From a virus, in IMG/VR virus record IMGVR_UViG_3300035670_000625, positions 1-37,958 of that record: 37,958 nucleotides of DNA. The stretch is one strand, 5' to 3'. Made by a program: the position numbers and the translations under genes. The stretch's first letter is position 1; each line of letters starts with the position of its first letter. The notes below the pieces were generated by a model. The model did no database searches. It saw nothing but the letters and a program-made list of their open reading frames with translations, and was not told the DNA's origin. Shown piece by piece: positions 1 through 37,958 of this stretch.

Positions 1-9
1 GATTAGGAG
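1..9. repeat. 9-bp terminal direct repeat (left copy)
   Basis: GATTAGGAG opens the window and also closes it (37950-37958). Identical ends of this length are unlikely by chance. They suggest that the sequence closes into a circle or that the repeat is a cohesive-end sequence counted at both ends. It lies just upstream of the terminase genes, where lambda-type cos sites are found. Confidence 0.7.
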
Positions 10-107
10 CTCGAAGAATTTGCAGAGACAGCAATTTCCAAACCTATTCTTGAAATATTGTTGCGCAGATTTGGGCTAGACAGCCCGTGGCCTTGATGTC
101 ACAATGC

Positions 108-142
108 GTCCCACTGAGCCATGTAAACCGATTTCGTGGGAC
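108..142. repeat. 7-bp inverted repeat upstream of terS
   Basis: GTCCCAC at 108-114 pairs with GTGGGAC at 136-142 across a 21-base loop. No T-tract follows, so it is not an obvious terminator. Its place between the genome end and terS fits a terminase-binding (cosB-like) element, but this is inference. Confidence 0.35.
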
Positions 143-241
143 TACGGGATCAAATACGTCATTCAAATACCGAAACAAAATGACGGGCGCAGTTTCAAAA
201 GAGTGATAAAATAATATTTTTATGGGAATTTAGGAACCATT

Positions 242-679
242 GTGACAGCACAGCAGCGCAAACCCACAACTGGCGGCGTAATTATCGGCTCATCTTATGA
301 TGAGGCTCGGACGCGCAAGGTTAATGCCGAAGCGGAGATTGCTGAACTCGAACTGGCCAAGATACGCGGCACTCTCTGCATGACTAACGATGTGGTGGCG
401 GCTTGGGAAAGCGTCCTTCACGCATGTAAAGCCAAGTTTCTGGCCCTGCCCACTAAAGTCGCGCCAATTCTAGCCACAGAGACAGATGTTGTTGTAGCCA
501 AGGACTACTTAGAGAACGCGATCCGCGAGGCTCTGACAGAATTGTCTAACTACCAGCCAAGCATCGACCCTGTTCGCACCGGATCGGTGACGCAAGAGGC
601 CACAGAGGAAACGGCGGTGGTCGAGCAGCCCAAGCGCAAGGTCGGACGCCCGAAGAAGGGCCGGACGATAGTCGTATGA
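242..679 (+). CDS. terS: Terminase small subunit
   Basis: A 145-residue protein in the position of a lambda gpNu1-like small terminase, which recognises the packaging site and recruits the large subunit. Residues 17-45 are a charged helix (YDEARTRKVNAEAEIAELEL) typical of Nu1-type small terminases. The C-terminus carries an AT-hook-like segment at residues 131-141 with a GRP core flanked by Lys/Arg, which could bind AT-rich DNA in the minor groove. The GTG start is chosen because AGGA lies about 7 bases upstream and no ATG fits better. The stop overlaps the terL start as ATGA, so the two are translationally coupled. Confidence 0.8.
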   Translation: MTAQQRKPTTGGVIIGSSYDEARTRKVNAEAEIAELELAKIRGTLCMTNDVVAAWESVLHACKAKFLALPTKVAPILATETDVVVAKDYLENAIREALTELSNYQPSIDPVRTGSVTQEATEETAVVEQPKRKVGRPKKGRTIVV

Positions 680-2532
680 TCGAACAAGCCACCAGACAGG
701 CCGCATTGGAGTTGATGGCGAAGGCCATGCATCAGATGACACCGCCTCCGCGCATGAGTGTGGCGCAGTGGGCTGACCATGAGCGGCGGTTGGACTCGCA
801 GAGCAGTTCGGAGCCGGGTCGATGGGTCACGGCACGGGCAGAATACCAGCGCGGCATCATGGATGCTTGCTCTGACCCGCTGGTCAAAGAGGTTGTGGTG
901 ATGTGCGGTGCGCAGCTTGGCAAGTCTGAGATGTTGCTGAACACAATTGGCTATCACATGGCCCACGATCCTGCGCCAATCTTGATGATGCAGCCCACCG
1001 TGGACATGGCGCAAAGTTTTAGTAAGGACCGCGTTACGGCGGGTCTGTTACGCTCAACCCCTTGCCTTCGGGACAAGGTCAAAGACAGTAAGGCTAAAGA
1101 TGCAAACAATACAACTCTTCACAAAGTTTTTCCTGGTGGCGCTCTATCTCTTGTTGGCGCTAACTCTCCTAGTTCCCTTGCTTCTCGTCCGATTCGTGTT
1201 GTTCTTTGCGATGAAGTTGATCGATACCCTCCTTCTGCTGGTGAAGAAGGCGACCCTATATCTCTTGCCAAGCGACGGGCCGCCACCTTCTGGAACAGGA
1301 AGATCATTCTAGTATCGACGCCTACAAATAAGGGCGGGAGCCGGATCGAGTCCGCCTACACCGAAAGTGACCAGCGCAAGTTCATGGTTCCGTGCCATGA
1401 CTGCGGTCACAAGCAAGTTCTGGCGTGGTCGAACGTGACTTGGCAGGACGATAATCCTAGCACTGGGGCGTATCACTGCGCCGAATGTGGGTCTGTCTGG
1501 TCCGATACGGATCGGCATAGGGCGGTTCGGAATGGTGAGTGGGTGGCAAATGCGCCGTTTAATGGCGTGGCAGGGTTCCACCTGAACGCACTTTACTCGC
1601 CTTGGTCGATGCTATCTGACGCCATTGAAGAGTTTTTGGCGGCTCGGAAGAACCCAATGCGGCTCAAAACCTTCGTCAACACCTTCCTTGGTGAGACATG
1701 GGAGGACGCTGGCGAGGGCGTCGATGATTATTCGGTGGCTCAGCGCAAGGAAGAATACGAGGGCATACCTGATGAGGTGGTGCTGCTGACGGCTGGAGCC
1801 GACGTTCAGGATGACCGCGTTGAAGTTGAGATTGTGGGCTGGGGCGCTGGCGAAGAAAGCTGGCAGATTGAATACCATGTGATTTATGGCGATCCGTCTA
1901 CCACGCAGCTATGGCATAAGGTCGATGAGGTCTTGCTGGCAACCTATGAGCATCCGTCCGGTGAGCCAATGCTGGTTCGCGCCACCTGTATCGATACTGG
2001 CGGTCACCATACACGCGCCGTTTATAACTACGCCAAGACTAGAGCAGGACACAGGGTCTTCGCGATCAAGGGTATTGGCGGCGAGGGCAAGCCGATTGTT
2101 GGGCGTCCGTCGAAGAATAACATTGGCAGGGTTCCGCTGTATCCCATTGGCGTTGATACTGCGAAGGAAGTGCATTACTCGCGTTTAAAGATGGACGAGG
2201 CTGGCCCCGGCTACTGTCACTTCCCAGCCAAGCGGGATGATGAATATTTTAAACAGTTGACTGCTGAAAAGCAGATGATCCGATACCACAAGGGTTTCCC
2301 GTCGCGGGTCTGGGTCAAAACAAGAACAAGAAACGAGGCTTTGGACGTTAGAGTCTACGCAATTGCGGCACTTACGATCCTAAATGTAAATATGGATAGC
2401 GTAGCCCGTAAGTTTTATGCTAACATGGAAAAGCATAAATTGCCAAATGCGGAAGAAGCTGATAAACCCCATCCTTTAGCGGGTGGTAAAAAAGCTGTCC
2501 GCAGGGGTGGCTTTGCTAACAACTGGCGCTGA
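676..2532 (+). CDS. terL: Terminase large subunit, GpA family
   Basis: The packaging motor ATPase and nuclease that cuts concatemeric DNA and pumps it through the portal. At 618 residues it has the usual GpA-family length. The Walker A variant GAQLGKSE is at residues 78-85, the Walker B element VVLCDE ends at D179-E180, and the coupling motif STPTNKG is near 214-220. A zinc ribbon (C240, C243, C268, C271) sits between the ATPase and nuclease parts, as in lambda-type large terminases. The C-terminal RNase H-like nuclease probably begins around residue 374 with AGADVQDDRVEVE. It overlaps terS by 4 bases and is followed 6 bases later by the gpW-like gene. Confidence 0.95.
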   Translation: MIEQATRQAALELMAKAMHQMTPPPRMSVAQWADHERRLDSQSSSEPGRWVTARAEYQRGIMDACSDPLVKEVVVMCGAQLGKSEMLLNTIGYHMAHDPAPILMMQPTVDMAQSFSKDRVTAGLLRSTPCLRDKVKDSKAKDANNTTLHKVFPGGALSLVGANSPSSLASRPIRVVLCDEVDRYPPSAGEEGDPISLAKRRAATFWNRKIILVSTPTNKGGSRIESAYTESDQRKFMVPCHDCGHKQVLAWSNVTWQDDNPSTGAYHCAECGSVWSDTDRHRAVRNGEWVANAPFNGVAGFHLNALYSPWSMLSDAIEEFLAARKNPMRLKTFVNTFLGETWEDAGEGVDDYSVAQRKEEYEGIPDEVVLLTAGADVQDDRVEVEIVGWGAGEESWQIEYHVIYGDPSTTQLWHKVDEVLLATYEHPSGEPMLVRATCIDTGGHHTRAVYNYAKTRAGHRVFAIKGIGGEGKPIVGRPSKNNIGRVPLYPIGVDTAKEVHYSRLKMDEAGPGYCHFPAKRDDEYFKQLTAEKQMIRYHKGFPSRVWVKTRTRNEALDVRVYAIAALTILNVNMDSVARKFYANMEKHKLPNAEEADKPHPLAGGKKAVRRGGFANNWR

Positions 2533-2538
2533 GGGATA

Positions 2539-3126
2539 ATGGCTAATCTTTTTGACGAGAACGAAGCACCAGAGGGCGAACCACTGAAGATCGTTGTTGG
2601 CGATTTTATTCAGTGGAAAAAATCGTCGCTTGCAGAGACATATCCTCCTGCACTTTACTCCGCCAACTACGTTGCGCGGATTACTGGCGGTGGGTCTACT
2701 GAAATACAATTACCAGCCGTTGAAAGAACTGGATATTATTTGTTTACGGCCACCAGTGCAACAACTGCCTCCTTCACACCCGGTTTCTATCATTGGCAGC
2801 TTGAAATAGTTCAAACCTCAAGCGGTAATCGCATTGTTGTGCAGCGCGGTGAGTTTGAAGCCATCCAAGATTTGGACACAAACGGCGCTGACCCACGCAC
2901 ACATGCTGAGATTATGCTGGACAAGATTCAGTCATTGCTACAGGGCCGCGCTGACAAGGATGTGTCATCCTACTCAATTCAGGGACGCTCTATTGCCAAA
3001 ATGTCTATTGTGGACTTACTGCAATGGCGAGATTACTATCGCAAGGAAGTTTTAAAGGAGCGGCGCGACAACGCCATTTCTCTTGGAAAGCCGACTAAGA
3101 CTACGATGAAGGTACGTTTCCTATGA
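2539..3126 (+). CDS. gpW-like head-tail joining protein with extra N-terminal beta domain
   Basis: A 195-residue protein between terminase and portal, the position of lambda gpW. The C-terminal part (about residues 125-176) has the gpW-like pattern of helix, short beta hairpin (SSYSIQGRSIAKMS) and helix (IVDLLQWRDYYRKEV), ending in a basic tail. Lambda gpW is only about 70 residues. Here residues 15-110 form an additional domain rich in beta strands with aromatic and Thr/Ser residues, which I do not recognise. The likely role is sealing the portal after packaging and joining the tail. The start has a GAGGGATA Shine-Dalgarno-like sequence, and the stop overlaps the portal start. Confidence 0.6.
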   Translation: MANLFDENEAPEGEPLKIVVGDFIQWKKSSLAETYPPALYSANYVARITGGGSTEIQLPAVERTGYYLFTATSATTASFTPGFYHWQLEIVQTSSGNRIVVQRGEFEAIQDLDTNGADPRTHAEIMLDKIQSLLQGRADKDVSSYSIQGRSIAKMSIVDLLQWRDYYRKEVLKERRDNAISLGKPTKTTMKVRFL

Positions 3127-4604
3127 GTCTCTGGCGTGAAGCATTGGGATTGCCCCAGAAAAAGAACAACGTAGCAAAGCGTTCTTACCACGCTGCAAAT
3201 ACGGGTCGGCTCTTTGCCGACTTTATGGCATCTAGCCGTAGCCCAGACAGCGAACTGCGTCCTGACCTTGTCCTGATGCGCAACCGTTCGCGTGAACTGG
3301 CGCGGAATGATGTCTACGTTAAGCGTTTCCTAAACTTGCTGAAGACCAACGTAGTTGGCGACAAGGGCATGACCCTGCAAGTTAAGGCGCGGAACACCAA
3401 CGGATCGTTGGATTCCATTGGCAACCAGATCATCGAAGATAGCTTTTATCAGTTTGGCCTAAAGGGTAACTGCACGGCAGATGGTCGCCTAAGCTGGATT
3501 GACCTTCAAAAGTATGTAATGGAAGCCACTGCCCGTGATGGCGAGGCGTTCTTACAGATTGTGCGCAACCGTTCATTTATCCACGGCATTGCGTTTCACC
3601 CTATCGAATCTGACCAGATCGATGAGCAAAAGAACGAAAAGCTGCGCAACGGACGCGAAATCCGCATGGGCGTTGAGGTCGATGAGATGCAGCGCCCTGT
3701 TGCTTACTGGGTAAAGAAGCGTCACCCCGGCGATGCTGAGTTTTCGTCCATTTCTATTAATTCGTCAGATCGAATTGATGCCAAGAATATAATCCACGTT
3801 TATGATCCTATTCGCGCTGGTCAAACGCGTGGTGAGCCTTGGATGGCTCCGGCCATGAGCCAGTTGAAGATGCTGAACGCTCACCGCGAGGCTGAGTTGG
3901 TTGCATCGCGCATGGCTGCGTCCAAAATGGGCTTCTTTACATCCGACACTGGCGAAGATGCTCCAGCCGACGATTACGACAACACTGTCCCTATCATCGA
4001 CGCTGAACCCGGCACATTCCACCAGTTGCCTAACGGCGTTGATTTTAAGCCATTTGACCCGTCGCATCCGGCCACTGCCTTCTCTGATTTCCAGAAGGGC
4101 ATCATTCGCGGTATCGCGTCTGGCCTTGGCGTATCTTACGCTGCGCTGTCGAACGATCTGGAGGGAACATCCTACAGTTCCATCCGTCAGGGTGCATTGG
4201 AAGAGCGCGACTCATACAAGATGATGCAACAGTTCCTGATGGAGCATTTCGTCATTCCTGCTTACAACACTTGGCTGCGGCACGTTATGGAGTTCGGTTT
4301 GATACCAATTCCGGTATCACGCTTTGATAAGTTCTCTTCTGCATCAAGTTTCCGCGCCCGTGGCTGGCAGTGGGTTGACCCACAGAAAGAAATCAACGCA
4401 GCCGTCACCGCCATGCACAATGGCGTTATGTCGATGCAGGATGTTGCTGGTCAGTATGGCCGCGATGTTGAAGAGACATTCAGCCAGTGGCAGCGCGACA
4501 AAGAAATGGCGGATGCCTTTGGTCTTGAATTGGCTTTCTTCCCGTTTGGTGGGAACGAAGCGACTAAGGGCATGGACGTAGAGGACGATGACGATGCCGT
4601 ATAA
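3123..4604 (+). CDS. Portal protein (lambda gpB-like)
   Basis: Forms the dodecameric ring at the capsid vertex through which DNA enters and leaves. The 493-residue length and the sequence resemble the lambda-type portal family. Typical features are the N-terminal segment with RSRELARNDVYVKRFLNLL followed by NVVGDKGMTLQ (residues about 54-83), the central HPIESDQID region, and a C-terminal LGVSYAALSNDLEGTSYSS motif. It starts in an ATGA overlap with the gpW-like gene and overlaps the start of the protease-capsid gene by 17 bases, so it belongs to the same translationally coupled head block. Confidence 0.93.
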   Translation: MSLWREALGLPQKKNNVAKRSYHAANTGRLFADFMASSRSPDSELRPDLVLMRNRSRELARNDVYVKRFLNLLKTNVVGDKGMTLQVKARNTNGSLDSIGNQIIEDSFYQFGLKGNCTADGRLSWIDLQKYVMEATARDGEAFLQIVRNRSFIHGIAFHPIESDQIDEQKNEKLRNGREIRMGVEVDEMQRPVAYWVKKRHPGDAEFSSISINSSDRIDAKNIIHVYDPIRAGQTRGEPWMAPAMSQLKMLNAHREAELVASRMAASKMGFFTSDTGEDAPADDYDNTVPIIDAEPGTFHQLPNGVDFKPFDPSHPATAFSDFQKGIIRGIASGLGVSYAALSNDLEGTSYSSIRQGALEERDSYKMMQQFLMEHFVIPAYNTWLRHVMEFGLIPIPVSRFDKFSSASSFRARGWQWVDPQKEINAAVTAMHNGVMSMQDVAGQYGRDVEETFSQWQRDKEMADAFGLELAFFPFGGNEATKGMDVEDDDDAV

Positions 4605-7047
4605 ACCAACAGACGGCATGAAAACAGAGGCCCAGCGTGGGCTTGATTGGCGCGAGGAATATGGTCGCGGTGGCACTGAGATTGGTCTTGGCCGAGCGCG
4701 TGATATTGTCGCGGGAAGGCAGCTATCTGAGGATGTTGTCAAAAGGATGTATAGCTTTTTCAGCCGCCATGAGGTTGATAAGCAAGCAGAGGGCTTTAGT
4801 CCGGGAGAAGAAGGTTACCCGTCCAATGGGCGTATAGCTTGGGCGCTTTGGGGCGGAGATGCAGGATTCTCATGGTCAAGAGAAAAGGTGAAGTCTATGG
4901 AAGAAAATCGCGCTGCCCCTGATGGGCTTAAAGTTGGTGATTTTGTTGAGTGGAATAGTTCCGGCGGCAAGGCGCGTGGGCAAATCGAGCATATTATGCG
5001 CGATGGAGTGCTTGGTATTCCTGATAGCGAATTTTCAATCAATGCAACTGAGGATGACCCTGCTGCATTGATCCGCATTTTCCGTGAGGGCGAAGCTACT
5101 GAAACCTTGGTCGGACACCGTTTTTCAACACTTACAAAGATTTCCACCATTCGCTCTTTGGAGGAAATTCAGCCCCAGTTGAATGATGTGGATTTTGATG
5201 GTATTACTTCTGAAGAAACAACTGAGGAAGTTGAAGTGCCTGAAGAAGTTGAGGTCATTGAGGATGCCACTGAAGAGCGCAAGGCTCCTGTAGAGGTGCT
5301 TCATCGCGCTATGGATATGGCCGCTAAGTCATTTGACGAGAAAAAGCGCACTGTTGAGATTGCCGTATCTTCTGAACTGGCGGTTGATCGCTCATTCGGT
5401 AAAGAAATATTGGTCCACGAAAGCCAAGCCATTGATATGGGCTTTGTCGCTTCGGGCCGTGCGCCGCTGCTTCTGGACCATGATCCAGAGCGTCAGATTG
5501 GCGTTATTGAATCCGTGGAACTTTCTGAGGACCGTGTTCTTCGAGCCAAAGTCAGGTTCGGGCGCTCGGCACTTGCTCAGGAAGTTTTTCAGGACGTTGT
5601 CGATGGTATCCGGTCGAATGTTTCGGTGGGCTATCGCGTCAACAAAATGGAGCGGTCCACGACGAATAAGGACGAGTACCTTGTTCGCTCATGGTCGCCC
5701 CTTGAGGTATCTGTCGTTTCTATCCCTGCTGACCCGTCAGTTGGCGTGGGTCGTAGCGCGGCTGCTCTCGAACCCAAACCTACCATTGAACCATCCATCA
5801 AGAAGGAAGTCAAAATGACTGACGAAGTAAACTTGGATGCGGTTCGGGCCGAAGCTGCTGAAGCTGCCGCCAAGAACGCATCTGCAATCATCGAACTCGC
5901 CGCTCGTCACAACAAGCGTGATCTTGGCGACGCCGCCCTCCGTTCGGGCAAGAGCATTGAACAATTCCGTGGTGAATTGCTCGACGTAATCGGTTCGGAC
6001 AAGCCACTTGCAAACGAAAACATTGGCCTGACGAAGAAAGAAATCCGTCAGTTCTCGGTTGTTCGTGCAATTGCTGCTCTCGCCAACCCAAGTGACCGCC
6101 GCCTGCGCGAAGCTGCTGCATTCGAGTTTGAAGTCTCGGAAGCTGCTGCACAGCGTTATGGCCGTGGCGCACAGGGCGTTATGCTCCCAACCGACATCCT
6201 CGGCGTCTGGAAGCGTGACCTGAACACCAGCGATGACAACGAAATCGTAGCAACGAACTTGCTTGCTAACGAGTTCATCGACGTTCTGCGTAACTCATCG
6301 TCCGTAATGCAAGCTGGTGCGCGTATGCTCCCTGGTCTGCAAGGCAACGTAGCGATCCCTAAGAAGACTGCTGCTTCGTCGGGCGGCTGGATCAGCACTG
6401 AAGGTGCTGCTGCTGCTGAGTCTGAGCCAACCTTCGGCACAGTGTCGATGTCGCCAAAGAACATTGGTGCATTCACCGACATGACCCGTCAGTTGATCCT
6501 CCAATCGACTCCTGCCATTGAGCAGTTGGTCCGTGACGATTTGACACAGGCTCTGGCCTTGGCAATCGACAAGGGCGCATTGGAAGGTTCGGGATCGTCC
6601 GGTCAGCCAACAGGTATCTTGAACACCTCCGGTGTAAACAAGCCAACTGCATTTGCTGCTGCTGTACCAACCTTTGCTGAAATGGTTGCGATGGAAACTG
6701 CTGTTGCAGAAGACAACGCTCTGTTTGGCAACTTGGCCTACATCACGGACGCAGCCACTTACGGTGGTCTGAAGACGAAAGCTAAGGACGCTGGTTCGGG
6801 CATGTTCGTCCTCGAAGGCGGTCAAGCCAACGGTTACAACGTAATCCGTACTCAGCAGTCAACTGCTGGTAACGTTTACTTCGGTAACTTCGCTGACTGC
6901 TTGATTGGTATGTGGGGTGGCCTCGACCTGACGGTTGATCCATACACCGCATCCAGCACCGGAACCGTTCGCATTGTTGCCCTTCAGACTGTAGACGTTG
7001 CACTTCGCAACGCAGTCTCGTTCGCATACAACAACGACACGGTATAA
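4588..7047 (+). CDS. Fused head polyprotein: N-terminal domain + TUDOR-like + HK97-type protease + major capsid protein
   Basis: One 819-residue frame carries several head functions. Residues 1-100 are a basic/aromatic domain of a kind seen in phage head proteins. Residues 112-183 resemble the HVA1/DUF2945 TUDOR-like domain (GLKVGDFVEWNSSGGKARGQ). An acidic linker spans about 205-232. Residues 250-395 are an HK97-type prohead protease, with the conserved His in DHD (H298) and Ser in NVSVGY (S346). After residue 410 comes an HK97-fold capsid protein with an N-terminal scaffold (delta-like) region. Protease and capsid are usually separate genes. A good ribosome-binding site before M410 suggests that the capsid is also made alone. 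The protease would process the delta region in the prohead. Confidence 0.9.
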   Translation: MTMPYKPTDGMKTEAQRGLDWREEYGRGGTEIGLGRARDIVAGRQLSEDVVKRMYSFFSRHEVDKQAEGFSPGEEGYPSNGRIAWALWGGDAGFSWSREKVKSMEENRAAPDGLKVGDFVEWNSSGGKARGQIEHIMRDGVLGIPDSEFSINATEDDPAALIRIFREGEATETLVGHRFSTLTKISTIRSLEEIQPQLNDVDFDGITSEETTEEVEVPEEVEVIEDATEERKAPVEVLHRAMDMAAKSFDEKKRTVEIAVSSELAVDRSFGKEILVHESQAIDMGFVASGRAPLLLDHDPERQIGVIESVELSEDRVLRAKVRFGRSALAQEVFQDVVDGIRSNVSVGYRVNKMERSTTNKDEYLVRSWSPLEVSVVSIPADPSVGVGRSAAALEPKPTIEPSIKKEVKMTDEVNLDAVRAEAAEAAAKNASAIIELAARHNKRDLGDAALRSGKSIEQFRGELLDVIGSDKPLANENIGLTKKEIRQFSVVRAIAALANPSDRRLREAAAFEFEVSEAAAQRYGRGAQGVMLPTDILGVWKRDLNTSDDNEIVATNLLANEFIDVLRNSSSVMQAGARMLPGLQGNVAIPKKTAASSGGWISTEGAAAAESEPTFGTVSMSPKNIGAFTDMTRQLILQSTPAIEQLVRDDLTQALALAIDKGALEGSGSSGQPTGILNTSGVNKPTAFAAAVPTFAEMVAMETAVAEDNALFGNLAYITDAATYGGLKTKAKDAGSGMFVLEGGQANGYNVIRTQQSTAGNVYFGNFADCLIGMWGGLDLTVDPYTASSTGTVRIVALQTVDVALRNAVSFAYNNDTV
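5815..7047 (+). CDS. Major capsid protein from probable internal start
   Basis: In-frame ATG at 5815 (residue M410 of the fusion), preceded by AAGAAGGAAG with good spacing, far stronger than expected by chance inside a gene. Starting here gives a 410-residue protein of normal HK97-fold capsid length. It begins with an Ala/Glu-rich helical segment suited to a scaffolding delta domain that the protease would remove. The capsid body begins near RYGRGAQGVMLPTDILG. Codon use appears more uniform than in the upstream half, as expected for a highly expressed structural gene. In-frame internal starts that make a second head protein are known, for example lambda C/Nu3. That it is used here is inference. 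Confidence 0.65.
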   Translation: MTDEVNLDAVRAEAAEAAAKNASAIIELAARHNKRDLGDAALRSGKSIEQFRGELLDVIGSDKPLANENIGLTKKEIRQFSVVRAIAALANPSDRRLREAAAFEFEVSEAAAQRYGRGAQGVMLPTDILGVWKRDLNTSDDNEIVATNLLANEFIDVLRNSSSVMQAGARMLPGLQGNVAIPKKTAASSGGWISTEGAAAAESEPTFGTVSMSPKNIGAFTDMTRQLILQSTPAIEQLVRDDLTQALALAIDKGALEGSGSSGQPTGILNTSGVNKPTAFAAAVPTFAEMVAMETAVAEDNALFGNLAYITDAATYGGLKTKAKDAGSGMFVLEGGQANGYNVIRTQQSTAGNVYFGNFADCLIGMWGGLDLTVDPYTASSTGTVRIVALQTVDVALRNAVSFAYNNDTV

Positions 7048-7052
7048 GAAAT

Positions 7053-7091
7053 GTTGAGGGCTGATATTTGGAAGTCGTATCAGCCCTCGAC
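7053..7091 (+). terminator. Strong hairpin directly after the capsid gene
   Basis: GTTGAGGGCTGATA (7053-7066) pairs with TATCAGCCCTCGAC (7078-7091): 14 pairs including one U-G wobble, with an 11-base loop. It begins 6 bases after the capsid stop. Only a weak pyrimidine run (TTCTTT) follows, so it may be a partial terminator or a 3' stabiliser that raises capsid mRNA relative to downstream genes. Confidence 0.6.
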
Positions 7092-7107
7092 TTCTTTGGA
7101 GAATGCT

Positions 7108-7314
7108 ATGCAGTACAAGTGCATTCGTGGCGTAATAACATCGCAAGGCCCACTGAGCGTTGGTGATGTTGCTACTCTCCCACATGGCGAGGCCCTAGTG
7201 CTTATCGCTCAAAAGAAAATCGAAATCTTTGAAGAGGCTGTTCGCGTGGCTGAGGCTCCAAAGGTCGAGCATCGTGATCCTGTAATCAAGCGCGGTTCCA
7301 AGAATGGGCGTTGA
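7108..7314 (+). CDS. Small head protein in the FI position, unknown
   Basis: A 68-residue protein between the capsid and the FII-like connector. The frame opens at 7051, but that would place its first codons inside the post-capsid hairpin. The ATG at 7108 has TGGAG 6 bases upstream and gives a compact protein. Its N-terminal half is beta-rich (MQYKCIRGVITSQGPLSVGD) with a valine/leucine core, and it ends in a basic tail (IKRGSKNGR). By position it could be a connector or packaging accessory protein, but I recognise no family. It overlaps the next gene by 11 bases. Confidence 0.6.
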   Translation: MQYKCIRGVITSQGPLSVGDVATLPHGEALVLIAQKKIEIFEEAVRVAEAPKVEHRDPVIKRGSKNGR

Positions 7315-7615
7315 GAGCGCAGATGATATTCTCGACTTTTTCACAGTCGATGATTTTGCAGATACTGCCACTTACACTCCCGTAGGTGGCAGTGCTGTTT
7401 CTGTGAACGGCATCTTTGATGCTCCACAGGCCAGCCGTGGCGCTACAGACCTGATGGATATTACAATCCCATCGCCCCAGTTCGTTTGCCGCACTGCTGA
7501 TGTGCCTTCGGCTGCTGATGGCGATGAAATTATTATTCGTTCTGTGGCATACAACGTGCGCGTTGTTCTGACAGACGGCACAGGTGTATCGACACTTATA
7601 CTCGAAAAGGTGTAA
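7304..7615 (+). CDS. Head-tail connector, lambda gpFII-like
   Basis: A 103-residue beta-rich protein in the FII position. It starts with an acidic N-terminal segment (MGVESADDILDFFTVDDF), then YTPVGGSAVSVNGIFDAP, and ends in a strand pair before the stop. This layout matches the small FII/Gifsy-2-type head-tail joining proteins that sit under the portal and receive the tail. It overlaps the upstream gene by 11 bases, and its stop lies 1 base before the next start, in keeping with tight late-operon packing. Confidence 0.65.
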   Translation: MGVESADDILDFFTVDDFADTATYTPVGGSAVSVNGIFDAPQASRGATDLMDITIPSPQFVCRTADVPSAADGDEIIIRSVAYNVRVVLTDGTGVSTLILEKV

Positions 7616-7616
7616 A

Positions 7617-8123
7617 ATGGCGCACGTTCGGCAGCAGATCAGGGACTATGTTGCCGACCTGTTGGTAAACTTTATCTTTGATAGATTTGGTATTGTTATT
7701 CAAGATCGGTTTAATGTTAATCTTGAAGCTAGGCAGGGTGGTGAAACAGGCACTCTGTACAAGTTTCGTCGCTATGCCCTTGATGAATCTCAGCTTCCCG
7801 CGCTTATTGTTTACACCACGACTGACTTATCACGACTGGCGACTATAGGGCAGCGGACGATGACCCATAGCCTTGAATTGAGGGTGGACATCGTAAATAA
7901 GGGTTCAAGCCTAAATATATTTGAGAACATTGAGCAGTTTTCAGCAGAACTGATTAGCAAGGTAGAAGATGATTTCTTCTTAGGCGGATTGGCGAAAAGC
8001 TGTGTGCTAGCAAGTTCAGACTTTGATGTCGAAACTGGTGGCGAAAAAGCTATCGGTTCCGGCAAGATGATATTCAACGTGCAATATACAACCGCCATAA
8101 ATAACTGTCAGGTGTCAATCTAA
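7617..8123 (+). CDS. Tail terminator-like protein, copy 1 (gpU position)
   Basis: A 168-residue protein starting at ATG 7617, with AAAAGG 6 bases upstream; an upstream in-frame start lies inside the preceding gene. It has the look of tail-terminator proteins, which cap the tail tube and bind the head connector. An N-terminal helix (MAHVRQQIRDYVADLL) is followed by RYALDESQLPALIVYT, strands ending LELRVDIVNKGSS, and a helix-strand C-terminus. It is clearly paralogous to the next gene but has about 20 extra residues after the first helix. The stop and the next start share one base (TAATG). Confidence 0.65.
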   Translation: MAHVRQQIRDYVADLLVNFIFDRFGIVIQDRFNVNLEARQGGETGTLYKFRRYALDESQLPALIVYTTTDLSRLATIGQRTMTHSLELRVDIVNKGSSLNIFENIEQFSAELISKVEDDFFLGGLAKSCVLASSDFDVETGGEKAIGSGKMIFNVQYTTAINNCQVSI

Positions 8124-8566
8124 TGGCGCATATGAACCAGCAGATCAGGGACCGGGTCGCGGACATTATTGGTGCGCTGCCTTTCTTTTCTGGCCGCGTC
8201 TACAAGATGCGTTCATATGCCTTGGATGAAGCAAAGTTGCCAGCGGCAGTGGTTTACACTAACAGCCAATCGTCTTCGCTGGTCAGCATAGGCTTTAGGA
8301 CGCTTCAAGGCTCACTTAATCTGACGGTGGATATTCACATCAAGGGTTCAAGCGCGACGATAGTAAATGAAATCGACGATGCCTGTGTTTTGATTGAAGA
8401 TGCCATTGGCTCTGATTTCTCACTCAACGGATTAGTTAAGAGTTGCGTTTTGACTGAAACCGACGTAGACATTAACGTCGAAGGCGAAAAGCCAACGGCC
8501 TCTGCTCGGTTGTCTTACGTTGCTGAATATGTTACATCCATAGCTGATGTGGAGACACCAAGATGA
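8123..8566 (+). CDS. Tail terminator-like protein, copy 2
   Basis: A 147-residue paralogue of the preceding gene. Shared segments include the start (MAH-QQIRD-VAD), Y-ALDE--LPA-VVYT, the L-VDI--KGSS strand, and GLVKSCVLTETDVD against GLAKSCVLASSDFD near the C-terminus. Having two tail-terminator-like genes in tandem is unusual. One may cap the tail while the other has another tail or connector role. The start overlaps the previous stop by 1 base, and the stop overlaps a 48-residue gene as ATGA. Confidence 0.65.
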   Translation: MAHMNQQIRDRVADIIGALPFFSGRVYKMRSYALDEAKLPAAVVYTNSQSSSLVSIGFRTLQGSLNLTVDIHIKGSSATIVNEIDDACVLIEDAIGSDFSLNGLVKSCVLTETDVDINVEGEKPTASARLSYVAEYVTSIADVETPR

Positions 8567-8709
8567 AGATGGTCAAAGTTTACAACAAAACTGGCGATGA
8601 GATACTCGCTTGTGAGTGCGATCTAGAGCAATACCAGTCGAAGGGCTGGGATGTTAAGAAGGCTGCAAAGCCAAAGGTTCAAGCAGAGAAAGTCGAGGAG
8701 TCTGAGTAA
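8563..8709 (+). CDS. Small Lys-rich tail-operon protein
   Basis: A 48-residue protein beginning MKMVKVYNKTGDEILACEC and ending in a Lys/Glu-rich tail (AAKPKVQAEKVEESE). It is held on both sides by translational overlaps: ATGA with the terminator copy and TAATG with the first tube gene. This supports it as a real gene despite its length. The beta-hairpin-like N-terminus followed by a charged tail resembles other small phage proteins found near tail tube genes. No function can be assigned. Confidence 0.6.
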   Translation: MKMVKVYNKTGDEILACECDLEQYQSKGWDVKKAAKPKVQAEKVEESE

Positions 8710-9107
8710 TGGCTACGCATACTGGCAGTGAAGGAACGCTCAAAGTTGGTGCGAACACCATCGCAGAGATTCGCTCCTACTCTTTGGAAGAAACCGCTGA
8801 TACCGTCGAAGATACTTCGATGGGTGATAGCTACCGTAGCTTTAAAACGACACTGAAGGGCTGGTCAGGCTCCGTTGATGTATTCTGGGATGAGACTGAC
8901 ACGAACGGTCAGGTTGCCCTTGTAGTCGGCGCTCAGGTCACAATCAGCGTATTCCCAGAGGGTGCGTCGGCTGGCGTGTCTGAAAAGTATTATACCGGAA
9001 CGGCGACTGTGACAGGAAAGACCATCACAGGCAGCTTTGACGGCATGGTGGAATCGACAATCACGCTTCAAGGCACTGGTGCTTTGACTGAAGCAACACT
9101 GGCGTAA
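8709..9107 (+). CDS. Major tail (tube) protein, copy 1
   Basis: A 132-residue protein of the TP901-1/lambda-V-like tail tube type. It opens MATHTGSEGTLKVGANTIAE, has the typical tube-fold GWSGSVDVFWDETD, and ends in a strand set with TGSFDGMVESTITLQGTG. Tube proteins stack as hexamers around the tape measure to form the tail. It is followed 9 bases later by a close paralogue. The start is in a TAATG overlap with the preceding small gene. Confidence 0.82.
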   Translation: MATHTGSEGTLKVGANTIAEIRSYSLEETADTVEDTSMGDSYRSFKTTLKGWSGSVDVFWDETDTNGQVALVVGAQVTISVFPEGASAGVSEKYYTGTATVTGKTITGSFDGMVESTITLQGTGALTEATLA

Positions 9108-9116
9108 GGATAAGAC

Positions 9117-9509
9117 ATGGCTACCCATACTGGTTCAGAAGGCACAGTTCGCGTTGGCTCGACCAACAACGTGCTTGAAATTCGTTCGTACTCGGTTGAG
9201 GAAACTGCCGATACTGTTGAAGACACCTCAATGGGCGATAGCTATCGCACGTTCAAGACTACTCTGAAAGGTTGGTCTGGTTCGGTTGATGTGTTCTGGG
9301 ACGAAACTGACACCACAGGTCAGGGCGCATTGATCCCCGGCGCTGAAGTGGCTATCCGCTTCTACCCAGAGGGCGCAGTTTCCACTGACGTTTATTACAC
9401 GGGTCAAGCCATTGTAACGGGCAAGACCATCACAGGCAGCTTCGATGGTATGGTGGAATCCACCATCACTGTTCAAGGAACAGGGGCTTTGACTAGCGCG
9501 GCTGTATAA
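9117..9509 (+). CDS. Major tail (tube) protein, copy 2
   Basis: A 130-residue paralogue of the preceding tube gene, identical at roughly three quarters of aligned positions by eye. The central segment from ETADTVEDTSMGDSYR through DVFWDETDT is nearly invariant. Differences cluster at the N-terminal strand (VRVGSTNNVLEI) and in the loop before YYTG. It has its own AAGGA Shine-Dalgarno. Both copies keep full length with no frame damage, so both are probably made. Mixed tubes, or one copy for a special ring, are possible. Confidence 0.8.
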   Translation: MATHTGSEGTVRVGSTNNVLEIRSYSVEETADTVEDTSMGDSYRTFKTTLKGWSGSVDVFWDETDTTGQGALIPGAEVAIRFYPEGAVSTDVYYTGQAIVTGKTITGSFDGMVESTITVQGTGALTSAAV

Positions 9510-9526
9510 TTAAAGGGACGAATAAT

Positions 9527-9865
9527 ATGAGTATTGCCAAGCGTATTGCAGAGCGGACATCGAATAAGCGTCACATAGACGTTGCAGAGTGGGGTGATGA
9601 GGGCAAGCCAGAGAAGGTCTATTACGGCCCTCTGCTTGCTGGCGAGTTGAACCGCATACAGCGCAAGCACCCTAACTTTCTTGGTTCGGCATCATTTGAT
9701 GCAATGGTTGACCTAATCATTCTTAAAGCTGAAAATGGTCAGGGAGAAAAGTTATTTACGCTTGAGGACAAGGCTGTTCTGATGCGTGAAGAAGTATCTG
9801 TGATCTCAACTGTTGCCGCCGCATTCATGAGCGGGGACAGTGTTGAGGAGCAGGAAAAAAACTAA
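9527..9865 (+). CDS. Tail assembly chaperone, gpG-like
   Basis: A 112-residue protein between tube and tape-measure genes, the position of lambda gpG. It contains YYGPLLAGELNRIQRKHPNF and ends in an acidic tail (SGDSVEEQEKN). Such chaperones bind the tape measure and recruit tube subunits. The start at 9527 has AAAGGGA upstream. The last sense codons contain the heptamer A AAA AAC, where ribosomes slip to make the longer G-T form. Confidence 0.85.
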   Translation: MSIAKRIAERTSNKRHIDVAEWGDEGKPEKVYYGPLLAGELNRIQRKHPNFLGSASFDAMVDLIILKAENGQGEKLFTLEDKAVLMREEVSVISTVAAAFMSGDSVEEQEKN

Positions 9866-10023
9866 GAAACGATCCGTTCAGGTATAATCTAATTACCTTG
9901 GCGGATCGGCTCGGCAAAACCATTGCGGAGATTGAACAAATCTCAATTGAAGAGTATAACGAGTGGGTAGCGTTCTTCAAAGTGAGCGAGGAAAACCAGA
10001 AACGTGGCCGAGCAAAATCTTGA
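9527..10023 (+). CDS. Tail assembly chaperone gpG-T fusion by programmed -1 frameshift
   Basis: The slippery heptamer A AAA AAC at 9856-9862 lies in phase with gpG. After a -1 slip the ribosome continues from 9862 for 53 codons to TGA at 10021-10023, giving a protein of about 165 residues. The added part (RNDPFRYNLITLADRLGK, then a helix ending WVAFFKVSEENQKRG) has the usual T-domain look of a short helix pair with L-D-LGKT and EW-AFF. The zero-frame stop follows the heptamer directly. The T extension overlaps the tape-measure start, as in lambda. Confidence 0.88.
9856..9862 (+). promoter_or_regulatory. -1 ribosomal slippery site A AAA AAC
   Basis: The heptamer is in the correct phase relative to gpG (codons AAA AAC before TAA). 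The -1 frame immediately downstream is open and encodes a T-like domain. This is the classic arrangement of lambda G/G-T and many siphophages. Confidence 0.88.
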
Positions 10024-11893
10024 TTTCAACATCATTGCCCATACGCAGGGCATGGAGCAAATTGCTAATCTGATTAATCGGGTTGGTGCGCTTGAGGCTG
10101 AAACTAAGAAGTTAACTGCGGCCAACACTGGTCTTGCCAAATCTACCGAATCGGTAGTTGTCAGCGGCAAGCGTTACAACAACGCAATGGATGCTCAGTC
10201 TAAGGCTTTGCGTAATAGCCGGATGGGCGTGTCTCAACTTGGTATGCAGTTTAATGACCTTGCCACTTCCATATCAACGGGCGCAAGTCCAGCACAGGCA
10301 TTTAACCAGCAGATAGGTCAAATTGGTATTGCCCTTTCCTTTATGGGGGGAAGTGTTGGGGCTTTGGGGCGATTAATTGCTGGCCCATTGGGTATAGCAT
10401 TAATTGGCGCGACTATTCTTCTTCAGCAGTTCAAGGGTGAAACTAAAGAAAATGAAAAAACTACTGCAAACTTTGGCGACTACGCTGTGGCGACATTCCA
10501 AAGTATTGGTGAAAAAATATCCAATGGCCTACAGCCAGCAATGGAGGCAATGGGGCCAGCAATAAGTGCTTTAAATCCTATTGTTGAGGCTCTTTCAGTT
10601 GTATTTGAAAACTTAGGGTATGTTGGCAAATCTGTAGCAAACTTTATTCTGAGGGCTTTTGTCGCTTCTATAAATGCTATTTCTATTTTAATTAGCAACT
10701 CATTTTCTATGATTGCTGAAGGCACTCTTAATGTTGTAAATGCTAGTATAGCTGGCATTAATATATTGCTTGCTCAAGCTGAGAATCGCTTAAATTATTT
10801 TGCCGATCATGCCAATAAAATAAGTGGCATTTTTAGCCTTGGCTTCACTGTTCCTACAGTAAGTTTTGACAGACTGACTCCTGTAGTTAATAAGTTTGCA
10901 GGGACAACTATCGAAACTTTTTCTAGTATAGGAAAGGCGGTAAGCGATACCTTTAAGACAGATTTCTTGGATTTTGGCGATATATCAAAAAGGGCAGGGA
11001 AACTTGCGCTTGGCCGAGATAAGGATAAAGACAAGGACAAAGATAAAAAGGGCGGTAAATCTGAGGCTGAAAAGGCGTTAGAAAAAGAATTAAAATCGCA
11101 ACAAGATTTTATGGATAAAATCGCTAAGGTGGGGATGAAGGAGCTTCCTTCCTATCAAAGAGAGATTGCGGAATTAGAAAAGGCATTCATGGAGCTGTCC
11201 AAAACTGGACAGAAGGCAACTATTGAGCCTTTTAGGGCTGCTGTCGAATCTATTGAGATGCGGCATTACAAAGATATGCTCAAGGAAGATGTCAAGGAAG
11301 CTGACAAGATGGTAAAAGACCTTTTGTCTGACTTTTCAATTGCACCAGTGGGCAAAGAATTTGAAGCCATTTTAGATGGCGTGTACGAAATGAATGAATC
11401 TTTCGACAATCTTGGCAATGCCGTAGCAAACTCTTTTAAGGGTATGGTTACTGGCGCGATGTCTTTTAGAACTGCTATGAAGGGAATCATAGGGGCAGTC
11501 ATTGACGAGTTGTTCAGGCTGTACGTTGTTCAGCAAGTCGTTGGCGTTGTAAAGGGCGCACTAGGTGGACTTTTCGGCGTGCCAACACTGCCGGGTAAGG
11601 CAGTAGGTGGATCAGTAACGGGCAACAAACCTTACATGGTTGGTGAACGTGGACCAGAACTATTCGTCCCCGGCGGCAATGGCACAATCATTCCAAACCA
11701 AAACGTGCGTGGCAGCGGTGGCGGAAGCAGCTTTAACATCACCGTAGACGCCCGTGGCTCAAATGACCCAGCCGCTGTTCGCGCTCAGGTTCAACAAGGC
11801 ATCCTTGAAGCCGCCCCAGCTATTATCGCTGCGGCAGAGTCGCGCACTATTTCAAGCCTTCGTAGGCCGCGCCTCGGTGGAGTTATGCAGTAA
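10004..11893 (+). CDS. Tail length tape-measure protein
   Basis: At 629 residues this is the main determinant of tail length. At the usual 0.15 nm per residue it predicts a tail of about 90-95 nm. The N-terminus carries a helical SVVVSGKRYNNAMDAQSKAL region and LGMQFNDLATSISTG, typical of lambda-H-like tape measures. Hydrophobic membrane-active segments follow (about residues 105-145). A Lys/Asp repeat lies near residues 338-350. The C-terminal PYMVGERGPELFVPGG motif is common in tape measures that end at the tip. GTG start, overlapping the T domain by 20 bases. The next gene follows in a TAATG overlap. Confidence 0.9.
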   Translation: MAEQNLDFNIIAHTQGMEQIANLINRVGALEAETKKLTAANTGLAKSTESVVVSGKRYNNAMDAQSKALRNSRMGVSQLGMQFNDLATSISTGASPAQAFNQQIGQIGIALSFMGGSVGALGRLIAGPLGIALIGATILLQQFKGETKENEKTTANFGDYAVATFQSIGEKISNGLQPAMEAMGPAISALNPIVEALSVVFENLGYVGKSVANFILRAFVASINAISILISNSFSMIAEGTLNVVNASIAGINILLAQAENRLNYFADHANKISGIFSLGFTVPTVSFDRLTPVVNKFAGTTIETFSSIGKAVSDTFKTDFLDFGDISKRAGKLALGRDKDKDKDKDKKGGKSEAEKALEKELKSQQDFMDKIAKVGMKELPSYQREIAELEKAFMELSKTGQKATIEPFRAAVESIEMRHYKDMLKEDVKEADKMVKDLLSDFSIAPVGKEFEAILDGVYEMNESFDNLGNAVANSFKGMVTGAMSFRTAMKGIIGAVIDELFRLYVVQQVVGVVKGALGGLFGVPTLPGKAVGGSVTGNKPYMVGERGPELFVPGGNGTIIPNQNVRGSGGGSSFNITVDARGSNDPAAVRAQVQQGILEAAPAIIAAAESRTISSLRRPRLGGVMQ

Positions 11894-12483
11894 TGGCGAC
11901 AATCACATATCCTTCAACGCCAAGGCCACAAGGCATGACATGGCGGCTGGTTATGCCAGCGCAGACCAACGTATCTGATTGGACGGGTCGGCGTCAGACC
12001 CTTGCCTCTGGCCGTGGATGGTGGGAAGCCCAAATCGCCTTCCCGCCAATAGTTGGTACGACCAACATTAATGCTTGGCGCTCGTTTATTGCCAAGTCGC
12101 GTGGGTCGGCAAACGACTTTCAGGTTCCCGTCGATCTTGTCGCGCAGTCGGCTTCTACTGCCACACCACTTGTGAACGGCGCTGCTCAGACGGGTCGGAC
12201 GCTGAACACTGATGGCTGGCCGCTATCGACCACCGTCTTACAGGCTGGTCAGTATGTTACCATTAACAACCAACTTTTGCAGTTGACTGAAAACGTCACT
12301 TCCAACGGCTCTGGCGTGGCTGTGCTGACGTTTGAGCCACCTGTCAGGGTGTCGCCAGCCGATAACGCCGCGATTGAATACAAGAATCCGTTTTGCCTAA
12401 TGTATCTTGTGGAGGAGCCAACGCTTTCAGTTGAGACAGGTTATGTGTATAGCCTCTCACTGAACCTACGGGAGTCGTTCTAA
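11893..12483 (+). CDS. Distal tail / minor tail protein (gpM position)
   Basis: A 196-residue beta-rich protein directly after the tape measure, where the tail-tip ring protein is encoded. Segments such as MTWRLVMPAQTNVSDWTGRR and GRGWWEAQIAFPP, and the closing strand VETGYVYSLSLNLRESF, resemble distal-tail-like proteins. It probably forms the ring joining tube and tip complex. Start and stop are both TAATG overlaps with neighbours, which implies coupled translation and similar output across the tip genes. Confidence 0.6.
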   Translation: MATITYPSTPRPQGMTWRLVMPAQTNVSDWTGRRQTLASGRGWWEAQIAFPPIVGTTNINAWRSFIAKSRGSANDFQVPVDLVAQSASTATPLVNGAAQTGRTLNTDGWPLSTTVLQAGQYVTINNQLLQLTENVTSNGSGVAVLTFEPPVRVSPADNAAIEYKNPFCLMYLVEEPTLSVETGYVYSLSLNLRESF

Positions 12484-13115
12484 TGGTTGATGCAACCACA
12501 CAGGCTGCACTTGAAGCCACAGTCGTTAACTGGCGCGTTTTAATTTACGCTGACTTTGTGGGCGATGTCCTGCGTGGCACAAGCGGTCTTTATAATAAGA
12601 CAATATCAGGATCAGGTGATTCTGAACTGGATGGAACTTATGAAGGCTTCGATCACAACCTGATACAAGTAAGCCCGGTAAAGCATAATGAGCAAGGTGC
12701 GGACACAGTCAGTATTTCCATGAGTGGCTTGATTGTAAACGATGCTGGCTTTTTAGCTATTATTGGCGACAAATCAAAATGGCAGGGCCGTATTGCGCGT
12801 CTTTGGTTTTATTGCGTTGACCAGAACGAAAACCAAGTAGGCTCTATCATTCCATATTACACCGGATACATGAATGAAGTTGGCATAAACGGCAACTCCA
12901 GTAGCCAGACAGTTACGCTTACAATCGAAAACTATTTGGTTAGCATTGCTGGCGCACAGAATAAAACTTACCTTATTCAAAACATCTTTGATGCTGGCGA
13001 CCTAAGCGGTGAGGCATCTATCTCTGCTGCCAACGGTATGGCGGAGGCTGGCAACTACGGCTACGGTGGCGGTGGCGGCGGTTACAGCGATGGAAGTAAC
13101 GGAAACTATCGATGA
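12483..13115 (+). CDS. Tail tip/hub protein in gpL position
   Basis: A 210-residue protein preceding an NlpC-like gene, as lambda L or the DUF2163-type hub proteins do. The fold is mainly beta (VVNWRVLIYADFVGDVLRG, then SPVKHNEQGADTVSISMSG, then a TLTIENYLVSIAGAQN segment). The last 20 residues are Gly/Tyr/Ser-rich and flexible. Lambda gpL binds an Fe-S cluster through cysteines, but only one Cys is visible here, so that feature is missing. Assignment rests on gene order and general pattern. It overlaps the next start by 4 bases. Confidence 0.5.
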   Translation: MVDATTQAALEATVVNWRVLIYADFVGDVLRGTSGLYNKTISGSGDSELDGTYEGFDHNLIQVSPVKHNEQGADTVSISMSGLIVNDAGFLAIIGDKSKWQGRIARLWFYCVDQNENQVGSIIPYYTGYMNEVGINGNSSSQTVTLTIENYLVSIAGAQNKTYLIQNIFDAGDLSGEASISAANGMAEAGNYGYGGGGGGYSDGSNGNYR

Positions 13116-13510
13116 GAATATCTGCTTGGGAAGAAGCTTTAGCTGACTACATTGCCATCAAAAGGCATGAGCCGTTTGAGTATGGCGTTAATGATTGCTG
13201 CCTGTTCGCAGCAGGGGCCGTTCAGGCTATCACAGCCAAAGACCCAATGGCTGAATTCCGTGGCAAGTATGATAGCCTCAAAACAAGCCTAAAGGTCATT
13301 AAGGACATTGGCGCAGGAACCCTTGAGGCAACTATGGATGCCAAATTTTCGGAAGTAGAAATAGGTCAATCGCAACGCGGAGACTTAGCATTCTTTGATA
13401 ATAGCGTTGGCGTAGTAATGGGTAGCTTTGCCTATTTTGTTTCAGACGATGGGCTAGAGCGCGTTAATCGATCCCTATGGGATAAATGCTGGGGTGTTGG
13501 CCGTGGGTAA
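13112..13510 (+). CDS. NlpC/P60-like tail peptidase (DUF6950 type, gpK position)
   Basis: A 132-residue protein with the FEYGVNDCCLFAAGA motif (Cys29/Cys30), typical of papain-like NlpC/P60 relatives in tail tips, where they may trim peptidoglycan during DNA entry. The RGDLAFFDN segment fits the family's central strand. The usual catalytic His after it (H-V-G) is not obvious here: the sequence reads VGVVMGSFAYFV. The enzyme may therefore be inactive or use another residue. It overlaps the tip gene by 17 bases. Confidence 0.6.
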   Translation: MRISAWEEALADYIAIKRHEPFEYGVNDCCLFAAGAVQAITAKDPMAEFRGKYDSLKTSLKVIKDIGAGTLEATMDAKFSEVEIGQSQRGDLAFFDNSVGVVMGSFAYFVSDDGLERVNRSLWDKCWGVGRG

Positions 13511-16103
13511 GGTTTTAAAAACCATTTCATTAGTGGCTGCTATGGGCGCTTTGATTGTCGCCACTGGCGGACTTGCGCTTTTTGGGACAACAGCAGCAGT
13601 AACGCTTTTTGGTGTTAGCGCAGGGACACTCACACTTGTAAGTCTTGGCGCTGGTATTATTTCAACCTTGCTGACGCCAAGGCCTAAGCAGCCACCATCA
13701 CAACTTTCTAGGCTTAACGTCAGCCTTGATCCATCCACACCGCGCAAGGTTGTGTTTGGCACAACAGCCATGCCACTTGATCTTCGTTATCACGAATCCA
13801 GCGGAACAAACCAAGAGTATGTAGATTATATTATTGCCTTGGCTGCACATAAAGTTACGTCAATTAGTGAGATATGGTTTGAAGAAAAGCAAGCATGGTC
13901 GCTCGCTGGCGGCGTTACAGGAACTTACTCTGGTTATCTGACAGTTGCTGTTCGGACTGAGGGAACCGCTGGCAACTACATTTCCATTAACGGTGGTGGC
14001 AAGTGGGGCGCAAGCCGTCGGCTTACTGGTTGCGCTTATCTACATCTTCGCATCAAACGCACAGGCAATACCAAAAAAGCGGAAAGCCCTCTGGCTGGTG
14101 GTTTACCAAGCCGCATAACTGTTATTGGTGACGGCGCTCTGCTTTATGATCCGCGCAAGGACAGCACTGTGCCGGGTGGCTCTGGTTCGCATCGCGCTAC
14201 CGACCAAACGACTTGGGGCGTTTACACCAATGCGGATGACACTGATAACCCTGCCCTGCAACTGCTGTGGTGGCTGCTTGGCTGGGAAATAAATAACAAA
14301 TTATCTGTTGGATGTGGCGTTCCATACACTCGCATTGATATGGAGTCGTTCATCACTGCGGCAAATATCTGCGATGAAAACGTCACGCTAGCAATAGGTG
14401 GAACGCAAAAGCGTTATCGCACCAGTGGCACGGCATCTGATTCTGATGATCGTTTGGAAATTATTAATAACTTTCTTGCCTCAATGAACGGTACGCTTCG
14501 TGACAATGGCGGTAAATTAACTGTCACAGTGATGAAGAACGATCTTGCTGACTATGTTTTGACATTTAACGAGGGCGACATTCTCGGAGAATTTGATTGG
14601 CAGCAGACAGGTGGTTTGACAGAAAATTATAACTTGGCCCGTGGCCGTTATGTCGATCCATCAGCAAATAGCCTTTATCAAATGGTAGACTATCCAGAAG
14701 TGGGTTTTGCTTCACCAGACGGTGTTGAGCGCGTTATGTCGGTTGATCTTCCATACATTGAGGATGGACGCCGCGCCCAACGTATCGCCAACCAGATATT
14801 GCAGCGTAATCAGTATCGTGGAATGCTATCAATCACTTTTAACGCCAAGGCACTGGGATGTCAGGTTGGTGATGTTGTCCGTATTAACCTTGAAGCCCTT
14901 GGCTGGTCGAACAAGCTATTTCGCGTTGTAAGCCAAGAAATTCGTTTTGACGGCCAAGTCCCAATGAGATTGGTCGAAGAAAACGCTGCGATCTACGCAT
15001 GGGATGCAGATGACGTTGCTCCGATAACGCCGACTGCGCCGACAATCTATAACCCCTTGAACAGCCCATTTATCCTTGGGATTGATGACGCAGGAACAAC
15101 TGCTGAATGGTCTGGGATCATTGATGACAACGGCGATAAGCCAGATGACAATGCCACAAGAAACGTCAACAGGGGCGAATGGTCTGGCTCGTCGGTAGCA
15201 TACATTGTTGGCGACTTTGTGCAGCGCGATGGCTCAAGCTATTCTGCAATTGTTGCCCACACATCAACGGCTATTAATGGCCCTCCGGGGGCAAACTGGA
15301 CGCTGTTGGCTTCGCAGGGTGTTGATGGTGCTGACGGTCCGCCCGGTGCTGATGGCACTCCAGCAATCAGTGGTTTTCTTACCAAAGAAGCTGTCCAAGT
15401 ATTTGCCTATGCCAATGGTGGAGTTGTTTCCTATGCGCCAGCATCCGGCAGCTTTAAGGTGTTCAGTGGCAATACGGATGTAAGCACATCGTTCAGCCTA
15501 TCGACCCTGAGCAACCCACAGGCGTTGACCGTCGGTTATTCTGGACAAACATATTCGGTCACTGCTGGGTTTGATGACGGTGAGGATACTGCGACACTTG
15601 GCATTCGTGCGACAGGAAGTGGTACTTATGCTGGCATCACTATCGACAAGCTGTTCTCGCTATCGAAAGCGAAGGGCGGTTACGAAATTGTAGCTACACT
15701 GCCTTTAACTGATTTGTTTGAGGGTCGTGTCGTATTTCTAACAACAGACGATAAGTTGTATCGCTACACTGGTGCAGCGTGGACGGCGGCAGTTCCTGCG
15801 GTTGATATTACTGGCACAATCACTGAGACACAAATTGGCACGGACGCCATTACAACTCCAAAGATTGCTGCTAACGCAGTGACAGCCGCAGAAATTGCCA
15901 CCAATGCTATTACGGCTGATAAAATCAATGCTGGTGCGGTAACGGCGGCAAAAATGAATGTTACATCGCTTGATGCCATCACAGCGACAATTGGGACATT
16001 GCGGACGGCGACAACTGGGGCGCGGACTGAGATCAAGGATAATCTTATTGAGATATTTGATGCCTCAAACGTCAAGCGCGTGAGGCTGGGGGTCTGGACA
16101 TAA
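13494..16103 (+). CDS. Central tail tip / host-specificity protein (gpJ-like)
   Basis: An 869-residue protein following the K-position gene. The N-terminus has two hydrophobic segments (residues about 5-60) similar to lambda gpI/J-type proteins. The middle carries hub features (PRKVVFGTTAMPLDLRYHES, then QRIANQILQRNQYRGMLSITF). A short collagen-like stretch (DGADGPPGADGTP) lies near residue 610. The C-terminus has repeated I-(A/G)-N-A-(I/V)-T units followed by a closing beta domain. It probably forms the trimeric tip that attaches the fibre. The start could be GTG at 13494 or 13503; both lie inside the preceding gene. Confidence 0.8.
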   Translation: MLAVGKVLKTISLVAAMGALIVATGGLALFGTTAAVTLFGVSAGTLTLVSLGAGIISTLLTPRPKQPPSQLSRLNVSLDPSTPRKVVFGTTAMPLDLRYHESSGTNQEYVDYIIALAAHKVTSISEIWFEEKQAWSLAGGVTGTYSGYLTVAVRTEGTAGNYISINGGGKWGASRRLTGCAYLHLRIKRTGNTKKAESPLAGGLPSRITVIGDGALLYDPRKDSTVPGGSGSHRATDQTTWGVYTNADDTDNPALQLLWWLLGWEINNKLSVGCGVPYTRIDMESFITAANICDENVTLAIGGTQKRYRTSGTASDSDDRLEIINNFLASMNGTLRDNGGKLTVTVMKNDLADYVLTFNEGDILGEFDWQQTGGLTENYNLARGRYVDPSANSLYQMVDYPEVGFASPDGVERVMSVDLPYIEDGRRAQRIANQILQRNQYRGMLSITFNAKALGCQVGDVVRINLEALGWSNKLFRVVSQEIRFDGQVPMRLVEENAAIYAWDADDVAPITPTAPTIYNPLNSPFILGIDDAGTTAEWSGIIDDNGDKPDDNATRNVNRGEWSGSSVAYIVGDFVQRDGSSYSAIVAHTSTAINGPPGANWTLLASQGVDGADGPPGADGTPAISGFLTKEAVQVFAYANGGVVSYAPASGSFKVFSGNTDVSTSFSLSTLSNPQALTVGYSGQTYSVTAGFDDGEDTATLGIRATGSGTYAGITIDKLFSLSKAKGGYEIVATLPLTDLFEGRVVFLTTDDKLYRYTGAAWTAAVPAVDITGTITETQIGTDAITTPKIAANAVTAAEIATNAITADKINAGAVTAAKMNVTSLDAITATIGTLRTATTGARTEIKDNLIEIFDASNVKRVRLGVWT

Positions 16104-16375
16104 TGCCAGCCGGACTTCAAACATTCTATTCCAACGGCGATCTTGCGCTGGATATTACTGATCGAACTGGTCGGTTTAAAGGAATATTAACCGTTGCCGC
16201 TAATGCGTCATCTTCGCTAACTGTGAGCAAGGAATCAAACGAGTTTGCCTTTGCCTTTCTTCTTACCAGTGGAACGACAACATACGGCAGTTGCTTTGTA
16301 AACCAAACCACAGGGGTGGTTACTTATGGCCTTGACGGACCAGATGGCGGTCTTCTTTATTATGGTGTTTTCTAA
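16103..16375 (+). CDS. Small tail protein
   Basis: A 90-residue beta-rich protein opening MPAGLQTFYSNGDLALDITD. The next gene opens with a related pattern (MPVGFEVFNSSGVKVVDN), so the two probably share an N-terminal docking element. Small proteins of this type follow tip genes in many siphophages and may decorate the tip or fibre base. TAATG overlaps on both sides. No enzymatic motif is seen. Confidence 0.6.
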   Translation: MPAGLQTFYSNGDLALDITDRTGRFKGILTVAANASSSLTVSKESNEFAFAFLLTSGTTTYGSCFVNQTTGVVTYGLDGPDGGLLYYGVF

Positions 16376-17118
16376 TGCCAGTTGGATTTGAAGTCTTTAA
16401 CTCAAGCGGTGTTAAGGTGGTTGATAATGAATCACCCTGCTTGGCCCTTGCCCAAAAGACCTCCGTAACTGCGTGGACTGGTACTTTTGGCGATTTAAAC
16501 TCAGTTCAAACAATCAGTGTTTCATACGCCGGAACAGCGGATAGCACTCCCGTTCCAGTTGTTTATGCCGACCCTTCCATTCATTCCGCTGCGGTCATTG
16601 GTATAGTCAGGTCAAGCCGATCAGGAAACACTTGGACTTATATTCTTGGCATAGCTTACCCAGAGGGTACAACGCCACCCAGCCCAAGTGGCTCGGTGTT
16701 TCTGTTGATATACGACAGGCCACTTGCTGCCAGTGCAAGTGTCAATCGTGGCATTGAGGTTTATAGCGATGCAGGTCTGCTTATATTCGCTGGACCAATA
16801 TCACCCACAAATGGTGCGCACTTAAAGCCAGTGGGTTTGGCTGGAGCGACTTTAACCAGTGGTCCAAAATATGCGGCAATTGCCAGCTATCTTCGTGTTG
16901 AAGATACATACGACTATTCTCAGAACACAGATTTTACTTGGACCCTTTCTATTAGAGAAGATGTAGAGGGGGCCAGCATCCAATCAACAAGCATCCAAAC
17001 ATCAAGCATTTTGGCAGCTAGTTTTGTAGACTTGGATTCTGGCGGCGGCAGTAATTTTACAACCTTTTACGGAGTTATCCAAGACCCAGTGGTGGCAAAT
17101 GTGACTGGATCGGTATGA
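16375..17118 (+). CDS. Tail protein, beta-rich, unknown
   Basis: A 247-residue protein sharing its first 18 residues in pattern with the preceding gene, followed by long stretches of Ser/Thr-rich beta sequence. A short internal repeat (SIQSTSIQTSSI) occurs near residue 205. No cysteine cluster or catalytic motif is visible apart from one Cys. Its place between tip and fibre suggests a structural tip or fibre-adaptor role. The stop overlaps the start of the nucleotidyltransferase-like gene as ATGA. Confidence 0.55.
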   Translation: MPVGFEVFNSSGVKVVDNESPCLALAQKTSVTAWTGTFGDLNSVQTISVSYAGTADSTPVPVVYADPSIHSAAVIGIVRSSRSGNTWTYILGIAYPEGTTPPSPSGSVFLLIYDRPLAASASVNRGIEVYSDAGLLIFAGPISPTNGAHLKPVGLAGATLTSGPKYAAIASYLRVEDTYDYSQNTDFTWTLSIREDVEGASIQSTSIQTSSILAASFVDLDSGGGSNFTTFYGVIQDPVVANVTGSV

Positions 17119-17642
17119 TTATTCACGGCGGATACGCGAAGTTTCTTAGAGATGGCGCTAAGTCATATTATAATGACATCGACCTCTTTGCCACAACTGA
17201 AGAGCTAGATAACCTTTGCGCTTTGTTCTCCGACGAGAACTACGTTTGCCGAAGAGGTAAAACGCCAATTCCAAACAGAGAAGTTATTGTGCTTTTGCCA
17301 AGGGACAAAAATATACCGTTAATAAAATTTGATGCTGAAGTGGTTTCTGGCTCTTTGCGTGATGCGGTTTTGGACCTTCCAGATACCGCAAAGACTGTTT
17401 TTATGGGCCTAGAAATCGGAATTGTTTCAGACCTGACGGACATGATTATAAAAGAAGAGGTAATGGATTTCTCGGATTCTAAGCACACTGTAGATGTCGT
17501 TGCTTACAAGAATAAGCTGGGTGATGTTGATACAACCCAACACGAACCCTTTAGGGCGGCTTGGGCAAAACACATTGCTGTTAAGTATGGCCCAAAAGGT
17601 AATCGGGAAATGCTCGATACACAGTTGGCATCTAAGACATAA
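17115..17642 (+). CDS. Nucleotidyltransferase-fold protein in the tail operon
   Basis: A 175-residue protein with the polymerase-beta superfamily signature: hydrophobic-Gly-Gly (IHGGYA, G5-G6), then NDIDLF (D21 and D23) and a third carboxylate in the strand PLIKFDAEVV (D73). The C-terminal half (LEIGIVSDLTDMIIKEE, then SKHTVDVVAYKN) matches the helix pattern of MNT-like enzymes. Such proteins transfer NMP or other groups to protein, RNA or small molecules. A role inside the tail operon is unknown to me. It might modify a tail or host component or act on a host defence. ATGA overlap with the upstream gene; the fibre gene follows after 32 bases. Confidence 0.65.
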   Translation: MIIHGGYAKFLRDGAKSYYNDIDLFATTEELDNLCALFSDENYVCRRGKTPIPNREVIVLLPRDKNIPLIKFDAEVVSGSLRDAVLDLPDTAKTVFMGLEIGIVSDLTDMIIKEEVMDFSDSKHTVDVVAYKNKLGDVDTTQHEPFRAAWAKHIAVKYGPKGNREMLDTQLASKT

Positions 17643-17674
17643 AGTGCTAAAGATACGGCACGAAGGGAATCCCA

Positions 17675-20600
17675 ATGGCATTTATCTACGACCTCAGTGA
17701 CACTTGGAACAATGCGGGTATTTCGTTCAACGGCATCAAGTTGAATGCCACTGATACTGCCAGTGCGGCTGGCTCAAAGCTGATTGATCTACAGATCAAT
17801 GGCGGTTCTAAATTCACTGTTGGCAAAACTGGCGCTGTCATTGCCACTGGCCTTATTGAAAGCACTGTAGGTGGCTTTAGGTTCCCCGACGGCACGACAC
17901 AGACCACTAAAGCCACAGTCAACAGCGTATCTGGAACTGGAACAGTTAACGGGATTACGCTTACCGGATCAGTGACCGATAGCGGCTCACTAACCCTTGG
18001 CGGGACGCTGGGTAATATTGCCAACAATCAACTTACTAACAGTGCGATTACGATAAACGGAACATCTACGCCACTTGGTGGTTCTATTGCTGTCGGTACG
18101 GTCACCTCTGTCGCTGGCACTGGCACAGTCAGCGGCCTTAGCCTGACAGGTAGCGTCACTACATCTGGATCACTGACGCTCGGCGGCACTTTGGTGCTGA
18201 CATCCGGTCAGGTAACTGACGGCCTTGGCTATACGCCATATGATGCGACGAATCCAACTGGATACATTACCGCTTCTGCACTGACGCCATATTTGACCAG
18301 CGCGACAGCGGCGACAACTTATCAGCCGCTTGATGGTGATTTAACGGCGATTGCTGCATTGGCGGGAACCGCTGGCTTAGTTCGCAAGACCGCTGCCAAC
18401 ACCTATGCTCTTGATAGTGCAGTTTACATTACTGGCATCACCTCTAGCGATGTAACAACGGCTTTGGGCTACACGCCTTACAATGCTACGAACCCTGCCG
18501 GATACACAACAAACACCGGAACAGTAACTAATGTAACTGGCGCAGGAACGGTGAGTGGCCTTACGCTAACAGGTGATGTAACGACATCTGGTGCGTTGAC
18601 TTTGGGTGGAACCCTGTCGCTTACCTCTAGCAATGTTACGACTGCACTTGGATTTACGCCATATAATGCAACGAACCCAAGCGGCTACCTTTCGAGCGTC
18701 AGCCTAACAAGCAATGTAACTGGCACACTGCCTATTGCTAATGGCGGTACAGGAGCCACGACTGAATCTGGTGCGCGTACAGCCCTTGGCTTAGGCACGG
18801 CTGCTGTTCTTAATGCTGGCGTTGCTGGCGGCGTTGCCACGCTTGATGGCAGCGGAACAGTTCCGACATCTCAATTGCCCGGTGCAGTTCTTGGTGGTCT
18901 AAACTATCAAGGTACTTGGAACGCATCGACAAACACACCGACCTTGGCATCTAGCACTGGATCAAAGGGCTATTACTACGTTGTCAGCACTGCTGGCTCT
19001 ACCAACCTAGACGGCATAACCGATTGGAAGATTGGCGATTGGGCCGTGTACGACGGTACGGCATGGCAGAAGGTCGATAACACCGACGCTGTATCTTCGG
19101 TCAATGGTTACACTGGCGCGGTTGTCCTTACGACGAGCGATGTTGCCCAAGGGACCAACCTGTACTTTACGCAAGCTGCCGCACGGGATTCTGTCTCTGC
19201 TGGCACTGGCATAAGCTACAACAGCACCACTGGCGTAATTACGAACTCCGCGCCGGATCAGACTGTCGCCCTGACAGGTGCTGGCACGACCACTGTCACT
19301 GGAACCTATCCAAACTTTACGATTACATCAAACGATAGCACTGTAGGTACGGTAACTAGCGTCAACCTGACTGCTGGAACTGGTGTAAGTGTATCTGGCG
19401 GACCCATAACATCCTCTGGCGCTATCACTGTGACCAACACTGCGCCGGATCAGGTCGTATCACTTACTGGCGCTGGCACGACAACGGTAACAGGGACATA
19501 TCCTAACTTTACTGTAACGTCTAATGACAGCGCCACAGGCACAGTAACGTCAGTTGGCGGCACAGGAACTGTTAGCGGCCTCACGCTTTCTGGCACAGTC
19601 ACAACGTCTGGCAACTTGACCCTTGGTGGCACACTGGCGGTAACGCCATCTAACTTTGCCTCGCAGACTGCAAACACTGTTCTTGCTGCACCAAATGGTG
19701 CGGCTGGTGTTCCTACGTTCCGCGCAATTGTTGCGGCGGATATTCCAACGCTTAACCAGAACACAACTGGCACAGCAGCCAACGTAACTGGAACTGTTGC
19801 TGTTGGTAATGGCGGCACAGGGGCCACGTCACTCGCATCTGGCTATCTGGTCAAGGGCAACGGCACATCTGCCGCCAGCGCGTCTGTGGTGTACGACAAC
19901 GGCACGAACGTCGGGATTGGTACGGCTACGCCAGCCGCTCCGCTTAACATTACGAAGGACAACGTGGCGTTTCGCGGCCAGTTGTCTTTGCAAACGGCCA
20001 GCGCAACTAACCTTGCGCAAATCACTTTCTATGACCAGTCCACGTTATCTGCGCAAATATATCAGAGTTATGGCGCGGACAAAGAAATTAACATCGTCAA
20101 TCCATTGCTTTCGGGTATCGCTCTTTGGACCGCCAACACCGAACGTATGCGCATCAACGCCAGCGGTGATGTCGGGATTGGTACGAACAACCCTATTAGC
20201 ACACTTGATGTTACTGGGTCTGCGGGGATTACAACGACCTCTGGGGGCAACACAGCACGTATTATAGCGGCTGCAAGCGGAACCTTCTTTGGGTCCACCA
20301 CCAACACAGCGGTAATCTTTCAGGCCAATTCCACAGAACGCATGCGCATCACCAGCGCGGGCCTTGTCGGGATTGGGACCAGCAGTCCCGCAGCAACGCT
20401 AGATGTCAACGGCCCAATATACTCGACTGGTGCGGGGTATTTCTCGGGGGTAAGTGCGCTAGGCACCAACTTACTTCTGCAATCTGTTGGGACGGCTCCG
20501 AACATTCAATTTTTCAGGGCGGGTCAAAACAACTGGTTCATTGGGTCACCGGACGCCAGCGGCGACTTTTACATTTCCGAGGGTGCCTCAAGCACGTACC

Positions 20601-22042
20601 GTATGTACTTCAAAACCGGTGGCAACGTCGGGATTGGTACGACTGCGGCGTTAGGCAAGTTGCAAGTAGCGAGTGCTGGCGCAGGAGCGTCGGAGATTGT
20701 TGCCAGCAATACGGTGGGCGTAGAGCGCATTCATCTTATCTCACGTAATACCGCTGGCAACTCGTATATTCAGTCTCAAAACTCAACCTGCTTGGTAGGC
20801 ACTTACGATAACTACAGCATGCAGTTTCTGACCAACAACACAGAACGTATGCGGATCGACACCAGCGGTAACGTCGGGATTGGTACGAATTCGGTAGCAG
20901 GTAGGTTGCACAGCGTAAGTACAACTGGTTTTGTCGATCCTACTCTTCTGTGCGGCAATGGCGTAGGTACGTTCCGCATTGTGTTCCAAAATGGCGCTTA
21001 CGCTGGCGTTCCAGCCAACAAACCTTGGCTGCACTCATACGACGATATTTATATCGGCTCAGATGCGGTAACTTCGTTTAACGTCATGTCTGGCGGCGTT
21101 AATACGTTTAAGGTGGATACCAACGGCAATGCCATTGCCAGCGGCCAAATCAACAGCAAAAACACTGCTCTGTTCTTTGGTGACGGCACGGATAACAGCG
21201 CAACTGTTTACGCAACGGGTGGCCCTGTTAAGTTTTTTGCCAACGCCGCAGAACGTATGCGCATCAATACCAGCGGTAACTTGCTGGTGGGGACTACTAC
21301 GGATTACGACAACGCACGTATCAGCATCCAGCCGGGTAGTAACTCGACGGCAGTCGCCACGAGTTGGAGCGACAACGTCTACCTCGTCAATATGCCCTAC
21401 GACACGAACTACTCTATGGGGGTCAGGGCTAGTGCCGTCACACGCGAGCTTGCACTCATCGCCAACAGCGCGGATGGCACTGCGCGTATTTCGTTCTACG
21501 CCAGCGGCAACGGTACGATAACTGAACGTATGCGCATCGACGCCAGCGGCAATGTTTACGTTAATAAGACTTCCGCCACTACTACTGGCAGCGGACATTA
21601 TTTTACCGCTGATGGCGGTGCCGGTCATACGAGATCGAGCAATCCGGCCTTGGCCCTGCGCAGGGACAGCACTGATGGGGATGCCGCCATTTTTCTCCGC
21701 GAAGGCACACAGGTCGGTAGCATAGGCGTCACCAGTTCGGCTACATCCTACAACACCTCCTCCGACTACCGCCTCAAGGAAATCGACGGTCCTATCGCCA
21801 ACAGCGGAGCGTACATCGACGCGCTCAAGCCGGTGCAGGGTAGTTGGAAGGCAGATGGTTCACGCTTCATCGGTCTGCTGGCGCACGAAGTTCAGGAGGT
21901 CTCCGAAACGCCAATCGCCACGGGTGAGAAGGACGGCGAGGAAATGCAGGGTATGGATTACTCTGCACCTGAACTCATCGCTAACCTTATCGCAGAAGTT
22001 CAATCACTCCGCGCCCGCGTGGCACAACTAGAAGGAAACTAA
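17675..22042 (+). CDS. Tail fibre with C-terminal S74 intramolecular chaperone
   Basis: A 1455-residue receptor-binding fibre. The N-terminal half has repeated G-T-V-(T/S)-S-V-x-G-T-G-T-V units and repeated ALGYTPYNATNP segments, typical of beta-helical trimeric fibres. Residues about 750-1330 contain five ERMRI-x-x-(S/A)-G units, most continuing into VGIGT. The C-terminal 94 residues are a peptidase S74 chaperone that assists trimerisation and then cuts itself off. The dyad is in SDYRLK (S1363, K1368), followed by FIGLLAHEVQEV and a closing coiled coil (LIAEVQSLRARVAQLE). ATG 17675 has AAGGGA 6 bases upstream. Confidence 0.9.
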   Translation: MAFIYDLSDTWNNAGISFNGIKLNATDTASAAGSKLIDLQINGGSKFTVGKTGAVIATGLIESTVGGFRFPDGTTQTTKATVNSVSGTGTVNGITLTGSVTDSGSLTLGGTLGNIANNQLTNSAITINGTSTPLGGSIAVGTVTSVAGTGTVSGLSLTGSVTTSGSLTLGGTLVLTSGQVTDGLGYTPYDATNPTGYITASALTPYLTSATAATTYQPLDGDLTAIAALAGTAGLVRKTAANTYALDSAVYITGITSSDVTTALGYTPYNATNPAGYTTNTGTVTNVTGAGTVSGLTLTGDVTTSGALTLGGTLSLTSSNVTTALGFTPYNATNPSGYLSSVSLTSNVTGTLPIANGGTGATTESGARTALGLGTAAVLNAGVAGGVATLDGSGTVPTSQLPGAVLGGLNYQGTWNASTNTPTLASSTGSKGYYYVVSTAGSTNLDGITDWKIGDWAVYDGTAWQKVDNTDAVSSVNGYTGAVVLTTSDVAQGTNLYFTQAAARDSVSAGTGISYNSTTGVITNSAPDQTVALTGAGTTTVTGTYPNFTITSNDSTVGTVTSVNLTAGTGVSVSGGPITSSGAITVTNTAPDQVVSLTGAGTTTVTGTYPNFTVTSNDSATGTVTSVGGTGTVSGLTLSGTVTTSGNLTLGGTLAVTPSNFASQTANTVLAAPNGAAGVPTFRAIVAADIPTLNQNTTGTAANVTGTVAVGNGGTGATSLASGYLVKGNGTSAASASVVYDNGTNVGIGTATPAAPLNITKDNVAFRGQLSLQTASATNLAQITFYDQSTLSAQIYQSYGADKEINIVNPLLSGIALWTANTERMRINASGDVGIGTNNPISTLDVTGSAGITTTSGGNTARIIAAASGTFFGSTTNTAVIFQANSTERMRITSAGLVGIGTSSPAATLDVNGPIYSTGAGYFSGVSALGTNLLLQSVGTAPNIQFFRAGQNNWFIGSPDASGDFYISEGASSTYRMYFKTGGNVGIGTTAALGKLQVASAGAGASEIVASNTVGVERIHLISRNTAGNSYIQSQNSTCLVGTYDNYSMQFLTNNTERMRIDTSGNVGIGTNSVAGRLHSVSTTGFVDPTLLCGNGVGTFRIVFQNGAYAGVPANKPWLHSYDDIYIGSDAVTSFNVMSGGVNTFKVDTNGNAIASGQINSKNTALFFGDGTDNSATVYATGGPVKFFANAAERMRINTSGNLLVGTTTDYDNARISIQPGSNSTAVATSWSDNVYLVNMPYDTNYSMGVRASAVTRELALIANSADGTARISFYASGNGTITERMRIDASGNVYVNKTSATTTGSGHYFTADGGAGHTRSSNPALALRRDSTDGDAAIFLREGTQVGSIGVTSSATSYNTSSDYRLKEIDGPIANSGAYIDALKPVQGSWKADGSRFIGLLAHEVQEVSETPIATGEKDGEEMQGMDYSAPELIANLIAEVQSLRARVAQLEGN

Positions 22043-22045
22043 GAC

Positions 22046-22375
22046 ATGGCTATTACTAACGTGTGGAATATCCAGCAAATGGATTGTTACCCAGAACTCG
22101 ACGGCGAAACCGATGTGGTCTTTACCTGTCATTGGGTATTATCTGGTACAGACGGCACCTACAACGGCTCAGTATACGGCTCAGTCGGCGTCAGCCTCGA
22201 CGAGGGTTCGACATTCACGCCATATGCCGACCTGACTGAAGCGCAGGTCATTGGCTGGGTTAAAGAAGCACTTGGCGAAGAATCCGTAACAAGCTATGAA
22301 GAAAACGTGGCCCAGCAGATTGCTAATCAGATTAACCCACCTGTAGTGACGCCACCGCTACCTTGGAGTGAATAA
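22046..22375 (+). CDS. Fibre-adjacent protein, DUF7936-like
   Basis: A 109-residue protein with NVWNIQQMDCYPELDGETDV near the start, a Gly/Tyr-rich middle (GTYNGSVYGSVGVSL) and PYADLTEAQVIGWVKEALGE, ending PPLPWSE. This pattern is widespread downstream of phage tail fibres, and I associate it with the family named DUF7936. Its function is unknown; a fibre assembly or receptor-related role is suggested only by position. It starts 3 bases after the fibre stop, with AAGGAAA upstream. Confidence 0.65.
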   Translation: MAITNVWNIQQMDCYPELDGETDVVFTCHWVLSGTDGTYNGSVYGSVGVSLDEGSTFTPYADLTEAQVIGWVKEALGEESVTSYEENVAQQIANQINPPVVTPPLPWSE

Positions 22376-22376
22376 T

Positions 22377-22541
22377 ATGGATATCAATCTTACCCTGAAC
22401 GTCGATGAGATCAACGCCGTCCTTCACACGCTTGGCAATTTGCCAACTTCCTCCGGTGCGTTTCCTCTTTTGATGAAAATCAAGGATCAGGCTGAAGGCC
22501 AAATTGGCGCTCCAGCACAGGAACTCGAAGCCGGAGAGTGA
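22377..22541 (+). CDS. Small phage protein downstream of fibre
   Basis: A 54-residue protein (MDINLTLNVDEINAVLHTLG, then NLPTSSGAFPLLMKIKDQAE). Short proteins of this kind commonly sit after tail fibre genes in phages of proteobacteria. The predicted structure is a beta strand followed by two helices. It starts immediately after the preceding stop and ends just before the holin start, in a tight operon. No function is assigned. Confidence 0.65.
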   Translation: MDINLTLNVDEINAVLHTLGNLPTSSGAFPLLMKIKDQAEGQIGAPAQELEAGE

Positions 22542-22543
22542 CA

Positions 22544-22744
22544 ATGAGCGTTCATTCAATACTTAATCATTTGGGGGATAACGTGAAGCATATTGCTGAC
22601 GGTTTGGCAGTTGCTGCTGCGTTTGGTACCTTGGTGCAGTTTTTGCCACCACTGGCGTCCCTTTTGACTATAGTTTGGATGTCGCTTAGAATTTATGATT
22701 GGTTGGAAGCAAGGCTCTCAGGGGAGCGTTTGCCAAGAGAATAG
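22544..22744 (+). CDS. Putative holin (T7-type class II-like)
   Basis: A 66-residue membrane protein. A hydrophobic stretch runs from GLAVAAAFGTLVQFL to LASLLTIVWMSLRIYDW with a Pro-Pro break, allowing one or two membrane segments, and is followed by a short charged tail (EARLSGERLPRE). This is the pattern of small phage holins related to the T7 type. ATG 22544 is preferred over GTG 22538 because GGAG lies about 7 bases upstream of it. The amidase and spanin genes lie downstream, which supports a role in timing lysis. Confidence 0.6.
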   Translation: MSVHSILNHLGDNVKHIADGLAVAAAFGTLVQFLPPLASLLTIVWMSLRIYDWLEARLSGERLPRE

Positions 22745-22752
22745 GGTGTTTA

Positions 22753-23928
22753 ATGAATCCGCTAAAAATAGACGAGAACCTGTACAAATATTGTACGCCT
22801 CGTCAAAGGGAAATCCTTGAAGCCATAGAACGTCTTGGCAGCGCAAGGGTGGCTTCCATTGAACTCGGCATGAACGTAGGTGGCGCAAGCGAAACCTATA
22901 ACGCCGTTAAGAGAAAGGCCGCAAAGTTTGGCTATTCGCCGGAGCATGACTTTACTCGACCTGTTCCCGAAGGGTATGTAGCTAAGGGCGTCAGCACCTA
23001 TTACAATGCCGAAGGCAAGCCAGCCGGACAATGGGTCAAGGCGTCACTTAGCCATCAGGCGCTTGTTGACGCTATGAAAGAGGCCATAGACGGCTTTAAG
23101 GACGAGATACTGCCAGCCAGTGTTATTGTGGCCCCAGAAGGCTCTGAGGAGCATCTGTGCAACCTATACACCTTTACCGACTATCACCTTGGGATGTTGG
23201 CGTGGCACAAAGAGGGTGGCAGCGATTGGAATATATCCATTGCGGAAAAAACGATTCTGGCTGCGCTGGTACAAATGGTCAATCAAAGCCCAAATGCGCA
23301 CACAGCAGTGCTCAATATCCAAGGCGACTTCCTGCACACAGATGGTAAGACACCTGTTACGCCAGCATCAAAACACGTTCTGGATGCCGACAGCCGCTTC
23401 CCTAAGATACGCCGCTCCGCGATCCGGATTATCCGTTCATTAGTGGCGATCTGTTTGCAACGCCATCAAGAGGTGCGCTTGATTATCGCTGAAGGCAACC
23501 ACGACGAGGAAAGTGCCGGGTGGCTGGCTGATCTGTTCTCAGTCCATTACGAAGAAGAGCCTCGCGTAACTGTCAATGACAGCGTCCTGCCCTTCTATGT
23601 GTTTGAATGGGGCAGTACCATGCTGGGCATTCACCACGGCCACAAGGTTAAGAACGAGAGCCTACCGCTGCTATTTGCAGCACAGTTCCCGCAAGAGTGG
23701 GGCAGAACCACTCGCAGAGAAATCCACTGCGGACATCGTCACCACAGGGACGAAAAAGAGTATAATGGCGTTACTGTAGTGCAGCATCCAACTTTAGCTG
23801 CTAGGGATGCCTATGCTGCGCGTGGTGGATGGATTGCAGATCGTGCAGCCTGGGCTATAACGTACCACAAAAAGTACGGCGCTGTAGGGCGCGTAATGAT
23901 TACAACTGAGATGCTGGAGATAACATGA
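22753..23928 (+). CDS. Winged-helix / calcineurin-like phosphoesterase fusion
   Basis: A 391-residue protein. Residues 13-65 look like a winged helix (TPRQREILEAIERLGSARVA, then a recognition-helix-like NVGGASETYNAVKRK). From residue 137 it is a metallophosphoesterase with the full metal set: D143 and H145 in FTDYHLG, D192 in GDFLHTD, GNHDE at 248-252, HHGHK near 294-298, and CGHRHH at 326-331. Relatives act as exonucleases or phosphodiesterases. DNA binding followed by phosphodiester cleavage is a reasonable inference. The ATG at 22753 (AGGGTG upstream) is chosen over an upstream in-frame start that overlaps the holin. Confidence 0.8.
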   Translation: MNPLKIDENLYKYCTPRQREILEAIERLGSARVASIELGMNVGGASETYNAVKRKAAKFGYSPEHDFTRPVPEGYVAKGVSTYYNAEGKPAGQWVKASLSHQALVDAMKEAIDGFKDEILPASVIVAPEGSEEHLCNLYTFTDYHLGMLAWHKEGGSDWNISIAEKTILAALVQMVNQSPNAHTAVLNIQGDFLHTDGKTPVTPASKHVLDADSRFPKIRRSAIRIIRSLVAICLQRHQEVRLIIAEGNHDEESAGWLADLFSVHYEEEPRVTVNDSVLPFYVFEWGSTMLGIHHGHKVKNESLPLLFAAQFPQEWGRTTRREIHCGHRHHRDEKEYNGVTVVQHPTLAARDAYAARGGWIADRAAWAITYHKKYGAVGRVMITTEMLEIT

Positions 23929-24140
23929 CTGACGCAATAGACCCACCGCATTACCAAGCCCACCCATCGGGCGTTGAGTGCATACAAATCACGGAACATA
24001 TGAATTTCTGCCTTGGCAATGCCATAAAATATATTTGGAGGGCAGGGCTTAAAAATAATGCTATAGAGGACTTGAGAAAAGCGCGGTGGTATATTGACCG
24101 CGAGATAGCAAGGATAGAACATGAGCAATTTTCCGATTAA
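23925..24140 (+). CDS. DUF3310 protein
   Basis: A 71-residue protein with the full DUF3310 pattern: DPPHYQAHPSGVECIQITEH, then FCLGNAIKYIWRAGLKN, then DLRKARWYIDREI. The family is widespread in phages and is sometimes labelled nucleotide kinase on weak grounds; its true role is unknown. It overlaps the upstream gene by 4 bases and the amidase start by 20 bases, so it is read in the lysis block. Confidence 0.85.
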   Translation: MTDAIDPPHYQAHPSGVECIQITEHMNFCLGNAIKYIWRAGLKNNAIEDLRKARWYIDREIARIEHEQFSD

Positions 24141-24585
24141 GCGCATTGTGGTCCACTGCACTGCAACCCGTGAGGGCCAAGATGTAAGTGCGGCAACCAT
24201 TCGCGGCTGGCATTTGAAGCAGGGCTGGTCGGACATTGGCTATCACTATGTGGTGCGTCTGGATGGCCGGATCGAAAAGGGTCGCCCTGACACTGCTATC
24301 GGTTCCCATGTCAAAGGCTGGAACAAGGGCAGCATCGCCATTGTTTATGTTGGCGGCTTGGACAGCAATGGCAAAGCCAAGGACACGCGGACGCCAGCCC
24401 AGAAGAAGGGTCTGAAGGAAATCATCAACCGCATGTCTGCTTTGCACAAGAACCCACCAGTTATCGGCCACCGCGATCTATCGCCTGACAAGGATGGTGA
24501 TGGCGTGGTTGAGAAACATGAGTGGCTGAAGATGTGTCCATGCTTTGATGTGCGTGATTGGGTTAAGCAGGGAATGCCAATATGA
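24121..24585 (+). CDS. N-acetylmuramoyl-L-alanine amidase (T7 lysozyme type)
   Basis: A 154-residue endolysin that cuts the amide bond between muramic acid and L-Ala of peptidoglycan. Expected zinc ligands are H12 (VVHCTA), H117 (IGHRDL) and C139 or C141 (KMCPCFD). GYHYVV (Y41/Y43) and AIGSHVKGWN match the T7 gp3.5 active-site region. Between the second and third ligands is a perfect 12-residue EF-hand-like loop (DKDGDGVVEKHE, 123-134). No signal peptide is seen, so export depends on a holin. The start overlaps DUF3310, and the stop overlaps the next gene as ATGA. Confidence 0.9.
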   Translation: MSNFPIKRIVVHCTATREGQDVSAATIRGWHLKQGWSDIGYHYVVRLDGRIEKGRPDTAIGSHVKGWNKGSIAIVYVGGLDSNGKAKDTRTPAQKKGLKEIINRMSALHKNPPVIGHRDLSPDKDGDGVVEKHEWLKMCPCFDVRDWVKQGMPI

Positions 24586-24836
24586 TTAGCTTACTCTGGA
24601 CACCAAACGGACGCCGTGCAGCAGCATTTGGCGCGTTGCTAGGCGGCTGCGTTATTATGACTGTCTTCGCTGCCATTGGCGTGTGGTTGGTGTCTGGAAA
24701 CGCAACGTATAGCTTCTATCTGGCTCTGGCGGCTCATGCGCAGATCATGCTTGGCCTGACTGCGTTTACTGCATTGTTTGTGAAGAGAAGCATAAAGGCT
24801 GGCAAAGATGGAATTGAGATCACAGATGCTAACTAA
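24582..24836 (+). CDS. Two-pass membrane protein, holin candidate
   Basis: An 84-residue protein with two hydrophobic segments (about residues 14-37, GALLGGCVIMTVFAAIGVWL, and 44-67, FYLALAAHAQIMLGLTAFTA) and a short charged C-terminus. It sits between the endolysin and the spanins. Size, topology and place fit a holin or antiholin. With the candidate at 22544, the phage may have a holin/antiholin pair. It overlaps the amidase by 4 bases and Rz by 29 bases. Confidence 0.55.
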   Translation: MISLLWTPNGRRAAAFGALLGGCVIMTVFAAIGVWLVSGNATYSFYLALAAHAQIMLGLTAFTALFVKRSIKAGKDGIEITDAN

Positions 24837-25302
24837 ATTTGTTCCGTATCTGAAGTTTGCGCCATACGCAGGAATCGCCTTGTTCGCCCTTTTGGCGGCT
24901 GTGCAGTACGGCAATGCTCGGCACTGGGAAAAACGCTACATAGCCTCTGAAAAGACTGTGGCGCGTTATGAAGGCGCACAACTTGCGGCTATAGAGATTA
25001 ACAAGGCTAAGGTCGCTCAGATTGAGCGCCAATATGCCACCATATCAGAAAAGGCAGAGTCCGATTATGAAAAACGTATTGCTGATAACCGCGCTGCTCT
25101 TGACCGCTGGATGCGCAACCAAGCCGCTAAAGGTTCTGCCGGAAGCACCGGAGCAAGCGAAGCCGCCTCAGTGCCCGGTGAAATTGTGTCAGGAGCCGAA
25201 ACGGCCATCGTTCCTGTTGCCGATCTCGAAATAGTCGCTGACGCCTACGCGCAGTTGGATGCGCTACGGGCTTGGGCGCTTGAGGTCGGTAAGGTTAAGT
25301 AA
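24808..25302 (+). CDS. Inner-membrane spanin (Rz-like)
   Basis: A 164-residue protein with one N-terminal membrane anchor (residues about 15-33) followed by a long charged helix (ASEKTVARYEGAQLAAIEIN, then KVAQIERQYATISEK) that can span the periplasm. A second frame inside it encodes a lipoprotein, as in Rz/Rz1 pairs, which fuse the inner and outer membranes in the last step of lysis. Start 24808 is taken because AAAGG lies upstream; ATG 24826 is an alternative. The 3' end overlaps a minus-strand small gene by 39 bases. Confidence 0.8.
   Translation: MELRSQMLTKFVPYLKFAPYAGIALFALLAAVQYGNARHWEKRYIASEKTVARYEGAQLAAIEINKAKVAQIERQYATISEKAESDYEKRIADNRAALDRWMRNQAAKGSAGSTGASEAASVPGEIVSGAETAIVPVADLEIVADAYAQLDALRAWALEVGKVK
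25067..25234 (+). CDS. Outer-membrane spanin lipoprotein (Rz1-like), nested in Rz
   Basis: A 55-residue protein wholly inside the Rz gene in another frame. The signal peptide is MKNVLLITALLLTAGC with the lipobox-like TAGC giving a lipidated Cys16. The mature part is Pro-rich (LPEAPEQAKPPQCPV), as usual for Rz1. The frame is open from 25022, but starting at 25067 gives a clean N-terminus with two positive or neutral residues before the hydrophobic core. It would pair with Rz across the periplasm. Confidence 0.8.
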   Translation: MKNVLLITALLLTAGCATKPLKVLPEAPEQAKPPQCPVKLCQEPKRPSFLLPISK

Positions 25303-25422
25303 CTCCCTGCGGCGTTTGGCTTCTGCGAAAGTCAAGCCCTCTGAGTTCCGTAGCGGAAATGCGCTATCTGATGATACACGGTAGTTCTTGCCCAGTGGGG
25401 CTGCTTGCTGTGCTTTAATCAT
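25264..25422 (-). CDS. Small basic protein at the end of the leftward operon
   Basis: A 52-residue minus-strand frame (MIKAQQAAPLGKNYRVSSDS, ending in a basic stretch with EAKRRRELL and LKRPSP). A strong GGAGGTG Shine-Dalgarno lies about 9 bases before the ATG, and the start overlaps the stop of the upstream minus-strand gene by 8 bases; both support translation. Its 3' end overlaps the 3' end of Rz convergently by 39 bases. No family recognised. Confidence 0.5.
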   Translation of the reverse strand: MIKAQQAAPLGKNYRVSSDSAFPLRNSEGLTFAEAKRRRELLNLTDLKRPSP

Positions 25423-25603
25423 CTGCCGACACCTCCGGCGCTGGCTGCAAGCCTTCCATGAATATCGACCAGACTGCTAGTGCGCCAACTACAAACGGGC
25501 CATCATCCTGCTCACCACTTCTGATTTGGCGGATAAATTCTGGATTGCCGTGCGTCATCTCAACGCGATCTGCGACTATGTTCCTAAGTTCATTAAGTGT
25601 CAT
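25415..25603 (-). CDS. Small unknown protein of the leftward operon
   Basis: A 62-residue protein from ATG 25603 (MTLNELRNIVADRVEMTHGN, then FVVGALAVWSIFMEGLQ). A longer frame from 25717 exists, but the chosen start lies 1 base after the stop of the preceding gene with AAAGG upstream, fitting operon spacing. The hydrophobic VVGALAVWSIFM segment is short, perhaps a buried helix rather than a membrane span. Function unknown. Confidence 0.5.
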   Translation of the reverse strand: MTLNELRNIVADRVEMTHGNPEFIRQIRSGEQDDGPFVVGALAVWSIFMEGLQPAPEVSADD

Positions 25604-25604
25604 A

Positions 25605-25922
25605 TCAAAATACCTTTGCCAATTGTTGTTCCCAATATCGTTTTTGCTCACCTTCTGTCCGTGCTGCATGATATTTAAACAGCGCAATCGCCAGTGGATC
25701 GTAACCACGGCCATCATGCGTGGAGACAGGCGGGGTCAATGGAAGTGCGTTTTCTTCCGTAAATGCTTTCTTACGCGGAGATGGAAAATAGGTCAGGGCA
25801 TTAGTAATGTCCCGCATGGTGTATGATGTGCCGTAGTCACGATTTATGTGATTTAAGACCGCACTTCTGTCGGAAATGTAGCCACAAAGGTGGCGTATCT
25901 TCTGCTTTATGTCATATCTCAT
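25605..25922 (-). CDS. Small unknown protein, helix-turn-helix-like
   Basis: A 105-residue protein starting at ATG 25922 (AAGGA about 8 bases upstream); a longer frame to 26009 lies inside the nuclease gene. Residues 1-50 (MRYDIKQKIRHLCGYISDRS, then VLNHINRDYGTSYTMRDITN) look like a small helical DNA-binding domain. The C-terminal part is charged (ARTEGEQKRYWEQQLAKVF). It overlaps the VRR-NUC stop by 11 bases. A regulatory or DNA-binding role is only suggested. Confidence 0.5.
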   Translation of the reverse strand: MRYDIKQKIRHLCGYISDRSAVLNHINRDYGTSYTMRDITNALTYFPSPRKKAFTEENALPLTPPVSTHDGRGYDPLAIALFKYHAARTEGEQKRYWEQQLAKVF

Positions 25923-26298
25923 TTTTATAATCCTTAATATAATCAGATATTTGTATCTTGGCGTCTTCAGCGCCAGCACAAATAAAGCACACATAACCCA
26001 CAGAGGCAAGATAATTTATCCAATCCTTCTGCTCCGGCGATAATCTCCCGCCTTTTATCCGCTTCATTTCGATCCAAAGCTTCAGTTCCGGGATAAACAG
26101 ATCGGGAACGCCGGGGCTGACACCCTCAACCTTCAACTTGGCTGCAACCGCCTTTGTTCTCATGCCACCGTTCGGAATCGCAAATATCCGCATTGGTCGA
26201 TAGGTCTGGCGGAACCACATAACCAGCCGCGCCTGTTCGTAATGTTCTGATGGAAATACTTCGGTCAAAATGGAAGCCCCCATGACCAAGCGGCGCAC
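25912..26298 (-). CDS. VRR-NUC domain nuclease
   Basis: A 128-residue stand-alone VRR-NUC protein, a PD-(D/E)XK fold found in Holliday-junction resolvase-like and FAN1-related nucleases. Visible elements are the helix with SEHYEQARLVMWF, NGGMR, then SPGVPDLFIPELKLWIEMKR (active-site Asp, Glu and Lys) and SPEQKDWINYL. It probably trims branched recombination intermediates. The start is either GTG 26298 (AAGG just upstream) or ATG 26283; both overlap the preceding Cys-rich gene. Confidence 0.8.
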   Translation of the reverse strand: MRRLVMGASILTEVFPSEHYEQARLVMWFRQTYRPMRIFAIPNGGMRTKAVAAKLKVEGVSPGVPDLFIPELKLWIEMKRIKGGRLSPEQKDWINYLASVGYVCFICAGAEDAKIQISDYIKDYKNEI

Positions 26299-26459
26299 TT
26301 GCCTTGGCTATTAACAAAATCGGCTGGTGGATACATGTTAAAGGCAAAGCACTTTCCGTCCCCCGCAAAATGGTCACAAGTGTGGCAACATTTAGGCGGA
26401 CCATCCTTGATCCATTGCTCATACTGCACCAAGAAATCTGGCTTAGGCAAACGCTTCAT
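26265..26459 (-). CDS. Small Cys-rich (zinc-finger-like) protein
   Basis: A 64-residue protein with five cysteines: CCHTC at 24-28, then CFAF and, after a 16-residue gap, KCAAWSWG. The spacing is suited to binding one zinc ion. A similar Cys4 arrangement occurs in the 63-residue protein at 33443. It overlaps the helicase stop by 17 bases and the nuclease start by 34, so it is translated with them. Function unknown; it might assist a nucleic-acid enzyme. Confidence 0.6.
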   Translation of the reverse strand: MKRLPKPDFLVQYEQWIKDGPPKCCHTCDHFAGDGKCFAFNMYPPADFVNSQGKCAAWSWGLPF

Positions 26460-28050
26460 TATTCCATTCCCTTCTTAAAACCCTATGATACTTGCCGTCG
26501 CGCTTATAGCTAATCACAATCGGCGGGTGAGCATCGTTCAGGCGCTTTGCCCAATCCTCAAGCAAACTCACGCCATCAAATGTCGCCCCTGCGCTTTGCG
26601 CTATCTTGACCAATTGCGTTATGGCCTTTTGTCCGGCGTATCCCTCATGCGTCACGGGCAAATATTCAGTCACACTCGGATCAGTCAACTCACCATAATA
26701 TGACACGCAGAGCATATCTTTGCCACTGGTTTTACTGGTGTGCTTGCGCCACAGCCAATCTGTAACCACCATCTCTGTCCCAGACACTCCCATAATGTCA
26801 TCGTTGTGCAGCTTCAGAACTGCCTTCTCAGGCTCAGGAAACGCCATCCCACAAGCAGGGCATTCCTTGGCGCTAATGGCGACCAGTTCGTCACAGTTAT
26901 CGCAAACCTTAACCGGAGCCTCACCCGCCCCTCGCCCTTCCTCACCCTTGCGCTGTGGCGGGGTGACAGCGATGATTGGCCCATGCGTCCGCACCACCCC
27001 TGCAAAGTCTAACACTAGGCAATGGTCGGTGTGATCCTTCAGCCTCATGCCGCGCCCAGCCATCTGGACATACAGGCTGGCGCTCATGGTTGGGCGGAGC
27101 ATGGCAATCAGATCGATGTTAGGAGCGTCAAAACCCGTGGTAAGCACGTTGGCGTTAGTTAGCGCCTGTATTCGCCCAGCCTTAAAGTCGGACAGTATCT
27201 GCTCCCGCTCTGCCTTTGGTGTTTCTCCTGTCACACAGGCGGCACTGATGCCTTCGCGCCTAAGTGAATCTGCTATGGCGTGAGCATGGTGAACACCAGT
27301 GCAGAAGAATAGCCAAGACTTGCGGCCCTCGGCCAAGGCTATAACTTCTTTGATGACGCTGTCATTGTTCTCGTCGGTATCGACGGCAGCTTGCAGTTCG
27401 CTCTCAATGAACTCGCCACCGCGCTTGTGAACGCCTGACAGATCGTAATTGGTCTTAGTGACCTTGGAACTAAGCGGAGCAAGGAACCCTTTCTGAATCA
27501 GTTCCTCAATGGTCACAGGGTCGAGCAAATCATCAAAGATGGCTGGTTTATCTGTAATCAGCCCATGCCCCAGACGATATGGCGTGGCCGTCAGCCCAAC
27601 CACTCGCATGGACGGATTGATAACCAGTAACGCATCCAGAAACGCTCGGTACATGCCAATGGCTTTGTGGTTGACCAAGTGGCACTCATCGATGATGCAA
27701 ATGTCTATGTGACCTACACGGCTGGACTTGCTCCAGATCGACTGAATGCCAGCGAAGGTGATTGGCTCACCCAATTGCTTCCTGCGCATCCCAGCCGAAT
27801 AGATGCCCATAGGCGCACCGGGCCAATGCTGGCGCATCTTTTCGGCGTTCTGCTCAATCAGTTCCTTCACATGTGTCAGCATCATAATTTTAGTGTCAGG
27901 CCAATTCTGCACAGCATTCTTACAAAATGCAGCAACAATATGACTCTTGCCTGATCCTGTCGGCAGCACCAAGCATGGGTTACCTTTGTTGTTGCCCATC
28001 CACTTGTATAGATCGTCAATGGCGCGTTGTTGGTATGGTCGCAGCATCAT
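26443..28050 (-). CDS. SF2 DEAD/DEAH-type helicase with C-terminal zinc motif
   Basis: A 535-residue superfamily 2 helicase. It has a Q-like N-terminus (LRPYQQRAIDDL), Walker A PTGSGKS at 30-36, DECH at 121-124, the TAT motif at 154-156, and a C-terminal helicase domain with LTTGFDAP and QMAGRGMRL. A Cys4 motif (CDNC and CPAC) follows. Phage helicases of this type remodel branched DNA during recombination-driven replication or packaging-competent repair. It overlaps the nuclease gene upstream by 4 bases. Confidence 0.92.
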   Translation of the reverse strand: MMLRPYQQRAIDDLYKWMGNNKGNPCLVLPTGSGKSHIVAAFCKNAVQNWPDTKIMMLTHVKELIEQNAEKMRQHWPGAPMGIYSAGMRRKQLGEPITFAGIQSIWSKSSRVGHIDICIIDECHLVNHKAIGMYRAFLDALLVINPSMRVVGLTATPYRLGHGLITDKPAIFDDLLDPVTIEELIQKGFLAPLSSKVTKTNYDLSGVHKRGGEFIESELQAAVDTDENNDSVIKEVIALAEGRKSWLFFCTGVHHAHAIADSLRREGISAACVTGETPKAEREQILSDFKAGRIQALTNANVLTTGFDAPNIDLIAMLRPTMSASLYVQMAGRGMRLKDHTDHCLVLDFAGVVRTHGPIIAVTPPQRKGEEGRGAGEAPVKVCDNCDELVAISAKECPACGMAFPEPEKAVLKLHNDDIMGVSGTEMVVTDWLWRKHTSKTSGKDMLCVSYYGELTDPSVTEYLPVTHEGYAGQKAITQLVKIAQSAGATFDGVSLLEDWAKRLNDAHPPIVISYKRDGKYHRVLRREWNNEAFA

Positions 28051-29057
28051 CCCACCACCTCCGCATCAGGAAACATCGCCTTAATCGACAGAACAACGGC
28101 ATCATCCAGCGCCTCTGCGTTGGCGAGTATCTCGCGGCTCTTGTATCCGCCTTTGCCATTCACGATCCACTTGTCGCCAATCTTCCACTTGACGCTGTGA
28201 CCATCGTCTGAGCCTTCCATAGGCCAATGCACCATGTCCGGATGCAAGATGTGGTCATCGCAGCCTTCGTGCTGGAAATCCTCTGGAATGGCGTCCGCAT
28301 CATGACGCTCACAACGGAATGTAGAGTCCGCCATTGCTGTGCTATGCGCACAGGTGCGGCAGTTGATCCGCTTGGTCGGTTCCTGCTTGTGGCAGAAGCT
28401 GTGCGCCGGACAGAACTTGCACTGAAACCAGCTAGGGTCGGCACTGCATGGCTCAGGCATACGATCTGACATGGCGATACGCTTCCCGCGTATAATTGCA
28501 TCCTCGGCCACCTTTTGGTCGTATTTCACACGCTCGGTGTAGATGCGGTCATCGTCCTTGCAGACCGCCAGATAAAGTGCGCGGTTAATGTTGGTCCCGT
28601 GCATATAAACTTGCATCTGGATAAAGTGCATGGGCTTGGATTTCTCCACGCCGTTCTTGACCAAGTCATCAAATGATTTCTTTGAGTGCGTCTTGAACTC
28701 GGCCACATGACGCGCCTTGGGAGCCTCTGGGACGCCTTTCTCGATTACACCATCTAGACTGCCGCTGACATGGTTGCCAAAGTCTACGCGCCTCTGGCTG
28801 GAGCGAATGTCGATACCAATGTTGCGAAGGTCGCGAATGATGGTGTCTTCCTCGCTGTGTCCACGGCGGAACAGACGCAGGATGCGGCCATCGAAATCTT
28901 CGACCACTGCCCAGCGAAAGTTAATCCAAAGCCACCTGTCGCAATGGTGTCCCAAGAGGCTAACGCCCATGTGCGGACGCGGCTTGGACTTCTTGCTGGC
29001 ATGGTATTGATCTATCATCGTTGCGATGGTATTAACTGGGTCGGGCAATTTGCTCAT
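28047..29057 (-). CDS. RecB/Cas4-like exonuclease with probable Fe-S cluster
   Basis: A 336-residue PD-(D/E)XK nuclease. The catalytic set is D102 in GSLDGV, E120 and K122 in AEFKTH, and a QMQVY motif (Q147-Y151) typical of RecB-family exonucleases. C39 (HHCDRWLW) together with C213, C216 and C222 (CKFCPAHSFC) has the split-Cys pattern of Cas4/AddB iron-sulfur nucleases. Additional cysteines follow at 233-249. It probably makes single-stranded ends for the recombinase. A strong AAAGGAG lies about 8 bases before the start. Confidence 0.85.
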   Translation of the reverse strand: MSKLPDPVNTIATMIDQYHASKKSKPRPHMGVSLLGHHCDRWLWINFRWAVVEDFDGRILRLFRRGHSEEDTIIRDLRNIGIDIRSSQRRVDFGNHVSGSLDGVIEKGVPEAPKARHVAEFKTHSKKSFDDLVKNGVEKSKPMHFIQMQVYMHGTNINRALYLAVCKDDDRIYTERVKYDQKVAEDAIIRGKRIAMSDRMPEPCSADPSWFQCKFCPAHSFCHKQEPTKRINCRTCAHSTAMADSTFRCERHDADAIPEDFQHEGCDDHILHPDMVHWPMEGSDDGHSVKWKIGDKWIVNGKGGYKSREILANAEALDDAVVLSIKAMFPDAEVVG

Positions 29058-29083
29058 TGTGTTATCTCCTTTCCTACAAACTT

Positions 29084-29117
29084 CCCCCGCCCTAGTGATA
29101 GAGCGGGGGTTTTTGTT
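29084..29117 (+). terminator. Rho-independent terminator facing rightward
   Basis: CCCCCGC (29084-29090) pairs with GCGGGGG (29103-29109) and is followed by TTTTTGTTT. The T-tract is on the plus strand, whereas the flanking genes are on the minus strand. It would therefore stop rightward (antisense) transcripts. Read from the minus strand, the hairpin lacks a T-run. Confidence 0.75.
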
Positions 29118-29596
29118 TACTTAGCCCAAGGTGGCTTCGCGCCGCCGACAGATGCGGTAGGCTCTGGAGCAGATGTGACTTGTGGCAATGCACCAGAGGC
29201 AGACTTGAACCCGCTAACTTCGTTACGGGCATCGTAGCCATTCTCGGCTGGCTTGATCTTGACGCGGATACAAATGCTGCCACCGACCAGTTCGTCAGTG
29301 TCTTGAATTTTAGCCAAGCCGACAGCCCTCATGATTTCACCAAGTTGCTGGCGACCAATGGCCTCGGCACGTTCGCTCTGGTTACGGACGTTGACTGTGC
29401 CAAAGACCACACGGCCCTGATGCGTCGGACCAGTGATGTCATAGCGCATGTCAATCTTCTGACCTGTGCCAGCCTTGGTGTTGTTTAGTTCCGCCTTAGT
29501 AATATTGGCGTTGTACCAGCCTTCTGGAATCAAATCATACGAACGATCCGAAACAGGAAGGCTGTCTGTCGAAAATGTTTCACCTAAAAATGCCAT
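29117..29596 (-). CDS. SSB-like protein, DUF669 family
   Basis: A 159-residue protein with the DUF669 pattern: YDLIPEGWYNANITKAELN, then GQKIDMRYDITGP, GRVVFGTVNVRNQSE and IGRQQLGEIMRAVGL. DUF669 proteins are found beside Sak4/RecA-like and exonuclease genes and are considered single-strand-binding proteins. The C-terminal tail is Pro/Ala-rich and ends PPWAK rather than in the acidic tip of bacterial SSB. It likely coats single strands for annealing by the ATPase. Confidence 0.8.
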   Translation of the reverse strand: MAFLGETFSTDSLPVSDRSYDLIPEGWYNANITKAELNNTKAGTGQKIDMRYDITGPTHQGRVVFGTVNVRNQSERAEAIGRQQLGEIMRAVGLAKIQDTDELVGGSICIRVKIKPAENGYDARNEVSGFKSASGALPQVTSAPEPTASVGGAKPPWAK

Positions 29597-29599
29597 GTC

Positions 29600-29974
29600 T
29601 TAATCCTTTTTGACGATAGTGAATGATGGACGCCCTGGTGTTGAGGTAATTGCGTCCAGTAAAGGGTCGGTAATTGATGGGTCAGTTGACTTCCAGACTG
29701 CCGCATTAATTTCCGGCTTCCACCGGAAGAGACATTCCAGATGCGCCATCAACCCATGCTCTACCGCAATTTCTTGCAGCTTTTCGCTGTTGATCTTGCG
29801 ATTGATGCGGCCTTCGATCTTAATCTTGTAGCCCTCGGCTACAAAGTTTGCCGTCTTGTCTAAGGTCGATGGGACGTTGAACTGCGCCACCATTTGATCC
29901 TCAAGCATACGGCGCTTGGATGTTGCCTCGGCTTCCTCGGCTTTGGCGGTTAGCCATTGTTGGTAGAGGCTCAC
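29600..29974 (-). CDS. Unknown protein of the recombination operon
   Basis: A 124-residue protein starting at GTG 29974, which overlaps the stop of the ATPase gene as GTGA. An apparent longer frame to 30025 lies inside that gene and is not favoured. An N-terminal helix (YQQWLTAKAEEAEATSKRRM) precedes a compact domain with KIKIEGRINRKINSEKLQE and LFRWKPEINAAVWKS. Proteins of this kind recur between phage ATPase and SSB genes and may be recombination accessories. Function unknown. Confidence 0.6.
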   Translation of the reverse strand: MSLYQQWLTAKAEEAEATSKRRMLEDQMVAQFNVPSTLDKTANFVAEGYKIKIEGRINRKINSEKLQEIAVEHGLMAHLECLFRWKPEINAAVWKSTDPSITDPLLDAITSTPGRPSFTIVKKD

Positions 29975-30648
29975 GACACACCACCAATCTTGCGAATGAT
30001 CTCGCCAAGGTCTGGCGATTCCCAAGCATTCAACTTGCCGGAGCGGTCCTTAGCCAACCACAGACCATCGCTGTCGCACATAATGGCACGTTGGGCATTG
30101 CCATCCGCATCGCGCTCGACACGCAAAGCTAATACTTCGTCGAAGAAGTAGGGCAGACCCTGCGTCAACGACTTTCCCGGCATTGATGGATTGTAAAGCA
30201 ACTTGCCCATCTCGTCGGTGGACTTTTCCAGCTTGGCGCTCATGTAGACATGCTTATTCGGCAAATCACGAAACGCACGGATCAGTTCCTGCATGACGGT
30301 GTTGAGTTCGCCATAAGCAGCGCGGCCATCTTTGTTGGTGCGCAGTTCATGCTGAAGGACAACCTCGGCCACTTCACTTATGCTATCCAGTGCAACGCTT
30401 TCAAAGCCAGCGGCTTCTTCGCTGTCCTTGGCCCACGCATACGCCTCGCGTAAATCTTCCATGTTTTTAATTTCAATATAGGCAAGGTCAGCGTCTTGGA
30501 TGGACAGCAGCCCACCTTCAGCCGACAGAACCACTGGGTTCGGCAGTGTGCGGATAAGAGATGTCTTACCAGCGCCAGCCTGACCATATACAAGCAGCTT
30601 AACACCATTGGCGGTTAGACCTCCGGTCTTCTTTAGATTAATAGCCAT
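29971..30648 (-). CDS. Sak4-like RecA-fold ATPase
   Basis: A 225-residue ATPase starting at ATG 30648 with AAGGAG 7 bases upstream; the frame continues upstream through the control region without a good start. The Walker A GQAGAGKTS is at 22-30 and the Walker B strand ends VALDSI (D88). The sequence resembles the AAA_24/Sak4 single-strand annealing ATPases. With the SSB, exonuclease, helicase and VRR-NUC genes downstream it forms a phage recombination system. First gene of the leftward operon. Confidence 0.85.
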   Translation of the reverse strand: MAINLKKTGGLTANGVKLLVYGQAGAGKTSLIRTLPNPVVLSAEGGLLSIQDADLAYIEIKNMEDLREAYAWAKDSEEAAGFESVALDSISEVAEVVLQHELRTNKDGRAAYGELNTVMQELIRAFRDLPNKHVYMSAKLEKSTDEMGKLLYNPSMPGKSLTQGLPYFFDEVLALRVERDADGNAQRAIMCDSDGLWLAKDRSGKLNAWESPDLGEIIRKIGGVS

Positions 30649-30769
30649 TGAAGGCTCCTTTCGTTTCAGCACAATTCGGACAATCCAGTTAGTGCGTACA
30701 AATACCTTTACAGACACAATACCGATATGTAAACACCCAATTGTGCAAAAATGCACAACGGAGAATGTT
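30649..30769. promoter_or_regulatory. Divergent control region between the leftward and rightward early operons
   Basis: 121 bases separate the ATG of the Sak4-like gene (minus) from that of the HTH gene (plus). The region holds an 18-bp palindrome (30741-30758), a half-site GCACAA at 30669-30674, and an inverted pair TTTACA (30707-30712)/TGTAAA (30728-30733) whose arms could serve as opposed -35 elements. The matching -10 elements are weak, so promoter positions are not fixed. Confidence 0.6.
30741..30758. promoter_or_regulatory. Palindromic operator candidate
   Basis: TTGTGCA and TGCACAA are perfect inverted arms of 7 bp around a 4-base A spacer, ending 11 bases before the start of the HTH regulator gene. 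Size and symmetry fit a dimeric Cro/CI-type repressor site, and autoregulation is likely. A matching half-site occurs at 30669-30674. Confidence 0.6.
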
Positions 30770-30946
30770 ATGTTAGATTTATCGCAGATCAGGGAGCGAC
30801 TTCTGTACAGCAACCTGTACAGAGTTTCTAACCACACGGGCGTTCATAGGAATACATTAAGTGCGATTCGGCTGGGTAAGAACGCCAACCCAAGCTACGC
30901 AACAGTCAAAACATTATCAGATTATCTTTTAGGATTTAAAGCATGA
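30770..30946 (+). CDS. Small Cro-like HTH regulator
   Basis: A 58-residue protein from ATG 30770 (GGAG 6 bases upstream). The HTH spans about residues 16-40 (VSNHTGVHRNTLSAIRLGKN). The chosen start removes an unlikely N-terminal extension running back through the control region. It lies directly beside the palindromic operator and probably controls both divergent operons. Its stop overlaps the DnaA-like gene as ATGA. Confidence 0.7.
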   Translation: MLDLSQIRERLLYSNLYRVSNHTGVHRNTLSAIRLGKNANPSYATVKTLSDYLLGFKA

Positions 30947-31179
30947 CACCGAAAGAAAAGAACCTCGCAGACATTAGCGAAATAGCTTACAAGTACGGTT
31001 ACACCGCAGAGGACATTCTCGGTAAAAGCAGATACAAAAGATTGGTTATGGTGCGGCGTGAGTGCGTAGGTATGCTACGCGCCAAGGGCTACTCCACCAC
31101 AGAAATAGGGCGTATAATGAACAGGGATCACAGCACCATCGTAGTATCACTACAGACTTTGGCGGCACAAAATGGCTGA
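30943..31179 (+). CDS. Stand-alone DnaA domain IV-like DNA-binding protein
   Basis: A 78-residue protein whose C-terminal half reads like the DNA-binding domain IV of DnaA: KRLVMVRRECVGMLRAKGYS, then TEIGRIMNRDHSTIVVSLQ, including the signature RDHSTI loop that contacts the DnaA box. The AAA+ domain of DnaA is absent. It is encoded immediately upstream of a primase-helicase, and boxes resembling TTGTCCACA lie downstream of that gene. It could act as a phage origin-binding initiator or divert DnaA-box control. It overlaps the HTH gene by 4 bases and the helicase gene by 8. Confidence 0.8.
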   Translation: MTPKEKNLADISEIAYKYGYTAEDILGKSRYKRLVMVRRECVGMLRAKGYSTTEIGRIMNRDHSTIVVSLQTLAAQNG

Positions 31180-33190
31180 CCTAACAAACATCTTAGGCGG
31201 CTCATGGTCGCCTCCGGCAGAAGTCAAGGCTGACCCACCAGAACTACAGCTACGCGATGCCATAGAGCAAAGCGGCATGACACCACCAAAGGACATTGTC
31301 CTTGATGGTAAATTGCACCGCTTCAACTCCGGAACCAAAGGAAAGGGCGGCCACGATAAGTCTGGTTGGTTCATTGCCTATGGTGATGGGGTTCCCGCTG
31401 GCCGCTTCGGCTGCTGGAGGGCTGGCATGGAAATGACATGGAGAGCGGACGTTGGCCGTAAGCTGACACCATCCGAAGAGATGGCGAATGTCCGTCGCAT
31501 GTCAGAGGCCAAGGCCGCACGGGACATCGAACTGGCTAAATCGCGAGAGGTGGCATCGAACACCGTCGAGAAGATTTGGTCAGAGGCAACCGCTGCCCAT
31601 CCGGATCACCCATATCTTTCCCGCAAAGGCATTGGCGTCAATGGCGCAAGGGTCACAGGTGACGGACGGCTGGTTGTTCCGCTCTACAATCCCAACGGCA
31701 CTTTATCGTCGCTCCAATACATAGATCGTGAGGGTGGCAAGCTATACCATGCTGGCGGACAAACAGGCGGTTGCTCTTGGATGGTCGGGACAATGGACGA
31801 ACCCGGCGTTCTGTATGTAGCTGAGGGCTTTGCCACAGCAGCCACCATCCATCAGGTAATGGGTCGCCCATGCCTTGTTGCCTATTCGGCGTCCAACCTT
31901 GTTCCTGTCACTGGGGCAGCGCGGGATAAATACGGTCCAACCCAAGAAATCGTCATCGTGGCGGACAATGATGCGTCCAACACAGGTCAGAAATATGCTG
32001 ACCAAGCATCAGCCAAGTTTGGTGCGCGGACTATCACCCCACCCTTCCAAGGCGATGCGAACGACTATGTGGCGGCTGGGGGCGACTTATCTGTCTTACT
32101 TATCCCACCCGTTTCCGATTGGCTTATCCCAGCGGATGACTTCTGTACCAAGCCAGCGCCCATAAAGTGGATGGTCAAGAACTGGATACAGGAAGATGCT
32201 CTTATCATGATCCACGGGCCGTCAGGTGGCGGCAAGACCTTTGTGGCTCTTGATTGGTGTCTACACATAGCTTCCAGCCTGACCGATTGGAACGGCCACA
32301 GGGTTAAGAACGGAACAGTGGTCTATTTGGCTGGTGAGGGACATCACGGTCTACGTTCGCGTATCTCAGCATGGAAGCAGCACCACGGCGTATCCAGTGT
32401 CAATATGTGGCTGTCCAAGGCTGGCTGCGATCTGAACACGCCTGAAGGCTATATGAAGGTGGTCGAGGCCATCAGGGCGCTACCGCAACCGCCTAGCGTT
32501 ATTGTGGTCGATACCCTGCACAGGTTCCTGAGCGGCGATGAAAACAGCGCACAGGATGCCAAAACAATGATCGATGCCTGTGCTGCGCTTATGCGTGAGT
32601 TCAATTGCAGCATCATCCTTGTGCATCACACTGGCGTGTCAGATGAGGCACAGCACCGTGCGCGTGGATCGTCGGCATGGAAGGGCGCACTTGAAATCGA
32701 AATCAGTGTTGTCCCAGCCAAGGGCGATGGGCCTCTCCAGATCGTCCAGCGCAAGTCAAAGGATGCCGAAGAGGCCAAGCCTGTCTATGGCGAGTTGACC
32801 ATCGTTCCGATTAACGGCTGGTTCGATGAGGATGGCGATCAAGTTTCCAGTGCCGTCCTGACCCAGACTGAGGCTCCGCCTGAGACACGCAAAGAGGCAA
32901 AGCACATAAGCAACTTAAAGATATTTAAAAGCGCATGGGAGAAGTCAGGAAGGGAAGTCAGGGAAGATAAACCATACCTGACTAAGTCGGCGCTCAAAGA
33001 ATATCTGATGGAACAGAATATTGCTACGACTGAGCAGAGTGCGACTAAAATGGTACAAGAGGGTCAGACCAATAGGCTAATTGGAACGCTAATTGTGAGC
33101 GAAATTATCACCCCTCATGAGCATGGTTGGCGGGTGATTTGTCCAGAAAGTAGTGGGCAAATGATGATTTCCAAAAGTGAGTATAAATAG
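31172..33190 (+). CDS. Primase-helicase (Toprim + RepA-like ATPase)
   Basis: A 672-residue replication protein. Residues about 130-310 hold a Toprim-type module: the acidic AEGF (E218) and VADND (265-269) are the metal-binding elements of TOPRIM primases. From residue 340 a RecA/RepA-like ATPase follows, with Walker A GPSGGGKT at 349-356, Walker B VIVVDTLHR at 443-451, and a motif region LVHHTG with RARGSSAWKGA. No N-terminal zinc finger is visible, so the primase may be reduced. The C-terminal 100 residues may contact DNA. It is followed by the TTGTCCAC repeat cluster. Confidence 0.85.
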   Translation: MADLTNILGGSWSPPAEVKADPPELQLRDAIEQSGMTPPKDIVLDGKLHRFNSGTKGKGGHDKSGWFIAYGDGVPAGRFGCWRAGMEMTWRADVGRKLTPSEEMANVRRMSEAKAARDIELAKSREVASNTVEKIWSEATAAHPDHPYLSRKGIGVNGARVTGDGRLVVPLYNPNGTLSSLQYIDREGGKLYHAGGQTGGCSWMVGTMDEPGVLYVAEGFATAATIHQVMGRPCLVAYSASNLVPVTGAARDKYGPTQEIVIVADNDASNTGQKYADQASAKFGARTITPPFQGDANDYVAAGGDLSVLLIPPVSDWLIPADDFCTKPAPIKWMVKNWIQEDALIMIHGPSGGGKTFVALDWCLHIASSLTDWNGHRVKNGTVVYLAGEGHHGLRSRISAWKQHHGVSSVNMWLSKAGCDLNTPEGYMKVVEAIRALPQPPSVIVVDTLHRFLSGDENSAQDAKTMIDACAALMREFNCSIILVHHTGVSDEAQHRARGSSAWKGALEIEISVVPAKGDGPLQIVQRKSKDAEEAKPVYGELTIVPINGWFDEDGDQVSSAVLTQTEAPPETRKEAKHISNLKIFKSAWEKSGREVREDKPYLTKSALKEYLMEQNIATTEQSATKMVQEGQTNRLIGTLIVSEIITPHEHGWRVICPESSGQMMISKSEYK

Positions 33191-33215
33191 GGGGGTGGAC
33201 AAAGTGGACAATTCA

Positions 33216-33235
33216 GGACAATTTAGGAATTGTCC
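33216..33235. repeat. Inverted repeat inside the iteron cluster
   Basis: GGACAATT (33216-33223) and AATTGTCC (33228-33235) are perfect inverted arms around TAGG. They place two head-to-head iteron copies close together, suited to a protein dimer or cruciform. Confidence 0.7.
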
Positions 33236-33325
33236 ACCTAAAGTGACGCTTTTCTGCGGTTTTTAGATAGGGGTGGACAATTAACTGGACAAGGTGGGGG
33301 CAAGGTAGGCAGTACTGGACAGACA

Positions 33326-33351
33326 GGACAACACACCTATAGGTGTTGTCC
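33326..33351. repeat. Large imperfect palindrome inside the iteron cluster
   Basis: GGACAACA followed by CCTA on the left mirrors TAGG followed by TGTTGTCC on the right, with a 2-base CA bulge: 12 pairs with almost no loop. The core ACACCTATAGGTGT is itself a perfect 14-bp palindrome. It lies between iterons of opposite orientation. Confidence 0.65.
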
Positions 33352-33442
33352 AATTGTCCACCTGTCCTGCGGGGCGTCCTGACCACTTGTCAGAGATGCC
33401 TTGTTAGGGTAAAAGTTTTGATAATTTCAAAAGGAATTTTAT

Positions 33443-33634
33443 ATGAGTAAGAGTGAGAGTTGTGCGAAATGCTATTTCTTTAAATCCAGTGGATCTGGGT
33501 CTCATGGATTTTGCCGTAGATTTCCAGCAGTGTTTACACACATAGATGAGGAGACCGGAAGACCACGCTTCTTCAATCCAGTTGTTTCTCCATATTCATT
33601 CTGTGGCGAGTTTGAGGATATTGACGAAGGATAG
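33443..33634 (+). CDS. Small Cys-rich protein
   Basis: A 63-residue protein with cysteines in CAKC (residues 7-10), FCRRF and SFCGEF, a common small phage pattern able to bind one zinc ion. An AAGGA lies upstream of the ATG. It is the first gene after the putative origin. Spacing of the Cys residues recalls the protein at 26265, but the sequences otherwise differ. Function unknown. Confidence 0.65.
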   Translation: MSKSESCAKCYFFKSSGSGSHGFCRRFPAVFTHIDEETGRPRFFNPVVSPYSFCGEFEDIDEG

Positions 33635-33653
33635 CTATTGGCGTAAATAAAAA

Positions 33654-33682
33654 GGGCGACTGGGACTGCTATCCCGTCGCCC
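33654..33682 (+). terminator. Hairpin in the leader of the HNH gene
   Basis: GGGCGAC-T-GGGA (33654-33665) pairs with TCCCGTCGCCC (33672-33682): 11 pairs with one bulged T and a 6-base loop. No T-run follows; an A-run precedes it, so it could be a leftward terminator or a translation-control element for the HNH gene that starts 22 bases later. Confidence 0.45.
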
Positions 33683-33704
33683 ACATCAACGGAGTGAGCC
33701 GTCA

Positions 33705-34307
33705 ATGAATACACAGATTATTACCACAGAACCGATTGTCGTCAAGCCTTGCATTAAATGCGGGGCTGAAGAGCGTTATGCTTCTGGTGGCTGTAAGCCA
33801 TGTTCACGCAAACATAGAGAAGCAAATCTTGAAAAGATTTTAGCATATGGCGAACAGTGGCGTGAAGCCAACCGAGAATATTGTCGCCAGTATGCTCAAA
33901 ATTGGCAAGAAGCTAACCGGGATCAAACCCGTGAATTAGCGCGTCAATATCGCAAAGATAATCCGGAAAAAATTAAGCAGAGTAAAATCAATTGGGAAAA
34001 GTCTAATCCAGAAAAACATAAAGCAATTTCGGTAAAGCGTAGACAAAACCGCCGAGCCAAAAAACTAGGTAACGGCGGAAAATTATCTAAAGGAATTATT
34101 GATGGTCTTTTGGCTCTTCAAAAAGGAAAGTGTGCTTGCTGCGGAGCATCTCTTAAAAATGGCTATCACTTAGATCATATCATGCCCCTTGCGCTTGGTG
34201 GTCAAAACAGCGATAATAACGTGCAGCTACTTACTCCGATTTGTAATTGGAAAAAAGGCGCTAAACACCCAGACGATTGGGCGCGTGAGAACGGGAAACT
34301 TTTATAA
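33705..34307 (+). CDS. HNH endonuclease with N-terminal zinc motif
   Basis: A 200-residue protein. An N-terminal CIKC and GCKPC motif is followed by a long charged helical region with four N-P-E-K or E-A-N-R-type repeats (residues about 35-110). The C-terminal HNH nuclease reads KCACCGASLKNGYHLDHIMP, then LALGGQNSDNNVQLL. HYLDH-type histidines, the Asn and the CxxC pair fit the beta-beta-alpha metal fold. It may be a free-standing homing endonuclease or the packaging HNH that works with terminase in cos phages; in circular order it lies upstream of the terminase. TAATG overlap with the next gene. Confidence 0.85.
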   Translation: MNTQIITTEPIVVKPCIKCGAEERYASGGCKPCSRKHREANLEKILAYGEQWREANREYCRQYAQNWQEANRDQTRELARQYRKDNPEKIKQSKINWEKSNPEKHKAISVKRRQNRRAKKLGNGGKLSKGIIDGLLALQKGKCACCGASLKNGYHLDHIMPLALGGQNSDNNVQLLTPICNWKKGAKHPDDWARENGKLL

Positions 34308-35059
34308 TGTTAGCAATGCGGGTTGAGACTAGTGATTTCGACAGGGGCCTACGGGTTCTTGCCGAAACGCCTAATATGATCCGCAAAGCTATTGTTGGTG
34401 CTTTGTCTGACACGGTGGATGATCTTTACACTCGCCAACAGTTGGAGATGAATAAGGTTTTTAATAAGCCTTCGCCATATGTGTTGAAGGGTCTGAAGAA
34501 AAGTTATCCCGGTGGGCGTGATGCTCAGTCATCAAGGGCGAGATTTGGTCAGGGTGTATTGAGGGCTGGAACCTACTTTGAATATTTTGGCGGCACTGGT
34601 TCGCCAGAGAGCATCGTCAAGCCACATGTGTTTGGTGGGAACAGGTCGCGTAAGTCATCTGAAAAACGTCTGCAAGGAATGGTGGCGTTGCTTGGAACCC
34701 AAGACACTGTGCAAGGCAGGAACTATCCTCGTGGATCGGGTGGTGACATCAATGGCGCTCGGTATAGTGAAATGCTGGCGGCTGTTGGTGCATTGTCTGA
34801 GACTGCGCGTTCTGCAATGCCCAAGGGTAAGCAGAGGAACCGTAAGAATATCAGCTTCTTTGTGATTAAGCGCGAAGGGACGCCAATTGGCATTGCGGAG
34901 CGGCGTGGCAAGGACGTTAAAATAATGCTTGTAAATACCAAAAAGAAGGCGGTATACAAAAAGCGTTATGATTATTTTGGCGTTGGACAGAAGCAAGTCG
35001 CTTACAGTCTGCCGCTGCACTTTAACCGTATTATTAACCGAATGGTATCTAGGCTATAA
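34307..35059 (+). CDS. Tail completion protein, gpZ-like, at a displaced location
   Basis: A 250-residue protein. The N-terminal helix with ETSDFDRGLRVLAETPNMIR and KAIVGALSDTVDDLYTRQQL resembles the start of minor tail protein Z (lambda gpZ), followed by a basic middle and a beta-rich end. Tail completion proteins help join tail to head. Such a gene normally lies between FII and U; here that slot is empty and the gene sits 27 kb away after an HNH gene. The start could be ATG 34307 or 34316. The assignment is by pattern and not certain. Confidence 0.5.
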   Translation: MLAMRVETSDFDRGLRVLAETPNMIRKAIVGALSDTVDDLYTRQQLEMNKVFNKPSPYVLKGLKKSYPGGRDAQSSRARFGQGVLRAGTYFEYFGGTGSPESIVKPHVFGGNRSRKSSEKRLQGMVALLGTQDTVQGRNYPRGSGGDINGARYSEMLAAVGALSETARSAMPKGKQRNRKNISFFVIKREGTPIGIAERRGKDVKIMLVNTKKKAVYKKRYDYFGVGQKQVAYSLPLHFNRIINRMVSRL

Positions 35060-35062
35060 CAT

Positions 35063-35260
35063 ATGATTAACGATAACATTGAGCATGAAGGCCCGAAGCA
35101 TCTGTATGCTTGTAGCGTACTGAACGATCTGATGATCCTGTTGGACAATGCAGCCAAAGAAGGTTTGGATCGATGCGATGATGAGGGATTGATTTACGAT
35201 TGGGCGTTCTGGTCAAAGGAATGCGCGAAGGCGCTTGGCGTAAAGAAAATTGCCTCATAA
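35063..35260 (+). CDS. Small unknown acidic protein
   Basis: A 65-residue acidic helical protein (KHLYACSVLNDLMILLDNAA, then AFWSKECAKALGVKK). It follows the gpZ-like gene by 3 bases with only a weak ribosome-binding site. Its last codons lie in the first copy of the 31-bp tandem repeat. No family recognised. Confidence 0.5.
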   Translation: MINDNIEHEGPKHLYACSVLNDLMILLDNAAKEGLDRCDDEGLIYDWAFWSKECAKALGVKKIAS

Positions 35261-35341
35261 ATCGTAGGAGGGGTAAATTTTTGCCTCATAAATCGTAGGG
35301 GGGGTAAATTTTTGGCCCATAAATCGTATGAGGGTCATTTT
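35250..35341 (+). repeat. Three tandem 31-bp repeats duplicating an RBS and TTG start
   Basis: Copies at 35250-35280, 35281-35311 and 35312-35341; the first two differ at one base, the third is diverged. Each repeat runs TTG-(C/G)C(T/C)-CAT-AAA-TCG and then a purine-rich block. Copies 1 and 2 stop at TAG after five codons (MPHKS). Copy 3 continues as a 79-codon frame (MAHKS-Y...). The purine block of each copy (AGGAGGGG or AGGGGGGG) sits 7 bases before the next TTG, as a ribosome-binding site. Confidence 0.85.
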
Positions 35342-35551
35342 CTTGCGCCCCGACGCAATAATATATCAATATTGAGCAATAATGTTGCTGGCTTCCTGCC
35401 AGCCGAAACTATTGCGACAATCCCGCGATTTTATACCTTATATATAGGGCCGCTAGGGCCATTGGCCGACGGCCAAAAATTATTTTCTCCCCGGATGCAT
35501 TTTTTTATTGACGCGGCCATTGGCCGTGATAATGCGGCTTATCGATTTTAA
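35312..35551 (+). CDS. Doubtful 79-codon frame with TTG start
   Basis: The frame starts in the third repeat copy with AGGGGGGG 7 bases upstream of TTG. The protein (MAHKSYEGHFLAPRRNNISI, then TLYIGPLGPLADGQ) has no recognised motif. Part of it is encoded by a GGCC-rich palindromic stretch at 35448-35526, so the frame could be chance. The repeated start region is the main argument for translation. Confidence 0.3.
   Translation: MAHKSYEGHFLAPRRNNISILSNNVAGFLPAETIATIPRFYTLYIGPLGPLADGQKLFSPRMHFFIDAAIGRDNAAYRF
35457..35526. repeat. Repeated GGCCATTGGCCG palindromes
   Basis: The 12-base GGCCATTGGCCG occurs at 35457-35468 and 35515-35526. The first copy continues into a 15-base perfect palindrome (TTGGCCGACGGCCAA) followed by AAAATTATTTT, which could act as a weak rightward terminator before the small-gene array. 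Confidence 0.5.
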
Positions 35552-35568
35552 AAATGGGAGTAAAAATA

Positions 35569-35736
35569 GTGTCTAACGAAACTTTTGGTTTAATTGTGAT
35601 TGCAATTTTCTTGGCGATTTTCGCAGCAACTTTTATATTTGGCGCGGCTCTTTTGGCCGGGCATGTTGCGCTTGCTATCTTATGCTCTTGCATGTTCGGC
35701 ATGGGACTAGGCGTTGCAATCATTGAGCGCGATTGA
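35569..35736 (+). CDS. Small membrane protein
   Basis: A 55-residue, very hydrophobic protein with two likely membrane segments (FGLIVIAIFLAIFAATFIFG, then ALLAGHVALAILCSCMFGMG). GTG 35569 is chosen because GGGAG lies 8 bases upstream, the same arrangement as at 36320; an in-frame ATG at 35554 overlaps that ribosome-binding site. Function unknown; superinfection exclusion or membrane signalling are possible for such phage proteins. Confidence 0.5.
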   Translation: MSNETFGLIVIAIFLAIFAATFIFGAALLAGHVALAILCSCMFGMGLGVAIIERD

Positions 35737-35761
35737 TTTTTAACAGTAAGGATATTTTGGC

Positions 35762-35977
35762 ATGAGCAATTCAAACAATCACCGTTTCAAAGTCCATAAA
35801 GTTGACGGTTCAACTTTCATTGTTGCCGATAGTACAACAGGCAACGAAATATGCACAGTTTCGGATTATGAAACGGCAGACGGCGACTGGACCAATGACG
35901 CTCAAAATCGCGCAATGACAATTGCCGCTTGCTTGAACAAAGCGGCATGGGACTATCGGCCAAGCTTTAGTCAGTAA
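35762..35977 (+). CDS. Small unknown protein
   Basis: A 71-residue protein (MSNSNNHRFKVHKVDGSTFI, then DYETADGDWTNDAQNRAMTI) with beta strands followed by a helix with Ala-rich AACLNKAAWDY. A good AAGGA lies upstream, in a leader resembling those of the neighbouring small genes. No family recognised. Confidence 0.55.
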   Translation: MSNSNNHRFKVHKVDGSTFIVADSTTGNEICTVSDYETADGDWTNDAQNRAMTIAACLNKAAWDYRPSFSQ

Positions 35978-36003
35978 CAATTTTAACATTAAGGATATAT
36001 GCA

Positions 36004-36291
36004 ATGGACTATCAAGAAATAACTTTTGAGCAATGGGAAGAGATTTATAGGCCTATCGCTAATCCATTTTGCGAAGGATACGAAAGCTTTGAATTTAATA
36101 CTTCCGATGAAAAGGAAATGGCTTTTGTTCAGCAACATATAGAGCGCAATGCCGTTTGGACTTGGAAAGATGATAACGACGGCGCGCCGGATTATATCAT
36201 TAGCGGCTGTTGGCGCATTAATCGGCTGGCCTATTATGTGACGGAAGTCCCATATGAGGGTGAGCGCGGAGATATAGCTGTTAATTTTTGA
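36004..36291 (+). CDS. Small unknown acidic protein
   Basis: A 95-residue acidic and aromatic protein (MDYQEITFEQWEEIYRPIAN, then AVWTWKDDNDGAPDYIISGC). It has the size and charge of many phage host-takeover proteins. The leader TTTTAACATTAAGGATAT repeats the pattern found before the upstream gene. No recognised domain. Confidence 0.55.
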   Translation: MDYQEITFEQWEEIYRPIANPFCEGYESFEFNTSDEKEMAFVQQHIERNAVWTWKDDNDGAPDYIISGCWRINRLAYYVTEVPYEGERGDIAVNF

Positions 36292-36319
36292 TCGATTTTT
36301 AATATTGGGAGTAATTCTA

Positions 36320-37018
36320 ATGCACCAGATACAATTCACCAGGACAAGCCGTAATTCAAAAACTGGACCTATGCCAGTTACAACAACGTCAGAAGAATCT
36401 TGCCCGGAATCCTGCCCATTGAAACACAACGGCTGTTTTGCCGATAGCGGACCACTTGCCTTGCTATGGCGCAAAGTCACAGAGCGCAAAGCCGGGATTG
36501 CATGGGATAGCGCAATGGCAGAGATTGCTAAGTTGCCGAAGGGGACTTTGTGGCGGCATAATCAAGCCGGGGACTTGCCGGGGACTGGAGATGCAATTGA
36601 CGCAACGGCACTGCACCAATTGATAGCCGCTAACAGAGGCAAGCGCGGCTTCACTTATACGCACAAGCCAGTCTCTGTTAATCTTGACGCACAACATGAG
36701 GCCAATGCGCATAGCGTTGCCTATGCCAATTCTAAGGGATTCGCTGTTAACCTATCGGCGGACAACTTAGCAGAAGCGGACCAATTGGCGGACTTAGAAA
36801 TAGGTCCAGTTGTTGTTGTGTTGCCTAGCGACCAATTGGCGGCAACGGTAACGCCTAACGGTCGCAAAGTCGCAATTTGTCCAGCTGTCCTATCTGATAA
36901 CGTCAATTGCACAACTTGCGGCTTGTGCGCAAAAATCGATCGATTGTCGATTATTGGCTTTCCGGCACATGGCACTAGCAAGCGCAAAGCCAGTGCTGTT
37001 GCAATGGGAGTCAATTAA
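36320..37018 (+). CDS. Unknown Cys-rich protein (DUF7227-like)
   Basis: A 232-residue protein from ATG 36320 (GGGAG 8 bases upstream; an upstream TTG in frame is not favoured). Two Cys clusters are seen: SCPESCPLKHNGCFADSGP near the N-terminus and ICPAVLSDNVNCTTCGLCAK near the C-terminus, followed by IIGFPAHGTSKRK. The bracketed Cys sets suggest a joined metal or Fe-S site. The N-terminal motif recalls phage proteins annotated DUF7227 or GP88-like, but it lacks the exact CX3CX2C of radical SAM enzymes. Function unknown. Confidence 0.55.
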   Translation: MHQIQFTRTSRNSKTGPMPVTTTSEESCPESCPLKHNGCFADSGPLALLWRKVTERKAGIAWDSAMAEIAKLPKGTLWRHNQAGDLPGTGDAIDATALHQLIAANRGKRGFTYTHKPVSVNLDAQHEANAHSVAYANSKGFAVNLSADNLAEADQLADLEIGPVVVVLPSDQLAATVTPNGRKVAICPAVLSDNVNCTTCGLCAKIDRLSIIGFPAHGTSKRKASAVAMGVN

Positions 37019-37019
37019 T

Positions 37020-37343
37020 ATGGCGCAAGGTATACAATCACAGACTGGACAATATATGCACGCGCATGGCGCGGCCCGGAGATACAAGATAGACGGCACA
37101 ACATATATAATAGGCATAGCCGGTGCATATAACGCTTATGGCTTGATAGGTCCGGAAAACAACGGCATTTTCATATTAGACGATGATGCAAAGCGCGTTG
37201 TTTTGGATAGGCATTGCGAAGAGCAATCCGGATATTTCGGCCCTAGCCAAGCGCAATGGGCAGAGATGAAACGCGTTGCCGAATTGCCAGCAACGGCATT
37301 TAAAAACTTTTGCCGAAACAATCCGCGTTATAGGGGAGATTGA
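37020..37343 (+). CDS. Unknown small protein
   Basis: A 107-residue protein starting at ATG 37020 (GGGAG about 8 bases upstream; a longer frame from 36954 overlaps the preceding gene). It has a beta-rich first half (GTTYIIGIAGAYNAYGLIGP) and a charged second half. Isoleucine is almost always encoded by ATA here, unlike in the capsid gene. No recognised family. Confidence 0.5.
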   Translation: MAQGIQSQTGQYMHAHGAARRYKIDGTTYIIGIAGAYNAYGLIGPENNGIFILDDDAKRVVLDRHCEEQSGYFGPSQAQWAEMKRVAELPATAFKNFCRNNPRYRGD

Positions 37344-37347
37344 TAAC

Positions 37348-37500
37348 ATGAGCCAATTGAGGCAATGGCGCAAAGAGCGCAAGCTAACGCAAGAGCAAGC
37401 GGCTGACCGTCTAGGGATAGGGCCGCGTCACGTTCAACGCATTGAGGCCGGGACTAGGCGATTGACGCCAACATTAGAGCGATTGATAGGGATTTTATAA
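37348..37500 (+). CDS. Xre/Cro-type HTH regulator
   Basis: A 50-residue minimal HTH protein: RQWRKERKLTQEQAADRLGI, then GPRHVQRIEAGTRRLTPTLE. This is a single five-helix Xre domain. Start ATG 37348 has GGGGAG upstream; the longer frame overlaps the preceding gene. It is next to last in the rightward array and probably regulates early or late transcription. TAATG overlap with the next gene. Confidence 0.75.
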   Translation: MSQLRQWRKERKLTQEQAADRLGIGPRHVQRIEAGTRRLTPTLERLIGIL

Positions 37501-37685
37501 TGAAACGAAACTATGGCATAATCGAAACTAACCTAACGCGTGAGCAAGCGGACCAAATAGGCGCATTGATTACACAAGTTAGGCAAGGCCAAGCCAAGCT
37601 TGACGCGTATATCAAGCAACAGAATAGGCCTCATCTAGTCGCTAGGCGCTGGCTAAGGATGCAACTAATCCGCTTGTTCAACTAG
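37500..37685 (+). CDS. Small unknown protein, last of the rightward array
   Basis: A 61-residue helical, Gln- and Arg-rich protein (NLTREQADQIGALITQVRQG, then RPHLVARRWLRMQLIRLF). Its start overlaps the HTH stop by 1 base, so it is co-translated with the regulator and may be its partner. It is followed 27 bases later by a strong terminator. Confidence 0.55.
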   Translation: MKRNYGIIETNLTREQADQIGALITQVRQGQAKLDAYIKQQNRPHLVARRWLRMQLIRLFN

Positions 37686-37711
37686 CCACAACATACAATC
37701 GAAACAACTAG

Positions 37712-37736
37712 GGCCGCTTTTGCGGCCTTTTCTTTT
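37712..37736 (+). terminator. Strong intrinsic terminator
   Basis: GGCCGC (37712-37717), a TTTT loop, GCGGCC (37722-37727), then TTTTCTTTT. It closes the rightward early array before the terminase operon. Confidence 0.85.
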
Positions 37737-37776
37737 GCCTATCGCATAGGCATTGCCAGCCGTTGCGCTGGCTTTT
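37737..37776 (+). repeat. Two further hairpins in tandem
   Basis: GCCTAT-CGC-ATAGGC (37737-37751) and GCCAGC-CGTTGC-GCTGGC (37755-37772), the second followed by TTTT. Together with the preceding terminator they form three consecutive stems within about 60 bases. Confidence 0.65.
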
Positions 37777-37871
37777 GACGTTTATGCATAGGGCGATTTT
37801 AAGGCCGTTTCAGACTAGGCGATTGCGCTTGGCTATATGGGTAGCAAGGCCGTTGTGATTAACGCCCTAGC

Positions 37872-37891
37872 GGCGCTCTGTGGCGCTCTGT
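37872..37891. repeat. 10-bp tandem direct repeat near the right end
   Basis: GGCGCTCTGT occurs twice in tandem (37872-37881 and 37882-37891), followed by GGCC. Short direct repeats beside a genome end are often terminase-binding sites. Confidence 0.6.
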
Positions 37892-37928
37892 GGCCTATGT
37901 CAGTGCGACATGAAAAGTGGGTCCTATG

Positions 37929-37941
37929 GGGCATATTGCCC
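37929..37941. repeat. Palindrome next to the right end
   Basis: GGGCA and TGCCC are inverted arms around TAT, 8 bases before the terminal repeat. Dyad symmetry close to the cut is usual for cosN sites. Confidence 0.5.
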
Positions 37942-37949
37942 GTGCGGGT

Positions 37950-37958
37950 GATTAGGAG
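37950..37958. repeat. 9-bp terminal direct repeat (right copy)
   Basis: GATTAGGAG at the end of the window matches positions 1-9 exactly. Confidence 0.7.

Follow-up and report, generated by a model that had tools for sequence, protein, structure and literature searches.

A putative iteron origin behind a phage primase-helicase gene and the covariation of its repeat word with the C-terminal domain of the enzyme

The alpha protein of phage P4 unites a Toprim-type primase, a helicase and a C-terminal winged-helix origin-binding domain in one polypeptide (Ziegelin and Lanka 1995; Yeo et al. 2002; both cited in PMC4234260). In SaPI Rep and the SCCmec protein Cch2 a short-iteron origin lies immediately 3' of the helicase gene and is read by the C-terminal domain of the helicase, and for Cch2 the reading of the AAGTG repeat by this domain has been shown by binding assays (PMC7581432). 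ORF904 of pRN1 combines primase activity with a C-terminal winged helix, and an essential origin is located just downstream of its gene (PMC4234260). No description of iterons for the Toprim/AAA_25 primase-helicase family was found in the literature searched, and one article, which deals with phages that bear related helicase genes, makes no mention of an iteron or an origin of replication.

The window examined here is the whole of a virus record, 37,958 bases in length. Comparison with related loci makes it highly probable that positions 33195 to 33370 constitute an iteron origin read by the C-terminal domain of the primase-helicase encoded upstream, and that a small DnaA-like protein of the same operon is an accessory.

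Replication operon and iteron array

The replication genes of the window are arranged on the forward strand in the order XRE regulator, DnaA-domain-IV protein and Toprim/AAA_25 primase-helicase, followed by the repeat cluster. The first gene (30773-30946) encodes an XRE/Cro-type regulator of 57 amino acids (HTH_19, 1.6e-4; phrog_18104, 7.6e-11), the second (30943-31179) the DnaA-domain-IV protein of 78 amino acids and the third (31172-33190) a protein of 672 amino acids. The last of these matched Toprim_3 and AAA_25 in Pfam, which bears out an earlier note on this DNA that had placed a Toprim-type primase-helicase downstream of the small DnaA-like ORF; the ATPase is of the RecA type. The three ORFs overlap end to start, with the stop codon of the XRE gene overlapping the start of the DnaA-like gene, and they look translation-coupled as a single operon. 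An inverted repeat upstream of the XRE gene, TTGTGCA-aaaa-TGCACAA at 30741-30758, is likely to be its operator. Directly past the array, at 33443-33634, lies a small cysteine-bearing ORF, and similar ORFs are visible behind the arrays of loci L011-L019.

Five exact copies of TTGTCCAC in both orientations had been reported behind the primase-helicase gene, and these were found at 33195-33361 and nowhere else in the record. Set against shuffled sequence, as the note had advised, their number was modest (mean of 1.33 in shuffles, with five reached in 2 of 100), whereas their clustering was beyond chance, since Markov-randomised genomes never placed more than two within 175 bp. When one mismatch was allowed, TTRTCCAC matched 56 times genome-wide versus 53 by chance, that is, at chance level. 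The cluster is real, but its unit is shorter than had been proposed: the natural repeat unit is GGACA, which accounts for all copies and of which TTGTCCAC is a sub-case. Eleven copies of GGACA are contained in 33197-33367, starting at 33197, 33206, 33216, 33275, 33287, 33317 and 33326 on the forward strand and at 33231, 33347, 33355 and 33363 on the reverse strand. The next best cluster in the phage has three copies, and 200 Markov-randomised genomes yielded no more than six per 175 bp.

The array also contains the two palindromes noted earlier. At 33216-33235 two inverted iterons form GGACAATT-tagg-AATTGTCC, and at 33326-33351 an inverted pair forms a hairpin, GGACAACACACCTATAGGTGTTGTCC, with an arm of 9; counterpart hairpins occur in relatives with other iteron words, the mean arm across the family being 8.3 against 5.0 in shuffles. 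A spacer motif, GGGGCAAG, lies between iterons at 33297-33304 on the forward strand and is kept in several word classes, and GGGGCA was found in the stretch downstream of the primase gene at 105 of 202 loci where shuffles predicted 19.4. The A+T-rich flank that had been described is likewise present (76% at 33400-33449) and is a candidate unwinding element.

The earlier placing of the cluster within the replication module, and probably at the origin, was upheld by comparison across 202 unique loci, 191 of which carried a full-length homologue of the primase-helicase. An array adjoins the 3' end of the gene in 152 of these 191. The canonical host DnaA box, TTATCCACA, occurs 116 times in the array-adjacent zone (from -40 to +400 relative to the primase stop, summed over loci to approximately 89 kb) versus 25 times in the remaining 1.31 Mb or so, an enrichment of approximately 70-fold, and this concentration of host boxes at the arrays supports origin function for the family. 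At the level of individual loci TTATCCACA was found at the origin in 50 of 202; it flanks the iteron arrays, after the primase stop, in L036, L037, L048, L051, L055, L056 and L064, which suggests that host DnaA takes part in initiation in such sister phages. The window array is, on these comparisons, probably the replication origin of the phage. Cumulative GC skew, the minimum of which had been put forward as an origin marker, was uninformative, with its minimum at the start of the record and its maximum at the end. A role as operator or transcriptional terminator, in place of an origin, is improbable: a hairpin does sit behind the gene, and iterons often autoregulate as well, but no T-run follows the hairpin in the arrays printed out and such a function is at odds with the enrichment of host DnaA boxes at the arrays of relatives.

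The DnaA-like protein and its relation to the array

The 78-residue ORF had been taken for a DnaA domain IV devoid of the AAA+ part, and Pfam, a PDB profile comparison and the predicted fold agree that it is genuine. It matched Bac_DnaA_C at 2.3e-10 with 40.8 bits against a curated cut-off of 31.5. Its profile matched DnaA in the PDB, where a phmmer search with the single sequence gave no match. The structure model (pLDDT 94.5) matched DnaA-DBD structures at TM 0.76-0.80, Foldseek returning 3pvp, 3r8f and 1j1v at probability 1.0. No AAA match was obtained in Pfam; the protein does not have the AAA+ ATPase domain of a DnaA initiator. In alignments, the E. coli residues R399, D433 and H434, which contact the DnaA box, are kept as R30, D62 and H63, and S64 stands in place of T435. 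The fold and main box-contact residues are thus common to this protein, bacterial DnaA domain IV and the DnaA-like proteins of phrog_27829, while in contrast to bacterial DnaA it has no AAA+ domain and is mobile between phage replication modules. At loci L097-L166 the gene turns up again in phages of unrelated background, where its neighbours are different replication genes.

According to the earlier note this protein binds the iterons (TTGTCCAC) and loads the phage helicase at the origin. We regard this as most improbable, although the protein is a real domain IV that retains the main contacts and shares an operon with the helicase, although TTGTCCAC resembles a DnaA box, and although among primase-bearing loci the gene accompanies only GGACA-core arrays (9 of 9). 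The co-occurrence in related phages that the note had looked to for support broke down, the gene and the array being separable. Among sister phages, compared at 85-95% identity of the primase-helicase, several are devoid of the DnaA-like gene, the XRE gene either abutting the primase gene or being separated from it by another gene, and their arrays equal those of carriers in richness. Relative to L011, which has no DnaA-like gene, the window primase is 95.1% and the array 96.6% identical; between the carrier L017 and the non-carriers L018 and L019 the values are 98.7-99.1% and 97.7%, which puts the identity of the array in sisters lacking the gene at 97-98%. No Bac_DnaA_C match was found in the whole records of L011, L013, L015 and L026 (36.9-41.2 kb, completeness not stated), and 12 of the 21 relatives of the GGACA class do not carry the gene. 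Other words occur in an identical layout where there is no such gene and, conversely, in L025 a DnaA-like protein 95% identical to that of the window accompanies the word GGGACAT. At 73 loci that carry the gene alongside other replication modules, TTGTCCAC was not enriched (10 copies against 16 expected), nor was TTGTCCACA (0 against 5 expected). On the persistence of the array without the gene, the different word in L025 and the lack of motif excess, the DnaA-like protein is rejected as the iteron reader. This corrects a tempting misreading, in which a cluster resembling DnaA boxes is assumed to be read by the product of an adjacent DnaA-like gene.

The slot between the XRE and primase genes, occupied by 30943-31179 in the window, is variable and may hold the DnaA-like gene, nothing or other genes. 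Its contents include, with names given by eye, a methylase-like ORF of 202 amino acids in L011 and L026, a PAPS-reductase-like ORF of 290 amino acids in L019 and a cytosine-methylase-like ORF in L024.

From its sequence, the 78-residue protein is most likely a binder of DnaA boxes, perhaps those of the host, and tentatively we would assign it a host-directed or regulatory role. It may bind host boxes at oriC or DnaA-controlled promoters and block or alter host DnaA, in line with the competition that the note had mentioned as an alternative, with a box-free phage origin escaping the effect. This is a tenable but uncertain proposal; it concerns the 78-residue protein only and is compatible with reading of the array by the primase-helicase. 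The box contacts are kept, the gene is found repeatedly in phages that are unrelated and differ in their replication modules, as a host-directed function predicts, and TTATCCACA is absent at the origin in all nine carriers, the window included, despite its presence in 50 of the 202 loci. Against this, boxes are also missing in 11 of 12 GGACA-class non-carriers, so that descent may explain their absence in carriers.

Covariation of iteron word and C-terminal domain

The words found directly after the primase-helicase gene in the 152 full-length cases fall into approximately 19 five-base classes and include GGTAAC, GGTACT, GGAACG, GGGTCA and GGTGCG. All classes begin with GG because the scan used GG-initial words, and unrestricted counting of six-mers in the first locus set returned the same words. 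Word labels were automatic and those of the GGGGG, GGGGC and GGGGT classes may be mis-phased, which would inflate the number of classes; the loci are related, and counts are therefore not independent. No word was found at 39 loci, 27 of which belong to a single clade (L063 type) whose C-terminus is deviant, and the correspondence of word and C-terminus therefore does not span the whole family. Loci L063, L065, L070, L072, L258, L280 and L293 have a C-terminus of this deviant kind, and no GG-initial array follows their primase gene. In L009 (6653-8545) a different N-terminal half, for which the nearest viral model is annotated Prim_Pol, is joined to the same helicase and C-terminal domain, with GGGACA iterons.

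Across the sequences compared, the iteron word tracks the C-terminal domain of the primase-helicase. In pairs whose cores were 85% or more identical, C-terminal identity averaged 0.87 when the word was the same versus 0.58 when it differed, and the helix block 624-633 was identical in 47% of same-word and 1% of different-word pairs. Parsimony required 51 word changes on the tree of the core (residues 1-565), 52 on that of a control block matching the C-terminal block in length (483-565) and 29 when the tree was that of the C-terminal residues 590-672; with 19 states, no fewer than 18 changes are possible. The window residues most associated with the word by mutual information were 632, 627, 619, 629 and 626. 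Natural swaps were found in L263/L274 (core 99.3%, C-terminus 47%), L207/L214 (98.8% and 39%) and L078/L088 (98.2% and 44%). The proteins of the GGTAAC (L036) and GGAACG (L037) types are separated by fixed differences at four positions only, namely 572, 626 (Q to V), 632 and 633, and a second small switch, from GGTAC to GGTCC, was observed in L226/L231. These patterns point to the C-terminal domain as the part that sets iteron specificity.

The proposed iteron-reading domain comprises residues 575-672 (32894-33187, forward strand) and is predicted to be a DNA-binding domain of the winged-helix type. The AlphaFold model has a pLDDT of 87.4, and structure comparison (VIA) gave a moderate match to ArsR-type and other winged helices, with Z up to 7.4. 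No Pfam family matched the domain, its profile had no significant match among PDB sequences and a Foldseek search of the model against the PDB returned nothing under 0.001. The specificity columns 626, 627, 629 and 632 fall where helix 621-627 ends and within the loop behind it (codons 621-633, 33032-33070, forward strand).

Because the C-terminal codons adjoin the array, one recombination could move both, and linkage by itself would be expected to produce part of the co-change. Several swaps do resemble block replacements. That the codons and the array simply recombine as one block, the domain not reading the array, is nevertheless very improbable: the new word is common to the copies of an array, whereas hairpins and spacer motifs are retained, and such concerted change calls for a reader. 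Moreover, the associated residues are concentrated in one helix and loop, residues 483-565 associate no better than the rest of the core, and V626 recurs with GGAAC in the distant L319. The XRE protein was also considered as the reader and rejected, since sister phages with the same word differ in XRE type and the window-like type is also found over a GGTAAC array (L028).

In the proposed mechanism the primase-helicase would bind the GGACA iterons through its own predicted C-terminal winged helix, assemble at 33195-33370, open the flanking DNA and then unwind and prime. The DnaA-domain-IV protein would be the product of an accessory gene in the variable XRE-primase slot and would not be needed for reading the origin. 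It is reasonably probable that this large phage family possesses an evolvable origin code, in which an uncatalogued winged helix reads GG-initial words and the two have switched jointly on dozens of occasions, through a swap of the module or a change of few residues, with the layout constant. If true, a switchable origin code could sort co-infecting phages into replication incompatibility groups. Studies of iteron specificity usually proceed plasmid by plasmid; approximately 150 arrays in some 19 word classes, with several swaps and one near-minimal switch, provide a data set for decoding the pairing of initiator and origin, which also bears on how a whole array changes its word in concert. 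This co-switching across the family is of more interest than the original reading of the cluster.

Relation to known initiator helicases

The precedents of Cch2, SaPI Rep and P4 alpha are the grounds on which we infer physical binding of the iterons, origin activity and assembly of the helicase. The pRN1 ORF904 protein is similar in its primase, its C-terminal winged helix (predicted in the window protein) and an origin 3' of the gene (proposed in the window), but pRN1 is an archaeal plasmid with a stem-loop origin and no iterons, whereas the window array consists of iterons. The P4 alpha protein, which acts with the ori and crr iterons, has, in the account cited above, the primase, helicase and C-terminal winged-helix architecture proposed here. 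By comparison with that account, the window helicase is of the RecA type (AAA_25), its iterons form one array directly behind the gene, and its family exhibits many iteron words and a C-terminal domain with no Pfam or significant PDB sequence match. The P4 origin-binding domain was not listed by structure searches with the C-terminal domain. Iterons directly downstream of the gene and a C-terminal reader, as proposed for the window protein, are features of SaPI Rep and Cch2; Cch2, which is treated alongside the D5 helicase family, relies on a primase-polymerase separate from it, whereas the window protein is a fusion of primase and helicase with an AAA_25 ATPase. Among the full-length homologues, 152 of 191 have iterons in cis next to the helicase gene, and the window module is best read, by analogy, as a variant of the self-recognising initiator helicases of the P4 alpha, SaPI Rep and Cch2 type.
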